From Deltaproteobacteria bacterium (GTDB lineage Bacteria > Bdellovibrionota > Bdellovibrionia > Bdellovibrionales > Bdellovibrionaceae), in the NCBI GenBank assembly GCA_017302835.1, contig JAFLCC010000001.1, forward strand, positions 310,001 through 374,000: a DNA stretch of 64,000 bases, given 5' to 3'. The notes beneath the pieces were generated by a model. It was not told where the DNA came from. It did no database searches and saw only the letters and a program-made list of their open reading frames with translations. A program made the translations under genes and the position numbers. This document shows, piece after piece, positions 1-64,000 of this stretch. Each line of letters begins with the position of its first letter. Position 1 is the stretch's first letter.

Positions 1-1
1 T

Positions 2-82
2 TTCGTTTCGGGATTGTGGCAAAATTGGCTCGTGGGATTTGCTTTTTGTGGAATTGCTTATCTAGAAAATAAAGGATTTTAG
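2..82 (+). CDS. 3' end of an unidentified gene (partial)
   Basis: An open frame enters from the left edge and stops at TAG 80-82. The 26 visible residues are hydrophobic and aromatic (WQNWLVGFAFCGIAYLE), so this is probably the last membrane segment of an integral membrane protein. No family can be named from so little. Just downstream the 7-base unit GCCAAAT is repeated in tandem (about 92-111) before the next ribosome binding site. Confidence 0.4.
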   Translation, partial: FVSGLWQNWLVGFAFCGIAYLENKGF

Positions 83-149
83 AAGATCCAAAAGGCCAAA
101 TGCCAAATGCCAAAGGATAGAAAATGAATAACTCATTTGGAGAGAACTT

Positions 150-788
150 ATGAATTCAATGGAAACACTCTTATCGGTACCTGTAGAGAAAAGGGACACT
201 CCTTGGGAAATTGATTTTTTTAATATTTTTGTTAATTCTAAGTTAAATGTCCTTTCACCAGACCCTCAAGTTGGCCCTGATAATTGGCCTTATTTGATGA
301 CCGAGTGGACAACTGAATCAACGGAATCAGTTCAAAAAATAATTCATTGGCTGCACGATAAAGGAATCGGCTTGGTTGTCAATCCGACAAAGGATTATCC
401 AGATTATGTTTTTTCCTACGGAATGATTTGGTCGTTTAAAGAAAGTGGATTTTTCTATAAAACAACAGATAATATTAAGAATGGGGTTCTGGAAATTAAG
501 GAAAATTCAAATTGTTTTTATGGGGCCCCCAATGAGGAATATTTACCAAAGTATGCACGGCAAATTTTAAAGGATTTTTTTCGAGATCAAGGTTTATTGA
601 ATGTTAAAATACTCATGATTTCAACGGACAGTAAATTTTTTGATTTTGCTATTTCAATAGAAAGCCTAGGGAATCCACCCATCTCAGAACATGAAGGAAT
701 TGCCGAGGCCATCAGTTGGTTCTTGCCCCCTCACTATAGCATCTTACTCATCAGCCAAAACAACTTGCCACCATTTGTTGATTTATAA
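150..788 (+). CDS. Conserved hypothetical protein, cytoplasmic
   Basis: A 212-residue protein with no signal peptide or membrane helix. The ATG follows a GGAGAG Shine-Dalgarno, which supports the start. It is rich in Trp, Tyr and Phe with short alternating hydrophobic strands, suggesting a compact alpha/beta fold, but I do not recognise a family or catalytic motif. It converges on the exported-protein operon that ends at 812, leaving 23 bases between the stops, and appears to be a separate transcription unit. Confidence 0.7.
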   Translation: MNSMETLLSVPVEKRDTPWEIDFFNIFVNSKLNVLSPDPQVGPDNWPYLMTEWTTESTESVQKIIHWLHDKGIGLVVNPTKDYPDYVFSYGMIWSFKESGFFYKTTDNIKNGVLEIKENSNCFYGAPNEEYLPKYARQILKDFFRDQGLLNVKILMISTDSKFFDFAISIESLGNPPISEHEGIAEAISWFLPPHYSILLISQNNLPPFVDL

Positions 789-811
789 AAAGCAACCTAT
801 ACTCTGCCGGT

Positions 812-2233
812 CTAAGGTTGAGTGTTCATATCTTCAAGGTCTACTTCGACTTCAAGTTCTTTCACAATTGGTTTCCAAATATAAACCTCTTTCACTTGCC
901 CATGGTAACCCTTGTTCATGTAATCTATTAGCGTTGGATCTCCAGAAATAATAAAATTTCCATTTTTAAGTACGGTCAAATATCGATTCATCCCAATCAT
1001 TTTATCTTGCAGTTTATGCGGAGTGAAGTCTCCAGTTCCATCTTTGGAGAGGATGTAAACTTTGGCCTGATTGTTATTTACAACTAAGTTTCCATTCGGA
1101 AGTTCACGCGCATTCCATACAAAGCCCCCTAGAAATATATTTTGTTGGTTGAGGTATTGATTTGTTTTTGGATCGAGTTCCCAAATACGAACATGACCAT
1201 CATAGCCGGCGGTAGCTATGCGTCCATCTTTTAGAAGCTCAACGCTAGAAATCTTGCCGCTTCCAGGCGGGTTCTGAAATTTGTATTGGTACACATGAGT
1301 TTGCCGTTGCTGATCCCAGCGATAGTATTCGAGCCGGCCAGAGTAGTCCCCCGTCACGAAATCGTTGTTAGGAAAAACCGCAATGTCCATGATGCCAGCC
1401 GTACCTGGTTGAATGGCACCTTTGTGCTGTGTTGAGATGTAGGTGTATGTTCCTCCCTGGTTAGGTACCGACGATTCTGTAAATATAAGTAATTCCCCGT
1501 CATTGTCACCCAATATCGCGCGACCATTTGGTAACGCTTTTAGTGGCCCAACAAGAGTTCCTGGGAATACCACGGCTGTAGGCCGCACACTCGGATTCAT
1601 TGGGATGAACATCATGGCATTTTTATTGTTGGTGGTTGTGTAGTATACAATTGTCCCACTGGTTAGTTCAGCGAAAGGCCCCTGAACAGAACCAGGAGTT
1701 TTTGATAAGTGACTGTAGTATTCGAATGAACCATTGGGTTTAGGTTTCAAGAATTCACTTTTACCATATCGAGTTTCTGCTAACAACCGTCCACTTTGCA
1801 ATTCAAAAATTTGATCGGGATTTTGTTCAAAGAGATCTCCGATGTCGTGTACTGGTTCGTATAGCTCGGATTCGACTACTATTTTTTCAATGCGCTTTAG
1901 GGGAATTCTAGGTTTCGGTTTTTCTTCTTTCTCAATTTTAGGTTCTGGGCGATTTTGAATTTCTTTGATTTTTGCTTTTAAAATTCCATCAAATCCAGGG
2001 ACTAGCTTTTTCAAGCTGCGCATTTCCACTTGAATGGATGGGTTCATAAAAATAGCAGTGATCGGCGTGCTGGTCGATTTCGCCATTTCGGCGATGCGTT
2101 CTGCTAAATTTTGGATCGCAGCTTCATTGGTTTGAGTCGCACCGAAGCGGTAGTAAGAGCGACAGCTATTCGCATGCACGACGTTTCCATTCCACAATAA
2201 GGTTGCGACAAGGATTATCGCTAGAGGCTTCAT
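812..2233 (-). CDS. Exported beta-propeller (WD40-like) protein, last gene of the vWA operon
   Basis: 473 residues. Residues 1-21 form a signal peptide ending VHA, followed by NSCRSYY: Cys24-x-x-Tyr-Tyr, the motif shared by all five proteins of this locus. Residues about 25-110 are helical, then a Lys/Pro/Glu-rich linker, then a propeller-like region from about 150 to the end. The propeller region repeats phrases such as ELLKDGRIATAGYDGHVRIW and LPNGNLVVNNN, typical of WD40 or related blades. No catalytic residues are visible; a scaffold or binding role is inferred. Its start overlaps the upstream gene by 4 bases (2230-2233), indicating translational coupling. The C terminus is acidic. Confidence 0.8.
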   Translation of the reverse strand: MKPLAIILVATLLWNGNVVHANSCRSYYRFGATQTNEAAIQNLAERIAEMAKSTSTPITAIFMNPSIQVEMRSLKKLVPGFDGILKAKIKEIQNRPEPKIEKEEKPKPRIPLKRIEKIVVESELYEPVHDIGDLFEQNPDQIFELQSGRLLAETRYGKSEFLKPKPNGSFEYYSHLSKTPGSVQGPFAELTSGTIVYYTTTNNKNAMMFIPMNPSVRPTAVVFPGTLVGPLKALPNGRAILGDNDGELLIFTESSVPNQGGTYTYISTQHKGAIQPGTAGIMDIAVFPNNDFVTGDYSGRLEYYRWDQQRQTHVYQYKFQNPPGSGKISSVELLKDGRIATAGYDGHVRIWELDPKTNQYLNQQNIFLGGFVWNARELPNGNLVVNNNQAKVYILSKDGTGDFTPHKLQDKMIGMNRYLTVLKNGNFIISGDPTLIDYMNKGYHGQVKEVYIWKPIVKELEVEVDLEDMNTQP

Positions 2234-3777
2234 GGGTTCTCCTCGTCTAAAATTCCTACTTCTAATTTGCTTTTAGACCACTCAGTCGAAATAAAATTAC
2301 TACTAGCGTATTGGGCGTTTACAATCACACGCGTGCCGTTTGAAAAACCATAGTATTTTGCAAAATGTTGGGCTCTAGTCGATGATGTGCTTTTATACTG
2401 GAGCTTGCCGTTGAAATCTTTATCTAAAAAGATAACACCTTGCTCGAAAGTGGAAATAGCGAAACCGGCATCTGGCGTAGGTGTTAGTTTAGATGCGGAC
2501 CTAATTGTCTGCGCATGATGGCAAGAATCTATTTCAATGAATTCAAATAAATCAGGGGGTGTGAGGGGAGCTGGCGGTTTCTTTTTTAGGAACGAAAAAA
2601 GTCCACCACCATGGGACTCCTGAGGCTTCGGAGGAATTGGTTTGATTACAAATGTTTTTACTTCGCCTGTTCGATAAAGTGCGTAGATCATTCCGTGTCC
2701 ATCTCTGTGCACATCGACTATTTCAGTGGTCGCAGAATCAGTAATATGACCGGCCTGCTCATACTGGTGAGTCTTTGTGTCGAAATGCCAATATTGAATA
2801 ACGTTATCGTTATACATATTCAGCTTTTGTTTTTCATAGTTAGTTATTGTATGATGAGCGATAAAATCGCCATTGGGAATCGGATGAATGGAATTCAGAT
2901 TTTCACGAGCATATGGGCTCCATTCACGTCGTTGAAAATTTTCAGTAATGGAATCTGTCAATGGTGAATAAATTCGAATTTTTCCATGCACCATCGATAC
3001 AGCTACTAAACCATTAGCAAGGGCAGTTAGCTTAGATATATGGCTTTGACCCCTCATCGATTCTACCAAAGTATCGATATAAACTTTAGACTTAACAAAT
3101 CGATTCCCACTTTGTACTACAATATACTGCTCATTTCCAGTTTCTACTTGCAGTATCACTCCGCCGTTGAATCCTGGTCTGACATCGGCAATTTCTTTTT
3201 CTTGAAATGGAAAGGGATTATATGCAGGGATTAGTCGACCATTGATATCGAAAGTAAAGAAAGCGGCCACGCGGTCTGGCATCCTAGAAAATACAAGGGA
3301 TGGATTTACTTCAACAAAATCCGGATTCAAACGAGTCAGGTTCGAAATGTCATTTTCGACCTCAGCTCCCTCAACGAGGACTTTTCTTGGTTTAGGTTTG
3401 ATTGGCGGATTAATTTGATCTTTCTTGACTTGTGTTTCATGGGGTGCTGGTCTATCAGCGGTTTTATTTATCGTGACAACAAAAGGTTTCTTGGCTTGTT
3501 CTATTCGCGTATTGATTAAGGATTTTACTTGGGCCGTGCTGATACCTTGCGAGTTCGCAGAAGATATAAGTTTTATGATTTTTACGTCACTCAAAATCTG
3601 CGATGTCGTTAATTTAACATTTGGATCAATTATTTCGATCTGCGCCGCAATGGCCTTTAGCATGGATTTGCCGCCACCATACACCTGGATGCATTCATTG
3701 GCATTGGCCATTAACGTCGATGAAGAAAGGTAAATGGAGCCAGCGGTTAAGAAAATTATAAATATTCGATTTTTCAT
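2230..3777 (-). CDS. Exported beta-propeller-like protein, third gene of the vWA operon
   Basis: 515 residues with a signal peptide (residues 1-26, ending LMANA) and then NECIQVY, so Cys29-x-x-Val-Tyr33 matches the locus motif. A helical N-terminal domain of about 80 residues is followed by a Pro/Lys linker (PPIKPKPRK) and a beta-rich region with propeller-like repeats (ANGLVAVSMVHGKIRIYSP, PNGDFIAHHTI). It is weaker in canonical WD dipeptides than its neighbours, so the propeller assignment is by analogy. It overlaps genes on both sides by 4 bases. It is probably a diverged paralogue of the genes at 812 and 7001. Confidence 0.78.
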   Translation of the reverse strand: MKNRIFIIFLTAGSIYLSSSTLMANANECIQVYGGGKSMLKAIAAQIEIIDPNVKLTTSQILSDVKIIKLISSANSQGISTAQVKSLINTRIEQAKKPFVVTINKTADRPAPHETQVKKDQINPPIKPKPRKVLVEGAEVENDISNLTRLNPDFVEVNPSLVFSRMPDRVAAFFTFDINGRLIPAYNPFPFQEKEIADVRPGFNGGVILQVETGNEQYIVVQSGNRFVKSKVYIDTLVESMRGQSHISKLTALANGLVAVSMVHGKIRIYSPLTDSITENFQRREWSPYARENLNSIHPIPNGDFIAHHTITNYEKQKLNMYNDNVIQYWHFDTKTHQYEQAGHITDSATTEIVDVHRDGHGMIYALYRTGEVKTFVIKPIPPKPQESHGGGLFSFLKKKPPAPLTPPDLFEFIEIDSCHHAQTIRSASKLTPTPDAGFAISTFEQGVIFLDKDFNGKLQYKSTSSTRAQHFAKYYGFSNGTRVIVNAQYASSNFISTEWSKSKLEVGILDEENP

Positions 3778-6700
3778 GGCTTCACAATCCTTATTATTTT
3801 AGTCAGCTGACTGAATTCGACGACAGAAAGTTCACTGAGGTCATTGCCGCCAAGCTGTAGAAAGTTTTTTAGTAATTCAGTTACAAAACCTATTTTTATA
3901 TCATCACCAATTGTTGAGTTTAATAGTACAGACTCAACTTCTAGTAACTCACTGATCAACATTGGATTGTTGGGGCTATCTTGTTTACGCTTCATCAAAG
4001 AAACTAAATGTGCTAAATCATTACCTGGAACGGACTCTTCCTTATCAGGAATACGCAGATTGTTGATTCGACTAATTATGCCGTGACCGAGGCTGCCTAT
4101 ACTTGGGTCAAAAACAAAAGCCTCAGGATCGAAATCGACTTTCTTTGCATCTTTCGCAAAGTTCTCCATCATCTCTGCCGTGATTTCCGTAACCATTGAT
4201 TTTGAGTTTTTGGTGTTAGTATATTGAACAATTTCCTCTAGCGTTGAATTTCGTCCGCCAAGGGCTACCAAATTAAACATAGTTTTTACATAGCTAGGAA
4301 GAGCATTGATTTCGTTGATAGTTTCTTGTTTATTTACGGAAGCGCCCCCATCGGTGAGCAAAATCATATTGGCGCGATTTAGTTTTAAGCGTTGGCTAAA
4401 GTCAGTGCTGGATGGATTGGATGCTTTGATGCTATCTTTGATCATTTTAAAATGGGTATCGAAACAAGCCTGAATATTTGTGCCGTCATTAGCTACTGTA
4501 GGGCGGGATAAATAATTTAGGACTTCTCGTTTTGCTTCCGCGGCTGTGGTTACTTGAATACCAGCATGGACCTCATTACCAAACGGAAATATAATAACTT
4601 TGTGGGTGTGATTTCCAAAGGGATCTTTTTCAGACAATGCTTTGTCGACAATAGCAGCAATGGCACTGGCTTGAACTTCTGCCGGTCGACCGTGCATAGA
4701 TCCGCTGATGTCGAAAAAGATGTTGGTATGTTTGCGTTCAATTGTACTTTGTGAGCCCGCCGTCGGATATTGCTGACGATATCCCATCATATATTGCTGA
4801 TCTTTCAAAAGATTATCGAGCAACATCAAAACCGGGTCCGGATTATACTGAATATCCAGGATCCAGCGTTCAAATTTCGCGACATCTTCAGGACGCGCTA
4901 AAACGATATCTTCATTACGATTCTTCAGTGTGTACGCACGCAAAATAGATTTAGCATAACGTAGTTTATGCTCGCGTTCGGCATTTAATAAGAAATTGAA
5001 GTGTTTGCCCACCAGGGAAGCTTGCATAATATTATTTAAACCACCATTTCTTAACGCCGTTACGAAGGCTTTTTGATCGACAGATCCTGCTTCTTCAACT
5101 TTAGGAAATTGATCGCGGATAATTTCTTTGATGATTTCGCCAGGCAGACCCTTCAGTACGGACTGAGTCAGCGCTTGTTCTTTTGCGCTTGGGTGATTTA
5201 GTTTTGAAAAATCATGCATAATAGATACGAGTTCGTCGTGAAGGCGCTGCTCATTAACGGTTAATTCGCGCAAATTACCGATTTCAGAAATAAAATCTTT
5301 TACCGCCTTTAAATAGCGATAGGAAATTGTAGGATCTGAGTGAATTTGAGCTTTTGCTTCTGTCAGTAACTCAACTAAAGTTCCTTCTTTCATTCCGTAC
5401 ATTCGCGACGTTAATGTTTGTAAGTCTGATTTGGCTTTCTTGTTTTGCATCGTCAGGGCGTGGTGATTGATAAGGTAGCCGTCAAGAAGAGCCTCTAGCC
5501 CGTTCCATTTAATAAGTCGAACTACGGGCCCTAAAGTGTTTAGCAACATTTGACGCACAAGCAGTCCCAATGGTGTTTTATATCCTGGAGGGACTTTACT
5601 ATATTTTGGTTTCGGCGGTGGTTTAGCCAGGTCTTTCGGTTTTTCTTTTTCTGGCATTTCTAGAAGATTTTGTGCTGCTTTCTTTTGGTCTTTTGGTGGC
5701 AGCGGCGGTTTCTGTTCTTTAGTTTGTTGTGTCTGCTGTTCTGGCGTTTCTTCGACTTCATTTTCTTCTTCAAGTTCTTCTTTGTTGTTTTTCTCTAGCT
5801 CAGGATTTTTTCGTGTGGGGGTAAAATCGTAAGAAACCCATTCGTCACCGATAAATACTTCGACCCAAGCATGGCGAGGTAGTGAGTAGTCTGCAACGTT
5901 ATAATTCTGGCCATCGATATCTTTTTTGCCGGAGGTTCTTCGACCATCTACTATGCGCGTGGGAATTCCAAAAAAGTCTCGTAGCAACGTCGCACCGATT
6001 TGGGCGCCACCATCACAGTTGAACTCTTTCATAACTGCCATCTCTAGGATCGTGTCTGCTGGTTTTTGGCCGTTCTCTGAAAAGTATTTATAGGGGCCGT
6101 CGGTTGTGATCCAGCTTGATAATATTTCAGATATTGCAGCAATGTCGCCGCCACTATTGTCTTGCGCTTTTTTGACACCATCTAGAATGTGCGCGGGCCA
6201 TTGATTTTGGCGTATTTTACTTTTCTTAGTTAGAATTGTTTTTTGAATCTCAGATAGGTGTTTACCCTTGCTTGTTTCAAGTTCTAAGATCATTTTTTCT
6301 GGCAGTGGTTTGCCGTTTAGGCTTTCGACCAGATACTCGCCCATCGCCGGCTGAAAGACGCGAAAATCCGTATAGGTTTTTACAACGGGCATGCTCCCAT
6401 AAGCGACAGGAACGACCGCCGTACTAGCGGCCAGGGGGTTCACCAAGACACTTTGATGGCGCTTTCCTGGTAGGGGGGGGCTGGATGTCGTGTTAACTTC
6501 AGTCGTTCTTGCGGAAGGATCTTTTCTCCAACCATCATCATCGAAGGTATCAAAGATTTCTTCACGAACACGTTTTTCAGGAACTGGGGCCGTTGTTCCG
6601 AATAAATAACTGGAATGTGGTTTTTTCATTGCTTCGCTGATATCTTTGTTTTTTGCTTTGTACTCTTCATTACGCTTTTCCTTAAGGCCGTCTTGTTTTT

Positions 6701-7004
6701 CTTCAGGTGGCGGTGGTGATTTTTTCACAGAGCTCTGCTCTTGCAAGCTTTGCTTGCTTTCACCTTGTGGACGCTGAACTGTATTTTGCGGGCGATGGGG
6801 CGTTGCTTGCACAGGCTTTTGCTTTTTTCGAAATAAACCTTTGATGTAGTTTACGACTTTTTCGACTGCACTCATTGGTGGTGGTGGAGGAGGTGGTGGC
6901 GAGGCTTGGTAAAACAGTGGGCAAGACTCATCGGCCATAGCCGGCGTCAGGCTAGCTGTGCCGAAAATGAAAACAGATATCAATAGAAGTAGATTTTTAA
7001 TCAT
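3774..7004 (-). CDS. Exported transglutaminase-like / von Willebrand A fusion protein
   Basis: About 1076 residues. I prefer the ATG at 7004 (ATGA overlap with the upstream stop, as at the other two junctions) over the in-frame ATG at 7019. A signal peptide ending AMA is followed by DESCPLFY (locus motif), eight prolines and a long charged low-complexity linker. A transglutaminase-like core follows, with Cys330 (NCDGGA), His378 (RHAWVEV) and Asp393 (YDFTPT), the expected triad. After another Pro/Glu/Gln linker and a helical region comes a vWA domain with MIDAS residues Asp765-x-Ser-x-Ser (DISGSM), a Thr (NDGTNIQ) and an Asp (LLTDGGAS). MoxR ATPases normally act on vWA partners, and such an ATPase lies divergently upstream. 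The substrate of the transglutaminase-like part is unknown; it could be a protease, amidase or transglutaminase. Confidence 0.85.
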   Translation of the reverse strand: MIKNLLLLISVFIFGTASLTPAMADESCPLFYQASPPPPPPPPMSAVEKVVNYIKGLFRKKQKPVQATPHRPQNTVQRPQGESKQSLQEQSSVKKSPPPPEEKQDGLKEKRNEEYKAKNKDISEAMKKPHSSYLFGTTAPVPEKRVREEIFDTFDDDGWRKDPSARTTEVNTTSSPPLPGKRHQSVLVNPLAASTAVVPVAYGSMPVVKTYTDFRVFQPAMGEYLVESLNGKPLPEKMILELETSKGKHLSEIQKTILTKKSKIRQNQWPAHILDGVKKAQDNSGGDIAAISEILSSWITTDGPYKYFSENGQKPADTILEMAVMKEFNCDGGAQIGATLLRDFFGIPTRIVDGRRTSGKKDIDGQNYNVADYSLPRHAWVEVFIGDEWVSYDFTPTRKNPELEKNNKEELEEENEVEETPEQQTQQTKEQKPPLPPKDQKKAAQNLLEMPEKEKPKDLAKPPPKPKYSKVPPGYKTPLGLLVRQMLLNTLGPVVRLIKWNGLEALLDGYLINHHALTMQNKKAKSDLQTLTSRMYGMKEGTLVELLTEAKAQIHSDPTISYRYLKAVKDFISEIGNLRELTVNEQRLHDELVSIMHDFSKLNHPSAKEQALTQSVLKGLPGEIIKEIIRDQFPKVEEAGSVDQKAFVTALRNGGLNNIMQASLVGKHFNFLLNAEREHKLRYAKSILRAYTLKNRNEDIVLARPEDVAKFERWILDIQYNPDPVLMLLDNLLKDQQYMMGYRQQYPTAGSQSTIERKHTNIFFDISGSMHGRPAEVQASAIAAIVDKALSEKDPFGNHTHKVIIFPFGNEVHAGIQVTTAAEAKREVLNYLSRPTVANDGTNIQACFDTHFKMIKDSIKASNPSSTDFSQRLKLNRANMILLTDGGASVNKQETINEINALPSYVKTMFNLVALGGRNSTLEEIVQYTNTKNSKSMVTEITAEMMENFAKDAKKVDFDPEAFVFDPSIGSLGHGIISRINNLRIPDKEESVPGNDLAHLVSLMKRKQDSPNNPMLISELLEVESVLLNSTIGDDIKIGFVTELLKNFLQLGGNDLSELSVVEFSQLTKIIRIVKP

Positions 7005-8473
7005 GGTTTTCGTGTCCATAACCAGTAGTTTTTAATTCCGGCGGTGTAGAAGCCGCCGTGTTGCAAAGGTAAAATAAAAGCACCTGGTCCTTCGCCCCGT
7101 GCTACTGTCGGTATTCTTGTTGTTGCAGAGATTTTTCCGGAACTGTCAATTCGATATAGAGGAAGTGTTTCGTCGCCACGCATTGTGTTTACCAATATCT
7201 GTCCGTCAGCTAAAACTTCCAGACTTTTAATCCAAACATTACCTGCATTTTTAACATTTTCAGTAGCGATAAGTGATAAATTTCCGTTATCCCATTTCCA
7301 GGTTTTAACTAATCCTCGATATTCCGCGGTGACCAAAATCCCACCAGGCAGCATTTTCATACCGTTAATTCTGGGCACGAATGATCCAGTCATATAGCTC
7401 ATTCGGTCAGGGTAAGTATACGTCCCAGTATCAAAAACTCGTCCAGGTTGGTAGGTACCATCAGATTGGCGTACCCAATGTTGAATCACTGAAAGCTGTA
7501 TGTATGGATCTTGTGCTCCTTCCAGCAGCCGTGGACCTAATTCAAATGCGACTAGCAAGTCTCTATCAGGAAGAACAAGGAGTTCACTGACAGAAGATGT
7601 TATGTTTGGAGCTGGAGTACTTGGCGCATAATCATATTCTTTACTGATTGCGCCTGTAGTTCGGTCTAAAATAATAAATGGGCCTCCACTTTTATCTATC
7701 ACAACAAAATGTTGAGTGGATATGGGAACAACTTCCGTTTGGTTACGATATTTGCGCAAATCGATATGGGTAAACGTATTGGGATCTAAATTATTTGGAT
7801 TTAAAATTGTAAGCTGTTTATGTCCGCTGGAATCCAAAGTCATCACGGCCACCAAATCAGAATTCACTAGTTTTGGTTTTGAGACTGAGATAAATGTGGC
7901 GGATATTTTATCGATCTCGTTATATCGGATATCTCCCATGCCATCAAGAATGGGAGCCAGTCGTTTAATTTCTTGAGGTATATTGGGATTTCCTTCCGGC
8001 AGTGACAAAATATCGCCATCGGCAAGCTCCACCATATAATATCCAAGACTTTCGGAAAGTTCTTTTTTAGAAAACTCTCCCCTACGAAGTGGAATTTTTT
8101 GAGCGATATTGGATCGAGCTTCAAACTGATTTCCATAATCAACGGGGGGTTTGTTCTGCAAACTTAGGCGCTGAAAAGTTTCTTCCATACTTTCAGTACC
8201 AGGAATCGATTTCGCATTGCCATTAAGAAGATCTTTCAGCTTCTTCATAAAATTGGGATCCGCTCTCTTTCCAGCTATAATCATATTCGCAAAAAGCGGA
8301 GATTGGATCAGGGCAATCGCAGCGGCACGTGATCCGTTGGCTCCAGCTAAAATTGCTGCTGCGACACCGTGAACTGTAGAGAACTTACTGGTGTAGATTG
8401 CACCACAGGTATCGTTCGCTAAAACGGAAAGGTTTAGGCTCAAACTTAAAATTAAAATGTGTTTTAGATTCAT
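7001..8473 (-). CDS. Exported beta-propeller-like protein, first gene of the vWA operon
   Basis: 490 residues from the ATG at 8473, which follows GAGG and starts a clean signal peptide (ending SVLA). An upstream in-frame start at 8521 would add a non-hydrophobic leader and is rejected. The mature end is NDTCGAIY (Cys23-x-x-Ile-Tyr27). An N-terminal helical domain of about 80 residues is followed by a beta-rich region with repeats of the type LPDRDLLVAFELG, LPGGILVTAEYRGLVKTWKW and LADGQILVNTMRG, consistent with a six- or seven-bladed propeller. It leads the operon; its stop overlaps the start of the transglutaminase/vWA gene by 4 bases. Confidence 0.8.
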   Translation of the reverse strand: MNLKHILILSLSLNLSVLANDTCGAIYTSKFSTVHGVAAAILAGANGSRAAAIALIQSPLFANMIIAGKRADPNFMKKLKDLLNGNAKSIPGTESMEETFQRLSLQNKPPVDYGNQFEARSNIAQKIPLRRGEFSKKELSESLGYYMVELADGDILSLPEGNPNIPQEIKRLAPILDGMGDIRYNEIDKISATFISVSKPKLVNSDLVAVMTLDSSGHKQLTILNPNNLDPNTFTHIDLRKYRNQTEVVPISTQHFVVIDKSGGPFIILDRTTGAISKEYDYAPSTPAPNITSSVSELLVLPDRDLLVAFELGPRLLEGAQDPYIQLSVIQHWVRQSDGTYQPGRVFDTGTYTYPDRMSYMTGSFVPRINGMKMLPGGILVTAEYRGLVKTWKWDNGNLSLIATENVKNAGNVWIKSLEVLADGQILVNTMRGDETLPLYRIDSSGKISATTRIPTVARGEGPGAFILPLQHGGFYTAGIKNYWLWTRKP

Positions 8474-8521
8474 AAATGCGCCTCGTTCATAGCGGGAGAA
8501 GCATGACTTGTACCAATCCAA

Positions 8522-8645
8522 ATCTTATATATGCATAGATAAGAACTGTTTTGAAGGTATTGTATGTATCAAAAATATACAGTGTATTAACTTGTATCAA
8601 AATAAAACGCATGTGAAGAGCTGTATTGAAGTATATCTGAGTTGA
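8522..8645. promoter_or_regulatory. Divergent control region with duplicated motifs
   Basis: This AT-rich gap separates the exported-protein operon (leftward) from the AAA+ gene (rightward). Two imperfect 16-mers of the form AAGARCTGTWTTGAAG lie at 8541-8556 and 8616-8631. Between them TGTATCAAAA occurs twice (8565-8574 and 8593-8602), 28 bases apart. The arrangement suggests paired binding sites for one regulator controlling both directions. No specific promoter is assigned with confidence. Confidence 0.4.
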
Positions 8646-8699
8646 GTGAGCATAGAACTTGCTTTAATCGTCTTCCGTGGTCTTTTTACCGGAGGATAT

Positions 8700-11600
8700 G
8701 TGCGTCTTTTAAATATATTATTTTCGACGGTTCTTGCAATTCCGCTGGTTCAAGGTGGCGAGTATAAGTGCTATAAAGTCTATTCCAGAAAAAAAGTTAC
8801 TATTATTAAGACAAAAATGCGCGTTGAAAAAAATGTGTTAGCAACGAAAACAAACGCTGCGTGGGAGATTTCACGTGCGGGAATCGCTGAACTAAACACA
8901 AAACTTTATTCTATGGAGAACCTACTTTATTATCTAGGTACTGGTTTGATCGCCAAAGAAAATATTTTGTCTGATGGTGGTGGCGGTGGCGGTAAGACAT
9001 TCGCCATGCGAGAATTTTTTGAATCACAACTACGAGCTGTGAAAGGAGAAACTCAAGATGCCAGAAATCGTTGGAACGTTGATTTGGTTAAATTCATCGA
9101 TGAAATGAATAGGATTATTGACGAAGAGAAAAGATACATAAAAGATGCCGACAAACGATTGTTTACGATCCAATTCCATCAGTTATTAAGTGAAACGTCT
9201 TTGCTGGGTGGACCCAATCCAATCAAGTTTGTAAAAGAAGGTATTTACGAAGTCGATTACAGTCGCGCCTTGATTGCCGAGAAAAATATGTTTGCGATCC
9301 TCGATGAAATCGAAAAAGCCCCACCCAGTTTGCAAATGACATTACTTTCAATCCTGAATGAGCGTCAGGCATTAGCTGGAAACAAAGTTGTTCAAACAAT
9401 GTTAGAATCCATTGCCGGAACAACTAATAAAACATTAGGTCAAATGGTTTCACAAGCGGATCCTCATGAAATCGGTGGACGAATGGCCTACCTAGATCGC
9501 TTTGCGCTAAAGTTCCATTTGGTATACACGGGACATAGTGCAACTGATAATTATCTATTCGTCGAAAACTTAGAAGCCAATAGCAGCGAAAAACGATACA
9601 CGATTATCGATTTGCGCGGCATTCGCCCGCTGGCCGACAATGTTGAAATTTCGAAAGAATTAATTTCTTCAGCGGTCGATGTTGTGACCGAAATGGATCT
9701 TGCGTACAGTCAGCATTTAAAAGAGTTGCAGTCGGCGATAGAAGATCCAGCCAAACAACCTTCTTTTTATCCTCCCTACTCGGGATCGAATCGTGCCAAT
9801 TCTAAAGTTATTAAGATGTGGCAAGCCGCATTTATTATGCGCCAGTTAATTAACGGTGTTGCTTATGAATCGGTAAATTTAAAAATGTCAGCTAAAGATT
9901 TAGTAGATTTAGCTCCGGTTGTTTTACAAGGCGGACCCGATACTTTTCAGTCGGCCCATAGTATTAAGTTAGGATTTTTACAATATAAATATATTGGAGA
10001 ATCTGAAGAGGGCTTACCGATACCAAAAAGTGAAAAGATCGTTGTAGCCAAATCTAACGTTGATGTAACTACGGCGGCCTTCAGGAATAAAGACATCTAT
10101 GCAGAGAATTCAATTTCGACGGGTTACTATGACCCTTCGACAGAAATGTTTACTTATAAATCATTAAATCACGGGCAGATTCGAAAGGTTCATTTCGATG
10201 TCAAAAAAGGAAAACTAAATATACCAAATGAAGTCATCGCAGATGAGCTGGGTGTAGGGCTAGATCTAGATAATGTTTTTTTTGACGGAAATGAATCCCT
10301 TGCAAGACGATTAGCTGATCTAAATAGTCGACTTTCAAAGATTCATGTGAACGCGGTTCGCGGGGGCAAAGATAAGAATGAAACTGGATTTGTTCTTTCA
10401 GGAATCATCGAGGAATACTTAAAGCCAAATAGTCAGGCCGCGATTATAAAAGAAGCCAAAGAACAATTGGCAGAAATTAAAAAGTTCCATGAACGATTTC
10501 GCTCGATTATTAATCCTAAAATTAAAGAGCTAAGTACGGTTTCAATGTCTGAAGTTGATGTTTCTGTAGATATTAAGCAGGATAAAGAATTCTTTGATAG
10601 AGCCACCAAGTTATCGAGCGAATTAGAAGATGCTTTAGATCAGAAAAATTCAGATAAGGTTTTGGATATTGCGATTCAATCAGTTCGATTGGGTTTTGAA
10701 GAGATGACATTCTGGTTTAAAAACTCGGGCAGCACTGTCGCAGGGATGTTCAAAGGGATTTCCTCACGAAGAAACGTTATGCTTTTTGGTCCTCATGGAT
10801 CAGCAAAAACAATGATGTCGCGAATGATATTAGAACGCGAACTCGAAGGCATTTCCGAGATGCAGATTGCAAAAGCCAATGCACTACTGGCTCATGTGTT
10901 ACCTCATGGAGTTAAAGGCAAGGGTTCGGTATGGATTAAACAATTCCATCCCATGTCGACCGAAGGTGATATCGTAGGTCGTCTTGATTTGAAGGCCATG
11001 GAAGAAGGCCGTGGATATACATATAATCGAACGGGCAGCTTGGCCGCGAAAGACGTTTTTTTTGCCTTATTGGATGAATTTGAAAAAGCCCCCCCAGGAG
11101 TAAAAACGGCATTGTTGTCCTTGATGAATGAGCGCGAAGTTTTAGGTGGAGAGGAAAAAGAGGTATCAAATATTATTTCGATGGTGATCACGACGAATTC
11201 GACCCCGAGCGAATTCTTGATTAGCCAGGGTGATTTTTCGACGGGAGCACCGATCTTTGACCGTATTCAACAGAAAGCGTATGTTTTCAACAAAATGGAC
11301 AAAGCGGATTTGAATTCATTTCTATCCCGATTGTATGCGGGTATCATGCCTCGCTTACACAGTCCTTTGATGTTGTCGCAGATTGGACTGTTGGAGAAAT
11401 ATTTCCGCATCGGTGATGCCGATAAAATGCTTCTTCATGAAATCAATGTCGAGTTTTTGAAGATCGTAAAAGATCGTTCAGAGGCAGAACGTGAACTCCA
11501 TAACGGCCAGCGCGACCTGTACCCCACTTATTTTATGAATACGCATGGGGAAAGTCGTCGTACCTTAGGATCCACATTTTTGAAAGAATTGGGAATTACG

Positions 11601-11996
11601 GTGCAAATGAATCGAGTACTCAAGGGCGAGTCGACTCAAAGTTTTAAAGAACAATACGTGTTTGATCTTAAAGACATCGAATCATTTGCAGAAATGTATA
11701 TGACAGCAAACTTCGCATTCGCAGTTAAAGCGCGCTACAATTCAGACGGTGTCCTTTATTTCGTGGTCGAGAAAAAAAGCACTTCTGGGATCGAAGATCG
11801 CATCAGCAACCGCGAAAAAGAAACTCTCTCTCACATGGAATGGGAAGCTACTCAAATGGCAAATATCATCAATGTCAAACTCAAAGCCTTGATGGCCAAC
11901 AAAGAACGCATAGAAATCATGAAACAATTCCCAAAACGCTACCGAACCCTATTCCAAACCGAAGACCAAAGAAAAGCCTGGCTGGACAAACACTAG
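8700..11996 (+). CDS. Tandem MoxR/RavA-like AAA+ ATPase with signal-like N terminus
   Basis: About 1098 residues from the GTG at 8700, which sits four bases after GGAGG. A GTG at 8646 is in frame but lacks a ribosome site. The chosen start gives MRLLNILFSTVLAIPLVQGG, a signal-peptide or anchor-like segment, then EYKCYKVY (Cys24-x-x-Val-Tyr28) as in the four divergent genes. Two AAA modules follow. The first has Walker A GGGGGGKT (Lys99) and Walker B FAILDEIEKAPP near residue 200. The second has Walker A GPHGSAKT near 700 and Walker B FFALLDEFEKAPP near 787. LNERQ and MNERE after each Walker B are typical of MoxR proteins. The family remodels vWA partners; the likely partner is the transglutaminase/vWA protein. 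Whether the ATPase faces the periplasm or the cytoplasm is unresolved, because many Lys/Arg follow the hydrophobic segment and favour a cytoplasmic side. Confidence 0.85.
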   Translation: MRLLNILFSTVLAIPLVQGGEYKCYKVYSRKKVTIIKTKMRVEKNVLATKTNAAWEISRAGIAELNTKLYSMENLLYYLGTGLIAKENILSDGGGGGGKTFAMREFFESQLRAVKGETQDARNRWNVDLVKFIDEMNRIIDEEKRYIKDADKRLFTIQFHQLLSETSLLGGPNPIKFVKEGIYEVDYSRALIAEKNMFAILDEIEKAPPSLQMTLLSILNERQALAGNKVVQTMLESIAGTTNKTLGQMVSQADPHEIGGRMAYLDRFALKFHLVYTGHSATDNYLFVENLEANSSEKRYTIIDLRGIRPLADNVEISKELISSAVDVVTEMDLAYSQHLKELQSAIEDPAKQPSFYPPYSGSNRANSKVIKMWQAAFIMRQLINGVAYESVNLKMSAKDLVDLAPVVLQGGPDTFQSAHSIKLGFLQYKYIGESEEGLPIPKSEKIVVAKSNVDVTTAAFRNKDIYAENSISTGYYDPSTEMFTYKSLNHGQIRKVHFDVKKGKLNIPNEVIADELGVGLDLDNVFFDGNESLARRLADLNSRLSKIHVNAVRGGKDKNETGFVLSGIIEEYLKPNSQAAIIKEAKEQLAEIKKFHERFRSIINPKIKELSTVSMSEVDVSVDIKQDKEFFDRATKLSSELEDALDQKNSDKVLDIAIQSVRLGFEEMTFWFKNSGSTVAGMFKGISSRRNVMLFGPHGSAKTMMSRMILERELEGISEMQIAKANALLAHVLPHGVKGKGSVWIKQFHPMSTEGDIVGRLDLKAMEEGRGYTYNRTGSLAAKDVFFALLDEFEKAPPGVKTALLSLMNEREVLGGEEKEVSNIISMVITTNSTPSEFLISQGDFSTGAPIFDRIQQKAYVFNKMDKADLNSFLSRLYAGIMPRLHSPLMLSQIGLLEKYFRIGDADKMLLHEINVEFLKIVKDRSEAERELHNGQRDLYPTYFMNTHGESRRTLGSTFLKELGITVQMNRVLKGESTQSFKEQYVFDLKDIESFAEMYMTANFAFAVKARYNSDGVLYFVVEKKSTSGIEDRISNREKETLSHMEWEATQMANIINVKLKALMANKERIEIMKQFPKRYRTLFQTEDQRKAWLDKH

Positions 11997-12019
11997 GAGG
12001 TGTTCAGCTTATCCAGCCA
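11979..12019. terminator. Inverted repeat between convergent genes
   Basis: TGGCTGGA (11979-11986) and TCCAGCCA (12012-12019) are perfect complements. Nested inside, ACAC and GTGT can pair around the AAA+ stop codon (11994-11996). The structure lies at the tail of the AAA+ gene and just before the end of the convergent PilZ gene, where a bidirectional terminator would be expected. There is no long T run. Confidence 0.45.
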
Positions 12020-12025
12020 AAACCC

Positions 12026-12463
12026 CTACTGTGTGTCCTTTTCAAACTCTCCAGGGCCAGGAAGTAAGTCCATTAAACATTCACGCCAGTATTCAGGGGC
12101 ATCATCAGAATAATCGAGGGCAATGTGAAAGCCCTTTTTTCCAATAAACTTTGTTCTTTTAATTTCGCCGCTAATTTCAATATTCATCGGTTCTAATTTA
12201 ATATAGACGCGGTTCCCGACAAGGCAGTCGAGGTTCAAATTACTTCGAAGGGACTGGGGGATAAGATCTGTCCTTTGAACGATCAGGAGTAGACCTGTCG
12301 CAGAAGCCTCTACGATATCGCAATTTTTTGCGAGTTTTGCGAGATTATTTAAGGAAGCTAAGTAGGCCACTTTTATTGGCTCAACTTCTTTTCTTGGGGA
12401 AACCCGTTTGTTTTTCATTGCCAGTGAACTTTTATCTTTCTTCAGTTTTTTTGCTTTTTCCAT
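12026..12463 (-). CDS. PilZ-domain protein
   Basis: 145 residues. After a Lys-rich N terminus comes RVSPR (the RxxxR arm of PilZ), then a beta-barrel-like region with EASATGLLL at the position of the (D/N)xSxxG motif. These are the two c-di-GMP-contacting elements, although the D/N position reads as Glu-Ala here, so binding may be weakened. PilZ proteins act as c-di-GMP receptors or adaptors in motility and surface behaviour. The ATG follows AAGGA. It stands alone on the minus strand. Confidence 0.75.
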   Translation of the reverse strand: MEKAKKLKKDKSSLAMKNKRVSPRKEVEPIKVAYLASLNNLAKLAKNCDIVEASATGLLLIVQRTDLIPQSLRSNLNLDCLVGNRVYIKLEPMNIEISGEIKRTKFIGKKGFHIALDYSDDAPEYWRECLMDLLPGPGEFEKDTQ

Positions 12464-12837
12464 CGCATCCTTTTCCTTTTTTTTCGCAGAGATTGATTTT
12501 CAAGCTTTCGGTGCAGGTATGCCTATCTTCTCGGAGGGTGACGGACGAAAGTTAAGTCGATTCTTAGTTTGAAAAAAAATATATAAGAGTAGACGATCTT
12601 GATTTGAAACCACTGTATAAAACTTAGTCGAATTAAAAACGTTTAAAAATTAGGAGTGATTCATTGGCGTTTCAAAATAGTAGCCAGGGACAGCTGGGTG
12701 AATTCCAACTTTACAGCTATTCCCGATAATGACATTTCATCTTGGGATAAAAAGCTCCATATGAAATTGAATTTGATAATGTTGAGAAAAATAATACGAA
12801 ATTATTTAATAACAGAGATTTATTTATCATTTTGGAT
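12464..12837. other. 374-base intergenic stretch with a possible short ORF
   Basis: The left part must hold the PilZ promoter. On the plus strand a TATAAA at about 12617 precedes AGGAGTGA (about 12652-12659) and a TTG-started 21-codon frame at 12664-12729, which reads FQNSSQGQLGEFQLYSYSR then stops. It has the signals of a leader peptide or tiny protein but no recognisable identity. A longer plus-strand frame running into nadA looks like noise. Nothing else is recognised. Confidence 0.3.
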
Positions 12838-13809
12838 TCAGTTGCTATTGGGCCAGATTATTGATTTTCCCGAAGCCACATCCATCATTCTTTGGAGGGC
12901 AAGGCGTGCTTTTTTTTGCAGGCTCGGTTCTAATATGATTTCTGGCTTCAAAGTCTCCAATGCGGCTTTGATTTTTTCGAGGCTATTTAGTTTCATGTAA
13001 GGGCAATCATTGCAGGCACAGGAAGCATCTTCGACTGGCGCTTGAATGAGTTCGACATCGGTTCGGAGTTTTTTCATTTGATGAAAGATACCCGTTTCGG
13101 TGGCGACAATAAATTTTTTTGCTGGGTTTTTTTGAACCTCTTCAAGCAACCTCGAAGTGGAGCCAATGACAGAGGCAAATTGAAGAACATTCTCTTCGCA
13201 CTCGGGATGAGCAATCACTACGGCATCAGGATGATTAAAGATCATTTCGTTTAAGCGTTTAGCATTAAACAAAACATGAACTTCACAGGAACCTGGCCAT
13301 AATTCAAAACGACGATTTAATTTTTTCATTAAGTAACGTCCAAGATGTTGATCTGGACCAAATAAAATTTGGCGATCCTTGGGAATGGAAGAAATTATTT
13401 TCTCAGCATTTGAAGAAGTAATGATAACATCGGAAATAGATTTTACTTCTGCAGAAGAATTAATATAAGTGACGACAAGGGCTTTAGGGTGTTGCTGTTT
13501 CCACGCCAAATATTTTTCATAAGGCGAAGAGCTTACTAAAGAGCATCCTGCTTCTAAATCAGGAACTAAAACTCTTTTGTCGGGATTTAGGATCTTCACA
13601 CTTTCTGCCATAAAGACGACGCCAGCGAGTAAAATCACTTCAGAATTAAGCTCCTGGCCTTTTTGAGCTAGAAAGTAACTATCACCAACAAAGTCAGCAA
13701 TATCTTGAATATCACCATCTTCATAGTAGTGGGCCAAGATGGTAGCCTTTTTTATTTTTTTTAATTCAAGAATTTCAGAAGTGAGCGTGTGAACCTTATC
13801 GTAGATCAT
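12838..13809 (-). CDS. nadA: Quinolinate synthase NadA
   Basis: 323 residues, normal length. NadA condenses iminoaspartate with dihydroxyacetone phosphate to quinolinate in de novo NAD synthesis, using an oxygen-sensitive [4Fe-4S] cluster. HYYEDGDIQDIADF near the N terminus, the Cys in EAGCSLVSSSP and the CACNDCPYMKLN motif near residue 265 are diagnostic, and another Cys lies in HPECEENV. The ATG at 13809 has only a weak purine stretch before it. No nadB or nadC is in the window, so NAD synthesis genes are dispersed here. Confidence 0.95.
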   Translation of the reverse strand: MIYDKVHTLTSEILELKKIKKATILAHYYEDGDIQDIADFVGDSYFLAQKGQELNSEVILLAGVVFMAESVKILNPDKRVLVPDLEAGCSLVSSSPYEKYLAWKQQHPKALVVTYINSSAEVKSISDVIITSSNAEKIISSIPKDRQILFGPDQHLGRYLMKKLNRRFELWPGSCEVHVLFNAKRLNEMIFNHPDAVVIAHPECEENVLQFASVIGSTSRLLEEVQKNPAKKFIVATETGIFHQMKKLRTDVELIQAPVEDASCACNDCPYMKLNSLEKIKAALETLKPEIILEPSLQKKARLALQRMMDVASGKSIIWPNSN

Positions 13810-13846
13810 AAAACAAAATCCTTTTGTCCTTTTGGGGACAGGCTCT

Positions 13847-14440
13847 TTATAAGGAGGAGCCCCCTTTTAATACATTTATGATCGACTTAGAAGCACTTTT
13901 TAGAGATTCAAAGACTCCCCGGCCCTCATTGGCCGTGGCTTCAAATTCAGGAGCATTAAATGGATTGAGCGTGGCCCTAAGCTCTGGCAAAGAGGCGGCA
14001 TTTGGAAGGTCCCTTTTGTTATATTGCATAATTAAAGGAATTTCTCTGATATTATAGCCTTGTTGTTCTAGATTAGTTTGCAAATTTTTAAGAGATTCTA
14101 AGTTCTCTTCCATGCGTTCGATCTGTGAGTCAGCCACAAAAACAACACCATCTAAGCCTTTCAGAATTAATTTTCGAGAGGCATCATATACCACTTGTCC
14201 TGGAACAGTGTACAAATGAAATCTGGTTTTAAATCCACGAATTTCGCCAATGTTCAAGGGCAGAAAATCAAAAAACAAAGTTCTTTCAATATCTGTACTC
14301 AAGGTGATGAGTTTGGATTTTTCATCCTCACTTGTTTGCCGATAGACCCATTGTAAATTCGTAGTTTTTCCACCCAAAGAAGGTCCATAGTAGACGACTT
14401 TACAATGAATTTCTTTAGCGTTGTAATTTATAAAAGACAT
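13847..14440 (-). CDS. mglA: MglA-family small GTPase
   Basis: 197 residues. Ras-like GTPase of the bacterial MglA family, which sets front-rear polarity in myxobacterial gliding and prey-invasion polarity in Bdellovibrio. G1 is GPSLGGKTT (19-27), G3 is TVPGQVVYDASRK and G4 is YNKRDL. The Asp-to-Pro change in the G3 loop (VPGQ where Ras has DTAGQ) is usual for MglA. It is the last gene of dnaX-ybaB-recR-mglA, its ATG overlapping the recR stop (TAATG). No MglB partner is in the window. Confidence 0.93.
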   Translation of the reverse strand: MSFINYNAKEIHCKVVYYGPSLGGKTTNLQWVYRQTSEDEKSKLITLSTDIERTLFFDFLPLNIGEIRGFKTRFHLYTVPGQVVYDASRKLILKGLDGVVFVADSQIERMEENLESLKNLQTNLEQQGYNIREIPLIMQYNKRDLPNAASLPELRATLNPFNAPEFEATANEGRGVFESLKSASKSIINVLKGGSSL

Positions 14441-15051
14441 TACAGCTCCACACGGTTTTCTAAGGCTCGATTCATAGTTCTATCATCTACGAAATCGATG
14501 TCTCCCCCGATTGGAACACCATGGGCGATTCGACTCAAGCGAATTCCACGATTCTGCAGTAATTTTGTAATGTATAGCACAGTAGTGTCACCCTCAAGAT
14601 CGGCATCCAATGCCAGGATAATTTCTTTGATTGGAGTGCCGTTGAGCTCTGCTTTGTTGAGCCTTTGAACTAATTCTTTAATTTTTAAATGGTCTGGAGT
14701 GATTCCATCCAAAGGGGAAAGGGCTCCATGTAATACATGATAGCGACCACGAAAGCCCCCGGAGGACTCAATTCTCATGACGTCAGAGGGATCTTCAACC
14801 AAGCAAAACACATCATTTTGCCGGTGAACATCCGAACAAAATTTACAAATAGTTGAATCAGTGAAATTAAAGCATTCAGGGCAGTCATGGACCTCTGCAC
14901 TGACTCGCCTTAAAGCTTCAGAAAGGGATTCTGAGTAATCTGCTTTAGACTTTAAAATATAGTAGGCCAAACGCTGGGCCGTTTTCGGCCCAATACCTGG
15001 GAGCTTAGTGAGCTCATGAACTAGTTTTTCTAAAGCGGGTATGCGTAACAT
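14440..15051 (-). CDS. recR: Recombination mediator RecR
   Basis: 203 residues, full length. RecR works with RecO (and RecF) to load RecA on SSB-coated DNA. It shows the helix-hairpin-helix start (LPGIGPKTAQRLAYYIL), a four-Cys zinc finger (CPECFNFTD...CKFC) near residues 57-71 and a Toprim domain (EIILALDADLEGDTT). It starts directly after the ybaB stop, with its ATG at 15051, matching the widely conserved dnaX-ybaB-recR order. Confidence 0.97.
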   Translation of the reverse strand: MLRIPALEKLVHELTKLPGIGPKTAQRLAYYILKSKADYSESLSEALRRVSAEVHDCPECFNFTDSTICKFCSDVHRQNDVFCLVEDPSDVMRIESSGGFRGRYHVLHGALSPLDGITPDHLKIKELVQRLNKAELNGTPIKEIILALDADLEGDTTVLYITKLLQNRGIRLSRIAHGVPIGGDIDFVDDRTMNRALENRVEL

Positions 15052-15375
15052 TTAGAACAAACCTGGAATTCCCATACCACCGGTAATCTTTTCCATTTCC
15101 TTGGCCATTGTGTCTTTGGCCATCTTGAGGGCATCATTGGTTGCTGAGACAATCATGTCTTGTAACATTTCTGCATCCCCGGCCTTAAAAACATCGGGAT
15201 TAATAGTCACAGCCAACATTTTGTGATCCCCATTGATTTTGATGGTCACGGCGCCACCACCAGAGGTTCCTGAGAACTCTTGTTTACCAATTTCTTCTTG
15301 GGTTTTCTTCATTTTTAATTGCATTTGATTGGCCTGTTTCATTAACTGAGCCATTCCTCCAGCCATACCTTTCAT
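15052..15375 (-). CDS. ybaB: YbaB/EbfC-family nucleoid-associated protein
   Basis: 107 residues. A small dimeric DNA-binding protein of the YbaB/EbfC family. The N-terminal helix is Met/Lys/Gln-rich (LMKQANQMQLKMKKTQEE), followed by the signature sheet GGGAVTIKINGDHKML and a C-terminal helix with NDALKMAKDTMAKEM. The start codon follows AAAGGA. Position between dnaX and recR is the textbook arrangement. It ends one base before recR begins, so the two are co-translated. Confidence 0.95.
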   Translation of the reverse strand: MKGMAGGMAQLMKQANQMQLKMKKTQEEIGKQEFSGTSGGGAVTIKINGDHKMLAVTINPDVFKAGDAEMLQDMIVSATNDALKMAKDTMAKEMEKITGGMGIPGLF

Positions 15376-15441
15376 AAAAAATCCTTTCTTTTAAGAGATC
15401 TCTCGCTATGTACTTTTTAGGTACTTTAATAGGAAAGAGAT

Positions 15442-17163
15442 CTAATTTTTCTCTGGTTTTAGATCCGTCACTGATTTGATGGACCCATTGAAAGCTTTTT
15501 GCGCAGCCATCACCTTTGGGTCATTCATAATTTTTTGTTTGATCTCTTCCTCGGCGAGTAATGATTTCTTAGTCATGATTGCCTGGGCTGTTTCTCCTTG
15601 AGGGGAGGACTGCAAGACCACTTCAAAAGCATATCCATTGCCCCAGTAGGAATCAATATATCCTTGTAATTTTTTTTTCGTAGCATTGTCGTTTAGCTGA
15701 TCTTTCAAAAAAACTAAACTTTTAGGAATGCTCAATGATAATTTTTTGCCGACTTCAGAGTTGAAAATAACATTTTCTAACTTAGCGGAAAAAAGAGCGT
15801 CTTCAATGCGCAAGAGCTCAATAAAATGGGTCCATTTTTCCGCCGGAGTTTCTCCTGTAACTTTTCTGAGGACAGGTTTTGGAGGCTCTATTTTTAGAGG
15901 CTCTATTTTTGGAGCTGAAGTAGTCAAGGATGGAAAGGATGGAGGGGGTTCCGTGGTGGTATTTTTAACTTGTGTCTGAAAATGTTGAGAAGAGTGGGAA
16001 TGGCTAGGTGTCTTTGAAGGAGGGACTTGCGGTGAATTTAAATGGGAAAGCAAAACCTGCAAGTCTTGAATCCTTGGCCCTGAAGACAAGCGCAACAGCA
16101 ACATCTCGACAATCAACATAGGATCTTGAGTGTAGTTTAAATCCTGGCTGGCTTTTAAAAGCATATCGAATAATAAATGAATATCTTCTTGGCTGCATTT
16201 TTGTGTTAAAAAAGCCAAGCGTTCGAACTCACTTTCTGGAATTTCAATGATAGTCGTCGCTTCAGCTCCAGAGACTTTGATTACCAACAGATGGCGGGTG
16301 AGCTCAATCAACTCTTGAAAAAATAAATCAGGCTCTAGACCAGCCAACTTCAAAGAACGAAAAAGAATCACCATTTCTTTAGCTGCGCGATCAAGAATTA
16401 ACTCTAGAGTTTTAAATAAAAGCTCGCGATCAGTGAGACCTAAGATTTCTTGGACTAGTTTTTTGCTAAGGGGGCCATTGGCAAAGGTAATCACCTGATC
16501 TAATAGACTTTGGCTGTCTCGCATCGAACCATCAGCTTGTTTGGCGATTAGCCATAAAGCATCGTCATCAGTCGTTATTTTATCTTGGGAACAAATAAAC
16601 TTAAGATGTTCGGCAATTTGTTTGATGGAAATACGGCGAAAATCAAAACGCTGACAACGGGAAAGAATTGTTTGGGGAATTTTGTGAACTTCCGTTGTTG
16701 CCATGATAAAAACAATATGAGGGGGAGGCTCTTCCAAGGTTTTTAAGAGCGCATTGAAAGCCGAAGTTGAAAGCATATGAACTTCATCAATGATATAAAC
16801 TTTGTAGGAACCAGAGGACGGCATGTAGCCCACGGTCTCGCGCAGGTCTCTGATAGAATCAACGCCATTATTTGAAGCCCCGTCAATTTCGATAACATCA
16901 ACACTGCTAGAGTCGGCGATTTCAAGACAACTTGAACAGTGATTGCAGGGAATAAAATCCTGAGCCTGGGGGCAGCGAAGAGCTTTTGCTAAAATCCGAG
17001 CCGAGGTGGTTTTGCCTGTACCTCGAGGACCAGTGAACAGGATGGCGTGGGGAATGCGACCATTTTTTAAAGCATTGATCAGGGTCTGAGTGATATGACT
17101 TTGGCCAACAACTTCTTGGAAAGATTGAGGTCGCCATTTTCTGGCTATAACTTGATAACTCAT
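15442..17163 (-). CDS. dnaX: DNA polymerase III tau/gamma subunit
   Basis: 573 residues. Clamp-loader ATPase of the replicative polymerase. Walker A GPRGTGKT (45-52), zinc-module cysteines 64, 73, 76 and 79, Walker B IIDEVHML and the SRC box (LSRCQRFDF) are all present. After about residue 370 comes a Pro/Ser/Thr-rich linker and a shorter tau-like C-terminal domain. I did not see an obvious slippery A run plus early stop that would produce gamma by frameshifting. It is the first gene of dnaX-ybaB-recR-mglA, with the SRP RNA gene immediately upstream on the same strand. Confidence 0.97.
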   Translation of the reverse strand: MSYQVIARKWRPQSFQEVVGQSHITQTLINALKNGRIPHAILFTGPRGTGKTTSARILAKALRCPQAQDFIPCNHCSSCLEIADSSSVDVIEIDGASNNGVDSIRDLRETVGYMPSSGSYKVYIIDEVHMLSTSAFNALLKTLEEPPPHIVFIMATTEVHKIPQTILSRCQRFDFRRISIKQIAEHLKFICSQDKITTDDDALWLIAKQADGSMRDSQSLLDQVITFANGPLSKKLVQEILGLTDRELLFKTLELILDRAAKEMVILFRSLKLAGLEPDLFFQELIELTRHLLVIKVSGAEATTIIEIPESEFERLAFLTQKCSQEDIHLLFDMLLKASQDLNYTQDPMLIVEMLLLRLSSGPRIQDLQVLLSHLNSPQVPPSKTPSHSHSSQHFQTQVKNTTTEPPPSFPSLTTSAPKIEPLKIEPPKPVLRKVTGETPAEKWTHFIELLRIEDALFSAKLENVIFNSEVGKKLSLSIPKSLVFLKDQLNDNATKKKLQGYIDSYWGNGYAFEVVLQSSPQGETAQAIMTKKSLLAEEEIKQKIMNDPKVMAAQKAFNGSIKSVTDLKPEKN

Positions 17164-17200
17164 GTGCCATCACTCCCCAAAAAGCATTACGACTAAAAAA

Positions 17201-17296
17201 GTGCCGAGCACCCCATATCACATAGTCCTCTGGGTACCGTTGCTTCCTTCCGGATCTAGCGGGATTCATCAAAGACGCTATTGTATGGGACTCGGC
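17201..17296 (-). ncRNA. ffs: Signal recognition particle 4.5S RNA (small bacterial type)
   Basis: On the minus strand the segment begins GGCCGAGUCCC and ends GGUGCUCGGCAC, so the ends pair into one long hairpin. The apical part reads GAUCCGGAAGGAAGCAACGG, containing the conserved GGAAGC...  GGAA tetraloop region bound by Ffh. About 96 nt, with no Alu domain, as in most Gram-negatives. It lies just upstream of dnaX, a frequent bacterial location. Boundaries may be off by a few bases. Confidence 0.93.
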
Positions 17297-17330
17297 CTAT
17301 TGGGTTTAACCTACATAGAACTTCTTAGCA

Positions 17331-17759
17331 CTACTTAACGCCTTGCGCGCTTAGTAAGGATTGGATTTCACCTTTTGAACCAACGCTACAGCCAAAAATT
17401 CGTTTGTTCTCACTATCAAATAAGAGCAAGGTTTTATTCATATCACCAATTACGGCAACAAATTTTTGAGCTTCTATGTTGTAAATAGCCAAAGAGACAT
17501 AACCACTATTTGCCTGGCTACTAATTTGGTAGAATAAATTCTTCTCGTTGAAGAAACTCAGTGAAGTTTCTTTGGCTTGAGTCCAAGAAAAATTTCCTTG
17601 ATGAATCAGTTGATCGTATTTTGTTCCATCAGCATTGGCACCCAATATCATACAAGAATACAGAACTGATGAATCAGACGATGAATCTGCGTAGGCAAAA
17701 TGACTCAAGGTCAGAGCTAGACAGACGATCGCTGTCGCCTTTTGAAAAATATTTTTCAT
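17331..17759 (-). CDS. Small exported hypothetical protein
   Basis: 142 residues. Signal peptide MKNIFQKATAIVCLALTLSHFAYA, then a mature domain of about 118 residues with alternating strands and two cysteines (YSCMILG and IFGCSVG) that could form a disulfide. The start is supported by AAAGGAG. I recognise no family. It is a single gene between the SRP RNA and msrA, probably with its own promoter in the gap above 17760. Confidence 0.7.
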   Translation of the reverse strand: MKNIFQKATAIVCLALTLSHFAYADSSSDSSVLYSCMILGANADGTKYDQLIHQGNFSWTQAKETSLSFFNEKNLFYQISSQANSGYVSLAIYNIEAQKFVAVIGDMNKTLLLFDSENKRIFGCSVGSKGEIQSLLSAQGVK

Positions 17760-17809
17760 AGAAACTCCTTTTTGTTTGGTTTGTTAATTTTATTAAAAAA
17801 TGGAACTTA

Positions 17810-18379
17810 TTAAAATTTGATGTCTCTTATGTAATGGCAAGTGTACCCACCAGGATTTTTTTTCAAATAGGCCTGATGATAGGTTTCGGCGGAATAAAAA
17901 GTGCTTGCTTTGATAATTTCAGTAACAACAGGTTTTTTCCAAGCACCAGAAAACTCAACTAGTTCTTTGATTTTTAAAGCTGTTTTTTGCTGCTCTTCAT
18001 TTTGAAAGAAAATGGCTGATCGATATTGAGAACCCACATCATTACCCTGTTGATTTTTAGTTGTCGGATCATGAATCTTAAAAAAGAATTTTAAAAGATC
18101 CTCATAGGTTAGCAAAGTTGGGTCAAATTCAATCTTAATAGATTCGGCATGACCTGAAGTCCCCTTTTTTACAATGTCATAAGTAGGATTAGGAATAGTG
18201 CCACCGGTATAACCAACTTCAGTAGAGAGAACACCCTTAAGATTTCTGAAGAGCTCTTCGACTCCCCAAAAACAGCCTCCAGCCAGTATAGCAACTTCAG
18301 AATGCATTGACATTTTTTTAATCTCCTTCGCGAAAGAGATATTCGCAAACAACATTAAGAGACTCAGGATCACTTTCAT
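17810..18379 (-). CDS. msrA: Peptide methionine-S-sulfoxide reductase MsrA, probably exported
   Basis: 189 residues from the ATG at 18379. MsrA reduces the S form of methionine sulfoxide in proteins; the active-site motif GGCFWG is at about residues 34-39, with GYTGG, GHAES and the C-terminal YHQAYLKKNPGGYTCHY region typical of the family. The chosen start yields MKVILSLLMLFANISFA, a short signal peptide, so this copy may act in the periplasm. An in-frame TTG at 18415 is less likely because its TTGACA resembles a -35 element. A start at MSMHSEV would make it cytoplasmic. No MsrB is fused or adjacent. Confidence 0.92.
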   Translation of the reverse strand: MKVILSLLMLFANISFAKEIKKMSMHSEVAILAGGCFWGVEELFRNLKGVLSTEVGYTGGTIPNPTYDIVKKGTSGHAESIKIEFDPTLLTYEDLLKFFFKIHDPTTKNQQGNDVGSQYRSAIFFQNEEQQKTALKIKELVEFSGAWKKPVVTEIIKASTFYSAETYHQAYLKKNPGGYTCHYIRDIKF

Positions 18380-18452
18380 TAGGGAAGCATCTCTAGGCAA
18401 AGGGATCCCTGTCAAGCAAGATAATTTGCTTAGTTAGCTTTAGTATACTTAT

Positions 18453-18842
18453 TTATTCTTCTTCGGAATCTTCCTCTTCCTCGTCGTCATCCTCATCGAG
18501 GTCTTCGTCATCTTCATCTTCAGATTCCTCTGAAGCTTCGATACGGATAAGCCAACCCTCTTCGTAGGGATCTTCTTGGATGATCGACGGGTCTTCTAAA
18601 ACTTGCCCATTTACTTCTAACACTGTGCCATTTACAGGCGAGTAAATGTCTAGGGGGCCATCATCGGTTTCAATCGTGCCCAAGGCGACATCGGCTTCCA
18701 CTTTTTCATTTTCCGGAGGAAGTTCAATGGAAGTGATTTCTTCGAAATCTTCAAGACCATCTTCATTGATACCGATAGTAATGATACCATCTTCTTCTTG
18801 TGTCCACATATAGCCCATAAAATTTCTAATATTGTCACTCAT
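18453..18842 (-). CDS. GcvH-like protein lacking the lipoyl lysine, with acidic tail
   Basis: 129 residues. The core follows glycine-cleavage H protein: ITIGINEDGLEDFEEITSIE, then DIYSPVNGTVLEVN and DPYEEGWLIRIE. In GcvH the lipoylated Lys lies in a motif like ES-V-K-A-x-SD; here the aligned stretch is ETDDGPLD, so Lys is replaced by Asp. The last 30 residues are almost entirely Glu and Asp. Enzymatic shuttling by lipoate is therefore not expected. A role as a binding or regulatory H-like protein is inferred. No gcvT or gcvP is nearby. Confidence 0.85.
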   Translation of the reverse strand: MSDNIRNFMGYMWTQEEDGIITIGINEDGLEDFEEITSIELPPENEKVEADVALGTIETDDGPLDIYSPVNGTVLEVNGQVLEDPSIIQEDPYEEGWLIRIEASEESEDEDDEDLDEDDDEEEEDSEEE

Positions 18843-18992
18843 ACGATCTCTTCCTTGTTATTCAATAAACAAGTATAATAAACATTATTTCAATCAAGCT
18901 AAGGAATATTTGGTTTAACGCAAAACGATAATTTGTCAGAGAATCCTCGTGCTCCATGACAACTTCAGTCAAGGAGCATAGAGATAATTTCT

Positions 18993-19451
18993 ATGTTTAA
19001 TGTTGTTTTAGTTGAGCCAGAAATTCCAAATAATACAGGAAATGTGGGGCGTACCTGTGTTGCTTTGTCGAGTCATTTACATCTTGTTGAGCCTTTTGGT
19101 TTTGAGTTGAATGACAAGCAGTTAAAAAGGGCTGGTTTGGACTATTGGGTTAACTTAAACTGGACCACCTACCAGGGGATCTCTCGATTTAAGGAAATTC
19201 ACACAAATAAACGAAAAATTTATTTTTCAGCTCATGGTAAAAAAACCTATTTTGAGCACCAATTCAAAGAGGGAGATTTTTTAATTTTTGGGAAAGAGAG
19301 TAAAGGCTTAGATCCAGAAATTTTAATTCAAAATCAGGAGAATACGTATTGTATTCCGACCCCAGGTCAGGTGCGAAGTTTAAATTTAGCAACGGCAGTA
19401 GCTATTGTTATGTATGAAGGTTACCGGCAGTTAACTCAAAATAAAAAATAA
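18993..19451 (+). CDS. trmL: tRNA (cytidine/uridine-34-2'-O)-methyltransferase TrmL
   Basis: 152 residues, normal for TrmL, a SPOUT methyltransferase that methylates the ribose of the wobble base in certain leucine tRNAs. Visible motifs: EIPNNTGNVGRTC at the N terminus, GKESKGLDPE in the middle, and the trefoil-knot SAM site PTPGQVRSLNLATAVAIVMY near the end. It lies 59 bases before secA on the same strand; the two may share transcription. Confidence 0.94.
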   Translation: MFNVVLVEPEIPNNTGNVGRTCVALSSHLHLVEPFGFELNDKQLKRAGLDYWVNLNWTTYQGISRFKEIHTNKRKIYFSAHGKKTYFEHQFKEGDFLIFGKESKGLDPEILIQNQENTYCIPTPGQVRSLNLATAVAIVMYEGYRQLTQNKK

Positions 19452-19510
19452 TAAAAGATAGATCAGTCTAGGGTTGCTGTTTTCAGCTATCAAAGCTATC
19501 CTCTTAATCT

Positions 19511-22180
19511 ATGATTATAAATTTATTAAAAACAATATTTGGCACCAAACATCAACGGGAAATGAAAGTGATTCAACCGATTATCGATAAGATAAATCAA
19601 TTTGAATCAACAATGAAATCGTTAACTGATGATCAATTAAAACATAAAACAGTGGAATTCAAAGAGCGATTGTCTAAAGGGGAAACTCTGAATGATATTT
19701 TGCCAGAGGCATTTGCTGTTTGCAGAGAGGCATCCTTCAGAGTTTTAGGAATGCGACACTACGATGTGCAACTAATCGGTGGCTATGTCCTGCATAAAGG
19801 ACGAATTGCAGAAATGAGAACTGGGGAAGGTAAGACCCTGGTGGCGACCCTCCCGGTATATTTGAATGCTCTTAGCGGTAAAGGTGTTCATGTAGTTACC
19901 GTGAATGATTACCTGGCAAAAAGAGATGCCGAATGGATGGGGCGTTTGTACACTTGGCTAGGGTTGACCATTGGAATTATTGTTCATGGATTAACCGATG
20001 AAGAGAGAAAAGAATCCTATGGAAGCGATATTACCTATGCGACTAATAATGAATTGGGTTTTGATTATTTAAGAGACAATATGAAATTTGATTTGAACGA
20101 ATATGTTCAAAGAGGCCATAACTATGCGATTGTGGACGAGTGCGATTCCATCCTAGTGGATGAGGCCAGAACGCCGTTAATTATTTCTGGACCGGCAGAA
20201 GCTTCAACCGACAAATATGTTATTATTAATAAAATTATTCCAAAGTTAAAAGAGAAGGAACACTTTACTATTGAGGAAAAGTCAAAATCTGTTTCTTTGA
20301 CAGATGAGGGGAATAGAAAAGCAGAAGAGCTGCTGAATTTAGATAATTTATATGATGCTCAAAATATTGAAATCCTACACCATGTGATTCAGGCCTTAAA
20401 AGCTCATCACCTCTATCGAAGAGATGTCGAGTATATGATCCAAAACGATGAGATCGTTATTGTAGATGAATTCACTGGCAGATTGATGCCGGGACGAAGA
20501 TGGAGCGACGGTTTACATCAGGCAATCGAAGCCAAAGAAAATGTAGATATTAAAAATGAAAATCAAACCCTAGCGAGCATTACCTTTCAAAATTATTTTA
20601 AAATGTATTCGAATTTGTCTGGAATGACGGGAACTGCCGATACCGAAGCGGTTGAGTTTAAAAAAATCTATGATTTAGATGTGAATGTGATCCCTACTCA
20701 CAGACCGATTGATAGAAAAGACCATAATGATGTGATTTATAAAACTGAAAAAGCAAAGTTTAGGGCGATTGTCAGAGACGTTAAAGCGCGAGCCGAAAAA
20801 GGCCAGCCTATTCTCGTTGGAACAATAAGCATTGAGAAATCAGAATTATTAAGCCAGTTTTTAAAAAAAGAAGGTGTGACTCACCAAGTGTTAAATGCAA
20901 AACACCATGAAAGAGAAGCAGAGATCGTCGCACTTGCTGGCAGAAAAGGCGCCATCACTATTGCTACCAACATGGCAGGTCGGGGAACCGATATCATGTT
21001 GGGTGGAAATCCAGAAGTGATGGCCAGAAAAGAAACCAAAGTTGAAGAGGGTCCTGAATTTGAAGTTGCAAAGTTAAAGTTTAAAAAACAATGCGAAGAG
21101 GAACGTCTTGAAGTGGTTGCCGCCGGCGGTTTGTGCATTGTCGGCACAGAAAGGCATGAATCCAGAAGGATCGACAATCAGCTGCGAGGAAGATCAGGAA
21201 GACAAGGCGATCCTGGTGAATCGAAGTTTTATCTTTCTTTAGAAGATAGTTTATTACGAATTTTTAATGGTGAGAAGATTCAAAAAGCAATGACCTTACT
21301 AAATATTGATGAAAATGAGCCTATCGAAGCCAGAATGGTGACCAAACAAATTGAAAGTGCACAAAGAAAAGTTGAAGGACATCACTTCGATATTCGAAAA
21401 AATTTATTTGATTATGACAATGTGATGAATATTCAACGTAATGCCATTTATAAAATGAGAAGAAATGTTCTTGAAGGCCATGATATTAATAATTTTTTCT
21501 TAGAGATGTTAGCAGATGTAACGACATTAATTTTAGATTCTTTTTTGCCAGAGGGAGCGCCCAAGGCCCAATGGAATATTGAAGGTTTAAATAACTCCTT
21601 ACAAGAAACCTTTGGTTTTAAAATGGACTTTCATGAAACTGAAGCAAGTGCTGATAAAATCACCCATGAAATTCAGCTAAGAATTAAAGAAATTTATGAA
21701 AAACAAAAATCTGTTATGGGTTCCTTCTTTGAACAGGTTCAAAAAATGATCTTGTTGCAAAGTATTGATCAAAAATGGAAAGAACACTTATTGGTCATTG
21801 ATAAATTAAAAGAAGGAATTGGATTGAGAGGCTATGCTCAAAAAGATCCACTTATTGAATACAAAAAAGAGGCCTTTGCCGCCTTTGAAAGTTTGAATCA
21901 TTCAATTAAGCAAGAGGTGTGTGAAAAATTAATGAAAGTTCAACTTGTTGCCCAGCAAGCAGAGCAGGTTTTACAATCTTTTATGCCTGAAGAAACAGAC
22001 TTGGATGAATTAAACTACCAAGCCCCCCAAGAACAAGACATTGGGCGACCACTGTCGGACCTTGGTCTGGAAAATGAGCCTAAAAAAAACAAAATTACGT
22101 TCAATCAGGGGCCTGGTGACGAACCAAAAATGAACAGAGAACAGAGACGTCGTTTACAAAAGGACCAAAAGAGAAGATAA
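19511..22180 (+). CDS. secA: Preprotein translocase ATPase SecA
   Basis: 889 residues. Motor of Sec-dependent export. DEAD motor motifs include [11 protein letters not shown] (Walker A), [34 protein letters not shown] and [15 protein letters not shown]; the preprotein cross-linking and helical scaffold domains are present. The C terminus ends in [16 protein letters not shown] and has no Cys-rich SecB-binding zinc motif, unlike E. coli SecA. It precedes two small genes that may be co-transcribed. The many exported proteins in this window depend on this pathway. Confidence 0.97.
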
Positions 22181-22188
22181 TCTAAGGG

Positions 22189-22776
22189 ATGGCAGCCTGT
22201 CCTCATTGTCTTAAACAAATTGAAATTCATGAAGAAAACTTTGGAACATTATTTCAGTGCCCATATTGTCATACTGAGTTTTTCGTGGATTTCAATGGCC
22301 TTCCTGAGCACTCAAAAGAACCTTCATTAGAGGCAACAGCGCCTCCACCAATGGAGATTCCCGAGCATGAAGAAATTCCAGGGCATGAAGAAATTCTCAA
22401 TCCTATAGAGCTGACACAAGAGCTGACACAAGATTTGGCACAAGAACCATCAATAGATATTGTTGGAGGTCAGGAACAAAAGAATCTTTTTTTTGAGGAG
22501 ATTTTGGCTTTTGGGAATGATTCTAAAAATCATGAAACTGTGCTTTCATTTGACGTAACCATTGAAGATATTGATTTGCCAGAGCAGAAAAGAGACCTGA
22601 TCGAATTGCTTGAGGATAAGAGATTGGGATTAGATATAGATGAAATTAAATCCAAGTTAAATTCGGGTAAACTGAAAATTGAAAATTTTCCGGCAGCCAA
22701 AGCGATTGTTTTGATACAAAGAATCCAGGGGCTTTCGTTGACGGTGTATTGGAGTCAAAATGTTGCAATTCATTAA
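22189..22776 (+). CDS. Zinc-ribbon protein of unknown function
   Basis: 195 residues. The N terminus is a CxxC...CxxC zinc ribbon (CPHCLKQIE ... FQCPYCHTEF, residues 4-31), similar to the small ribbons found at the front of regulatory and membrane proteins. Next comes a Glu/Pro-rich low-complexity stretch with short repeats (EIPEHEEIPGHEEI, ELTQELTQDLAQE) and a C-terminal helical and beta region. It begins 9 bases after secA with AAGGG before the ATG and overlaps the next gene by 17 bases, so it is in an operon with secA. Confidence 0.65.
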   Translation: MAACPHCLKQIEIHEENFGTLFQCPYCHTEFFVDFNGLPEHSKEPSLEATAPPPMEIPEHEEIPGHEEILNPIELTQELTQDLAQEPSIDIVGGQEQKNLFFEEILAFGNDSKNHETVLSFDVTIEDIDLPEQKRDLIELLEDKRLGLDIDEIKSKLNSGKLKIENFPAAKAIVLIQRIQGLSLTVYWSQNVAIH

Positions 22777-23353
22777 AAGTTTATTTTGGATAAAACTCAT
22801 GGGCTGCCTCATTTTTTTTCAAAATGTAGGTTTTGCTAATGAATCTAAAAATGAACCAGAGGTTGCGGCAGAATCCAGCGAAGATAAGGAACAACAAGAA
22901 CGAACAAAGGAATGGCTTGATTTAACGACTCAAATTGGCGCTTTGAAAACAAAAATGAGCACCCAAGAGGAAAACATCAAAGAATTAATCAAGAAAAAAA
23001 ATCACTCTAAAAACAAAGAAGAAATTCAAAATGCAGTCAACAATTTATTAAAAGAACATGCGGAATTAAAAAAGATCGAAGAACAGTATTTTGAAAAAAC
23101 ACAATTATTGAAATACAGATATCCGGATGTAGGCATTACTAAGCAGAGAAAATATGAAAGAGTTAAAACCAAATCTCTTGAGGACTACGAACAGATGATC
23201 AGTCTTGAATCAGAAATTAAAAAGACCGTAATTAAAATGAAAGAACACTACGGGGTTAAAGAAATTGAAGAGCCAAAAACTAAAGAAATAAAAAACATTG
23301 ATGATATGGAAGAAAAAAATAATCTCTCTCAACCGGTGACTATAAGGAAGTAA
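22760..23353 (+). CDS. Exported coiled-coil protein
   Basis: 197 residues. N-terminal signal peptide or anchor (SLFWIKLMGCLIFFQNVGFA), then about 150 residues of Lys/Glu/Gln-rich heptads with no long breaks until the end, predicting a coiled coil. The ATG follows GGAG and lies within the 3' end of the zinc-ribbon gene. No known family is recognised. The overlap suggests translational coupling downstream of secA; a link to envelope biogenesis is only a guess. Confidence 0.65.
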   Translation: MLQFIKSLFWIKLMGCLIFFQNVGFANESKNEPEVAAESSEDKEQQERTKEWLDLTTQIGALKTKMSTQEENIKELIKKKNHSKNKEEIQNAVNNLLKEHAELKKIEEQYFEKTQLLKYRYPDVGITKQRKYERVKTKSLEDYEQMISLESEIKKTVIKMKEHYGVKEIEEPKTKEIKNIDDMEEKNNLSQPVTIRK

Positions 23354-23398
23354 GGGTCTGCAACCAAGTTCTATATCTTATTATGTTATAGGTCCTAA

Positions 23399-23848
23399 CT
23401 ATTGAATTGGTTCAAAATCGGGTAAATACTCAACCCTGTCTTGACGTTTCACTTTTTGTTCAAATTTCAAATAGTCCAAATACGCGTTCTTTGAGGCCTC
23501 TTCTTTGGCTTTCGTTTTTAAATCAATTTCAGTGTTGATTTGATCATTTTTAGCATCGATGGCTTCGGGAATGAGAGTGGGTTGAGGTAATTTTTTATCA
23601 CCAAAATAGACGACCAGACCATCCTTAAAATGAACTTCTTTTTGAATTCTTTGCTCTTGATTATAAAATAAATAATACCAACGATCTTCTCCGCCCATTC
23701 TCGTCATATTCCGTGGAGAGCCTAATTTGTCTATAACTTGGTGTTTATCATAGCCTACCTTGAGAGAATCGAATTCCTTTACCATATTTGTTTGGCAAGA
23801 AATGATAAGAAAACTTCCAAAAAGAAATACCAATCTTAAAAGCTTCAT
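23399..23848 (-). CDS. Lipoprotein with SmpA/BamE-like domain
   Basis: 149 residues. The signal peptide ends in the lipobox LIISC (Cys18), so it is probably an outer-membrane lipoprotein. Residues about 25-85 match the SmpA/OmlA/BamE pattern: DSLKVGYDKHQVIDKLGSP, a Trp-Tyr-Tyr strand and a closing strand VHFKDGLVVYFG. BamE helps assemble beta-barrels, but many bacteria carry several BamE-fold lipoproteins, so the specific role is open. The C-terminal 50 residues are Lys/Glu-rich. It converges with the secA operon. Confidence 0.75.
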   Translation of the reverse strand: MKLLRLVFLFGSFLIISCQTNMVKEFDSLKVGYDKHQVIDKLGSPRNMTRMGGEDRWYYLFYNQEQRIQKEVHFKDGLVVYFGDKKLPQPTLIPEAIDAKNDQINTEIDLKTKAKEEASKNAYLDYLKFEQKVKRQDRVEYLPDFEPIQ

Positions 23849-23971
23849 AATCCACCCTCCGTTAATGGTATCGGAATATGTAAAAAAAGTAGAAGGATAT
23901 TAGTAAAACGTATTATATTGAGACATCTTTTGATTTTACAAATAATTCAAAACCGACTAGATTCATTTCCT

Positions 23972-24676
23972 ATGAAAAAGAAATCTCTCATCGAGATTCA
24001 AAACGAAATCCAAACAAGCATAGAGACGCCGAATTCCGCAGGTTCACGGGTCAAAATACTTGCCGTTTCAAAAAAACAGAGTGTTGAAGCGATCACTCAA
24101 CTGTATCAACAAGGGCAAAACCTTTTTGGGGAAAATTATGTTCAAGAAGCCCTAGAGAAAATGGATCAAATAAAATTTCCGGTAGCTTGGCACTTTATAG
24201 GCCATCTTCAAAGTAATAAAGTGAAAGACGTTGTTGGGAAGTTCGAGCTGATTCATTCTGTGGACTCATTAAAACTGGCTCAGAAAATTGATAAAAGAGC
24301 CAAAGAATTAAAATTAACACAAAAAATTTTAGTTGAAGTGAATGTAGGTCAAGAAAATTCTAAATCTGGTTTTTCTATAGAAAGACTAAAGACAGAATGG
24401 CCACAGCTTATTCAATTAGAGAATATTGCTTTACATGGTCTAATGTGTCTACCTCCCCAAGAAGAAGACCCGAAAAAAACAGAAATTCATTTTCAAAAAA
24501 CAGCAAATCTTTTAGATGAATTAAAAGAGATCATGAAACAGCATCAAATCGATCGAAGAGAACGCCATCTTATGAACGAGTTATCTATGGGTACCAGCAG
24601 TGATTTTATTCTGGCTTTAAAACACAAAGCGACTATTATTAGACTAGGAACAATCCTTTTTGGGGAAAGAAAATAA
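23972..24676 (+). CDS. yggS: YggS/PROSC-family PLP homeostasis protein
   Basis: 234 residues from the ATG at 23972; an in-frame TTG at 23918 would add 18 residues without family support. The protein is a single-domain TIM barrel that binds pyridoxal phosphate and balances vitamin B6 pools. The PLP Lys is in VKILAVSKKQSVEAI; also seen are FGENYVQEALEKM, WHFIGHLQSNK, VNVGQENSKSGF and MSMGTSSDF-like ELSMGTSSDF at the phosphate site. It is followed immediately by proC, the usual neighbour of this family. Confidence 0.93.
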   Translation: MKKKSLIEIQNEIQTSIETPNSAGSRVKILAVSKKQSVEAITQLYQQGQNLFGENYVQEALEKMDQIKFPVAWHFIGHLQSNKVKDVVGKFELIHSVDSLKLAQKIDKRAKELKLTQKILVEVNVGQENSKSGFSIERLKTEWPQLIQLENIALHGLMCLPPQEEDPKKTEIHFQKTANLLDELKEIMKQHQIDRRERHLMNELSMGTSSDFILALKHKATIIRLGTILFGERK

Positions 24677-24677
24677 G

Positions 24678-25508
24678 ATGTTGTATAATAAAGCTACCAC
24701 TGTGGGTTTTATAGGTTGTGGAAATATGGCCCAAGCTATCATTAAGGGATTAGTGGATAATAAAGTCATGTCTCCGTCCAAGATTTATGCCAGCAATCGA
24801 TCTGCTGGAAAACTGCAAAAATTAAAAGAAACCTATCTTATTCAAGTATGTAACACTAATGAAGAGCTCATTGAAAAAGCTGAAATAGTTATTTTAGCAA
24901 TGAAACCACAGGACATGTTATTGGCCGTTGAATCTATTGCTAGTATTTTTAGCGAAAAACAAATTGTCATGAGTTTAGCTGCTGGGGTGACGATGAACAC
25001 GTTAAAAAAACAATTACCCCAATGTCGGATAGTTCGACTCATGCCGAATACGCCAACCCTTATTGGTAAAGGATTAATTGGCTATTTAGCTGAAGAAAAT
25101 TCAAATAATTATTTAGAAACGTTAGTTGATGATTTGTTTAGTTCCCTTGGGAAGATTGTTCAGTTGAAAGATGAATCACAGTTAGAGTCCTTTATGGTGG
25201 CTTGTTCTAGTGGAACGGGATTTGTTTACGAATTTATGATGTATTGGCAGGATTGGTTGCAAGAACACGATTTTGATGAAGATCTTGCCAAGGTATTAAC
25301 GTTAGAAACCTTTCTAGGGGCCGCTCAATTAGCCGAAAAAAATCTAAATATCTCTATTGAAGAGTTACAAAATCGAGTGACTTCGAAAAAAGGAGTCACC
25401 TTTGCGGGTCTTGAATCTATCAGAGAACAAGAGATAGAAAGATCTTTGCGTGTTGCCTTCGAAAAGGCCGCACTTAAAAATCAAGAAATGGCTAGAACAC
25501 TCAAATGA
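24678..25508 (+). CDS. proC: Pyrroline-5-carboxylate reductase ProC
   Basis: 276 residues from the ATG at 24678, one base after the yggS stop; a GGGGAAAG lies upstream. It catalyses the last step of proline synthesis with NAD(P)H. The N-terminal Rossmann motif is GFIGCGNMAQAI, followed by VVRLMPNTPTLIGKG-like RLMPNTPTLIGKG and the C-terminal dimerisation region with SSGTGFVYEFM and RVTSKKGVTFAGLE. Length and motifs are complete. Its stop overlaps the following acyltransferase start (ATGA-type junction at 25505). Confidence 0.95.
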   Translation: MLYNKATTVGFIGCGNMAQAIIKGLVDNKVMSPSKIYASNRSAGKLQKLKETYLIQVCNTNEELIEKAEIVILAMKPQDMLLAVESIASIFSEKQIVMSLAAGVTMNTLKKQLPQCRIVRLMPNTPTLIGKGLIGYLAEENSNNYLETLVDDLFSSLGKIVQLKDESQLESFMVACSSGTGFVYEFMMYWQDWLQEHDFDEDLAKVLTLETFLGAAQLAEKNLNISIEELQNRVTSKKGVTFAGLESIREQEIERSLRVAFEKAALKNQEMARTLK

Positions 25509-26302
25509 TTCCTAATAAGATAAAAACTGGACTTAGAGTTATTATAAGGATTTTTTATTTCCTCAGTATTGTTACCGTCTACTTATCAAGCGCTTATATA
25601 ATCCATTATACGACGAAGGATCCCAAGTTGAGAAAAAAGAAATTTTCTCAAAACGCAGGAATATACACAACCTTGGTTTGTAAACTTTTTAATATCAAAA
25701 TTGAAGTTATTCAACCTTTGTCATTCCATGATGCTGGCTTGATTGTTGGTAATCACATGGGCTTTATTGATATTTTAGTCATGCATTCTTTGACGAAGGC
25801 GCTATTTGTAACTTCCTATGAAATGAGAGAAACTCCGGTATTGGGTTTAATTACAGAGATGTCAGGTTGCTTGTTTGTTGAAAGAAGAAATAAATCAAAC
25901 ATTTTAAGTGAATTAAAAAATATCATTGATGCTCTGAATGATGATTTCAATGTGACACTTTATCCAGAAGCGACGTCTCATAATGGCGAAGAAATTTTAC
26001 CATTTAAGCGAACCCTAATGACATCAGCTGCGGCTGCAGGAAAACCCATATTGCCCTATTGTTTTAATTTTAAATCAATTAATGGAGAGCCATTTAGTTT
26101 AAAATACCGTGACCATGTTTGCTGGTATGGAGATATGGGATTTTTTTCATCTTTTTTGAAATCAATTAGTTTAGAAGAAATTGTAACCGAGGTCACTTTT
26201 CTAGAGCCTTATTATCCAAAAATGGAACAAGAACGAGCCGAAGTCGCCAATGAAGTTCGCAGAAGAATCGTTAAGCATTTTAGACCAGCTACTGCGCTCT
26301 GA
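25505..26302 (+). CDS. PlsC-type 1-acylglycerol-3-phosphate acyltransferase family protein
   Basis: 265 residues. A membrane helix near residues 10-32 is followed by the acyltransferase motif I NHMGFIDI (H-x4-D) and motif III YPEATSHNGEE, where the common PEGT is PEAT. The family acylates lysophosphatidic acid or other lysolipids at the inner membrane. Which acceptor is used cannot be read from sequence. It overlaps proC by 4 bases and converges with the cNMP-binding gene, their 3' ends overlapping by 14 bases. Confidence 0.85.
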   Translation: MIPNKIKTGLRVIIRIFYFLSIVTVYLSSAYIIHYTTKDPKLRKKKFSQNAGIYTTLVCKLFNIKIEVIQPLSFHDAGLIVGNHMGFIDILVMHSLTKALFVTSYEMRETPVLGLITEMSGCLFVERRNKSNILSELKNIIDALNDDFNVTLYPEATSHNGEEILPFKRTLMTSAAAAGKPILPYCFNFKSINGEPFSLKYRDHVCWYGDMGFFSSFLKSISLEEIVTEVTFLEPYYPKMEQERAEVANEVRRRIVKHFRPATAL

Positions 26303-26789
26303 TTTCATCCATGAGTGCCTTGTGTAAAAGCATTAAGTCGTTGCTGGTTTGAGCAAGTCTTTTAATTAATGATTGCGCAATTTTTTTAAATAGAGGCAAA
26401 CCAATATGAGGGTTTATTATACAAAGAGCATCAAAGTTTTCTTTGTTCAAGACAAGACAATCTGAATTCATTTCACAAAGGATAGAAGCACTCCTCACTT
26501 CATTTTCTATGAGACCGCCTTCGCCAAATGAAGGGTAAGAACTGGAATCTAAATAAGCTACATTAAAATCTTCACCATCAATCGTCGTTTTATGGACACT
26601 AAGCTTGCCACTAAGCAAAACAAAGAATTCACTTCCGGGACTTCCTTGTTTGGTGATGGCCTCTCCTTTAAGAAAGGTTTTTTTTTCCATAATTAAAGAA
26701 ACTTTTTCAATTGCTCCTTCAATGGTCACGATATCACTAAAAAAAGAAACTTTCTTTAGAATTTCTGAATAATCATTTTTCGAGGACAT
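26289..26789 (-). CDS. Stand-alone cyclic nucleotide-binding protein
   Basis: 166 residues from the ATG at 26789, which sits five bases after GAGG; a GTG six bases upstream lies inside that ribosome site. One cNMP-binding (CRP-type) domain: FLKGEAITKQGSPGSEFFVLLSGKL, then the phosphate-binding-cassette region FGEGGLIENEVRSAS. There is no DNA-binding domain and no enzyme. The C-terminal helices are reminiscent of channel C-helices. It overlaps the potassium channel gene by 17 bases, so the two products are made together and probably act together. Confidence 0.85.
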   Translation of the reverse strand: MSSKNDYSEILKKVSFFSDIVTIEGAIEKVSLIMEKKTFLKGEAITKQGSPGSEFFVLLSGKLSVHKTTIDGEDFNVAYLDSSSYPSFGEGGLIENEVRSASILCEMNSDCLVLNKENFDALCIINPHIGLPLFKKIAQSLIKRLAQTSNDLMLLHKALMDEIRAQ

Positions 26790-27963
26790 AATCACCTCTT
26801 TTTTTGATCACAATAGCCATGGAATCTTCACCAATAACATAATTTGGATCAGGATTAAATAATGGGAAATTAAAACGAATATTCTTAACACTTTGTAAGT
26901 TTTTAACTAACTCTTGTACATTGGGAGTAAACTGAGCTTTCTTTAAGGCATTTTCTTTTGCTTTATGGCTGTTTCCGGAGTTTTCCAGAATTCCAAGTAA
27001 ATTCATTTTTGGGTTTAGAGCTTCAAATTTGACTCGAAAATCGCTGTAATTTAATTTTACCATCTCTGCGGGAATGATTTCAGTTGAAAGCATTGAGTTT
27101 GAGTGGGGATCTAACAAGTCATGAAAAATATTAGTGACCCCCAGTCCGGTAGAAGCCATGGCAAGAAGCAGCCTTGAATAATCTCGGCTATAAATAATTT
27201 CATGTACTTGAGCTAATTTAAGATATTGATCCATTTGACTATCCAGGATCTCTGCCACCACAGGGATTCCCTTGGCAATATTATTGAGTGTCATCGCTGT
27301 CATTATGGTTCTGGCATCAGCTTCCGTGCGCGTGGGCACGACTCCTTTAGGCCCGACGGTGGCGTCCGCTAAGATTAAAATTTTAAATGCCTTTTCGGGA
27401 GCACTCCGTTTTAAGACCTCTGCCGAAAAGAAATCACCTCGAATATGCTTAATTTTATTTAATTTTGGATACTCATGTAAATTTTCAATCTCTTCATCAG
27501 ACACATTGTTAACCAAGACGATCTTATCGCTTTTTACCTGTGGATTTGATTCCAAAATATGTAAAAGCAAGGTATGCATTTCATTTTTCCATCCACAGAT
27601 AACAAAATGTTGATTTAAAGCTGCTGTTTCCACAAGGCCCTTCCTATCTCTGATTGCTTTTTCTAAAAATACAGAAGAAATTTTTGCAGTCACCACGCCA
27701 ATACCGGCAACTCCGCCAATCATCATCAATCCAGCCCAAAAACGACCTTCTGGAGTTACGGGGTAACGATCACCATAACCAATAGTTAAAATGGTGACGA
27801 TGCCCCACCAAAGTCCATCCACATAACTGGTGATATTGGAGCCTTGTGTGCCCACTTCGTAATGAGAAACAACGGCAGGAATGATAAGCCACATACATAC
27901 GACAAAGCTAAGGCTCGCGATAAAAGGGCTATTACTTAGAGTGGATATTATTTTTTTGTACAC
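26773..27963 (-). CDS. Two-TM potassium channel with RCK/TrkA-N domain
   Basis: 396 residues, GTG start. Residues about 14-32 and 73-95 are membrane helices flanking a pore helix with the selectivity filter TIGYGD (60-65), a canonical K+ filter. The cytoplasmic part is an RCK-type Rossmann domain (HFVICGWKNEMHTLLLHIL, then KIVLVNN, IRGDFFSAEVLKRS, ILADATV). Such channels are gated by ligands bound to the RCK ring. The downstream, overlapping gene encodes a separate cyclic-nucleotide-binding protein, suggesting a two-polypeptide version of cNMP control. Confidence 0.9.
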   Translation of the reverse strand: MYKKIISTLSNSPFIASLSFVVCMWLIIPAVVSHYEVGTQGSNITSYVDGLWWGIVTILTIGYGDRYPVTPEGRFWAGLMMIGGVAGIGVVTAKISSVFLEKAIRDRKGLVETAALNQHFVICGWKNEMHTLLLHILESNPQVKSDKIVLVNNVSDEEIENLHEYPKLNKIKHIRGDFFSAEVLKRSAPEKAFKILILADATVGPKGVVPTRTEADARTIMTAMTLNNIAKGIPVVAEILDSQMDQYLKLAQVHEIIYSRDYSRLLLAMASTGLGVTNIFHDLLDPHSNSMLSTEIIPAEMVKLNYSDFRVKFEALNPKMNLLGILENSGNSHKAKENALKKAQFTPNVQELVKNLQSVKNIRFNFPLFNPDPNYVIGEDSMAIVIKKRGDYVLEK

Positions 27964-27997
27964 GATAAAGATATTGGAAGATATTCAATGTCGTTAA

Positions 27998-28996
27998 TCA
28001 AATCTTTTTTTGTACGGTCTGGAAAATGGTGCCAAAAATATTTTCATTTTGATGATTATACATTGAAATTTCAATGGTATCACCGAGTTTCATAAATGGA
28101 GTCGTGATTTTTCCAACTTCTATTTGTTCGATCATTCTTTTTTCAGCAAGACAGCTTGAGCCTTTGTCATGATTTTCATTTGAAACGGTTCCACTACCTA
28201 TGACAGATCCAGCCGCCAGATTTCTTGTTCTTGCAGCGTGGGAGATTAACTCACCAAAATGAAAGTGCATTTCTCCAGCATTGGCACAACCAAACTTTTT
28301 TTGATTGTAGGTGACAGTTAAAGGTAGATGAACACGGCCATCACGCCAAGCGGGCCCCAGTTCTTCTGGGGTGACAGCCACTGGGGAAAGTGCCGAGGCA
28401 GGTTTACTTTGGAAGAATCCAAAGCCTTGGGCCAGTTCTTCAGGGATCAATCCACGCAAAGAAACATCATTTATTAGTAAGATGAGCTTAATATGTTTTA
28501 GTGCTCCTTGAGGATCAATTCCCATAGGAACATCATCAACGATGACACCCACTTCGCCCTCAAAATCAGTACCATGGGAAAAATCGATTTGATCAATCAT
28601 TCCTTTAGGTTTTAAAAATTCACCACATTCCCCTTGGTACATTAATGGAACCGTGGAAAGAGTTTCAGGTAAGGGGGCATTTCTGGCCTTACGAACTAAT
28701 TTGACATGATAAATAAATGAAGAACCATCAGCAAACAACCACGTTCTGGGCAAGGCAGAAAGAAAATCAGTTGTTGCATAATCAAAGGTATCGTTAAGTT
28801 TATTTTCATTCAAAGCAGCATACTTTTTTTCCAATAGAGGAGAATAAGCATTCCAATTCTCTAGTGCCACTCGTAAACAAGGAGCAATTTCAGTTGCTAA
28901 AACGACTTTAGTTAAATAACGGGAAACCAATACCAACAACCCGTCTTTAGCATTTGGATCTTGAAAATTTGGATTTTTAATTGATCCTAGTTTCAA
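27998..28996 (-). CDS. Fumarylacetoacetate hydrolase family protein
   Basis: 332 residues. FAH-superfamily C-terminal fold with metal-binding acids in DFEGEVGVIVDD, then ARTRNLAAGSVIGSGTVSN near residue 250. The length and the N-terminal extension resemble bacterial fumarylacetoacetases, which split fumarylacetoacetate to fumarate and acetoacetate. A maleylacetoacetate isomerase gene 1.4 kb away supports this. The start is TTG at 28996, with GGAG overlapping the end of the upstream gene, implying translational coupling. No homogentisate dioxygenase is in the window. Confidence 0.83.
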   Translation of the reverse strand: MKLGSIKNPNFQDPNAKDGLLVLVSRYLTKVVLATEIAPCLRVALENWNAYSPLLEKKYAALNENKLNDTFDYATTDFLSALPRTWLFADGSSFIYHVKLVRKARNAPLPETLSTVPLMYQGECGEFLKPKGMIDQIDFSHGTDFEGEVGVIVDDVPMGIDPQGALKHIKLILLINDVSLRGLIPEELAQGFGFFQSKPASALSPVAVTPEELGPAWRDGRVHLPLTVTYNQKKFGCANAGEMHFHFGELISHAARTRNLAAGSVIGSGTVSNENHDKGSSCLAEKRMIEQIEVGKITTPFMKLGDTIEISMYNHQNENIFGTIFQTVQKKI

Positions 28997-28999
28997 AGG

Positions 29000-29572
29000 C
29001 TACTCCATGGTAAACAAAAGATTTACACCCACGGAACGATAGGATTTCAAATCTTTTGCAACATCACCAAACTGTTCAAAATAAAGATTCAATCCAACGT
29101 CAGGCATGAACTTAAAAGTCACTCCTAATTGTAGCGGCGTCACAAAAGATTTTACATCGACAATATCCATGACAGATTTCTGACTTGAAGATTTATCTAA
29201 ATTTAATGAGATAGCCGTTCCTAAATAGATTCCCATCGAATCTTCAAATTTAAGCATAAACCCAATAGGAATATCAAAATAAGTAAATGCCATGCTTGTC
29301 GAACTTAAGCTGGTATCATTTGTGATTTTAAGTGGTCTTTGTGTGTAAAACAAACCAGATCGGATGGCTACCTTTTCGGTTAGATCAAAAAAACCGACGG
29401 CTCCTAATTGATAACCTACTTGAGAAGAAGTAGAATAGCCCGCAGTCGTATCTCCAGACTGTTGTCTGAATCCACCCTCAATACCAAAACCAAGGGCCTG
29501 GGAATTTGATTGAAAAAATAAACAACATGTGAAAATTGGAAGAATCAAAGAAGTGTAAAAATTGAGTTTCAT
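29000..29572 (-). CDS. Outer-membrane beta-barrel protein
   Basis: 190 residues. Signal peptide (LPIFTCCLFFQSNSQA), then alternating amphipathic strands: GFGIEGGFRQQSGD, VGYQLGAVGFFDLTEKVAIRSGLFYTQ, IYLGTAISLNLD and a final VGVNLLFTME. This is the pattern of small eight-stranded porin-like (OmpA/OmpW-like) proteins. It ends 4 bases before the FAH-family start, and its last codons carry that gene's ribosome site. Substrate unknown. Confidence 0.75.
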   Translation of the reverse strand: MKLNFYTSLILPIFTCCLFFQSNSQALGFGIEGGFRQQSGDTTAGYSTSSQVGYQLGAVGFFDLTEKVAIRSGLFYTQRPLKITNDTSLSSTSMAFTYFDIPIGFMLKFEDSMGIYLGTAISLNLDKSSSQKSVMDIVDVKSFVTPLQLGVTFKFMPDVGLNLYFEQFGDVAKDLKSYRSVGVNLLFTME

Positions 29573-29643
29573 ACTTTTATCCTTTTTCCTTGTTAGAGTC
29601 TCCGTATCCTATCGTGATATTTAGCGCTCATCAACTCAAGCCC

Positions 29644-30384
29644 TTAGTCCTGACTCAACTGCTCTTTGGATTTATTAAGTGCCCAAATCGGGTTTAAGGA
29701 AAGTTCATTAATTAATGGAGTTATTGAAAACCTAGAATCTTCAAATCGAATATGATGTTCACCCAATTTCCCTCGGGCTATCAGGGCAATAAATAGGAAG
29801 GAAACAAACAAAAAAGGAAGGGTTTTAAATCGATGCCACGAGGGAGAGGGAAGAAGAGAAAAACTGAGGAGGCTAGTAAACACAGTGACTAAAATAAGGT
29901 GAAAGGATTGAAATTCTGAAAGATAGTGATAATGCCAATAGCTCGGATAAATATTTAAATCCCACAGAGATTGATAATCTTCCCATCTCATCCAATAGGG
30001 AATCCCAAAGCCACTGTTTGTGATGATGAAAGGAAGGTTGAAATAATAAACGGCAAAAGTGAGCAAATATAAAATAGCGATATAAAAGTATCCCATCGAA
30101 AAAAATAAATCAATTAGTCGCGATCTATTTAAAAACAAGCTTAAAATGAGAATAACATAAATAGGCATTACAAAAAAACCCAGCACACACAGATCAAAAC
30201 GTATCCCCCAAATAAACATTTGAAACACTTCATAATATGAAAAACTAATATTGGTGAAAACAAGGTTCAAAAATAAATAAACCCGAAAAAAGAAAAACAA
30301 CAACAAGAGTCCAAGAAGTAATACGATAGACTTCGAGAAAAAATTAAAAGCCAATTTTTTTCTCTGTCCTGACTCGTTGAGCAT
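29644..30384 (-). CDS. Truncated LTA-synthase-like membrane protein (membrane domain only)
   Basis: 246 residues. Five or six membrane helices (SIVLLLGLLLLFFFF onward) are followed by a short extracytoplasmic stretch including RFSITPLINELSLNPIWAL. This layout matches the N-terminal half of LTA-synthase/sulfatase-family proteins (the NELSLNPIWAL phrase precedes the catalytic domain), but the protein stops about 20 residues later and no alkaline-phosphatase-fold domain follows in any frame up to 29572. It is either a degraded gene or a membrane-only derivative. The homology is from pattern memory, so moderate confidence. Confidence 0.6.
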   Translation of the reverse strand: MLNESGQRKKLAFNFFSKSIVLLLGLLLLFFFFRVYLFLNLVFTNISFSYYEVFQMFIWGIRFDLCVLGFFVMPIYVILILSLFLNRSRLIDLFFSMGYFYIAILYLLTFAVYYFNLPFIITNSGFGIPYWMRWEDYQSLWDLNIYPSYWHYHYLSEFQSFHLILVTVFTSLLSFSLLPSPSWHRFKTLPFLFVSFLFIALIARGKLGEHHIRFEDSRFSITPLINELSLNPIWALNKSKEQLSQD

Positions 30385-30432
30385 AATATTTTCTTCTTTC
30401 TTTTTTCATAAATTCAGAGATTTAATTCCATT

Positions 30433-31080
30433 GTGGGAAAGATCATTTTACATAATTATTTCAGAAGTTCTACCTCTTACAGGGTGCGCCTGGTTCTACA
30501 CTTAAAAAATTTGGAATTTGTTTATAAACCAGTACATTTATTAAATAATGGTGGCGAACAAAATCAAGAGTCCTATAAAAAGATAAATCCCATGGGTGAG
30601 GTTCCAACTTTGGAATACAAAGGTCTTGTCCTTGGTCAGTCAATGGCGATAATTGAATTTCTTGAGGAAGAATTCCCTAGTCCGGCCTTACTGCCAAAGA
30701 GCTTGCAGCAAAAAGCAAAGATAAGACAATTTTGCGAAAATATTAATTCATTTTTGCATCCTATATCGAACTTAAAAATGCTTCAATATCTAGAAAGCAA
30801 ACATCAGTACAATCAAGCTCAAAAAGAAGAGTGGATTTCCTATTGGTATCCAAAGGGTCTTTCTGCTTTAGAATTATCGATTAAACAAAATGCCAAACAA
30901 TATTGTTTTGGTGACCAGCTAACTTTTGCAGACTGTTTTTTGGTGCCTTTGGTTTTTACAGCCTTAAGATTTAATGTCGACTTAAATAATTATCCTGGTA
31001 TTTTAAAAATAAACGAAAATTGTTTGCAATTAGAGGCTTTTAAAAAAGCCCACCCTTCAAATCAAATCGATACACATTAA
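30433..31080 (+). CDS. maiA: Maleylacetoacetate isomerase (zeta-class GST)
   Basis: 215 residues, GTG start. The thioredoxin-like N-terminal domain carries the zeta-class motif RSSTSYRVRLVLHLK (normally SSCSxRVR; the Cys is Thr here) and NPMGEVPTLEYKGLVLGQSMAIIEFLEE, which binds glutathione. The C-terminal helical domain is complete. The enzyme isomerises maleylacetoacetate to fumarylacetoacetate in tyrosine and phenylalanine breakdown, the substrate of the FAH-family enzyme at 27998. Ser-Ser in the active site keeps the key hydroxyl. Confidence 0.85.
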   Translation: MGKIILHNYFRSSTSYRVRLVLHLKNLEFVYKPVHLLNNGGEQNQESYKKINPMGEVPTLEYKGLVLGQSMAIIEFLEEEFPSPALLPKSLQQKAKIRQFCENINSFLHPISNLKMLQYLESKHQYNQAQKEEWISYWYPKGLSALELSIKQNAKQYCFGDQLTFADCFLVPLVFTALRFNVDLNNYPGILKINENCLQLEAFKKAHPSNQIDTH

Positions 31081-31117
31081 TGAAAAGTGTGGTTGCCCCT
31101 AAGGGGAGTTCACGTTA
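31081..31117. other. Short palindrome between convergent genes
   Basis: The gap contains CCCCTAAGGGG, a perfect palindrome, followed by AGTTCACGTTAC. It sits between the convergent stops of maiA and the receiver-cNMP gene. It is too short for a convincing intrinsic terminator. A related phrase (CCTAAAGGAGACTTGC) occurs twice near 44.48 kb. Confidence 0.3.
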
Positions 31118-31891
31118 CTAGATCTCTTTCTTGAGAATAGTTTTTACCAAGGAATTAGAATTTTTAATTCGACGAGTAAGTGTATGCATTAGGGCTTTGG
31201 CCCAAGCTGGTTTGGAAAACAACACGGTGTCTAGTTTTCCAATGGGAATCTCAATAAGTTCACAATCAGTAACTGCTTGAACTGAAGCCGAACGTTTCTC
31301 GTGATTAAAATAGGCCATTTCACCAACAAACTCACCTGAAGTAATTTGGGCAATGTCTTTTCTTTTAGATTCTGAGTCTAAAAAAACATCCAGAGTACCA
31401 GATTTTAAAATAAAGACACTTTGAGCAATGTCGCCTTCATTGAATAAAATATCTTTAGGCCCTAAAAAATGAAGTTTGTATTCTGAGTTATCTGACTGAG
31501 CCACAAAGTTGAGGGCGCGAGTGAGATTCGAAACAATTTGATCCTCCGAGTTTGGATTTCTCAAAAACTGGACTTGGCCAGTGACAACCTGATCAACAAA
31601 AAGCTCGTTGTCAGGAATTTCGCTTACGATAATAAAAGCAATATTTTTTCCGAACTCTTTAGAAAGCAGAAACTCAACAAGCTCAAACCCAGTTTTCTTT
31701 GGCAAAAGACCTTCAAGAATACAAATATGAGGAGGAAAGCTCTCTATTTTAAATAAGGCTTCTGAGCCGTCTTCAGCAAAGAAGAGAGTTGTCTTTTTTA
31801 TATGGTTTTCAATAGCACTTGCAATTGACGATTTAATAGCCGGGTTTGCAAAGGCTAAAGTAAAGGTGCGTCTTTCATCAAGAGAAATCAT
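31118..31891 (-). CDS. Degenerate receiver domain fused to a cyclic nucleotide-binding domain
   Basis: 257 residues. Residues about 8-125 have the order of a response-regulator receiver, but the phospho-acceptor Asp is Glu60 (ICILEGLLPKKTG), the N-terminal acidic pair is absent, and the KP motif reads RNP. Residues about 140-250 form a cNMP-binding domain: FNEGDIAQSVFILKSGTL, SGEFVGEMAYFNHEKRSASVQA. There is no output DNA-binding helix. It probably works as a phosphorylation-independent protein module that responds to a nucleotide or serves as a scaffold. It stands alone, upstream of nothing obvious. Confidence 0.85.
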   Translation of the reverse strand: MISLDERRTFTLAFANPAIKSSIASAIENHIKKTTLFFAEDGSEALFKIESFPPHICILEGLLPKKTGFELVEFLLSKEFGKNIAFIIVSEIPDNELFVDQVVTGQVQFLRNPNSEDQIVSNLTRALNFVAQSDNSEYKLHFLGPKDILFNEGDIAQSVFILKSGTLDVFLDSESKRKDIAQITSGEFVGEMAYFNHEKRSASVQAVTDCELIEIPIGKLDTVLFSKPAWAKALMHTLTRRIKNSNSLVKTILKKEI

Positions 31892-31985
31892 CCAAACTCC
31901 TTCTATGGTTCAACGTACAGTTCAACCAATTACTCAAATAAAACTCAAATAAGAGTTCAACTTAGATCTTAACCTTGATCCTAAT

Positions 31986-33647
31986 TTAGAGTTCAACAAT
32001 CATATTAAAAACCATTTGGTGAATCTTACTATCTTTTGAGTCTAAACAAAAATAACCCGTTCTTTCAAATTGATAACGAGTTTCTTGATTAGCCAATTTC
32101 AAACTAGACTCAAGTTTAGCTTTGTGAATTATTTGTAATGAGTTTTGTGCTAGGTTGGATTTAAAATCAGAGCCCTCCTCTGTAACCTCTGGATTTGAAG
32201 TTCTGAAAAGGCGGCCGTAGAGACGGATCTCTGCTTCTATACAATCAGTTGCTGAAACCCAATGGATGATGCCCTTAATTTTTTTACCTTCCGCAGTTGG
32301 TTTACCGCCCAAGGTAACTGGATCGTACTCACATTTTAATTCAATCACTTCCCCAAGATTATTTTTTATGACTTCGTTGCATTTAATTACATAAGCATTT
32401 CTTAATCGAACTTGATTTCCAGGGGCGAGTCTAAAAAAATCAGCAGAAGGATTTTCCATAAAATCTGATTTTTCAATAAAAAGCTCTTTAGTAAAAACGA
32501 GGTTTCTTTTACCTAGCTCTTCTTTTTTTGGATGAATGGAGGCTTTGATTTCTTCATTTTTTCCTTCGGGATAGTTGGTGATTGTCACTTTCAGCGGGTG
32601 AAGAACAGCCATAGCTCTATGTGAAACAGAGTCTAAATCTTCTTTCACACAGGCTTCTAAGATTTCAAAATCGATTAAACTTTCCGCTTTCGCAACGCCA
32701 ATTCTTTTTGCAAAGGATCGTATAGATTCAGGCGTGTATCCACGGCGACGCATTCCCGAGATTGTTGGCATGCGAGGGTCATCCCATCCAGAGACAAGGC
32801 CTTCTTTAACAAGTTGTAATAGTTTTCTTTTGCTCATCACAAGATAGGTCATGTTAAGTCTTGCAAATTCATACTGACGTGGCTTTGCTGGAACAGGAAT
32901 ATTGTCGATACACCAATCATAAAACGGGCGATGATCTTGAAATTCTAAGGTACAAATAGAATGGGTAATGTGTTCAATAGCATCACTCAAAGGATGAGCA
33001 AAGTCGTACATTGGATAAATACACCATTTTGTTCCCGTTCGATGGTGAGCTACCTTTTTAATTCTATAAAGTAACGGATCACGCATATTCATATTAGGAG
33101 ATTTCATATCGATCTTAGCTCTTAAAGTGCATGCGCCCTCCTCAAACTCGCCATTTTTCATTCGACGAAAGAGATTCAGGTTTTCATCCACAGACCTATT
33201 TCGAAAGGGTGAGTCCTTTCCTGGAGTATTAAAGTCGCCACGATAGGCTCGGAGTTCTGACTCGTTTAAATCGCAGACATAAGCTTTATGATCTTTGATT
33301 AATTGTTCCGCCCATAAATAAATAGTTTCGAAATAATCAGAAGCAAAATATTCGTGTTTCCCCCATTCGAAACCGAGCCATCTCGCATCTGCTTTTATTG
33401 ATTCTATGTATTCTGTATCTTCTGTTTCAGGATTTGTATCATCAAAACGTAAGTGACAACGGCCTTTGTATTCTTGAGCTAAGCCAAAATTTAAACAAAT
33501 TGATTTCGCATGGCCTACATGCAAATATCCATTTGGTTCAGGAGGAAAACGAGTAACAACCTGGCCTTGATGAGTGCTGTTGGCAATGTCTTTTTCAATT
33601 ATTTGTTTTAAAAAATTAGGGGCCTCTGGGGTAGGCGAATGACTCAT
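31986..33647 (-). CDS. glnS: Glutaminyl-tRNA synthetase
   Basis: 553 residues, normal length. Class I synthetase with RFPPEPNGYLHVGHAKS (HIGH region) near residue 32, RFDDTNPETED, and the KMSKS-equivalent VMSKRKLLQL near residue 265. The C-terminal anticodon-binding barrels are complete. The presence of GlnRS implies direct charging of tRNA-Gln rather than reliance on the amidotransferase route. It is a single gene, reading away from the SDR gene. Confidence 0.97.
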   Translation of the reverse strand: MSHSPTPEAPNFLKQIIEKDIANSTHQGQVVTRFPPEPNGYLHVGHAKSICLNFGLAQEYKGRCHLRFDDTNPETEDTEYIESIKADARWLGFEWGKHEYFASDYFETIYLWAEQLIKDHKAYVCDLNESELRAYRGDFNTPGKDSPFRNRSVDENLNLFRRMKNGEFEEGACTLRAKIDMKSPNMNMRDPLLYRIKKVAHHRTGTKWCIYPMYDFAHPLSDAIEHITHSICTLEFQDHRPFYDWCIDNIPVPAKPRQYEFARLNMTYLVMSKRKLLQLVKEGLVSGWDDPRMPTISGMRRRGYTPESIRSFAKRIGVAKAESLIDFEILEACVKEDLDSVSHRAMAVLHPLKVTITNYPEGKNEEIKASIHPKKEELGKRNLVFTKELFIEKSDFMENPSADFFRLAPGNQVRLRNAYVIKCNEVIKNNLGEVIELKCEYDPVTLGGKPTAEGKKIKGIIHWVSATDCIEAEIRLYGRLFRTSNPEVTEEGSDFKSNLAQNSLQIIHKAKLESSLKLANQETRYQFERTGYFCLDSKDSKIHQMVFNMIVEL

Positions 33648-33801
33648 AATTATCCTTAATCCACTAAAAAGTGTTACACTTTGAGACGTGGGCTTAAATT
33701 AATAATAAAAAAAAGGTAGACTGTTCTTAAATAACTTATATGAGAAGTGTTTCAAAATCACTCATAAAGTTATAAAACGATGCCAGGATATAGAGGAAAC
33801 A

Positions 33802-34728
33802 TTGAGATATAAGCCTATTATTTTGATTACTGGTTCCAGCTCAGGTCTAGGTTTTGCTTTGTCAGAACTTCTTTATAATTGCGATCAATACCGTGTTGCC
33901 ATCACCGCAAGAAAATTTTCACAAGTAAAACTGCGAGATCGATTTATTGAAAAAGACAATTTCAAAATTTTTGATTTAGATATAGTTCAGGAAAAATCCA
34001 GGAAAAAGTGTTTAAAGGAAATTCGAGAGCTTTGGGGAGATGTGGATATCTTAATCAATAATGCCGGAATTTGTTTCAGGTCTGTTGTTGAACATATGAC
34101 TGAAGAAGACGAGCAACTTCAAATGAAAACAAATTATTTTGGTCCTCTTGCTTTGATCAGAGATATTGTTCCAAGCATGAGAGAGAAAGGCCGAGGAAAA
34201 ATCATTAATGTTTCAAGCGTTAGTGGAATGATAGCCATGCCAACGATGTCAAGCTACTCAGCCTCAAAGCATGCGCTTGAAGGAGCTAGCGAGGCCTTGT
34301 GGTATGAAATGAAGCCTTATGGAATCAATGTCTCTTTGATTCAGCCGGGATTCATTAAATCCAATTCTTTCCAGAATGTTTATTATACTTCAAATTCCAA
34401 TCCTGATAATTTAGATCCTGAATCTCCATATAGTGACTACTATCTTTCTATGGGGCCTTTTGTTGAAAAATTAATGAATATGTCGCTTACAAAGCCAGAA
34501 GCTATTGCCCAGAAAATTTTAGGTGTTATTCAAAAAGAACGTCCACCACTGTGGGTTCCCGTTACCTTAGATGCGGTTATCTTTTATTATTTAAGAAAGA
34601 TAATCCCCAGAAGATGGTTGATGCCCTTGTTGTTTTTATTTTTGCCAAAATCAAATATTTGGGCCCTTCGACACACGCTCAGGCGTGATAAGATCGGACA
34701 CACAAATCGAAAAAACAAAGCCTCTTAG
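33802..34728 (+). CDS. Short-chain dehydrogenase/reductase
   Basis: 308 residues, TTG start with GAGG eight bases upstream. Classical SDR: cofactor motif TGSSSGLGFAL, NNAG (INNAGICFRS), catalytic Ser in INVSSVSGM and YSASK (Tyr and Lys). The C-terminal tail after about residue 250 is longer than usual and contains a hydrophobic segment (RRWLMPLLFLFLPK), so membrane association is possible. Substrate cannot be predicted. The end is basic. Confidence 0.87.
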   Translation: MRYKPIILITGSSSGLGFALSELLYNCDQYRVAITARKFSQVKLRDRFIEKDNFKIFDLDIVQEKSRKKCLKEIRELWGDVDILINNAGICFRSVVEHMTEEDEQLQMKTNYFGPLALIRDIVPSMREKGRGKIINVSSVSGMIAMPTMSSYSASKHALEGASEALWYEMKPYGINVSLIQPGFIKSNSFQNVYYTSNSNPDNLDPESPYSDYYLSMGPFVEKLMNMSLTKPEAIAQKILGVIQKERPPLWVPVTLDAVIFYYLRKIIPRRWLMPLLFLFLPKSNIWALRHTLRRDKIGHTNRKNKAS

Positions 34729-34780
34729 TGGTAGGCAGGGGCTCACAGCATATCATTAAATTTTCTTCCCCAAATTAGCG

Positions 34781-35314
34781 TTAAAGAGGACTCTCTGGAG
34801 ATGGAGATTTGCTAATCTTTACAGCCTGAGTGGTGCCAATGAGTTGGTCTTTGATACACACCTGAGGATTCTGCACGACTCGCTGTTGTAGCTTGGTAAA
34901 AATTGGCTCACGTATGGCAAGAGTATTATCTTGCAAAACGCACTGTCGAGCAATTTTCAGCGTGAGATTAATTACAATTGGAGCCTTCATATTTGCAGAC
35001 ATCTGCGTTGGGTCATCAGGGATCGTAATGATACAAAAAAATCTAACTTTATCAGAGGGTGTCAACCTAATGGATTCATTATCTGTTTTGGTCATTCCTG
35101 GCTGGTATTTCTGAATGAAAAGTTCCGGTTCCAACAAAGGAAAGGCGATATCTGTGGACTCGCAGCTCTGCAACCAAATAAAAATTTCATCACTAGGGTC
35201 GTCGACTAATACGAACTCCCTTAGATCTGCAAACCCCAAAAGCCCTTCTGGAAATGTCAGAATATCTTCAGCTTCATACAAAACCTGTCCAAATCGCGAA
35301 GTTTGGATAAGCAT
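34781..35314 (-). CDS. fliW: Flagellar assembly factor FliW
   Basis: 177 residues. FliW binds CsrA and flagellin alternately, linking filament assembly to translation control. Typical N-terminal phrases are YEAEDILTFPEGLLGFADLREFVLVDD and, later, FCIITIPDDPTQMSANMKAPIVIN. The C-terminal 30 residues are extra. Its ribosome site GAGGAGGGA directly before the ATG also contains GGA triplets of the type CsrA recognises, so CsrA feedback on fliW is plausible. csrA lies 184 bases upstream on the same strand. Confidence 0.93.
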   Translation of the reverse strand: MLIQTSRFGQVLYEAEDILTFPEGLLGFADLREFVLVDDPSDEIFIWLQSCESTDIAFPLLEPELFIQKYQPGMTKTDNESIRLTPSDKVRFFCIITIPDDPTQMSANMKAPIVINLTLKIARQCVLQDNTLAIREPIFTKLQQRVVQNPQVCIKDQLIGTTQAVKISKSPSPESPL

Positions 35315-35498
35315 AATCCCTCCTCATTACTAACTAAGAGCGCTAACCCACCTGAAACGGTTAATAGCTCCAACGATACCACCCCTATTAAAAATTTGGA
35401 CTTAAATGAGCAGAAACTCAAGACTTTTACTTTCTTGTGCGGCGTTTAACAAATCATGTGAGCTACAGAATCATAGAATTAAAATAGAATTTAAAAAA

Positions 35499-35759
35499 CT
35501 ATTTATCTTCTTTTAAAGAATCAATTGCCGACAAAGGCTTCAACAAACTAGCCACTGATTTAGATTTGTCAGAAGATACTTGTGATGATTCTTTATTTTG
35601 ATCTTGAATAGCTAAGTAGACTTCTTCTCTATGAATTTTAGTATCTTTTGGAGCTTCGATGCCCAGTCTAACTTGTTTTCCTTTGATTTGAACCACCCTA
35701 ATCTTTATGTGGTCATCAATCGCTATGCTTTCACCCAACTTCCGTGTGAGAACGAGCAT
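35499..35759 (-). CDS. csrA: Carbon storage regulator CsrA with C-terminal extension
   Basis: 86 residues. Residues 1-55 are canonical CsrA ([16 protein letters not shown], then [10 protein letters not shown] and [10 protein letters not shown]), an RNA-binding dimer that blocks or stabilises mRNAs, in particular flagellin mRNA. About 25 Ser/Lys-rich residues follow, more than in E. coli CsrA (61 residues). The start has AAGGAGA, itself a potential CsrA site. It pairs functionally with fliW downstream. Confidence 0.95.
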
Positions 35760-35815
35760 GGTAGTCTCCTTACAGTATGTTTTCAGTTCATTCGGTATAA
35801 TTTTTCGGAACTGTA

Positions 35816-35842
35816 GGTATAATTTATAAAATAGAAAGTCAA
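35816..35842 (-). promoter_or_regulatory. Probable sigma-70-type promoter of csrA
   Basis: On the minus strand TTGACT (35837-35842) is followed, 15 bases later, by TATACC (35816-35821); an extended AT-rich tract lies between them. A second copy of the phrase GGTATAATTT (plus orientation) lies at about 35795-35804. The spacing is slightly short, so this is a candidate only. It would transcribe csrA and probably fliW separately from the flgM-flgL genes. Confidence 0.4.
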
Positions 35843-35915
35843 GCCTTTGGTCGCATATTCTAAATTTGTAAAATTAAATTCATAACTCGAAATATGACTT
35901 AAGAGAGCGTTAAGG

Positions 35916-36285
35916 TTATTTGGTGCTTTGTCGTTTTAATTCTGCGAGCAGAACGTAGTCCAAAGCGGCTAATTTATGAGCAAGAGACTCTTCCTTAAAA
36001 ACAATGGCTAAATCAATGTCCCCACCCTTTAGATGATCGTGAACCCGACTTCCAAACAAATAAATTTTAACATGTTGATCTTTAGATATGTATTTTTTAA
36101 AAACTGATAAAATTTGTTCCTTTGTTTTTTCAGAAAGCCTCTTTTAACTATACTTTTTATTCCAAGAACGATTGGGGTTTTTAGAAGGATTTGCTTGAAA
36201 AGCTCAGTAAGTTCCTTGGCTGCATATTCATGGGAAATTTTTTTAATTCGATAAGAATAGAGTCGTAATTAGTCATCTTGGCCAT
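35916..36285 (-). pseudogene. Remnant minimal nucleotidyltransferase (MNT) gene, frameshifted
   Basis: The minus strand encodes VKIYLFGSRVHDHLKGGDIDLAIVF, containing GSR and GDIDLAI of MNT-type nucleotidyltransferases, ending KRQST-K-stop at 35916. That frame has a stop codon just before RLSEKTKEQ and no start. Upstream, frames beginning at ATG 36285 (MAKMTNYDSILIELKK) and in the next frame (ISHEYAAKELTELFKQ) look like the N-terminal part, joined only by two indels, one at an A7 run. Intact relatives are antitoxin or toxin partners of HEPN proteins; no intact HEPN gene is present. Confidence 0.65.
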
Positions 36286-36357
36286 TATAAAAGCATTTTA
36301 AAAAGGCAGAGTCAATTATAAGGAACTGTCTAAATATAACTTCAAACTCGCTCCAGG

Positions 36358-36417
36358 CAAAATCACTGCCATAGATGCGGAAAATGTTACAAAATCACTG
36401 CCATAGATGCGGAAAAT
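36358..36417. repeat. Tandem duplication of a 28-base unit
   Basis: A 28-base sequence containing AATCACTGCCATAGATGCGG occurs at 36358-36385 and again, identical, at 36390-36417, separated by GTTA (period 32). It lies between the MNT remnant and the AAA_14 ATPase start. It could be a scar of recombination or insertion, or an operator pair for the ATPase gene. Only two units, so not a CRISPR array. Confidence 0.85.
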
Positions 36418-36469
36418 ATTGACTCAAAAATAAGAAGAAGAGTATTCTCAAAAAAGGTGGGTTTCCTCG

Positions 36470-37609
36470 ATGGAATATATAAAAAGAAGTCTGGACTTAA
36501 ATAATGATTTAAAACATAAAAGCGTGTTATTGCTTGGGCCTCGACAGACGGGAAAAACTCAGTTAATTGAGCATCAAGTAAAGGCAGATATAACTTATGA
36601 TCTTCTCCAAGCAGATGTATTTAGGGAGTTAAGTTATGCCCCTCAGTTAATTAGGCAAAGAGTTAACGACAAAACAAAATTAATTGCTATTGATGAAATT
36701 CAAAAGTTACCACTATTAATGGATGAAGTTCATAGCATGATCGAGAAATTGCGGATAAAATTTATTTTAACTGGAAGTAGTGCTCGCAAATTAAAAAGAT
36801 CACATACAAGTCTTATGGCAGGAAGAGCGAGAGTTAAAAATCTATTGCCCCTAACCTCTAAAGAATTGGGAAAAAAGTTTAAACTATCTGTTGCTCTCCA
36901 GTATGGGCTTCTTCCATCAATTTATTTTTCAGAAGAAAAGGAAAAGGATTTAAAAGATTATGCCGGTCTTTATCTTAAGGAAGAGATTTTAAATGAAGCT
37001 TTAGTTAGAAGAATAGAAAATTTTTCTCGTTTTTTAGAATTTTCTGCATTAACTAGTGGACAGATTTTGAATTTTGAATCAATTGCTTCAGATGCTCAAA
37101 TTTCTTCAAGAACAATAAGGGAGTACTATGCTGTTTTGGAGGATACTCTGGTTGGGTATTTATTAAGACCTATCCGCTCATCCCCTAAAAGAAAGAGCAT
37201 TGCTACAAGTAAATTTTATTTTTTTGATATTGGCGTGATAAATTCAATTACTAAACGTCAATTGTCTTCAAAAACTAAAGAATATGGTGAAGCTTTAGAA
37301 CATCTTATTTTTATGGAACTTCATGCTTTTAAAACTTACTCTCAAAAAAATATAGAATTAAATTTTTGGAATTCGCCAAGAAATGGAGAAGTAGATTTTA
37401 TTCTTAATGAAGAGATAGCAGTTGAAGTAAAATCAAGCGAAAATATTTCTGTTCAACATCTTCAGGGGCTTGAGCTTTTAACAAAGAATGAAAAAATGAA
37501 AAGGCAAATTGTTGTTTGCCAAGAAAAGCATCGAAGAAAAATTGGAAATGTTGAAATTATTCCTGTGATTAGTTTTTTAGAGGGCTTATGGGGCGGTGAA
37601 TTCGTATAG
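36470..37609 (+). CDS. AAA_14/DUF4143 family ATPase
   Basis: 379 residues. N-terminal P-loop LLGPRQTGKTQLIEHQ (Walker A, residues 22-30), Walker B KLIAIDEIQKLP, then ILTGSSARKL, the standard order for the AAA_14 family. The C-terminal half is a DUF4143 PD-(D/E)XK-like domain: RNGEVDFILNEEIAVEVKSSE, with the D...E-x-K nuclease-fold residues. These are common accessory genes with a scattered distribution; the role is unsettled. It is inserted opposite in strand between flgL and csrA, and its codon use is more AT-rich than its neighbours, pointing to transfer. Confidence 0.88.
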   Translation: MEYIKRSLDLNNDLKHKSVLLLGPRQTGKTQLIEHQVKADITYDLLQADVFRELSYAPQLIRQRVNDKTKLIAIDEIQKLPLLMDEVHSMIEKLRIKFILTGSSARKLKRSHTSLMAGRARVKNLLPLTSKELGKKFKLSVALQYGLLPSIYFSEEKEKDLKDYAGLYLKEEILNEALVRRIENFSRFLEFSALTSGQILNFESIASDAQISSRTIREYYAVLEDTLVGYLLRPIRSSPKRKSIATSKFYFFDIGVINSITKRQLSSKTKEYGEALEHLIFMELHAFKTYSQKNIELNFWNSPRNGEVDFILNEEIAVEVKSSENISVQHLQGLELLTKNEKMKRQIVVCQEKHRRKIGNVEIIPVISFLEGLWGGEFV

Positions 37610-37643
37610 TCTGTAAGGGCCGGGCCATACTACAACGCGAGGG

Positions 37644-38726
37644 TTATTTAATAAAATCCAATAAACTTGGTTGAATCATTTTTCCAGAAGTTTCCAAAGT
37701 AGCTTTCAATGCGGAGTCGGCTTTATTGATGTCGGATACAACTTGAAAAACATCAGCATCCTCTAACTGAGAAGCGGTAAGTTTATTGTCGAAGATGGAT
37801 TTTTGCAGAGAATCCAGAGTTCCGTTAATAGTCATAATTCTTGAGCCTAGCTCGGAACGCGCTAAAACGACTTGTGAAATGGACTGATCAATTAAATCTA
37901 GAGATTGTTGAATTCCTTCTTTGTCATTCGTTTTTAATGAGACTTCTAGTCCTCCAAGCACTTGAAATATATTTGTACCCGGATCTTGATTAGAAGGATC
38001 TTTAGTCCCGATTTTTGTTGCTTTTCCATAACTGGCAGGACCGCGAAGCAGAACTTTATTTTCTTGATCCACTGAAAAAATTTGTTCTGACTCGGATTCT
38101 TTTTGTCGTAAAGGATTTAAATCTTCGACTTTGGTAGGTGTGATTTGCCCGGGCCGAACCAGCCCATCTTTAGAAATTCCTTGCCCTAAAAAGACAGAGC
38201 TTCCTGGCAGGTTGACGGCCACGAATTGATCTTTATGGGTTTGCATTTTTAAATCCCCATTATCCCCAGAGTAATCCCCATTTTTATCAAAAGGCATGGT
38301 CTGGGTTTTAAAGCCAGAAAATATATAGCGTTCTCCGAGTTTTCGATTTCCAACTTGCACTGCTTGATTAAAAATCTGCTGAATTTCTTGAGCCGTCACA
38401 TTTCTAGTTTGTTCATTTCCAGAGGCATCACTGGCCTGGCTAATGGCAAGCTCTTTGGCCCTGACAAGTAATTCAGATAATTCGTTGAGGGATTGGTCCG
38501 AGAACTCAAGAAAAGATTTTGCTTGAGTTATGTTTTTCACAAATTGCCCACTCGTTCTTTCCTCCGTGCGAGAAGAGAGAACTCGAGTTGTTGCTAGAGG
38601 GTCATCGGAAGGCTTGTTGATTCTTTTTTGGGTAGCTGCTTGATTTTGCAACTCAGACATGTCAGTGCGGTTTTTACTGATATTTTTCTGAGCTTGATTG
38701 TAATTCATTTTATCTGCAATTCTCAT
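37644..38726 (-). CDS. flgL: Flagellar hook-associated protein FlgL (HAP3)
   Basis: 360 residues. Joins hook to filament. The N terminus MRIADKMNYNQAQKNISKNR with QKRINKPSDDPLATTRVL is the flagellin/FlgL D0-D1 helix pattern. The C-terminal helix (ELGSRIMTINGTLDSLQ, then DINKADSALKATLETSGKM) closes the coiled coil. The middle is a variable beta domain. It is the fourth gene of flgM-flgN-flgK-flgL, 10 bases after flgK. Confidence 0.95.
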   Translation of the reverse strand: MRIADKMNYNQAQKNISKNRTDMSELQNQAATQKRINKPSDDPLATTRVLSSRTEERTSGQFVKNITQAKSFLEFSDQSLNELSELLVRAKELAISQASDASGNEQTRNVTAQEIQQIFNQAVQVGNRKLGERYIFSGFKTQTMPFDKNGDYSGDNGDLKMQTHKDQFVAVNLPGSSVFLGQGISKDGLVRPGQITPTKVEDLNPLRQKESESEQIFSVDQENKVLLRGPASYGKATKIGTKDPSNQDPGTNIFQVLGGLEVSLKTNDKEGIQQSLDLIDQSISQVVLARSELGSRIMTINGTLDSLQKSIFDNKLTASQLEDADVFQVVSDINKADSALKATLETSGKMIQPSLLDFIK

Positions 38727-38736
38727 TTAAAACTTC

Positions 38737-40149
38737 CTATAACCTTTTTAAATTTAGAACTGTATCAAACATTTCATCCGCTGTTCTAATCAATCGTGCC
38801 GAGGCATCATAAGCTTTTTGCATCTCAATCATTTTGGTTGTTTCTTCATCAAGACTCACGCCACTAATGCTTTCCCTAATTTGACCTAATTGGTCTAAAA
38901 TGTTTTTTTGATTTTCATGGGTTTTAATGGCTCTTTGGGCAATGGTTCCAATCTGTCCAACTTGAGCATTATAATAATCATCCAAAGAGGAGTTACCTTC
39001 TTCCATAACTTTTTGATATTGAATAGAGGAAATGATATTAGCAATCGTACTGTCGCCAGGACTATCGACTCTTGAAGCTGCAACAATTTTCCCTGAATCT
39101 AATTTAATGGATTCATTTAATGATAAAGTTTCAGAGGCGTCTTTAACTGATTCAGGCATTTCAAAAAATAAGATTCCACTTTTTCCATATTTATCATAGC
39201 CCTCTATATGAGCTTTATTGACTTCTGTTGCTAGGGTGAAGGCCATGGTATCCACTCTTGAAAGATGATCTTCAATCAATTCATCACGAATTTCCAAGGC
39301 TCCGCCAATGCGACCACCCCTAATCTGATCCGTGACACTAAACAAGCTTCCATTTTCGCTGGGTCGATAAAATATTTCAACACGATCGCGCTCATCGGTA
39401 TAGGAAGTTTCTAAATCTCTGGAGGATAATCCCGAAACAAGAATCGCTGTGTTTCCTGCGGTGACACTAACCATCCCATCGCGACCCTCAGCCCAACTGA
39501 TATCTATTTTTTCACCCAGTTTTTTCAAGAGCAAATCACGACGGTCGCGTTCATCATTTGCTGGGATCCCTTGAACTTCGACAAGCTGAATTTTTTCATT
39601 CAGGGTAGCTAATTCTTTCGTGTATTGATTGATTTCATCTACAGTAGTTTTAATTTGGCCATCGAGATCCACTTGCACATCTTTTAATTGACGATTGACT
39701 CGTTTAAAATCCTGTACCAAAGACTGAGCTGTTTCTCTGACCATAGTTCTGGAGGCTAAACTTTCCGGGGTGTTCGAGAGTTCTCTAAAGGAATTAAAAA
39801 AATCAGTCATAAACTGGTTTAATCCTTTATTGGTTTGTTCATTATAGACTTGTTCTACTCGTGCAAGGGAATCTGCTTTTGTTTCCGTCATGCCAAGGTT
39901 CATATTTTCACGTTGAATCTGTTTCTCTAGCCAAGGATTATTAACTCGGGTTACTTGTGAAGCTTTGGCCCCCATACCGATTCTTAACCGACCAGAACTG
40001 ACAGGGTCATTGGTAACGATTTCAACACGCTGTCTGGAATAACCCTCTGTGCTTTTATTGGCAATATTGTGCGAAACAGTTTGTAAAGCCGTTTGCGAGT
40101 TAGATAGTGCTCTTTTACCAACGTCCATCATGGACGAAATTTTAGACAT
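38737..40149 (-). CDS. flgK: Flagellar hook-associated protein FlgK (HAP1)
   Basis: 470 residues. First hook-filament junction protein. The N terminus carries SNSQTALQTVSHNIANKSTEGYSRQRVE, the flagellar rod/hook signature, and the C terminus EETTKMIEMQKAYDASARLI, its matching helix. The length is shorter than E. coli FlgK (547), owing to a smaller central domain. It lies 16 bases after flgN, whose product is its export chaperone. Confidence 0.96.
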   Translation of the reverse strand: MSKISSMMDVGKRALSNSQTALQTVSHNIANKSTEGYSRQRVEIVTNDPVSSGRLRIGMGAKASQVTRVNNPWLEKQIQRENMNLGMTETKADSLARVEQVYNEQTNKGLNQFMTDFFNSFRELSNTPESLASRTMVRETAQSLVQDFKRVNRQLKDVQVDLDGQIKTTVDEINQYTKELATLNEKIQLVEVQGIPANDERDRRDLLLKKLGEKIDISWAEGRDGMVSVTAGNTAILVSGLSSRDLETSYTDERDRVEIFYRPSENGSLFSVTDQIRGGRIGGALEIRDELIEDHLSRVDTMAFTLATEVNKAHIEGYDKYGKSGILFFEMPESVKDASETLSLNESIKLDSGKIVAASRVDSPGDSTIANIISSIQYQKVMEEGNSSLDDYYNAQVGQIGTIAQRAIKTHENQKNILDQLGQIRESISGVSLDEETTKMIEMQKAYDASARLIRTADEMFDTVLNLKRL

Positions 40150-40165
40150 CCTGTCCTCAATTTAT

Positions 40166-40681
40166 TTAAATTTCTTTGGAAACAAAATTACCAGATTGTT
40201 CTGGTCCTTGTTTATAATTCCCTTTTCGTTCGTATGTTTTCTTTCCAGAGAGAGTTTCTTTAATATTATTCATAGTCCCGTTCAAGGCTTGCAAGGCTTT
40301 TTGAGTGAGCAATTCATTATCTTTATTTATTTCAATAATACGAGTGATCACCATATCTAGTGTTTTGTGTAAATTTCTTAATTGATCCCCCATGACTCCA
40401 GGTATTTTCTGAGCGATTTCTAAAAGTCTTGGGTTTTCAGAGTCAGCTTTGATCATCACGCACAATTCTTTGGCATGTTTAAATCGCAGAGTATCTGCCA
40501 ATTTTATTTTCTGTAAATGAAGCTCTTTTTGAGAATTTAGTTCAAGAATTTTATTCGCATCTGCCTCGACAAGTGCTTCTTTTTCTTTGCGAGCTAAATC
40601 GAGCAATTGAAGGTAAAATTTAATTAAATCTTCTAAATTTGAAACTAATTTTTCAAAGGCCTTTTCTTTTACCGCATCCAT
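40166..40681 (-). CDS. flgN: FlgN-family flagellar export chaperone
   Basis: 171 residues, predominantly helical, fitting the FlgN fold: an N-terminal long helix (LVSNLEDLIKFYLQLLDLARKEKEALVEAD), a NSQKELHLQKI segment and a C-terminal helix ending in a charged tail. FlgN escorts FlgK and FlgL to the export gate. Assignment rests on helical pattern and on position between flgM and flgK. The tail beyond residue 140 is Lys/Gly-rich and probably disordered. Confidence 0.85.
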   Translation of the reverse strand: MDAVKEKAFEKLVSNLEDLIKFYLQLLDLARKEKEALVEADANKILELNSQKELHLQKIKLADTLRFKHAKELCVMIKADSENPRLLEIAQKIPGVMGDQLRNLHKTLDMVITRIIEINKDNELLTQKALQALNGTMNNIKETLSGKKTYERKGNYKQGPEQSGNFVSKEI

Positions 40682-40721
40682 GCGATGTTCTCCAGTTCCG
40701 TATTTAATTTATTATTACGAA

Positions 40722-41051
40722 TTAGTTAAAAAGACTTAATTCTTCATCCACCATTTTGTCAGCTACATCCTTTGAGTTGACGGAATATTTTCCTTCATCA
40801 ATTAACTTTCTAAATTTTTCAACCTTTGCTTGATCCACATCGGGTGCTGCCAAGGCGAGTTCTTTAATTTTTTTAGCCTCCATCGCGCGAGCAGAAAGAT
40901 CCACCTTGGAAGCCTCATTACTACTAGGTGAAAAAAGAGAATTAGCTAGGGTCGTTGGAGTTTGAGATTTTTGTGAACTCTCTGTTTTTTCAGATTTTCC
41001 ACTGTCATTTAGATTTAGATTCTGACCAACTTTATTATGCGTAATTTTCAT
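40722..41051 (-). CDS. flgM: Anti-sigma-28 factor FlgM
   Basis: 109 residues. FlgM holds the flagellar sigma factor inactive until the hook is finished, then is exported. The first 45 residues are Ser/Asn/Lys-rich and disordered, as expected; the C-terminal binding helices are VDLSARAMEAKKIKELALAAPDVDQAKVEKFRKLIDEGKY-like (KVEKFRKLIDEGKYSVNSKD). The ATG follows AGGAGG. It begins the flgM-flgN-flgK-flgL operon. Confidence 0.93.
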   Translation of the reverse strand: MKITHNKVGQNLNLNDSGKSEKTESSQKSQTPTTLANSLFSPSSNEASKVDLSARAMEAKKIKELALAAPDVDQAKVEKFRKLIDEGKYSVNSKDVADKMVDEELSLFN

Positions 41052-41135
41052 AAAGAGCCTCCTAGAATTGTCTCATACTGAATCATCGTATCATATTGGA
41101 ACAGAATTTTAAAGCTAGTTTGCAGGTGATTGGAT

Positions 41136-41963
41136 CTACAGGTCTTTAGTGTGTTCCTTTGAAAGCACAGACCTAAATCGCGTCAGCATTTGGTTTACAA
41201 TTTCAGAATTTCCAGCAACTAAAGATCGGCTGTAGGGTGTATGAGCCTGATTTTCATAGGTTCTTAGAATTCCACCAGCTTCTTCTACTATCAATTGCCC
41301 AGCTGCTACATCCCAAGGGCTTAAGTTTTTTTCCCAAAAACCATCAAATACGCCTCGGGCAACTTGACAAAGGTCATAGGCGGCAGCTCCAGCACGACGA
41401 ATGCCTCTGCAGTCCCCAACGAGAAGTGAAAATAAATCTAATTGTTCCTTAAGGGCAGGTTTGTTATCTGGGAAAAAACCGGTAGCTAGTAAGGATTTAT
41501 TTAAATCAGTATTAGAATTAACTGACAATTTTTTTCCATTTACATAGGAACCTTGATTTTTAATGGCGGTATAGGTTTCTCCCAGAAGAGGCACGTCGAT
41601 AACTCCAAGTAAAAGCTCACCATTTTTTTCCAAGCCTATACTGATACAGAAAATGGGAAATTGATGAACATAATTGGTTGTTCCATCGAGGGGATCGCAA
41701 ATCCAACGAGCTTTTTCTTGGGCTCGTCCAGGATTCACCCCTATTCCGGCAAAGGCAGATTCTTCACCCAAAAATTCTGTTTCTGGGTATTTGCTAAGCA
41801 AAAATGATTTTATCACTTTTTCAGATTCCTTATCCGCTTCACTGACGAGGCCTGCAAGGTGTTTCTCCTCAACACAAGAAAGTTTCCCATAATAATCAAG
41901 TAAAACTTGCCTAGCTATTTTGGCTGCTTTGATAGAATCATATAAGGCTTGATTTAAATCCAT
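41136..41963 (-). CDS. suhB: Inositol monophosphatase family protein (SuhB-like)
   Basis: 275 residues. Mg-dependent sugar-phosphate phosphatase fold with the family motifs: LGEES, WICDPLDGTTNYVHQFPIF (metal-binding D-P-x-D-G-T) and SPWDVAAGQLIVEEAGG. It may hydrolyse inositol-1-phosphate or, like SuhB, also serve in rRNA antitermination; the sequence cannot separate these. It is upstream of flgM on the same strand, 84 bases away, but is probably a separate unit. Confidence 0.9.
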   Translation of the reverse strand: MDLNQALYDSIKAAKIARQVLLDYYGKLSCVEEKHLAGLVSEADKESEKVIKSFLLSKYPETEFLGEESAFAGIGVNPGRAQEKARWICDPLDGTTNYVHQFPIFCISIGLEKNGELLLGVIDVPLLGETYTAIKNQGSYVNGKKLSVNSNTDLNKSLLATGFFPDNKPALKEQLDLFSLLVGDCRGIRRAGAAAYDLCQVARGVFDGFWEKNLSPWDVAAGQLIVEEAGGILRTYENQAHTPYSRSLVAGNSEIVNQMLTRFRSVLSKEHTKDL

Positions 41964-42002
41964 AAAACCCCCATTCAGATGTAGTCCGTTACAAACTATA
42001 TG

Positions 42003-42161
42003 TCACTCTTCTTAGGTCTCGTCGAGCGCCGCCTTCTCAGCTAGCGCAGCGTGCAAGTTTTTCAGGACAAGAAATGCAAACCCTTCTAAGGTCCCATTGA
42101 CCAAGGGAAAAGAGATTATATAAAATAAACAATAAGTAGGCGTGTAGGGAAGCAGGCTAAA
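42003..42161 (-). other. GC-rich intergenic segment with an open frame lacking a start
   Basis: Bases about 42018-42058 are near 65 % GC in otherwise very AT-rich surroundings. On the minus strand an open frame from just after a TAA (42162-42164) to TAA 42012-42014 reads about 49 residues, including FPLVNGTLEGFAFLVLKN and HAALAEKAALDET, which looks protein-like. There is no ATG, GTG or TTG at its head. It could be a gene remnant or a dispersed repeat. The plus strand right of it must hold the promoter for the SPOR gene. Confidence 0.35.
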
Positions 42162-42192
42162 TTAGTTTGATTTATCAAAAAGGAATTAAAGC

Positions 42193-42930
42193 ATGGGTGC
42201 AAAATCTGATGTGGTTGTAAAATTAGTTTTGGTTTTTTTTATATCGTTATTTTCTTTTGCTATAGGGACATTTGTAGGAAAAAAGTACAGCGATAATCAG
42301 CATAAATTGGCTAAATTAGAACCAGAAGCCAAAGCAGTTCATGGCGAAAGAAATGTAGCCAGTGATCATGAGAGCGCAGAACATGGCACCCCTGCATCTG
42401 TAAAAAACCATAATGAAAAATCAGAAATGGTATCCGATGAAGAGATTAAAAAACTAACAGAAGAGGCTTTAAAAAAAGAAGAATTTATTGCTGACGACAC
42501 TAAAGGAGAAAAACCAATACACAATCCTAACGTGCCCAAAACAGCAGTAAAAAATGCACATCATCATGATGAAGCCTTGGCTGCGGCCCAGGCATTTTTA
42601 GATGGTAAAGCACCAGAGGCTAAAGACGATGCAAAAAAAGAAGCGCGAATTCCATCAAGTCTCCCTAAGGATGTGGCTCAATATGCAGTGGGAAAGTTTA
42701 CGGTTCAAGTTGCATCTTACGCGGAAAAAGCAGACGCGGAAAAAAAAGCAAATCAACTTAAAGAAATGGGCTATCAGGCAAATGTTTTCACGGCACAAGT
42801 GGGTGGAAAGAACTGGTACCGAGTATCCTTTGGCTTATTTTCTAGCCAGAATGAAGCCTTATCTGAAAAACAAAAATATTTAGAGCAAAATAAAACGGAA
42901 TCTGCACTTGTACAAAAAATTAAAAATTAA
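42193..42930 (+). CDS. SPOR-domain membrane protein
   Basis: 245 residues. One N-terminal membrane anchor (VVVKLVLVFFISLFSFAIGTFVG), a charged Lys/Glu/His-rich linker of about 130 residues (with HHHDEALAAAQ), and a C-terminal SPOR domain: FTVQVASYAEKADAEKKANQLKEMGYQANVF..., then WYRVSFGLFSSQNEA. SPOR domains bind denuded peptidoglycan at division sites. It is an FtsN-like layout but shorter. It lies 12 bases before the phosphatase gene, so the two are probably co-transcribed. Confidence 0.85.
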   Translation: MGAKSDVVVKLVLVFFISLFSFAIGTFVGKKYSDNQHKLAKLEPEAKAVHGERNVASDHESAEHGTPASVKNHNEKSEMVSDEEIKKLTEEALKKEEFIADDTKGEKPIHNPNVPKTAVKNAHHHDEALAAAQAFLDGKAPEAKDDAKKEARIPSSLPKDVAQYAVGKFTVQVASYAEKADAEKKANQLKEMGYQANVFTAQVGGKNWYRVSFGLFSSQNEALSEKQKYLEQNKTESALVQKIKN

Positions 42931-42942
42931 TAGAATAAAAAG

Positions 42943-44433
42943 ATGAGGCGTTTCATCTTTTTAGGGTTCATAAGTTTTGTGTTGTTTTCAGTAAAAGGTT
43001 TTGCTGCTCAACCTCCAAAATTTGTAATTTATTTAGTATTCGATCAAATGAGAGCCGATTACCTATTGAAATATAGGTCTGAATTTAAGAGCGCTATATC
43101 AAAAACAAATGGTTTAGGTGGATTTGCCTATTTAATGGAAAAAGGTGCGTACTATCCGTATGCTCAGTATGAAGTTTTACAAAACATGACCTGCCCGGGG
43201 CATGCGATGATTTCAACTGGGTCTTGGCCAATAAATACAGGAATTTCAATGAATGACTGGTATTCTCGAAATACAGAGAAACTAGAATATTGTGTTGATG
43301 ACAGTAAAGATGGCATTTCGCCGAGAAAGTTATTAACAACAACAGTCAGTGATGAATTTAAAAATTTAGATAAACCAAGTAAAGTTTTCGGAGTAGCTCT
43401 AAAAGACAGATCCGCCGTCATGTTGGCGGGGCACCGGGCAGATGGAGCCTTTTGGTTTAATGAGAAAAAATGGATTTGGGAAAGTAGTTCCTATTATAAA
43501 GAATCCCCTAAATGGATTTTAGATCATAATAAAAAATTAATTCCTAAGATTGCTGATAAAAGTTTGTTTCTTACAAATTGGGGAACTGAAACGACTATTA
43601 ATATGGCGATAGATTTAATCAAGAACGAAAATTTGGGAAAAACAAAGGGAACAGATTTTTTATTTTTGAGTTTTTCGACTCATGACCTTGCAGGTCATGA
43701 GTATGGTCCTAACTCAGAAGAAATGAAAAAGTTAACCCTAGAAGAAGACAGAGAGCTATCTAGATTTTTAAATTTCTTAAATCAAAAATTTAATTTAAAT
43801 GAGAATGTAGAAATAATTTTAACTGCCGATCATGGGGTTCCCTCTTCTGTTGAGTATTCTCAAAAAAATAAAATTGCGGCAGATCATTTGGATGAAATAA
43901 AAATTGTAGAGAATATTTATTCAGAATTAAACAAAAAATATTCACCAAATGAAAAACAAGAATGGTTTACCTCCATGAGACTATTTCATTTTTTCGTAAA
44001 TTTAAAAACTTTGAATAAATTAAAAATCGATAAAAAGGAATTTTTAGAAACCAGCAGGGAGTTACTTTTGAAAGAAAATTTGGCAGAGGAAATTCTTATC
44101 CCTTCTAATTTTAAAAATCAATTGCCGGTGAGCACTCAGCTCAGAAATCAAGTTCAAAATAGCTATGTTGAAAGTCAGTGGGGAGATTTAATATTAGTGC
44201 CTAGACCCTATTATATGAACAAAGGGAAAACCTACACAGTGAATCATCTTACAGGATACGTATATGACAGGACCGTACCACTCATTTTCTTTGGTAAAAA
44301 CTTTAAGACAGGACTTTTTTATCAAAAAGTTTTTGTCGTAGATATTGCTCCTACCGTTGCGGCCACTTTGGGAAGCCTTCCAGGAGCCAAATCAGATGGA
44401 AGGATGCTGCATGAAATCCTTAAATCTAATTAG
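42943..44433 (+). CDS. PafA-like alkaline phosphatase superfamily protein, exported
   Basis: 496 residues. Signal peptide ends GFA. The metal-binding Asp is in YLVFDQMRADYL and the nucleophile region is QNMTCPGHAMISTGS, with Thr as in PafA phosphate monoesterases, followed by the second metal site FSTHDLAGHEYGPNS and TADHGVPS. Cleaves phosphate mono- or diesters in the periplasm. Length (496) fits PafA-type enzymes rather than E. coli PhoA. It sits directly behind the SPOR gene. Confidence 0.87.
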   Translation: MRRFIFLGFISFVLFSVKGFAAQPPKFVIYLVFDQMRADYLLKYRSEFKSAISKTNGLGGFAYLMEKGAYYPYAQYEVLQNMTCPGHAMISTGSWPINTGISMNDWYSRNTEKLEYCVDDSKDGISPRKLLTTTVSDEFKNLDKPSKVFGVALKDRSAVMLAGHRADGAFWFNEKKWIWESSSYYKESPKWILDHNKKLIPKIADKSLFLTNWGTETTINMAIDLIKNENLGKTKGTDFLFLSFSTHDLAGHEYGPNSEEMKKLTLEEDRELSRFLNFLNQKFNLNENVEIILTADHGVPSSVEYSQKNKIAADHLDEIKIVENIYSELNKKYSPNEKQEWFTSMRLFHFFVNLKTLNKLKIDKKEFLETSRELLLKENLAEEILIPSNFKNQLPVSTQLRNQVQNSYVESQWGDLILVPRPYYMNKGKTYTVNHLTGYVYDRTVPLIFFGKNFKTGLFYQKVFVVDIAPTVAATLGSLPGAKSDGRMLHEILKSN

Positions 44434-44462
44434 AGCGTGATTGAAAAGTATTTATTGTACTA

Positions 44463-44502
44463 CCTAAAGGATACTTGCACGTTTGCCCTAAAGGAGACTT
44501 GC
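44463..44502. repeat. Short direct repeat, two units
   Basis: CCTAAAGGATACTTGC (44463-44478) and CCTAAAGGAGACTTGC (44487-44502) differ at one base, with a period of 24. They lie in the gap before the 5'-nucleotidase gene. A similar phrase occurs near 31.09 kb, so it may be a small dispersed element. Confidence 0.6.
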
Positions 44503-44538
44503 TTAAAGTGAAGTAGTGGGAGTAGTATTGAACTAATT

Positions 44539-45912
44539 ATGAATCAAAAAGTATTTGTCAATAGAACATTAAATCTTAAAAAAATAAAGTATATCGGCCT
44601 GGATATGGATCATACTCTTGTCAGGTATCACAGCCAAGCATTTGAAAGCCTCTCCTATTCTACAATTGTAAAAAAACTTATAAGTAAAAAAAATTATCCT
44701 TCCACATTAACAAAATTAAATTTTGATTATAATTTTGCGATCCGGGGACTAGTTATTGATAGAAAAAAAGGAAATCTTCTTAAGCTGAACCGCTATACAG
44801 CAATTAGAGCTTCCTATCATGGTTTAAAACCTCTGGATTTTAAAACCCATCAAAAACTTTATCGAAGTACTTATATTGATTTGGGTGATTCAGATTTTAT
44901 GGCTATAGATACCTTTTTTTCAATCTCCTTGGCTGTTCTGTATGCACAAATTGTAGATCTAAAAGATTCAGATTCTTCGAATCTCTATCCTGAATACGCC
45001 CAAATTGCTGATGATATTTTATATGCATTGGATGAGGCCCATCGAGATGGAAGCTTGAAAAATGAAGTCAAAGATAACTTGGGAAAATATATTATAAAAG
45101 ATCCAAAAGTGGTTGAGGGTCTTGAAAAATATAAAAAACATGGAAAAAAAATATTTGTTCTGACTAATTCTGATTACCATTACACGAAGTTATTAATGGA
45201 TTATGCAGTGACTCCGTTTCTAAAAGAGCATAAATCATGGAGTGATTTATTTGAACTAGTGATAACTTTTGCACAAAAGCCCAAGTTTTTTTATGAAAAA
45301 CGAAGCTTTTTAAAAGTGAATCCCGTTGATGGAAGCATGAGCAATTATGATTACCCTTTAGTACATGGAGTTTATCAGGGTGGAAATGCTTTTCAGTTTA
45401 CCGATGATTTACAACTTGATGGCGATGAAATACTTTATATAGGGGATCATATATATGGTGATATTCTTCGGTTAAAAAAAGACTGCAATTGGCGTACGGC
45501 AATGGTTCTAGAAGAATTAGAACAAGAAGTTATAAATAATGAGAAAGCTGAACCGCTGGTAAAAGAAATTGAAAAACTAATGAAATTTAAAGAGCCTCTT
45601 GAAGATAAGTACACTGAATTGATGACAGAAAAAAGTGAAAATAAGTCCATCAAGGATGAAGAAATCAATGAACTTCAGGAAAAAATATCAATTGTAGATA
45701 CACAAATAAGTCAGCTGATAAAAAAACAACAGGTAATATATAATCTTCAGTGGGGACAACTTATGCGATCTGGCAATGAAGAAAGCTATTTGGCCTATCA
45801 AGTAGAAAGATATGCCTGTGTTTATATGTCTAAATTGTCTGACCTGGTCACCTTGTCACCTCGGACTTATTACAGAGCCCCTAGACGGCCCCTTTCTCAC
45901 GAAACAGTATAA
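44539..45912 (+). CDS. HAD-IG family 5'-nucleotidase
   Basis: 457 residues. HAD-superfamily purine 5'-nucleotidase of the cytosolic NT5C2-like type. Catalytic DMDHTLVRY (DxDxT, near residue 22), a Ser/Thr motif FVLTNSDYHYTKLL and acidic motif LYIGDHIYGDILRLKKD are present in order. A C-terminal coiled-coil-like stretch (EKLMKFKEPLEDKY...) and a basic end follow. It dephosphorylates IMP/GMP-type nucleotides, which may matter in a predator living on host nucleotides, though that is inference. Confidence 0.88.
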   Translation: MNQKVFVNRTLNLKKIKYIGLDMDHTLVRYHSQAFESLSYSTIVKKLISKKNYPSTLTKLNFDYNFAIRGLVIDRKKGNLLKLNRYTAIRASYHGLKPLDFKTHQKLYRSTYIDLGDSDFMAIDTFFSISLAVLYAQIVDLKDSDSSNLYPEYAQIADDILYALDEAHRDGSLKNEVKDNLGKYIIKDPKVVEGLEKYKKHGKKIFVLTNSDYHYTKLLMDYAVTPFLKEHKSWSDLFELVITFAQKPKFFYEKRSFLKVNPVDGSMSNYDYPLVHGVYQGGNAFQFTDDLQLDGDEILYIGDHIYGDILRLKKDCNWRTAMVLEELEQEVINNEKAEPLVKEIEKLMKFKEPLEDKYTELMTEKSENKSIKDEEINELQEKISIVDTQISQLIKKQQVIYNLQWGQLMRSGNEESYLAYQVERYACVYMSKLSDLVTLSPRTYYRAPRRPLSHETV

Positions 45913-45927
45913 GAAAGTTTCCTATGC

Positions 45928-45944
45928 CTCAACTCTACGTTGAG
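45928..45944. terminator. Small hairpin between convergent genes
   Basis: CTCAAC (45928-45933) and GTTGAG (45939-45944) form a six-pair stem around a five-base loop. It is placed between the stop of the 5'-nucleotidase gene and the end of the pantothenate operon, where a shared terminator is expected. No T run follows, so only a tentative call. Confidence 0.3.
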
Positions 45945-45947
45945 AAA

Positions 45948-46688
45948 TTAAGGTGCTAGCTCGCAAATCGGTTTGGCAAATAAAATCTTTTTAATGTTTT
46001 TCTCTATATTTGGGACTTGTATCTTTAAATAGACTTGAAACTTTTTACTTTTTTTAGATTGAGGACAACTAGGTAAAGGTAAATTCACGAATTTATCTGG
46101 GGAATTTTTCTTTGACTGATTAAGGTTCATTTGAAGATCTTTTAGAAAATAAAACCAGCATTTTTTTGCTGATTTATCATTATCAAAATCACAAGGAACT
46201 TTGTATCTTTGAAAATACTCCAGAGCATATTTTTTATTACCGACCGTAACAAGCTCGAAAAGAAGATCATTATTTCTAACCCCAGAGAATACCTTAACAT
46301 ATTTCTCAGAATCATAAATTTCAAATTTGGTTCTTGAGCTCAATTCATCGGCATCCTTCAAAAACAAGAAGTGGGCTTTGACTCCCCAAAGAATGGCTCC
46401 TTGAGATTCGACTTTTTTAAAACCTTCTAGTTTAAGATCATCACAGGTACGTAGTTTTTTATTAGAGTCTAGATCTTTGATATTTTTAAAATAAATGGAA
46501 TTTCCTACAAATCCGGGATCCAGTTTTTCAACAATGGTCAGAGAGTGAAAGGCTTTACAAATTAATTTTACCTTTTCGCCTTCAACAAGATCGCTATCTT
46601 GTAAGAATTCAGTTTTTGTTACCACTGGGGTTTCAAATTGAGCCAGGGCCAATCGGAATGACAAAAGTAAATATAAGATAATTTTCAT
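45948..46688 (-). CDS. Exported hypothetical protein at end of pantothenate operon
   Basis: 246 residues. Signal peptide ends ALAQ. The mature part has Cys residues (VKLICKAFHS, LRTCDDLKL, KVPCDFDND, KKCWFYF, LPSCPQS, AKPICELA) that could form several disulfides, and no known domain. It begins two bases after the panD stop, so it is co-transcribed with the CoA genes, although its export makes a direct role in CoA synthesis unlikely. Confidence 0.65.
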   Translation of the reverse strand: MKIILYLLLSFRLALAQFETPVVTKTEFLQDSDLVEGEKVKLICKAFHSLTIVEKLDPGFVGNSIYFKNIKDLDSNKKLRTCDDLKLEGFKKVESQGAILWGVKAHFLFLKDADELSSRTKFEIYDSEKYVKVFSGVRNNDLLFELVTVGNKKYALEYFQRYKVPCDFDNDKSAKKCWFYFLKDLQMNLNQSKKNSPDKFVNLPLPSCPQSKKSKKFQVYLKIQVPNIEKNIKKILFAKPICELAP

Positions 46689-46690
46689 AA

Positions 46691-47071
46691 TTAATACTTG
46701 CTTTTAAGATTCGCTTTTTCAACTCTTTTTTCTTTGATCTGATTCTTATCATCGACGAAAACAACCTGAGGTTTGTAGGTCAGGGCTTCCTTTTCGCTCA
46801 TTTGACAATAAGCTACAATAATTACAAGATCTCCCTTTTGAACTTTTCTTGCCGCAGCACCATTCAAACAAATTTGTCCTTTTTTACCCTTGATGACGTA
46901 GGTAGAAAATCTTTCACCGTTATTGCAATTTAAAATGTCCACTTTCTCGTGAATTAAAAAATGTGCCGCTTTAATCAATGACGGATCAATAGAAATTGAA
47001 CCTTCATAGCTTAAATCGGCCTCTGTAACTGTCGCACGATGAATTTTGCTTTTTAAAATATTTAATTCCAT
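46691..47071 (-). CDS. panD: Aspartate 1-decarboxylase PanD
   Basis: 126 residues, normal length. Makes beta-alanine from aspartate using a pyruvoyl group formed by self-cleavage between Gly24 and Ser25 (SYEGSISID). Tyr58-region and the C-terminal NLKSKY tail complete the fold. It follows coaX after 7 bases. Together with PanB and PanC this supplies pantothenate. Confidence 0.96.
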
Positions 47072-47078
47072 ATAATTC

Positions 47079-47849
47079 CTATTTATTTAGTTGTAATGAA
47101 ATCAGCAGACCTTTTAAAACCAGATCTGGAATGATATAATCATAAATTTTTTCTTTTTCAAACAAATGAGAAAATCCACCTGTCCCTATTACAAGGGTTT
47201 CTTCGTTATTAAAACATTCCTGTTTTAACTTGAAAATAATTTCTTTCATTTGGCCAAGATGACCAAAATAAAGTCCCGATTGAATGCTTTCAACAGTTGA
47301 TTTTCCCAGCACTTCGGATAAAGAAATGATTTCAACGGAGGGAAGTTTGGCCGTTTTACTTTCAAGGGCCTCCATAGAGATTCTTAAGCCAGGAACAATA
47401 GATCCACCCAGATATTCTTTGTCTTTGGTCACAGCGCAAAAGGTAGTTGCCGTACCTAAATCCACGATAATCAGGTTTTTATGGGGATAAAGAAATGTAG
47501 AGGCAATAGAGTTCGAAATCCTATCCGCACCAACTTCTAAGGGATTTCGATATTTAATTTTTAATCCAGTTTTAACGCCCGCCTGTAACACAAATGGATT
47601 TATGTTGAAATATTTCTTACAGGCGCCTTTTAAAGAATATAATACATCAGGAACAACTGTACAAATAGTTATATCTGAAATGGTTTCAGGTAAATAGCCA
47701 TTTTCACGAATGGCCGTTCGAAGAAATATTCCAATCTCATCAGAGGAAGAACTGCCCTTTGAGTTTTTTCTAAAAGAAATAACCATTTTATCATTGTCAA
47801 ATAAGCCACCAAAAATTTGTGAATTGCCAACATCAAGGGCTAAAATCAT
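47079..47849 (-). CDS. coaX: Type III pantothenate kinase CoaX
   Basis: 256 residues. Phosphorylates pantothenate, the first step of CoA synthesis. [14 protein letters not shown] is the N-terminal ATP-binding motif, followed by [12 protein letters not shown] and [16 protein letters not shown], all diagnostic of type III enzymes. Its ATG overlaps the coaBC stop by 4 bases. No coaA-type kinase is seen. Confidence 0.95.
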
Positions 47850-49156
47850 AATGGTTCTCCAAATAAAATATTATTTACGACTAAGGTATTCAAGTTGGCG
47901 ATCCCTGCACAAGGAATAGAATCACCTGTTTTTTTGTCCCACAAAGAAAAGGCATGCTTTGTTTTATCTGTTGAAATCTCATGTAAATCATTATGAATGA
48001 CATAATCAACGTTCTTATCTGAAAGCAACTTTTTGACTGCGGCGTCTTTAACATTTTTTAATTTTGAATCGGTTAATTTAAATCCAATTATTTTAACCTT
48101 CTTATTGGAGCTGTATGTTTTTAATTTAGAGATAATTTTAAAATTTGGTTCCAGAACAAGACTAATTTCTTCATTAGACTCTATTTTGTTTGAACCCTTT
48201 ATTGTAGGAAAAGGTAATGGTTTTGATTTCGATTTGTTTCTAGACATGGATCTAATTTCTTTCACAGAGAAGTCGCTGACTGCGGCTGCGTGAAAAACAA
48301 AGTCATACTTTGAATTTTTAAGCTCAAATTTCAACGAAGAATTTAAATCGCGGAAGCTAGAAAATTTTTTTAAACTGATTTCGGAACAGATTTTTTCTTG
48401 AACCCTTTCACTTAAAAGCAAGGTTACCTGAAAACCCAGTTCCGTAAAAAACTCGGCCATTTTAATGGAAGTCGATCCCGTGCTTGCATTTGTAATAAAG
48501 CGAACAGAGTCGATTTTTTCCTGTGTTCCTCCACCCGTGATTAAAATTCTATTTTTGAAAATGCTCTTAGTGCCTAGAAATTTCTTTGGTCTGCTTGACC
48601 CTTTAAGGGTTTTTTTAATTTCGGTAAGAATTAATTCGGGCTCCAGAAGTTTTCCATAGCCAACCTCACCACAGGCCAAAATTCCTGATCCTGTAGAAGA
48701 GATAGTGATTCCCATAGCAGCTAAGTTTTGCATGGATTTTTGAGTCACCGGATGATGGTACATTGATGAATTCATTGCAGGAAATAAAATAAAAGGTTTT
48801 TTGAAATCATGGGCCAAAAATAAGGTACTTGCTAAATCGTCTGCAATTCCAGCAGAGATTTTATTAATAAAGTTGGCGGTTGCAGGTGCTACAACGACAA
48901 TATCGGCATCACGGATTAATTTTATGTGACCCATGATTTGCCCCTCTTCGAACACGGAAGTATGAACACGAATACCCGTAAGGCCCTCTAAAGTTGCCGT
49001 TCCAATAAATTGAGAAGCTGATGGAGTCATTACGCATTGAACTTGGTGACCCTCTTGAGCCAACTTAGAAACGACATTCACGGCTTTATAACAGGCTATA
49101 GATCCCGTAAAGATAAACAATATATGATTTGAAGTTTTTAAATCAGATTTCAACAT
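47846..49156 (-). CDS. coaBC: Bifunctional phosphopantothenoylcysteine synthetase/decarboxylase CoaBC
   Basis: 436 residues. The N-terminal half is the flavin-dependent decarboxylase ([46 protein letters not shown]); the C-terminal half is the synthetase ([20 protein letters not shown], then IGFKLT). It makes 4'-phosphopantetheine precursors in the cytoplasm. Its start overlaps the panC end by 14 bases. An active-site Cys is seen near residue 156 ([10 protein letters not shown]). Confidence 0.95.
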
Positions 49157-49901
49157 TGTCGATCAACCTCACGGCCCCAACTTGAACGGCAGCATATCTT
49201 CGATGATTAAAATCAACGATATAGTCAACTATAAGACCTTCTTTTTGAATTTTATCGGCAGCTTCTTCTGCTGTTTTTGAATTATTAATACTTTGAAATA
49301 TCACAGAGCTTTTTTCAAGTTCAATAGAGGATAATCGTTTGTTTCTTGAGCTCATTGCCAGCCCTGAGGCCTCACGAATTGTTGGACAAGAGACAATAGT
49401 TATCGGCAGAAAGAAATATTTTACCATGTCTTTAATTAAGGATAGTTGTTGGTAATCTTTTTCGCCAAAATAAGCTCGATCAGCCCTGGTGATATTAAAT
49501 AATTTGAGAACAACAGTCAGAACGCCGTTAAAGTGATGAGGCCTGTTCGCTCCACACAAGGAATAACTAAAATCATTTTCAATGACTTTCAGCCTATAAT
49601 TGTCCGCATACATTTCCTTAGTCTCAGGAAGAAACAAAACATCAATTTTTTCTTCAGTAGCAATCGTAATATCTTGTTCTAGGGTTTTAGGATAGTTTTC
49701 AAAATCTTGTAATTGATTAAATTGAGTAGGGTTAACAAAAATGCTTAAAACCGTTAGGTCATTTTCATTTTTAGATCTACGCAATAGCGAGACGTGGCCT
49801 TGGTGCAAGGCTCCCATCGTAGGAACAAAACCAATAGATTTCTCGCTTGGAATCGTTTTTCGCCAAAATTGAAAATCTTTTACTGATCTAAATACTTTCA
49901 T
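49143..49901 (-). CDS. panC: Pantothenate synthetase PanC
   Basis: 252 residues. Joins pantoate and beta-alanine with ATP. HIGH-like motif GFVPTMGALHQGHVSLLRRS, then VNPTQFN, YFGEKDYQQLSLI and SSRNKRLSS (KMSKS-like). The length is slightly short relative to the common 280, the C-terminal domain being compact. It is followed by coaBC with an overlap; panB lies 78 bases upstream. Confidence 0.95.
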   Translation of the reverse strand: MKVFRSVKDFQFWRKTIPSEKSIGFVPTMGALHQGHVSLLRRSKNENDLTVLSIFVNPTQFNQLQDFENYPKTLEQDITIATEEKIDVLFLPETKEMYADNYRLKVIENDFSYSLCGANRPHHFNGVLTVVLKLFNITRADRAYFGEKDYQQLSLIKDMVKYFFLPITIVSCPTIREASGLAMSSRNKRLSSIELEKSSVIFQSINNSKTAEEAADKIQKEGLIVDYIVDFNHRRYAAVQVGAVRLIDNVEI

Positions 49902-49979
49902 AAACTTCCATATACTTCCATAAAATAAAATTCCTTATTAGAAATAACCAAATAACTCGAACTCGCCCGTGAACTTGCG

Positions 49980-50777
49980 TTAATATTTTTCGCTATCATT
50001 TGGAAAACTAAGGTCCTTCACTGAGTTATTAAAATTATTGAAAGACTCTAAAATAAGACTCTTCCCATTCAGAAATCGTCTTAAAAATTTAGGTTTAAAG
50101 TCATCACTAAAGCCCAATAAATCTTGAAGGACCAAAACCTGTCCATCTGTGTCTTGGCCCGCACCAATTCCAATGGTGGGGATATGAAGGGACCCTGTAA
50201 TTTCCTTAGCCAGCACGCTAGGGACACATTCAAGAACTAGGGAAAAGCAACCGACATCTTCGAGCATTTTAGATTGTTCAAAAATAAGTCGATGGGACGC
50301 AGCTTCTCTTCCTTGTACTTTAAACCCGCCCATAGTGTGTACAGATTGAGGAGTTAGGCCAAGATGTCCCATGACGGGGACTCCGGATTCAACAAGATGC
50401 TTAATTAATTCCAAATTTCCCAAAGCGCCCTCTAATTTTAAAGCTTCGGCACCGGCCTTCATCAAAAGCTCTACATTATTCATATTTTCACTTAAAGATT
50501 TTCGATAGGATAAAAAGGGCAAGTCCCCAATAACAAATTTATTGGGAGCTCCGACGGAGACTGCCTTCGTATGCCATTCCATCATTTCAATAGAGGCATT
50601 GATGGTTGTTGGGTGACCGTGCATGACCATGGAAGCGGAATCGCCTACCAAAATGCAATCTATATTAGAGTCATTTACAATTTTAGCGAAGGAGTAGTCA
50701 TAACAAGTGATCATAGAAATTTTTTCGTTGGCCTTTTTTTTATCAATAAAAGTAAAAGCATTTAGTTTGTTTTTCAT
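49980..50777 (-). CDS. panB: Ketopantoate hydroxymethyltransferase PanB
   Basis: 265 residues. Transfers a formaldehyde unit to ketoisovalerate. SMITCYDYSFAKIV at the N terminus, DSASMVMHGHPTT (metal-binding Asp), EGALGNLELIKHL, MGHLGLTPQSVH and IGIGAGQDTDGQVLVLQD are canonical. Its ATG overlaps the upstream Rossmann-fold gene by 4 bases, so it is in the same operon. Confidence 0.96.
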   Translation of the reverse strand: MKNKLNAFTFIDKKKANEKISMITCYDYSFAKIVNDSNIDCILVGDSASMVMHGHPTTINASIEMMEWHTKAVSVGAPNKFVIGDLPFLSYRKSLSENMNNVELLMKAGAEALKLEGALGNLELIKHLVESGVPVMGHLGLTPQSVHTMGGFKVQGREAASHRLIFEQSKMLEDVGCFSLVLECVPSVLAKEITGSLHIPTIGIGAGQDTDGQVLVLQDLLGFSDDFKPKFLRRFLNGKSLILESFNNFNNSVKDLSFPNDSEKY

Positions 50778-51538
50778 AATTGGATTCCCTTTAGTTTCAC
50801 AAAGGCTCTATAGAGCTCTTGCGTTGGAAGTTCTTTGTTTAGTGAAGTTATATTTTTAGAAATTGTAAGAAGATCTTTTCGTTGTAAAGGTCCAGTTAAA
50901 GAATGGTCTTTAAGATTTTTAAAATTATTCAAATTGATCTGTAAATAGTGGTCTAAAGCAGAACCGGGAATGTTCCAGTTTTTAAATTTGGTATTAACCA
51001 GGGACCATAAAATTATGGGAAAGTTTCCAGCAATTACACAGTAGGCATGATAAAGGCTTTTTTCTTCTTCGGATAGGACAGAAAAAGAATTTGGCAAAAA
51101 AGGCATTAGATCAGAGAGCTTTAGCGTGTCTCCATCAGGTTTAAATTGAGAGGATGTGGTATGGGTAATTACAAAATGAATTTTATGATAATCCTCCAAA
51201 GGGTACAAAGTCTCTGAAAAACTCATTAAAGGATGGCAACCAAAAACTTGCGGGTGGCTAAGAGCACCTGAAAAATGAATCCAAATTTTATTTGGCTCGT
51301 AAAACTTCTCTACAAAAGGAATAATTGCTGAATCGGATATGGCTAGAAAAATTCTATCTGCATTTTTAATTTGAGTTTTAAATTCAGATTCACTTTGATG
51401 ATGTCTGCTGATATTTTCAAATGGCACATCGAGTAAGGATAGATAATGTGAAAAATGCCGCGCCATTTTTCCATTACCAATAATTAAGTTCTTTAAAAGG
51501 CTTGCTGATGGCAAGCGGTTACTGCTTATTTCATTCAT
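50774..51538 (-). CDS. Rossmann/DUF2520-like reductase, candidate ketopantoate reductase (PanG type)
   Basis: 254 residues from the ATG at 51538; an upstream TTG at 51601 is possible but gives a non-conserved leader. The N-terminal motif LIIGNGKMARHFSHYL is a nucleotide-binding fold; the middle FSGALSHPQVFGCHPLMSF and the helical C-terminal half (AYCVIAGNFPIILW) are the Rossmann-like plus DUF2520 arrangement. In some bacteria PanG, an enzyme of this arrangement, replaces PanE. Here it leads a pan operon that otherwise lacks the ketopantoate reductase step, so this function is a good inference but not proven. Confidence 0.65.
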   Translation of the reverse strand: MNEISSNRLPSASLLKNLIIGNGKMARHFSHYLSLLDVPFENISRHHQSESEFKTQIKNADRIFLAISDSAIIPFVEKFYEPNKIWIHFSGALSHPQVFGCHPLMSFSETLYPLEDYHKIHFVITHTTSSQFKPDGDTLKLSDLMPFLPNSFSVLSEEEKSLYHAYCVIAGNFPIILWSLVNTKFKNWNIPGSALDHYLQINLNNFKNLKDHSLTGPLQRKDLLTISKNITSLNKELPTQELYRAFVKLKGIQL

Positions 51539-51690
51539 TTTCAATGGGTACCTGTTCCTTTGATAGTTGAAATCAAGTCCTTGAGCGGAAACATAGCACA
51601 AGGAGATTGATAAAGAAAAGAAAAATCATTAGATTACTCCTAACGCGAATTATCCCCAGAACTCGCATTCCTAAGTTAATTGAGGTATTG

Positions 51691-52446
51691 ATGAAAATTT
51701 CTAGTTGGATCTATTATTCGATAGCTGGAATAGTTGTTATTTTAGGTGTTTCCGTCGCTATATTTTTTGGCGCAAAACCCAGGTCCTTGCCAAAGATTTC
51801 CTTTAGTCATTTTGAATCTCCTGAAGAATTTGGTGGTAATATTTATAAAAGATTAAGACTAGAAATAAATAGTCATCACGTTTTATTTCTAGGGGTTCAG
51901 CCTCAAGAAATGGATCACCTGTTAATTTGGAAAGGGTTTCTGGATAGTCTAGAAAATTCAAATAAATTTGAGTTGGTCATAGCCGACAAATCATTAGGTG
52001 AGATAAAAGAATTTCAAATTAACGAAACTATTTCTTTGCAAGAAAACCCTGAGGAAATTGCAGAGTATTTAAAAAAAGTAATTTCAGGTTCTAAAAAAAT
52101 CATCATTCTGGCGCCTACTTCTTATCTAAGTTATATGATTCAAAACAATTTTCAGTCGTTTCTGAGGGACGCGATATATGGAAGCTCAGAAAAAATCTTT
52201 GACGTAAGTTGGCTGACGTTTTCATTAAGTAAATTCGCCAATCAAAGGGAAGACGAAAAATCAATACCCTTTCCTTGCAATACAAGCCCACACGATTTAG
52301 ATGGCTCAAGCGAGTTAGGATGTCTGATATTAACGAAATCAAAGGTAAACTACAGAAAAAAAAGAATTTCTAATAAATATCCTGGAATGTTAGAACAAAT
52401 TGGAAGTAAAGAATATTTAGCTCTATTTGCCCCAAAAAACAAATAG
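51691..52446 (+). CDS. Membrane-anchored hypothetical protein
   Basis: 251 residues from the ATG at 51691, seven bases after GAGG; a TTG-started extension at 51607 lacks a spaced ribosome site. One N-terminal anchor (IYYSIAGIVVILGVSVAIFFG) is followed by an alpha/beta domain (NSHHVLFLGVQPQEMDHLLIW, KKIIILAPTSYLSYMI) reminiscent of periplasmic sugar-binding or hydrolase folds, without a recognisable site. It converges on the gene at 52447, stop against stop. Confidence 0.65.
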   Translation: MKISSWIYYSIAGIVVILGVSVAIFFGAKPRSLPKISFSHFESPEEFGGNIYKRLRLEINSHHVLFLGVQPQEMDHLLIWKGFLDSLENSNKFELVIADKSLGEIKEFQINETISLQENPEEIAEYLKKVISGSKKIIILAPTSYLSYMIQNNFQSFLRDAIYGSSEKIFDVSWLTFSLSKFANQREDEKSIPFPCNTSPHDLDGSSELGCLILTKSKVNYRKKRISNKYPGMLEQIGSKEYLALFAPKNK

Positions 52447-53976
52447 TTACAGATTTTTCCCCTCAAATTCACCTTGATAGCTAAATTTAGTTCGAAAGTA
52501 CCCAACGCCTTCAACGTAAGCTTTTGGTTTGTAAGCCTTAAGTACCTGGTCCCAGTTTAATTCCTGCCATCCAAAAACTTCATAGACAGAGTTTTTGACA
52601 TTTCGAGCTTGTACATATTGGAACACTTCAGAGTCTAAATTTAAGTAATCTCTTTTCTTAATTAAAGAGGGCAGGTGAAACTGAGCAAATTGAACATCTA
52701 AATTTTGTGTTGCAAAACCAGAAGCTCCTTGGGCAACGAGTTGATCCACTTTCTTTAGCTGTGTGTATCCACAGTCATAAGTTAAAAGCACTTTATCGGA
52801 GATTCTCTCATAGTTTAAGATATCTCGTATTCTTGCTTTTGAACAATACTCAAGTAGAATTTGGTTTGCTTTAAGTGAAGTGAATACATCCAGTTTGATT
52901 TTTTTATCAAGAGGAAGAATAATAATTTCTTTAAAATTACTTATTGCAATTTTTAAATTAGGAAATTTCTTAATAACCAAATTAATATTTTTATTTTCAT
53001 AAACCGTATTTAAATTTAAATTCTGCTTGAAATAAATGAGATCAAATTTTGAGTTATCGACAAAATAGTTGTAGTTATATTTATTGAATGCCTTTAAAAA
53101 GCCGAATAAAAATTTCTTGCCAAGAAAAGTGTTCGGCAAATCAGAATTTAGAGACCAAAACTGACTCAATAATTTTAAGTTGGCTGTAAATGAAGGCTCT
53201 TTGGCTCTTGCTTGATCCACAGGGTAAACAAATTTAATGAGATGGAATTTAAAATTTTCGTTTAAATCATATCTTTGCGTTATGTTCATAGTTCCTAAGG
53301 ACTCAACCCAGGAGTCAAAAACCTTTGTGTAAAGTCGATCATAAATAAAATCAGAATTGGTATCGAAAAAATGAAGGGAACTATTTATGCAAAGATCTAA
53401 AGTATTTGTGAGTTGCCAATGAGTGATGCAATTATAGTGGCTAGATTTTTGAATTTGCTTCCAAGCAATCTGAGGTTGGAAATTTTGAACTAAAGGTACA
53501 ACGGCTTTTTTTCCAAACAAAAGAAAATATTTAAAGTTAACCAATAGATTTTCTAATAATTTATTTTTTTTAATATTTGAGTTGTAATTTTGAATCCAGT
53601 TTTTAATTAAAAAAAGTTCAAAAGATTGAGAGTTTAAAAAAATATTTCTAGAAATAAAAAGATGATTATTAGTAAAGTATAAAATGTTGGTTGGATCAAG
53701 AATTTCTACAGTAAGTGCTAAATTGGTTTTTAGTTTTAAGAAGACTTCAATTTCTCTGAGTCTTTTATTAAATTCGACAACATCCTTATTGATTTTTGAA
53801 TTCCAATCCAGTTTTTGATTCTGTGTGCAGTTGGAAATCTTAAAATCTTGATAAATCACTTTTTGAACAAATGTAGATTGAATGCAGATGTTAGATTGCT
53901 GGCTGTAAGAAAAGAATAAAATTATGATTACAGCACTCAGCAAGGTGGAGAAAAGCAATGCTTTTTGTAAATTCAT
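52447..53976 (-). CDS. Large membrane-anchored hypothetical protein
   Basis: 509 residues from the ATG at 53976 (a TTG at 54015 is the alternative). One N-terminal hydrophobic anchor (LLFSTLLSAVIIILFFSYS), then a long domain rich in Asn, Lys, Phe and Tyr with extremely AT-rich codons. No known motif is seen. It probably lies on the outer face of the inner membrane. It sits 45 bases after the TfoX-like gene on the same strand. Confidence 0.6.
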   Translation of the reverse strand: MNLQKALLFSTLLSAVIIILFFSYSQQSNICIQSTFVQKVIYQDFKISNCTQNQKLDWNSKINKDVVEFNKRLREIEVFLKLKTNLALTVEILDPTNILYFTNNHLFISRNIFLNSQSFELFLIKNWIQNYNSNIKKNKLLENLLVNFKYFLLFGKKAVVPLVQNFQPQIAWKQIQKSSHYNCITHWQLTNTLDLCINSSLHFFDTNSDFIYDRLYTKVFDSWVESLGTMNITQRYDLNENFKFHLIKFVYPVDQARAKEPSFTANLKLLSQFWSLNSDLPNTFLGKKFLFGFLKAFNKYNYNYFVDNSKFDLIYFKQNLNLNTVYENKNINLVIKKFPNLKIAISNFKEIIILPLDKKIKLDVFTSLKANQILLEYCSKARIRDILNYERISDKVLLTYDCGYTQLKKVDQLVAQGASGFATQNLDVQFAQFHLPSLIKKRDYLNLDSEVFQYVQARNVKNSVYEVFGWQELNWDQVLKAYKPKAYVEGVGYFRTKFSYQGEFEGKNL

Positions 53977-54021
53977 ACAAGAGCTATGGCACAATTTTTC
54001 AATAGCCTGTATCAAAAAGTG

Positions 54022-54429
54022 TCAACCATGAATTTTTTTTACTGAGGGAAAAACGCCAATTCTATTGTCGTTTTTTTTGATGAGCTCAACAAGTAATTGA
54101 ATAGATTTCTCATAATGTTTGGATTCCATCGGCAAATAGAGCCATTTTTTTAGAACGGGATGATTTTCCGTTCCTTTCAGCGATTTTTTGAGACTCTGGT
54201 GATGACTATGATCTGTGGGAATAAGAACTCCATTCCAAATTTTATATCCGTATCGGACGCTTCGCCAGGATTCTTCGTCTCCTTCGCACAACCCACTCAC
54301 CATTTTGTAATTAAAATAAATAGCAACACTTCCGAACATTTTTTTACAAGCAAAGGTTTCTCTTTCGACAAGGGTTTCAAAAAAATGAGCTTGGGATGAT
54401 TTTGAAAGTATTTTTTCATAGTTTGGCAT
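54022..54429 (-). CDS. TfoX N-terminal domain-like protein
   Basis: 135 residues. CKKMFGSVAIYFNYKMVSGLC resembles the TfoX/Sxy N-terminal domain (KxMFGx...Y...KMF). Full TfoX proteins regulate competence, but stand-alone N-terminal domains are common and of unknown role. Other sequence gives no further clue. It is upstream of the large anchored protein on the same strand. Confidence 0.65.
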   Translation of the reverse strand: MPNYEKILSKSSQAHFFETLVERETFACKKMFGSVAIYFNYKMVSGLCEGDEESWRSVRYGYKIWNGVLIPTDHSHHQSLKKSLKGTENHPVLKKWLYLPMESKHYEKSIQLLVELIKKNDNRIGVFPSVKKIHG

Positions 54430-54453
54430 AGAATAAAATTACCTTTGACCTAT

Positions 54454-56250
54454 CTACTTTGCTGCAGCCGTGCCAATGTCTCTAGGATCAGCAACGGCAG
54501 TTAGTTCAGTATGATCCTTATTTAAGGTTACCGCCATTACTCGACAGGGTATTTCACCCAATTCAATTTTATATCCCATAGCTTTAAGTTTTTCTAAGTG
54601 AAGAGCCCCGGGTCCTGGACGCTCAAGAAACAAAGTGTCGGGTTGCCACTGGTGATGAACGCGGATATTTTTAATGGAATTTTCTAAGGATTGTTTGAAA
54701 AATAAATGATTAAAAATAGTCAGGGCCGTACAACTGATAATTCGCGTTCCCCCTGGAGCGCCAACGGACATAATGGGTTTGCCAGTTTCATCAAAGACAA
54801 GCGTGGGAGACATGCTTGAAAGTGGCGTCTTGAGTGGCTCAATAGAGTTGGCATCAGAGCCAAGGGCTCCAAACAAATTGGCGGTTCCAGGTTTTGCCGA
54901 AAAGTCATCCATTTCATTGTTTAAAACAATGCCCGTTCCCGTGGCTACGGCTCCTGAGCCCATCCATCCATTAATGGTTTGTGTAGAGCTTATGGCGTTC
55001 CCCTCCTTATCAAGAAAAGACATATGTGTTGTTTCTGTGGATTCATAGACATCGTCTAACACTCCAGATTTGATATCTGCTGCTGAACGTGCTTTATCAG
55101 GCATAATTTCCTTTTTTCGTTTTTCCAAGTAGGAATCAGAAATTAACTGTGTCATGGGAACCTTAACAAAATCAGGATCACCTAGATATTGAGCGCGATC
55201 GGCAAAGGCCATTTGAAAAGCGGCCGCTTGATAATGGATGACTTTGGCAGAATTTATTTCCAACGGAGACCAAGACTCTTTTTCCAACATTTTTAGAAAT
55301 TGTAAAACATGAATTCCACCAGAGCTTGGAGGAGGCATCGAGACAAGCGTGTAATTCATAAATTTAGAGGTCAGAGGAGTTCGCGATTTTGTTTGGTAAT
55401 TTAACAAGTCCTTCTCGGTGAGGATACCTTTCTCGCTTTTTATAAAATCGACAATTTTTTTGGCGGTTTCTCCTTGATAAAATTCAAGGACTCCATTTTT
55501 AGCAATAGCGCGCAAAGTTTGAGCCAGATCTTTTTGGACAAGAAGATCACCTTCACTATAAGAGTTCCCATTCTTTTTTAGAAAGATTTTCTTTGAATCT
55601 GGAAATTTAGCAAGAACATCTTTTCTAGCAGCCAAAGCCTTGGCAAGGCTTGGATAGACAGAAAAACCCTCATCGGCCATTTTAATTGCGGGCTCGATCA
55701 ATTTCTCCCACTTCATTGTTCCAAAACGATGATGGATTTCCCACAATCCTTTAATCAAACCAGGAACAGCGACAGATAAAGAACCATCTTTTGAAAGAGT
55801 GGTAAGATATTCTCCATTTTTATCAAGGAACATCCTCTTAGTTGCATTTAGAGGCGCTCTCTCGCGGAAATCAATAACAATAGTTTCCTTCGACTTTGCC
55901 TGATGAAATACAAAAAAGCCGCCTCCACCGATGCCCGTAGAGTGGGGACGTTCTACAGAGATAGCAAATGAAGCGGCCACAAAGGCATCAATCAAGTTTC
56001 CGCCTTGGTCTAAAATTTCGGCTGCCGCCTTAGTCGTCAAAATTCCCTGCGTTGCCAAAGCATAGGCTTTTCCAGTCTTCAAAAAATCTCTACTTTGTGG
56101 ACTGATAAATTCAGATGCAATAACAGAGTTTTTTGAACCGAGCTTCTTTTCTGAGCTTGAACATCCAAGAAAAAAAGATGGAATCAAGAAAGCTAAGGGT
56201 AAAAACGCAAAAGAAATGAGAAGAAGTTTTATTTTTTTCATAAAATCCAT
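54454..56250 (-). CDS. ggt: Gamma-glutamyltranspeptidase, lipoprotein-like
   Basis: 598 residues. Cleaves gamma-glutamyl bonds of glutathione in the periplasm after self-processing. The catalytic Thr lies in STETTHMSFLDKEGNA (T-T-H-x-S); GGNLIDAFVAASFAISVERPHSTGIGGGGF and SMSPTLVFDETGKPIMSVGAPGG are family signatures. The signal peptide ends FFLGCSSS, a lipobox, so the precursor may be lipidated. ATG at 56250 or 56241 are both possible. Confidence 0.95.
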   Translation of the reverse strand: MDFMKKIKLLLISFAFLPLAFLIPSFFLGCSSSEKKLGSKNSVIASEFISPQSRDFLKTGKAYALATQGILTTKAAAEILDQGGNLIDAFVAASFAISVERPHSTGIGGGGFFVFHQAKSKETIVIDFRERAPLNATKRMFLDKNGEYLTTLSKDGSLSVAVPGLIKGLWEIHHRFGTMKWEKLIEPAIKMADEGFSVYPSLAKALAARKDVLAKFPDSKKIFLKKNGNSYSEGDLLVQKDLAQTLRAIAKNGVLEFYQGETAKKIVDFIKSEKGILTEKDLLNYQTKSRTPLTSKFMNYTLVSMPPPSSGGIHVLQFLKMLEKESWSPLEINSAKVIHYQAAAFQMAFADRAQYLGDPDFVKVPMTQLISDSYLEKRKKEIMPDKARSAADIKSGVLDDVYESTETTHMSFLDKEGNAISSTQTINGWMGSGAVATGTGIVLNNEMDDFSAKPGTANLFGALGSDANSIEPLKTPLSSMSPTLVFDETGKPIMSVGAPGGTRIISCTALTIFNHLFFKQSLENSIKNIRVHHQWQPDTLFLERPGPGALHLEKLKAMGYKIELGEIPCRVMAVTLNKDHTELTAVADPRDIGTAAAK

Positions 56251-56478
56251 TCTATAAAATATAAATATGAAGACAACTATATCTGTCTAAATTTGGGACA
56301 ACAGGTTGAATAAAAATAGAACACCTCAACAAAACTCACTAAAATCAAACTTGTCTACTTTTAATACATAATGCTGACAGTATTAGGAACTTTGTTATTT
56401 AAGGCAGCTGTAACCAATTAATTTTGCAAACTAAAAACTGGTTTCATATTTGCTTTACTCTTTATTAAGAGGAGTCCC

Positions 56479-59400
56479 ATGAAAACACATCTGAGCAAAA
56501 CCAATAGCCTTTTCATTGCTATATTCATGGCCCAGATTTTTATGAGCCACACCACGGCCCTAGCTGAAGGTAAAGGTTTTAAGCATACCTTTGAACACCA
56601 ACAGGCATCTGGAGAGTACGCACAACCAACTCCCGATTATCAAGATAATCCTCAGATTCAAAATAATAAAAATTTATCTATAAACGTCTCTGTAATCCCA
56701 GGAAAAGAGGCAGATTCAGATGGAAAAGGAGGATCCTCTCCAGCTGTTGGTAGCGTAACAGTAGAGGGAACCCCTTCGACGGATCCAGCTTTAACACCGT
56801 CTTCGATAAGACGTCAGATGTTTTTGGAAGATAAAGAAGCCTATCGAAAAATGATGCAAGATTATAAACACAGTATGAAAACAGCGGGAGCCAAGCAGGA
56901 ATGGCAAAAAACCATTTGGGGATCTCAGCTCAAAAGATTTCCCGTAGAGACTTTATTATTTTTCGTGGCCATAGGGGTTGTAAATCATGCTCAGCTCATG
57001 TTCGATTACGCCAACAACCCGCTTATCATGGAACAGCATTTAAAATCCTTAACTGATCCTATTGGGAATCTTTCTTTTTTGGCCTTTATGGTGGCCAATG
57101 GGTACGCCCATCATTTCTTTGATAATCCAAAACTGACAACTCGGTTTGTAAAAGAAGATGCCGCCAATATTTTTAGAAGAACTATATTTATGGAAAAATT
57201 ACGTAGAGGAGCTACGGAGGCAGAATTAATACAAGAAGCACAAAAATATACCGATGGAAAATATGTAAGTGCAACTAAAAAAATCTATGGCCATTTGCTT
57301 CCATATCTTGCAATGACCGCTGGATCTATGGCTTCTCATTTAACTGGGGATATTTTTCACCAGCTGCAAGCTTGTGTAAAAAGTTTTACACCTAAGAAAA
57401 GTGCAGATGGTAAAGAGAAAATAAACGACCCCCTCACTTTAAGCGAGGATCCTTGTGATGTTGCTTGGCGAGAGTGGACTCAAGAGAAAAAATTCAATAC
57501 CTATGCTCCAGCTTTGGCATCGATGATGGTTTCCCAAGCCTTATCTACCTTAGTTTCAATTGGATTTAAAAAATCAGGTTCTGGAATTTTTCCAGGCATG
57601 GGAGAGGCGCTTGCTGGAAAACAAGCTTTTAATTTTAAATTGCTTGGTTGGACGGTTTTAAAAGAAATGAATCCATTAAGTTTAAGATTTAAGGCTGTAC
57701 AAATTATAGGGCATATTTCAAATCTGACACTTTTCACCGCTTTAGACCAACTCGTGCATCATTTCGTTTCAGACATCGTACTGAATTTAACTTATGGTAA
57801 TTACAATCCTTGGTTTAACTCTGATGCCTTCCCAAAAAAGGCAGAGAATCTCTACAATATTTTAGAAAAAGAAAGCAAAGAAAAATATCAAACTTTGAAC
57901 AGTGCGTGTGTGAAAGACATTCAAGATTACACCTGTCAATCCGAAGATATTATGGGGTTCTTACATAACTTCACAGAGACAATGACCAAATGGAAAGAAT
58001 TCAATAAAACCAAACCAATGACCGCCCATCAAAATTGGCTCGAAATGGTCAATAATTTCCAAGCCACCGAAAGATCAGCATTCCATTTCTATCGAGAATT
58101 TTTGCATGATTTACAAACAACAGAATACTACCGCAAAAATCCCATAGTAAGTAATGCTAAGCCAAATGAAACTCAGGCTGAAAAAGAAGCTAGAATTGTT
58201 AAAGAAATTGAAAGTGGCAGTGACAGTACTGAGGTGATTAGGGATGTCCCGGAAATGCTTAATTATATCCGTTATCCCTTATTTGGAATTGAACCTACAA
58301 AAGGAATTGCAGATTTTGATTATAGCAAATGGAAGGATTATTACTTAAGCAATCCGAAAAAAATTCAAGCTTATCAATTATTGAAGGTAAAAACAGTTGC
58401 AGATGAATTTGTCAAATATATGGATCAAAATGGATACGCGTCTCTTAATTTGAAATATGATGAGGGAAAAATAAGACAAGTTTTAAGTGGATTGGCCTCC
58501 GATGATCTAGTTAGGATTGGAAATGCTATTAATTTAATGAGGCATTACGCTGAAGTAAAAAATGCTGGCGCCTCTGATAAAACTCAAGAAATTTTTAGAG
58601 ATTTTTTAGAAAAATTGGGTAGGCCTGCACCGCTTATGTATCAAGGACAAGGGTTTAGTTTTGCTTTTGAATTAAACTCAGATTTTTTGGAAGGCTTAAA
58701 GAATATGGTTCTGCCTCATGCTTTAAGAAATATAAGATTGTCGACGCAGTATAGCTTTTCTAAAAAAACTGATTATTTTTATTATAATATGCTTTGTGGT
58801 CCACAAGTAAGTTCTCCGGAAATGATATCAGGTAAGTATATAAAGGCTATTTTCGGAATTAATACAGGCATTCCTTCAGGCCTTCAGGCTTTATTTATTC
58901 CACCTGCATTAGTGTCAGAATCTGTAGATGCGGATATTTGTTCCAAAGCCTTTTTATTTAAAAACTCAAATCAAATTTATAGTGATACAATTATTGATGA
59001 AAAAACAGGGAATAAATTCAAAGGGGTTTTTCAATTCATATTTAAAAATTTTAATACAGAAATAAAATCAATCATTGATGCTAGTCCAAAGTTTAATATA
59101 GCCATGGGAGCTGAGGAATTTCCTGAGTTTACAAAGTGGTGGGAAAGTAAAATTGAAAGTAAAGTGATTGATAAGCTCAATGAATTTAAGGAAGATTATC
59201 ATGGAATCACTGTTGATCTTTTTGAGACATTATTTAAAGAAAACTCCCGATTGGGAAAAGATATTGTTAATAATTCTATCGTTTTTGCAAATATGCAAGA
59301 AGCCAGAACTTATTCAATGATTATTGCTCATGTATTAAAAACATTAGTGCCAGGAGATAAATTAAAAGAATTTATAGATACTACAAATACCCCTATTAAA

Positions 59401-59970
59401 AATTACAAAATAACTGAGAAATCTGATATTCTATTGTTTCAACGGGCCGCTTATTTACAAGATTTTGACGCCATTAAAAATGGAACGACGCCTGTTATTT
59501 TTAAGTTTCAAACTCGATTAGAAGAATTGCTAACCCTATACCATAACACTCTAAGTGGTTACAAAATAAAAGAAGTAATGGGCTCTAAAGGCAAAAACAT
59601 CAAAGTCGTTGATTCAATTCAAGATGAAGTTAAAACGAATGAACTTTCAAAAAAATCTGATGAGCTTTTTAAAAGCATTGATGAAGATCTTGATAAAGTT
59701 ATGACTCTGATTGCTGTGCCAAAGGAGAATAATAAGTCACACTCGGTAATTGCGTATGCAAAAGCTCAGTTAGCAAAAATATCAAAAGAGCTTCAGTATA
59801 CCAATGAAATGATTAATCTTATGTCATTAAAGATAACAGAGCGAATACAAAAAGTTGTATCTAAAGAAGTTCAAGAGTCTCGAGAAGAGAGGGCTAAGCG
59901 TTTAGAGGAACAAGTTAAAAAAGATTGTAAGTCGAATCATTCAACTATTGGTTCAAAAGGAGGTTGTTAG
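56479..59970 (+). CDS. Very large exported hypothetical protein
   Basis: 1163 residues. Signal peptide ends TTALA. Residues about 30-115 are Gly/Ser/Pro-rich, then come hydrophobic helices (VETLLFFVAIGVVNHAQL, NLSFLAFMVANGYAHHFF, LPYLAMTAGSMASHL and others up to about residue 450) and a long Lys/Asn-rich helical region. It ends VKKDCKSNHSTIGSKGGC. No known domain. The ATG follows AAGAGGAG. The layout resembles Bdellovibrio-specific exported proteins of unknown role. The following gene has a similar end (WKKDCAKGKG) and is likely a partner. Confidence 0.75.
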   Translation: MKTHLSKTNSLFIAIFMAQIFMSHTTALAEGKGFKHTFEHQQASGEYAQPTPDYQDNPQIQNNKNLSINVSVIPGKEADSDGKGGSSPAVGSVTVEGTPSTDPALTPSSIRRQMFLEDKEAYRKMMQDYKHSMKTAGAKQEWQKTIWGSQLKRFPVETLLFFVAIGVVNHAQLMFDYANNPLIMEQHLKSLTDPIGNLSFLAFMVANGYAHHFFDNPKLTTRFVKEDAANIFRRTIFMEKLRRGATEAELIQEAQKYTDGKYVSATKKIYGHLLPYLAMTAGSMASHLTGDIFHQLQACVKSFTPKKSADGKEKINDPLTLSEDPCDVAWREWTQEKKFNTYAPALASMMVSQALSTLVSIGFKKSGSGIFPGMGEALAGKQAFNFKLLGWTVLKEMNPLSLRFKAVQIIGHISNLTLFTALDQLVHHFVSDIVLNLTYGNYNPWFNSDAFPKKAENLYNILEKESKEKYQTLNSACVKDIQDYTCQSEDIMGFLHNFTETMTKWKEFNKTKPMTAHQNWLEMVNNFQATERSAFHFYREFLHDLQTTEYYRKNPIVSNAKPNETQAEKEARIVKEIESGSDSTEVIRDVPEMLNYIRYPLFGIEPTKGIADFDYSKWKDYYLSNPKKIQAYQLLKVKTVADEFVKYMDQNGYASLNLKYDEGKIRQVLSGLASDDLVRIGNAINLMRHYAEVKNAGASDKTQEIFRDFLEKLGRPAPLMYQGQGFSFAFELNSDFLEGLKNMVLPHALRNIRLSTQYSFSKKTDYFYYNMLCGPQVSSPEMISGKYIKAIFGINTGIPSGLQALFIPPALVSESVDADICSKAFLFKNSNQIYSDTIIDEKTGNKFKGVFQFIFKNFNTEIKSIIDASPKFNIAMGAEEFPEFTKWWESKIESKVIDKLNEFKEDYHGITVDLFETLFKENSRLGKDIVNNSIVFANMQEARTYSMIIAHVLKTLVPGDKLKEFIDTTNTPIKNYKITEKSDILLFQRAAYLQDFDAIKNGTTPVIFKFQTRLEELLTLYHNTLSGYKIKEVMGSKGKNIKVVDSIQDEVKTNELSKKSDELFKSIDEDLDKVMTLIAVPKENNKSHSVIAYAKAQLAKISKELQYTNEMINLMSLKITERIQKVVSKEVQESREERAKRLEEQVKKDCKSNHSTIGSKGGC

Positions 59971-60120
59971 ATTATAATTGTCACCATGTCATTTTTTTAA
60001 ACACCTAAAATGCCTAAAAAAGAAAAAGTCATAAGAGAAGATGGCATAAAAAATGTAACAACAGAAATGTAATAATAGAATTTAGAAAGTAAAAAACAAA
60101 TTTAAAAAAAAGGAGAAAAT

Positions 60121-60789
60121 ATGATAAAAACATTAATTACGATTCTTGCCGGGATACTAATGGTAAGTGGAGCTTTCGCTGCTCCAAAAATAAGTGAAGT
60201 AAAAGAAAATCGAGAGAAAGCTTTAGAGCAATCTAAAGCAGCAACGACAGCGGAACAAAACAAAGAAGCAGAGCAGAAGTTGTACGAGTCTATAGTAGGT
60301 AAGGAAAATGCAACACCTGAAAAACTCGAGAAAATGAGATCGGTTTTGCCTGACGGTCAAATGAAGGCAGCTCTAGAGTCCTATGTGGAAGCTGGTAAGT
60401 CAAAAGACAGTGCGGCAATTAACGTTTCTGCGCAGGTAAGATATGTAATGAAAAAATATCTTTCTAGAGAAGTTACTGATATTAGCCTTTTAAAAGCATT
60501 TTTTGGAGCGGCACAAGTTGCTCTTGATCCTGCGAATAAAGGTGGCTCTGAGATTGTAACAAAAGTTGCCTCACAAATTAGAGATTTTTCGATTTATAAG
60601 AAAAATGGAATGAGTGATGAAGATGCGTCGCTGTTAGCGTTTATATCAAAAGTGTCTCCAATAGAAAATGCTACCCAAACTTTTGGATCTATTGATGCTG
60701 TTAAGAAGGCCGTTGGTGAGGACGCTTTGAATAAAAAAAGAGCAGAGCATGATGAATGGAAAAAAGATTGTGCGAAGGGAAAAGGGTAA
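60121..60789 (+). CDS. Exported helical protein, probable partner of the preceding gene
   Basis: 222 residues. Signal peptide ends GAFA; the mature protein is almost all helical and charged (KENREKALEQSKAATTAEQNK...). The C-terminal EWKKDCAKGKG resembles the KKDCKS near the end of the 1163-residue neighbour. AAGGAG precedes the ATG. A strong intrinsic terminator follows at 60819, ending the two-gene unit. Confidence 0.7.
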   Translation: MIKTLITILAGILMVSGAFAAPKISEVKENREKALEQSKAATTAEQNKEAEQKLYESIVGKENATPEKLEKMRSVLPDGQMKAALESYVEAGKSKDSAAINVSAQVRYVMKKYLSREVTDISLLKAFFGAAQVALDPANKGGSEIVTKVASQIRDFSIYKKNGMSDEDASLLAFISKVSPIENATQTFGSIDAVKKAVGEDALNKKRAEHDEWKKDCAKGKG

Positions 60790-60818
60790 AATTTTACAAA
60801 AATTTTGCTATAAGTAAA

Positions 60819-60856
60819 AGAAAAGGAACCAACTGATTTCAGTTGGTTCCTTTTCT
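60819..60856 (+). terminator. Strong intrinsic terminator
   Basis: AAAAGGAACCAACTG (60821-60835) and its perfect complement CAGTTGGTTCCTTTT (60840-60854) form a 15-pair stem with loop ATTT, extendable by two more pairs at the base. The 3' arm is T-rich (CCTTTTCTTT), an intrinsic terminator for the two-gene exported-protein unit. Its symmetry would also stop transcription from the right. Confidence 0.9.
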
Positions 60857-60936
60857 TTATGGTGTATAGACTCATTAAAGCCAAAATGGTGTGCAACATG
60901 TTTGCATAATAATCAAAATAAATAAATTCTCAATTT

Positions 60937-61443
60937 TCAATTCTCAATTTTCACAGACTTAATCTTGATTTCTTCTGCTGGTTTGTCGGCCATGCCGGTT
61001 TTTGCTTTTGAGATAGCTTCTACGATTTCGTAGCCTTCAACAACTTCCCCCAAGATAGAGTGGCCCCCATTCAACCATGGAGTTGGTGCCACGGTGATAA
61101 AGTATTGAGAGCCGTTGGTATTGGGTCTGCCGATGTTGGCGCTGGACAATAGGCCTTTACGGTCGTGTTTCAAATCGGGATGGTATTCATCATTGACGTT
61201 GTAACCAGGACCGCCGGTACCGTTACCTAGGGGGCAACCAAATTGGACCATAAAATTGGGGATAACTCTGTGGAATATGGTGCCATCATAAAATGGGCGA
61301 GTGACTTTTTCTCTGGTTTTGGGGTCGACCCATTCTTTTGTACCTGAAGCTAGGCCTACAAAGTGGGCAACCATATTTGGCGCTTTATCTTGAAATAATT
61401 TAATTTTGAAATTTCCTGCAGTTGTTTCGAAAGCAGCTATCAT
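60937..61443 (-). CDS. ppiB: Cyclophilin-type peptidyl-prolyl isomerase
   Basis: 168 residues. Accelerates proline isomerisation in the cytoplasm (no signal peptide). Core motifs FHRVIPNFMVQFGCP, GPGYNVNDE, LLSSANIGRPNTNGSQYFIT and LNGGHSILGEVVEG are complete, including catalytic Arg and Phe. A 14-base tandem duplication (ATTCTCAATTTTCA, 60926-60953) covers its stop codon. Confidence 0.93.
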   Translation of the reverse strand: MIAAFETTAGNFKIKLFQDKAPNMVAHFVGLASGTKEWVDPKTREKVTRPFYDGTIFHRVIPNFMVQFGCPLGNGTGGPGYNVNDEYHPDLKHDRKGLLSSANIGRPNTNGSQYFITVAPTPWLNGGHSILGEVVEGYEIVEAISKAKTGMADKPAEEIKIKSVKIEN

Positions 61444-61463
61444 TGGACCTCCGTAGGACTTCT

Positions 61464-61619
61464 TTATTTTGTTTTATGATTAGGAATATTATGATGATGA
61501 AAGTGGTTTTTAAACTCACCTTTGTTTTTTGTGGAGTGAAAACTAAAAGCCACCAAGAAAAAAGCTAAAAAATAAATATAAAGAATACTTCTTAATGAAG
61601 TTGATTTTTTTGGTTTCAT
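61464..61619 (-). CDS. Small one-TM protein, upstream of the cyclophilin
   Basis: 51 residues from ATG 61619 to TAA 61464. A basic N terminus (MKPKKSTSLR) is followed by one membrane helix (ILYIYFLAFFLVAFSF) and a His/Lys-rich tail (NHFHHHNIPNHKTK). No ribosome site is obvious, so it is tentative, but composition and position (20 bases before the cyclophilin) argue for a real small gene. Confidence 0.4.
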   Translation of the reverse strand: MKPKKSTSLRSILYIYFLAFFLVAFSFHSTKNKGEFKNHFHHHNIPNHKTK

Positions 61620-61720
61620 ATTGTGAATACATATATAGAGTATTTAGTCAGGTCAAGACTCGCCATGGCTTTTTCCATTTGAGACCGACAAAATTATCGA
61701 ATTTTGGGATTTGGATCAGG

Positions 61721-62610
61721 TTATTCCAATCGACTCGTTCTTTCCTTTAAAAGAGCTTTATATTTTTCCTTCATATCTTCCGACAAAAAAGACCTATCAA
61801 TCATTTCTATCCATGTGGGTAAAAAACTTAAAAGTCTTTTTGTTTCTTTTTCTACTTTTGCTTGTGGCAAAAATAGAGTTTGCTGTGCGAAATAAACAAG
61901 AAAATCTGCTTTAGTAAAGTTCTTCTTTTTGTCTGAAATACTTAGGGCCATTTCTTCATCCGAATGTGGATTAGCGATTTTTGAATTAGCAAAATCATAC
62001 ACGGGTGTGAGTTGCACTTTTTTAGCTTTTGTATATAAAGATATATTTTTTAAATGAAAATCTTCATTTCCTAAAAGAAAAGCTAGAATCACTCTTTGAA
62101 AAAGTTTAAAATTTTCTATAGTTGGAAAAGTGCAATGTTCCTCTATGGTCTCAACCACCTTTTCAAAACTGACATCATATTTAGTATCTCTGGAAGCGCC
62201 TATTAACTGCGAAAAATCTTCCATGGGAATTTTTTCTTTATTTGCACGATCAAATCTTTTGATTACATGGGATAAACTTTCATCCGAGCATTTTACTAAT
62301 CCATGCCAGGGAATTTGAATTCCTGATATGGCCACCAAATGCATTGTTAAATCTTCATTTTCTGGGATCTGTGGATAATCACGTACTTGTGGTTTAAGTA
62401 TATAGGTTCCATTACTTTCTACTTCTTTGAAAGCTTGTTCTTTTTCAGATAAAATAACACTGAATTTTGGTTGAACTCCTTGAATAGAAATTTTTTTAAT
62501 CATTTTACGTGCTATTTCTATTTGCTCTGGCTGGCTATACGGAAATATTTCCAAATGAGTTAGTTTTTTAGAAAGCTTTTTTAACCCCTCAAGAGAATAA
62601 TTTTTTTCAT
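61721..62610 (-). CDS. hipT: HipT-type serine/threonine kinase toxin, with apparent one-base slip at its start
   Basis: The frame is open from 62554 (TTG) to 61721, 277 residues, and family resemblance continues upstream to near 62610. Kinase features: MSIQG-like loop SIQGVQPKFSVIL, then EDFHLKNISLY (catalytic Asp and Asn) and TPVYDFANS (metal-binding Asp). The natural start appears to be ATG 62610 in the ATGA overlap with hipS; it reads MKKNYSLEGLKKLSKKLTH only if the A7 run after ATG had eight bases. As written the frame shifts. HipT-type kinases phosphorylate a translation component (TrpS in E. coli). If the indel is real the toxin is off or made by slippage. Confidence 0.85.
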
Positions 62611-62864
62611 TTACACTTAAAATAATCCTGACGGTTGATTTTATGATCCTTTAAAAGAGCTTCAAGCTGAAACCCCTCTGGCAAAAGCCCTTCAAAAAAT
62701 GCTGGAAATGAAGTGAATTGATAATTTCGATGAGATAGTGGTAATGTCAGCGACACTGGAGCTCCCTTATAAGATTCGTCATAATTAAATTCATAACGAT
62801 TCCTATCGTGCTCAATCAGCTGACCTGCCTTTATACCATTAATAAAAATATGAGCAGTCCTCAT
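62607..62864 (-). CDS. hipS: HipS, N-terminal subdomain-like antitoxin
   Basis: 85 residues. Corresponds to the N-terminal small subdomain of HipA: LIEHDRNRYEFNYDESY, then SFPAFFEGLLPEGFQLEALLKDHKINRQDYF. In HipBST systems this subdomain is a separate gene and acts as antitoxin for HipT. Starts 4 bases inside hipB and ends in an ATGA overlap with the toxin start. Confidence 0.85.
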   Translation of the reverse strand: MRTAHIFINGIKAGQLIEHDRNRYEFNYDESYKGAPVSLTLPLSHRNYQFTSFPAFFEGLLPEGFQLEALLKDHKINRQDYFKCK

Positions 62865-63094
62865 TCTGGAGTCTCAAGCTGAATTTTGATGTTGAGCACT
62901 CCAAGAACTTTAAGAAAATTATCAAGGTGGACGCTTATGTGGCCATTTTCTAAATTAAAAACAAGAGTCTTTCCAACTCCTGCCAACTCAGCCAATTCAA
63001 TTTGGCTAATCCCTGCCTTTTTACGAGTGCTTTTTATGATCTCAGGCAAGGATTTACAATCTAGTTTTACTGTCATTACAGTAAAGTATATCAT
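62861..63094 (-). CDS. hipB: HipB-type helix-turn-helix antitoxin/autorepressor
   Basis: 77 residues. A Cro/C1-type HTH: TRKKAGISQIELAELAGVGKTLVFNLENG, then a C-terminal beta strand KIQLETPE for dimerisation. HipB binds paired operators upstream of its own gene and augments the complex with HipS and HipT. ATG 63094 is kept, but ATG 63076 (MTVKLD) is equally plausible; neither has a clear ribosome site. Operator copies overlap this start. Confidence 0.85.
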   Translation of the reverse strand: MIYFTVMTVKLDCKSLPEIIKSTRKKAGISQIELAELAGVGKTLVFNLENGHISVHLDNFLKVLGVLNIKIQLETPE

Positions 63095-63228
63095 TTTTTA
63101 CTGCTATTTCAGCAAAAAATGACTTACTTTAAACATTTTTACCGCTATTCCAGTAATTGTACAAAATTCTACTGTAATAGCAGTAAATTATCTAATAAGA
63201 CACCGATTTTTACCGCAATTGCAGTAAA
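63066..63228. promoter_or_regulatory. Five palindromic HipB operator candidates
   Basis: Five 20-base elements of the form TTTAC[TC]G-N6-CAGTAAA lie at 63066-63085, 63097-63116, 63138-63157, 63168-63187 and 63209-63228. Each is an inverted repeat (ACTG/CAGT), with a few variants (CAGC in the second, ACCG in the third and fifth, CAGTAAT in the third). Start-to-start distances of 31, 41, 30 and 41 bases are close to three and four turns of B-DNA, so all sites face nearly the same side. The first overlaps the start of hipB. Binding by HipB is inferred from position and symmetry. Confidence 0.8.
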
Positions 63229-63291
63229 AGGTATAACCAAACTAGACCTGAATTATAAATTGAAACACAAAAGGAAAACACAACTGCAAGT

Positions 63292-64000
63292 CTAATCTAA
63301 ATTCACTGACCATTTGGGTTTGAAGTAGTTGTGATTATCCTGGGTGACCCTTCGTTCTTCGGTGCCCTCAATATTGGAGAAGTAAATTTGATTTTTACCT
63401 GTGCGATTGCTGGTGTACACAATGAACCTTCCATCTGGAGAAAAACTGGGGTCCTCATTGTCTGCGGGTTTGCCATTTTTTTTCTTAGCAGACGTAATTC
63501 TTTCGATTTTAGTGCCATCGGCATTCATAATAAAAACGTCGAAATTACCCTCTGTTTGCCCTGCGAAAGTGATTTTTTTTCCATCTGGTGACCAGCCTGG
63601 AGCCGAATTAAAAACCCCGTCAGAGGTGATTCTTTTCACATTGCTTCCGTCAATATTCATTGTGTAGATCATGGGCTTGCCATGGCGGTCAGAGGAAAAG
63701 GCCACTTTTTTTCCGTCGGGACTGACCGCGGGTTCAACATTCATGGCGCTGTTAGGACCATTGGTGATCTTGCCGTCCAAGGTGCCATCATAAGTAATTT
63801 TAAAAATATCTGGAGAAAACCCTTGAGAGATCGTTAGATAGATGGATTTCCCATCGGGGCTAAAACTGGCACCAGAGTTAATTCCTTTTCGACTAGAAAC
63901 AGAAGTTCGGGTGCTATTTGTTAAGTCAAAAAGAAAAAGATCTGCATTTCTGAGTTTGGTACTTCGTCTTTGAACATAGGCTGTGTAAGCCACTTTTTTT
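63292..64000 (-). CDS. tolB: TolB beta-propeller, C-terminal part (runs off the right edge)
   Basis: 236 or more residues; the frame stays open to base 64000, so the N-terminal part lies outside. TolB is the periplasmic propeller of the Tol-Pal system, which couples the inner and outer membranes in division. Repeats of the DPP-type blade are clear: [63 protein letters not shown]. It ends [10 protein letters not shown]. The start in the window cannot be given. Confidence 0.9.

Follow-up and report, generated by a model that had tools for sequence, protein, structure and literature searches.

A tandem MoxR-type AAA+ ATPase and the proteins of a divergent operon next to it, all of them with predicted signal peptides and a short cysteine-containing tag behind these, were identified in a member of the Bdellovibrionaceae, which belongs to the predatory Bdellovibrio group. 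The analysed window comprised 64,000 nucleotides, and the features found in it are listed in Table 1. Judged from the sequences, export of this MoxR-vWA-propeller set is well supported, and the system is most aptly described as an exported variant of the MoxR-vWA-propeller machines.

Table 1. Positions of the ATPase gene, its motifs and the putative partner genes in the window.
Feature	Position	Strand	Basis
473-aa WD40-type beta-propeller partner; predicted signal peptide and tag CRSYY; one Cys only	812..2233	-	
515-aa partner; predicted signal peptide and tag CIQVY; weak alignment to the propeller family	2230..3777	-	
1081-aa vWA/transglutaminase partner; predicted signal peptide and tag CPLFY (Cys33 invariant)	3774..7019	-	Pfam, alignment A2
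490-aa partner, first gene of the operon, putatively propeller-like; predicted signal peptide and tag CGAIY; one Cys only	7001..8473	-	weak alignment to the 473-aa partner
Tandem MoxR-type (bpMoxR/AAA_5) AAA+ ATPase, 1098 aa; single Cys in the whole protein	8700..11996	+	Pfam and homologues
Signal-peptide-like segment MRLLNILFSTVLAIPLVQG	8700..8756	+	rule-predicted cleavage site; counterpart in all homologues
N-terminal cysteine tag CYKVY	8769..8783	+	Cys24 invariant in the family alignment
AAA1 Walker A GGGGGGKT	8976..8999	+	
AAA1 Walker B FAILDEIEK	9291..9317	+	
AAA2 Walker A GPHGSAKT	10788..10811	+	
AAA2 Walker B FALLDEFEK	11061..11087	+	

A Shine-Dalgarno sequence (GGAGG, 8691-8695, plus strand) precedes the start codon GTG 8700 of the ATPase gene with a 4-base spacer (ATAT), and no purine-rich site was located upstream of GTG 8646. 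In the whole window, GGAGG occurs 4-14 bases before 21 of the 6,182 ATG, GTG or TTG triplets (0.34%). Read from 8700, the protein starts with V/MRLLNILFSTVLAIPLVQG, followed by GEYKCYKVYSRKK (the N terminus can also be written V/MRLLNILFSTVLAIPLVQGGEYKCYKVYSRKK). The paralogue (L002/L017, 51% identity) and other homologues possess N termini of the same kind, and the column of Cys24 is invariant, with the Cys24 region present in 8/8 homologues of alignment A1; the start at GTG 8700 is thereby backed independently. Both the preference of the first-pass annotation for this start over GTG 8646 and the short, hydrophobic, signal-like N terminus which it had described were therefore confirmed by sequence and homology, the latter being found in the homologues as well.

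In total, 30 distinct members of the ATPase family were collected by a family search and by searching the order and the phylum with profiles. Signal segments were called by hydrophobicity and an A-x-A rule, and cleavage is thus a rule-based prediction. A signal-like N terminus was present in 30/30 members, 28 by rule and two (L074 and L077) by eye; for these two, in which the caller missed the start or took a wrong one, the segment was evident on inspection. By the same rules, an n-/h-/c-region signal peptide was found at the supported start of the window ATPase and is conserved in its homologues. The n-region of the window copy is minimal (one Arg, GTG start), and most homologues show positive n-regions, short h-regions, A-x-A-like sites and ordinary mature N termini. 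No signal segment was detected in four intact canonical (cytoplasmic) MoxR proteins from the same phylum; these served as the root of the AAA-domain tree. In all five window proteins, and in the module parts of other genomes at the loci examined, the signal-peptide-like segment is followed by the cysteine tag. Since every part carries an export signal and the same tag, it is implied that the machine works outside the cytoplasm.

The ATPase matched the Pfam families PF07728 (AAA_5, E 2.8e-19) and PF20030 (bpMoxR, E 9.4e-14), in both cases beyond the curated cutoff. Its bpMoxR score of 51.4 bits lies above the cutoff of 27, and the homologues reached E values of 1e-23 to 1e-30. The closest solved MoxR structures are those of RavA-ViaA (PDB 3nbx and 6szb; E 6e-19), and a structure model of the ATPase (AlphaFold, 8 alignment rows) was of low confidence (pLDDT 45) and uninformative. 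Every complete AAA domain of the family alignment has retained the Lys-[Thr/Ser] of Walker A, the Asp-Glu of Walker B, the sensor-1 Asn and the finger arginine, which follows D/N/S/A; sequence L021 ends before sensor 1 of AAA2. Due to this conservation, ATP use appears to be under selection in this MoxR family. Furthermore, an FGE-sulfatase domain is fused to two ATPases, and the ATPases of G030 and G046 have one segment in common with a tagged propeller protein of G002. These domain fusions support a functional unit. The two fused proteins are predicted exported MoxR ATPases with the FGE-sulfatase domain at the C terminus (L018:8045-12196(+) and L019:6884-11065(-), E 1e-27 to 1e-28), and such a domain serves as an effector in related ternary systems.

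The four genes of the partner operon, which is located upstream of the ATPase gene and divergent from it, overlap by short stretches, and contig 5 of the window genome carries a second, paralogous module whose genes are divergent in the same way. The 1081-aa protein represents the adjacent vWA component; it possesses a MIDAS motif (DISGSM, 4695-4712) and a transglutaminase Cys335 with HAW. The motif D-x-S-G-S-M is invariant in alignment A2, as is Cys33, and across loci the vWA partners conserve D-x-S-x-S. Pfam revealed no propeller behind the vWA domain of this protein, where about 120 residues remain. The 473-aa protein gave WD40-like matches and models as a WD40 propeller (pLDDT 71; Foldseek match to WD40 propellers with a probability of 1.00). 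By inference from weak alignments to this protein (20-21% identity), the 490-aa and 515-aa partners may be propeller-like, too. In the propeller alignment A3, Cys24 and Tyr28 are invariant. The separate propeller proteins have a helical N-terminal region, and no TPR was found in them.

Very long low-complexity repeats occur in the vWA partners L022:6334-9957(-) (KDSKDS...) and L129:3821-8561(-), the latter being split over two overlapping frames, and a collagen-like repeat (PF01391, E 5e-8) occurs in the vWA/transglutaminase partner L024:5898-9767(+). Tagged repeat proteins are encoded on either side of the ATPase gene of the same locus (L024:3-719(-) and L024:4166-5647(-)); their repeat units are about 53-71% identical, and this high similarity suggests a recent expansion.

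The tag typically has the form Cys-x-x-hydrophobic-[F/Y/L] and usually lies within a few residues of the signal segment. Its cysteine is present in 28/30 ATPases; the divergent L087 and L089 have no tag, and a few tags deviate (e.g. CSSSA in L074 and CDDEM in L088). Tyr is the last residue in the two modules of the window genome and in the congener G062; several other genomes have Phe, and others Leu. In 20 of 24 loci this residue is the same in the ATPase and in the vWA partner, against 8.2 expected (P<5e-5, statistics that ignore phylogeny). When shuffling was restricted to GC classes, 12.5 agreements were expected (P 2.5e-4, kinship likewise being ignored). The partners in this test were identified as vWA proteins by alignment A2 or a vWA profile, which matched in 10/10 loci tested, and a few by gene position only. 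This agreement suggests a shared docking partner, and a partner that is common to both proteins and co-evolves with the tag would be the simplest explanation.

A lipoprotein signal was considered for the tag and rejected, as a lipobox is missing and the tag cysteine usually lies 2-6 or more residues past the predicted cleavage site. The tag is also not a general feature of the secretome: outside the modules, it was found in 4/215 signal-peptide-like ORFs of a sample of about 0.8 Mb of the window genome. In genomes free of the module, a single-Cys tag occurred in 1/146 (G003, same family) and 1/96 (the congener G063) of such ORFs. The tag hence marks a small set of predicted exported proteins and is not strictly bound to the presence of a MoxR module. 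The four unrelated proteins of the window genome are L036:15584-16789(+) (CIQFY), L044:2-829(-) (CLASY), L112:240-1676(+) (CLDSY) and L118:836-2461(+) (CRDLY). Possibly, these single-Cys tagged, predicted exported proteins are additional clients or components of the system. A comparable predicted exported protein of G063 is L152:6871-7629(+) (CYQFY).

Apart from the tag, the ATPases are strongly depleted of cysteine. The bodies of the 30 family members, counted from the first AAA domain onward, contain 11 Cys in 23,814 residues (0.046%), compared to 11 in 1,275 residues (0.86%) in the four canonical cytoplasmic MoxR proteins of the phylum and 0.91% in non-exported ORFs of the window genome. 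In the body of the window ATPase, 9.6 Cys were expected and none is present (P 7e-5). In most family members the tag cysteine is the only one over 500-1,400 residues; L089 has six in its body. A cytoplasmic domain would not be expected to be so poor in cysteine; together with the export signals on every partner, the depletion points to an extracytoplasmic location. It would fit a protein with one functional thiol outside the cytoplasm.

Taken together, it is fairly probable that the whole machine is exported by Sec, docks by its tag and performs remodelling with ATP that does not stem from the periplasm of the producer. The tandem ATPase, the vWA/transglutaminase partner and several WD40-type or propeller-like proteins would be exported, and removal of the signal peptides would leave on each part the N-terminal tag, whose cysteine is (almost) the sole one of the protein. 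Via the tag, the parts might then dock either to one another or to an exported receptor which they share. Like the MoxR/vWA pairs of the cytoplasm, the ATPase ring would remodel a substrate, which would be held by the propellers and by the MIDAS of the vWA protein. Since no ATP is expected in the periplasm, the likeliest source would be the prey cell or its lysed contents. We infer cleavage, final location, ATP source, chemistry of the tag and target, and the site of action is probably in or on the prey.

To our knowledge, the bacterial periplasm is generally held to be devoid of ATP, and this counts against export, as do the GTG start and the minimal n-region of the window copy. The lack of ATP would pose no difficulty if the hydrophobic segment were an uncleaved N-out/C-in anchor, with the AAA domains at the cytoplasmic face of the inner membrane, where ATP is available to the conserved ATPase residues, and with the vWA and propeller proteins in the periplasm. 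The first-pass annotation had posed export and anchoring as the two options and leaned to an anchor because of the Lys and Arg residues behind the segment. Such basic residues are indeed present in both G000 copies, and the mature N terminus of the window ATPase is unusually basic (about +4 over the first 15 residues, a charge matched by about 1% of the signal-peptide-like proteins among the ORFs of the window genome). However, the basic flank is not common to the family, in which short h-regions, A-x-A-like sites and positive n-regions prevail, and the body cysteines are down to 0.046%. Moreover, the same signal and tag are found on the transglutaminase-vWA and propeller partners, which do not depend on ATP. 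The cysteine tag, the exported partner operon and the conservation across the family had escaped the first-pass annotation; with these, export is favoured and a membrane anchor is rather unlikely.

It could also be assumed that the exported protein has ceased to be an ATP-driven motor and is an assembly scaffold in the periplasm, binding nucleotide or nothing. The expected lack of periplasmic ATP and the divergent glycine run GGGGGGKT of AAA1 in the window copy would agree with this, but it is improbable, since about 30 diverged homologues conserve the Lys-[Thr/Ser] of Walker A, the Asp-Glu of Walker B and the Asn of sensor 1, and the tandem members do so in both domains. Finally, an in-frame ATG exists at 8817, and the first-pass annotation had noted that a start there would remove the hydrophobic segment. 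The protein would then be an ordinary cytoplasmic MoxR and the hydrophobic stretch a product of chance. This start would forfeit the Cys24 region, which all eight A1 homologues possess, and is at odds with the strong Shine-Dalgarno sequence before GTG 8700 and with the divergent family members, which likewise begin with signal and Cys; it is scarcely credible, being already contradicted by homology. Export of the complete machine remains the preferred reading.

MoxR ATPases remodel their targets together with vWA partners. The window system resembles the MoxR-vWA-beta-propeller (bpMoxR) ternary systems (Kaur et al. 2020, PMC7159879) in the bpMoxR AAA+ domain, the vWA partner gene and the propellers in one locus. 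It differs from them by the signal peptide and Cys tag on every part, by the transglutaminase domain of the vWA protein and by propellers encoded as separate genes instead of C-terminal fusions to the vWA protein. In subsystem 4 of that study, a C-terminal beta-propeller with about four blades is strictly present in the vWA component, and the third component consists of a variable N terminus, TPR and a propeller; the terms "signal peptide" and "Bdellovibrio" are absent from the main text (PMC7159879). The AAA+/vWA pairing is also known from RavA-ViaA, where RavA has one AAA domain and the window ATPase a tandem, and a related RavA/ViaA-type pair of Salinivibrio has no signal peptide, unlike the window system. 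Chaperones of the NorQ-NorD and CbbQ-CbbO type are similar in that a MoxR ATPase and a MIDAS partner remodel a target; NorQ and NorD are described as most likely cytosolic on the ground that signal peptides are missing from them (PMC9976466). With respect to the signal peptide, the window ATPase resembles the Torsins, which belong to another AAA clade. These AAA+ ATPases also possess a signal peptide and work in the lumen of the eukaryotic ER, which, unlike the periplasm, contains ATP. Among the papers searched, there were no reports of periplasmic, secreted or exported AAA+ proteins, nor any that combined Bdellovibrio with MoxR and the von Willebrand domain.

Regarding its distribution, most genomes of the genus Bdellovibrio searched do not possess the module (present in 1/24 in genus g4), and it is therefore not part of the core predation machinery. 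The homologue L003/L004 belongs to a record named Bdellovibrionaceae, the family of the window genome. A plasmid search beyond the phylum retrieved only distant MoxR/RavA-like proteins, and at two of its loci (Salinivibrio and Brevibacillus) neither ATPase nor partner has a signal peptide. Comparison with known defence-system models gave no meaningful match.

That an ATP-hydrolysing AAA+ machine is wholly exported and operates outside the cytoplasm, probably on prey ATP, assembled via an undescribed single-Cys N-terminal tag common to all its parts, is a tentative claim, possible rather than probable. AAA+ motors are assumed to depend on cytoplasmic ATP. A family of MoxR ATPases that are exported and yet conserve their catalytic residues would either break this assumption or draw its energy from another cell. 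The conserved single-Cys tag, which occurs on exported proteins without any other relationship, resembles a sorting or assembly signal of an undescribed kind.

Follow-up and report, generated by a model that had tools for sequence, protein, structure and literature searches.

An MthK-like K+ channel gene and an overlapping gene for a stand-alone cyclic-nucleotide-binding (CNB) domain lie together on the minus strand of the window, the 64,000-nucleotide stretch of DNA that was analysed. We propose, with a probability of roughly 0.6, that they encode a three-polypeptide ligand-gated K+ channel in which an MthK-type gating ring would be regulated in trans by the separate CNB subunit. The linkage of the two genes and an internal start within the channel gene are both well supported. 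The earlier note on this DNA had pictured a two-subunit channel controlled by cyclic nucleotides; the genetic unit behind that picture is well supported, and the count of two subunits would have to be revised, as a third polypeptide is probably made from the operon.

The channel gene and its overlapping partner

The channel (Table 1) consists of TM1, a pore helix, the TIGYGD filter, TM2 and an RCK domain with N and C lobes. Pfam matches were obtained for Ion_trans_2 at residues 21-99 (9e-12) and for Slo-like_RCK at residues 116-236 (5e-11), and the same search of the channel found no cNMP domain. In AlphaFold2 models, which are single chains with channel and partner modelled separately, the channel (pLDDT 93.2, 67 sequences) folds into TM1, pore helix, TM2 and a two-lobed RCK domain, with transmembrane helices at residues 13-36 and 71-108. 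Structurally, this model comes closest to MthK (Z 21.8 and rmsd 5.7 for 306 residues). The isolated RCK domain of MthK can be superposed on residues 118-390 with Z 18.3 and an rmsd of 2.6-2.8 over 208 residues. By its predicted structure, the protein is an MthK-like 2TM + RCK K+ channel and groups with the MthK type. A T[VTIL]GYGD filter is present in 119 of 154 aligned channels; in the same alignment D200 is kept in 138 and E238 in 139, residues that may correspond to the Ca2+-binding acidic residues of MthK (D184, E210, E212). By eye, no clear Shine-Dalgarno sequence precedes the channel's own GTG start. The pair is flanked by an FAA-hydrolase-family gene upstream of the channel and, at its other end, by a convergent acyltransferase gene (both by Pfam); promoter and terminator prediction was uninformative, with 11 against 14.6 and 2 against 3.8 expected from shuffles.

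Table 1. Features of the channel-partner locus, in window coordinates
Feature	Position	Strand	Details and basis
K+ channel gene	26773..27963	(-)	396 aa; ORF, Pfam, AlphaFold2
Selectivity filter TIGYGD, residues 60-65	27769..27786	(-)	translation; alignment of 154 channels
Internal Shine-Dalgarno-like AGGAAGGG in channel gene	27638..27645	(-)	same place in relatives
Predicted internally initiated free RCK, 286 aa	26773..27633	(-)	GTG 27633-27631, Val111
Shine-Dalgarno-like AAGAGGTGA before partner gene	26792..26800	(-)	sequence inspection
Channel stop / partner ATG overlap, 17 nt	26773..26789	(-)	ORFs
Stand-alone CNB partner	26289..26789	(-)	166 aa; Pfam, AlphaFold2
Phosphate-binding cassette FGEGGLIENEVRSA, residues 88-101	26487..26528	(-)	alignment of 125 partners
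Long C-terminal helix, residues 127-165, conserved end (NDLMLLHKALMDEIR)	26295..26411	(-)	AlphaFold2; conservation

For the partner, Pfam returned cNMP_binding (PF00027) at residues 37-123 (4.5e-16; 59 bits against a cut-off of 27.5) and no other domain. Its model (pLDDT 95.7) has a CNB fold followed by one 39-residue helix, and the fold matches PKG, MloK1, PKA, AKT1-type and CRP-type domains with Z values of 16-18, at most 18.1. At the end of the C-helix, A158, L159 and E162 are among the most conserved residues of the protein. A CRP/FNR-like transcription regulator was ruled out: the partner ends with the C-helix, and neither Pfam nor the model contains an HTH. The minus-strand coordinates and Pfam thus bear out the earlier description of a channel with TIGYGD filter and RCK domain that lacks a cNMP domain, and of a partner made of a cNMP domain alone, to which one long C-terminal helix must be added. 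The overlap of the two genes also stands; the GTG at 26795 listed as the partner's start is probably not the one used, the likelier start being the ATG at 26789-26787 behind AAGAGGTGAT. The overlap is not conserved, with 4 nt in one relative (L009) and a short gap in another (L008).

Residues G89, E90 and R99 of the cassette are retained in 121 of 125 partners; in one exception Lys replaces Arg (L036), and in the other three the cassette is lost (L213, L215, L216). The cassette of the window's partner, FGEGGLIENEVRSA, resembles FGEMALIDNQNRSA of Bd1971 from Bdellovibrio, a protein that is stimulated by cAMP and cGMP (PMC6717892). Five class III cyclase domains occur in the window's genome. Cyclase domains were found in 28 of the 29 channel genomes of its phylum, the sole miss being a 54% complete genome (G027), and, among 339 genomes of the same phylum without the channel, in 293; their co-occurrence with the channel is permissive, not discriminating. 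The intact cassette, the likeness to Bd1971 and the cyclases in the genome together make cyclic-nucleotide binding by the partner possible.

The three Treponema-like loci without a cassette keep the channel-partner pair, with the motif destroyed (GK...H; FGKAALLGEDFHGSS). Loss of the pocket for want of a cyclase is not supported, as each of four related genomes has 7-9 cyclase domains. Because the cassette is dead despite these cyclases, the partner in these loci cannot be an ordinary cyclic-nucleotide sensor, and such pairs appear as a point against strict cyclic-nucleotide control.

Conservation of the gene pair

Outside one sister clade, channel and partner are rarely separated. A survey of 66 genomes of the family gave some match in 22 and orthologues in 10, one of which (L010) is only a C-terminal remnant; the partner lies 3' of the channel in 10 of 10. 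The spread is patchy, with orthologues in 10/66 genomes of the family, two of six of the genus and none of 24 in genus g4. At L010, the C-terminal end of the channel is all that is left of it; the CNB gene is intact, and a transposase-like ORF, recognized by eye, lies on the other side.

Wider sampling drew on the best 80 of 141 loci from a species-genome scan and on a phylum search (29/368 genomes); several of the relatives' records are metagenome bins, and their taxon titles may err. Removal of duplicates left 90 distinct channels, 81 of them with at least 500 nt downstream. The partner is directly 3' in 71 of these 81, while flanking genes change. The ten exceptions are L075, where the partner is upstream, and nine Desulfobacterales or Nitrospirota loci, which with L259 make up the partnerless sister clade; L233 is also without a partner.

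In a Spirochaetota sample that overlaps with the set of 90 channels, 83 of 296 genomes had a match, and 85 loci with 91 channel frames were studied. A partner is present for 82 of the 91. The partnerless frames are two at contig ends (L235, L253), the upstream halves of two interrupted genes whose other half has the partner (L182, L234), the upstream copy in each of three channel tandems, and L233 and L259. Tandem channel genes before one CNB gene occur at L071, L231 and L232, and at L233 with the CNB gene absent. Among Cloacimonadota, 49 of 124 genomes had a match; the best 15 loci have the partner 3' in 13, upstream in one (L260) and a contig end in one (L261), and of six lower-scoring loci one has a partner (L280) and five do not (L275-L278, and L279 at a contig end). 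A FastTree phylogeny was built from 154 distinct channels, of which 134 are partnered, one has its partner upstream, 13 have none and 6 are undecided; on it, partner presence changes at least three times, the root being weak.

The linkage also holds when read from the partner. Its profile matches 60 of 368 phylum genomes at E 1e-20, with scores in two groups. All 26 matches of at least 144 bits adjoin a channel (coordinates compared by eye), and the next, at 108 and 101 bits, are stand-alone CNB proteins with no channel beside them (L159, L160). The three channel genomes without a partner of at least 144 bits (G341, G333, G270) are explained by contig ends. In a neighbour control of 82 loci, the BLAST cluster of the partner occurs in 62, against 6 for the next commonest non-channel neighbour, and 60 partner-cluster matches are immediately 3' of the channel. 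A chance neighbourhood is rejected by this control and by the counts of 71/81 and 82/91.

Channel and partner distances correlate with r 0.83 over 125 pairs (permuted maximum 0.10), a co-divergence that could come from shared descent alone. Where one genome has paralogous channels, each is accompanied by its own partner (L217/L217b, L203/L244), with similar nearest neighbours for both genes. Taken together, the conservation check proposed in the earlier note comes out in favour of its two-gene unit, which is backed further by the co-divergence, the paralogues with their own partners, the pocket intact in 121 of 125 and the cyclases; the sister clade without the partner speaks against it.

Among the frames examined, no protein of this channel family is fused to a CNB domain, and there is accordingly no Rosetta-stone proof of the pairing. 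Several candidates for such a fusion were set aside. Only five frames match both profiles (L017, L018, L019, L021, L022), and these weak hits resemble CNG-type channels, with the domain fused, from a different family; the CNB match of L080 is in a reading frame other than that of the channel, and the N-terminal domain in the long frames of L275-L278 is not a CNB domain. In these four Cloacimonadota proteins, a periplasmic-binding-type N-terminal domain, which we take to resemble a TAXI-type binding protein, precedes pore and RCK, and three have a SGF[DE] filter-like stretch; they are possibly extracellular-ligand-gated channels. Inter-protein direct-coupling analysis was uninformative (125 pairs, effective number 98.8): three of the top 200 pairs were inter-protein, and the top inter-protein scores fell at ragged ends. 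In the literature searched, mostly without subscription papers, no description of a separate CNB subunit or of the gene pair was found.

A predicted internal start in the channel gene

In the window gene, the linker between TM2 and the RCK domain holds an in-frame start codon behind a Shine-Dalgarno-like stretch (AGGAAGGGCCTTGTG). Internal starts at residues 106-117 were scored by the duplex energy with the anti-Shine-Dalgarno sequence, at -6 kcal/mol or better. Start and site are present in 114 of 125 genes, against a mean of 19.9 and a maximum of 31 in 60 synonymous-shuffle sets, and 88 of the 125 are at or beyond the 5% level of their own shuffles; the window gene, at -6.9 kcal/mol, is matched by 1 of its 60. 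The remaining 11 genes are weaker than -6 kcal/mol, two of them having no site. After thinning to less than 45% identity, 21 of 23 genes still have the start, compared with a mean of 3.9 and a maximum of 8 in shuffles. The linker fraction of 0.91 stands against a gene-window median of 0.03; among the eight best windows listed, the others reach at most 0.12, save 100-111 and 112-123, which overlap or adjoin the linker.

The best start is at residue 110 in 38 genes, at 111 in 37 and at 113 in 33, with other positions in 15 genes. All 22 genes with Val at 111 encode it by GTG (background 28%), and TTG is the codon for 45 of 95 Leu110 residues and for 5 of 11 Leu111 residues (background 15%). The linker start and its Shine-Dalgarno sequence are under codon-level selection, and the operon probably yields a third product, a free RCK domain translated from the internal start.

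The four free RCK domains of MthK are published to come from an internal start at Met107 (PMC9440719), and Roosild et al. point to methionines in the TM2-RCK linker of Kch proteins (PMC2920069); according to other work cited there, E. coli Kch whose putative start at this place had been removed was unchanged in expression and function. Similar linker sites are found in the nine unpartnered sister channels, mostly weaker at -3.3 to -7.4 (duplex energy only), so that the trait may predate the channel-partner pair. The Cloacimonadota locus L075 (549-5059) combines a truncated pore gene with a CNB gene, an RCK-only gene followed by a CNB gene, and a complete channel; the free RCK, elsewhere a predicted product of the internal start, has a gene of its own at this locus.

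Proposed mechanism, alternatives and related systems

In the mechanism that we favour, four full-length channel subunits would assemble into the 2TM pore, each bringing a tethered RCK domain, and initiation at the internal GTG of Val111 would supply four free RCK domains, completing an MthK-type octameric gating ring. The CNB subunit from the small gene, which probably dimerizes by way of its long C-helix, would dock on the RCK ring through its conserved C-terminal end. cAMP (or cGMP) made by class III cyclases would bind the CNB subunit and alter its hold on the ring, so that the pore opens or closes; the ring itself may sense a second ligand. The contact between CNB subunit and channel, the stoichiometry, the CNB dimer, the ligand and the direction of gating are inferred. 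Two kinds of locus suggest docking on the RCK domain rather than on the pore. One is L075, whose RCK-only gene with its CNB gene points to the ring as the docking site. The other is a Treponema-like subclade (L071, L217b, L219-L227, L229, L231-L233) with a changed filter, one residue shorter, in which FAAYFD, FAGYFD, FANYFE and similar stretches replace TVGYGD; here the filter is lost, the RCK is kept and the CNB partner is mostly kept. These channels would be either not K+ selective or non-conducting.

The CNB protein could instead be an assembly or stability factor, a non-gating beta subunit for which binding of a ligand is of secondary importance or has been lost. A CesT/Tir-like chaperone gene occupies the partner's position in the sister clade, together with PspA-like genes, the pairs with a dead pocket persist, and the conserved end of the C-helix would suit such a role; nevertheless, a pure scaffold would not need a cassette, which is intact in nearly all partners, and we consider this reading unlikely. 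In the sister clade, the PspA-like genes stand beside the channel at seven loci (L083, L093, L100-L103, L259), mostly with the CesT/YbjN-like gene between them; these neighbours were Pfam-tested in L083, and CesT also in L100. For L097, L098 and L099, no PspA-like gene was seen within the stretch. Some of the sister-clade loci have a DUF4178-like gene too, the same type of channel being accompanied there by a membrane-stress module.

Another possibility is that the two genes are co-expressed and their products make no contact, the CNB protein acting on some other target in a response to K+ or membrane potential. The genome has 13 further matches to the cNMP domain, and the next-best stand-alone CNB proteins (L159, L160) have no adjoining channel; against this, the pair stays together across phyla while other neighbours change, and paralogous channels each have a partner of their own, which makes the idea quite improbable. 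As regards the linker codons, they could mark something other than a start, such as a translational pause, caused by the Shine-Dalgarno-like sequence, at the junction of membrane and cytosol. Intragenic Shine-Dalgarno-like sequences have been proposed to slow ribosomes, and the site directly follows TM2. We give this explanation little credence, as the start codon itself is favoured at residues 110 and 111, and MthK is published to use such an internal start (PMC9440719).

A gating ring regulated in trans by a CNB subunit would combine traits of known channels. The system resembles MthK in its 2TM pore with one two-lobed RCK domain and in the internal start, here predicted, between TM2 and RCK; it differs in sequence, with 19% identity in the structural alignment, and in its CNB partner, none being mentioned for MthK in the portions of its literature at hand. 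As in MloK1 (MlotiK1) and SthK, a bacterial channel goes with a CNB domain, and the MloK1 CNBD is matched by the partner fold at Z 18.1. MloK1 and SthK are 6TM channels to which a C-linker joins the CNBD within one protein, whereas here the channel is 2TM with an RCK domain and the CNB domain is a separate ORF. A separate soluble regulator on a membrane pore, as presumed here, is found in KtrAB and TrkH-TrkA. In those systems, that subunit is an RCK protein binding ATP/ADP, unlike the CNB domain beside a pore-fused RCK; likewise, the two-subunit TrkA ring TM1088A/TM1088B of Thermotoga maritima is described with RCK-type subunits and no CNB domain (PMC4380455). A further published channel, which lacks a CNB partner and has companions other than those of the present pair, is probably of the kind seen in the sister clade beside CesT/Tir-like and PspA-like genes. 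The system is thus a member of neither KtrAB nor the CNBD channels, with a soluble regulator like that of the former and a presumed ligand like that of the latter.

More tentatively, the pair may represent a widespread, undescribed class of K+ channels that has tethered RCKs, free RCKs and a trans-acting CNB subunit from two genes, that integrates cAMP or cGMP with an RCK ligand, and whose regulatory partner can be exchanged during evolution, one clade having the CNB subunit and its sister clade a membrane-stress module of CesT/Tir and PspA. Were this so, control of K+ channels by cyclic nucleotides would have a second origin, through a separate subunit on an RCK ring and not a fused CNBD, spanning relatives of predatory bacteria, spirochaetes and several other phyla. 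In bacteria that have several cyclases, it would couple cAMP or cGMP to the membrane potential, and it would offer a natural system to which the sensor could be added, or from which it could be left out, in vitro. The debated free RCK would become testable in a family whose internal start shows visible selection.

Elsewhere in the window, another cNMP-domain protein is encoded at 31118-31891 (-), about 3 kb from the pair; its N-terminal receiver domain is weak, at 27.2 bits and below the Pfam cut-off. A run of large ORFs lies at 812-11996. Inspection by eye shows a VWA-like motif, DISGSMHG, in one of them and two MoxR-like AAA motifs in a 1116-aa protein encoded by the run.
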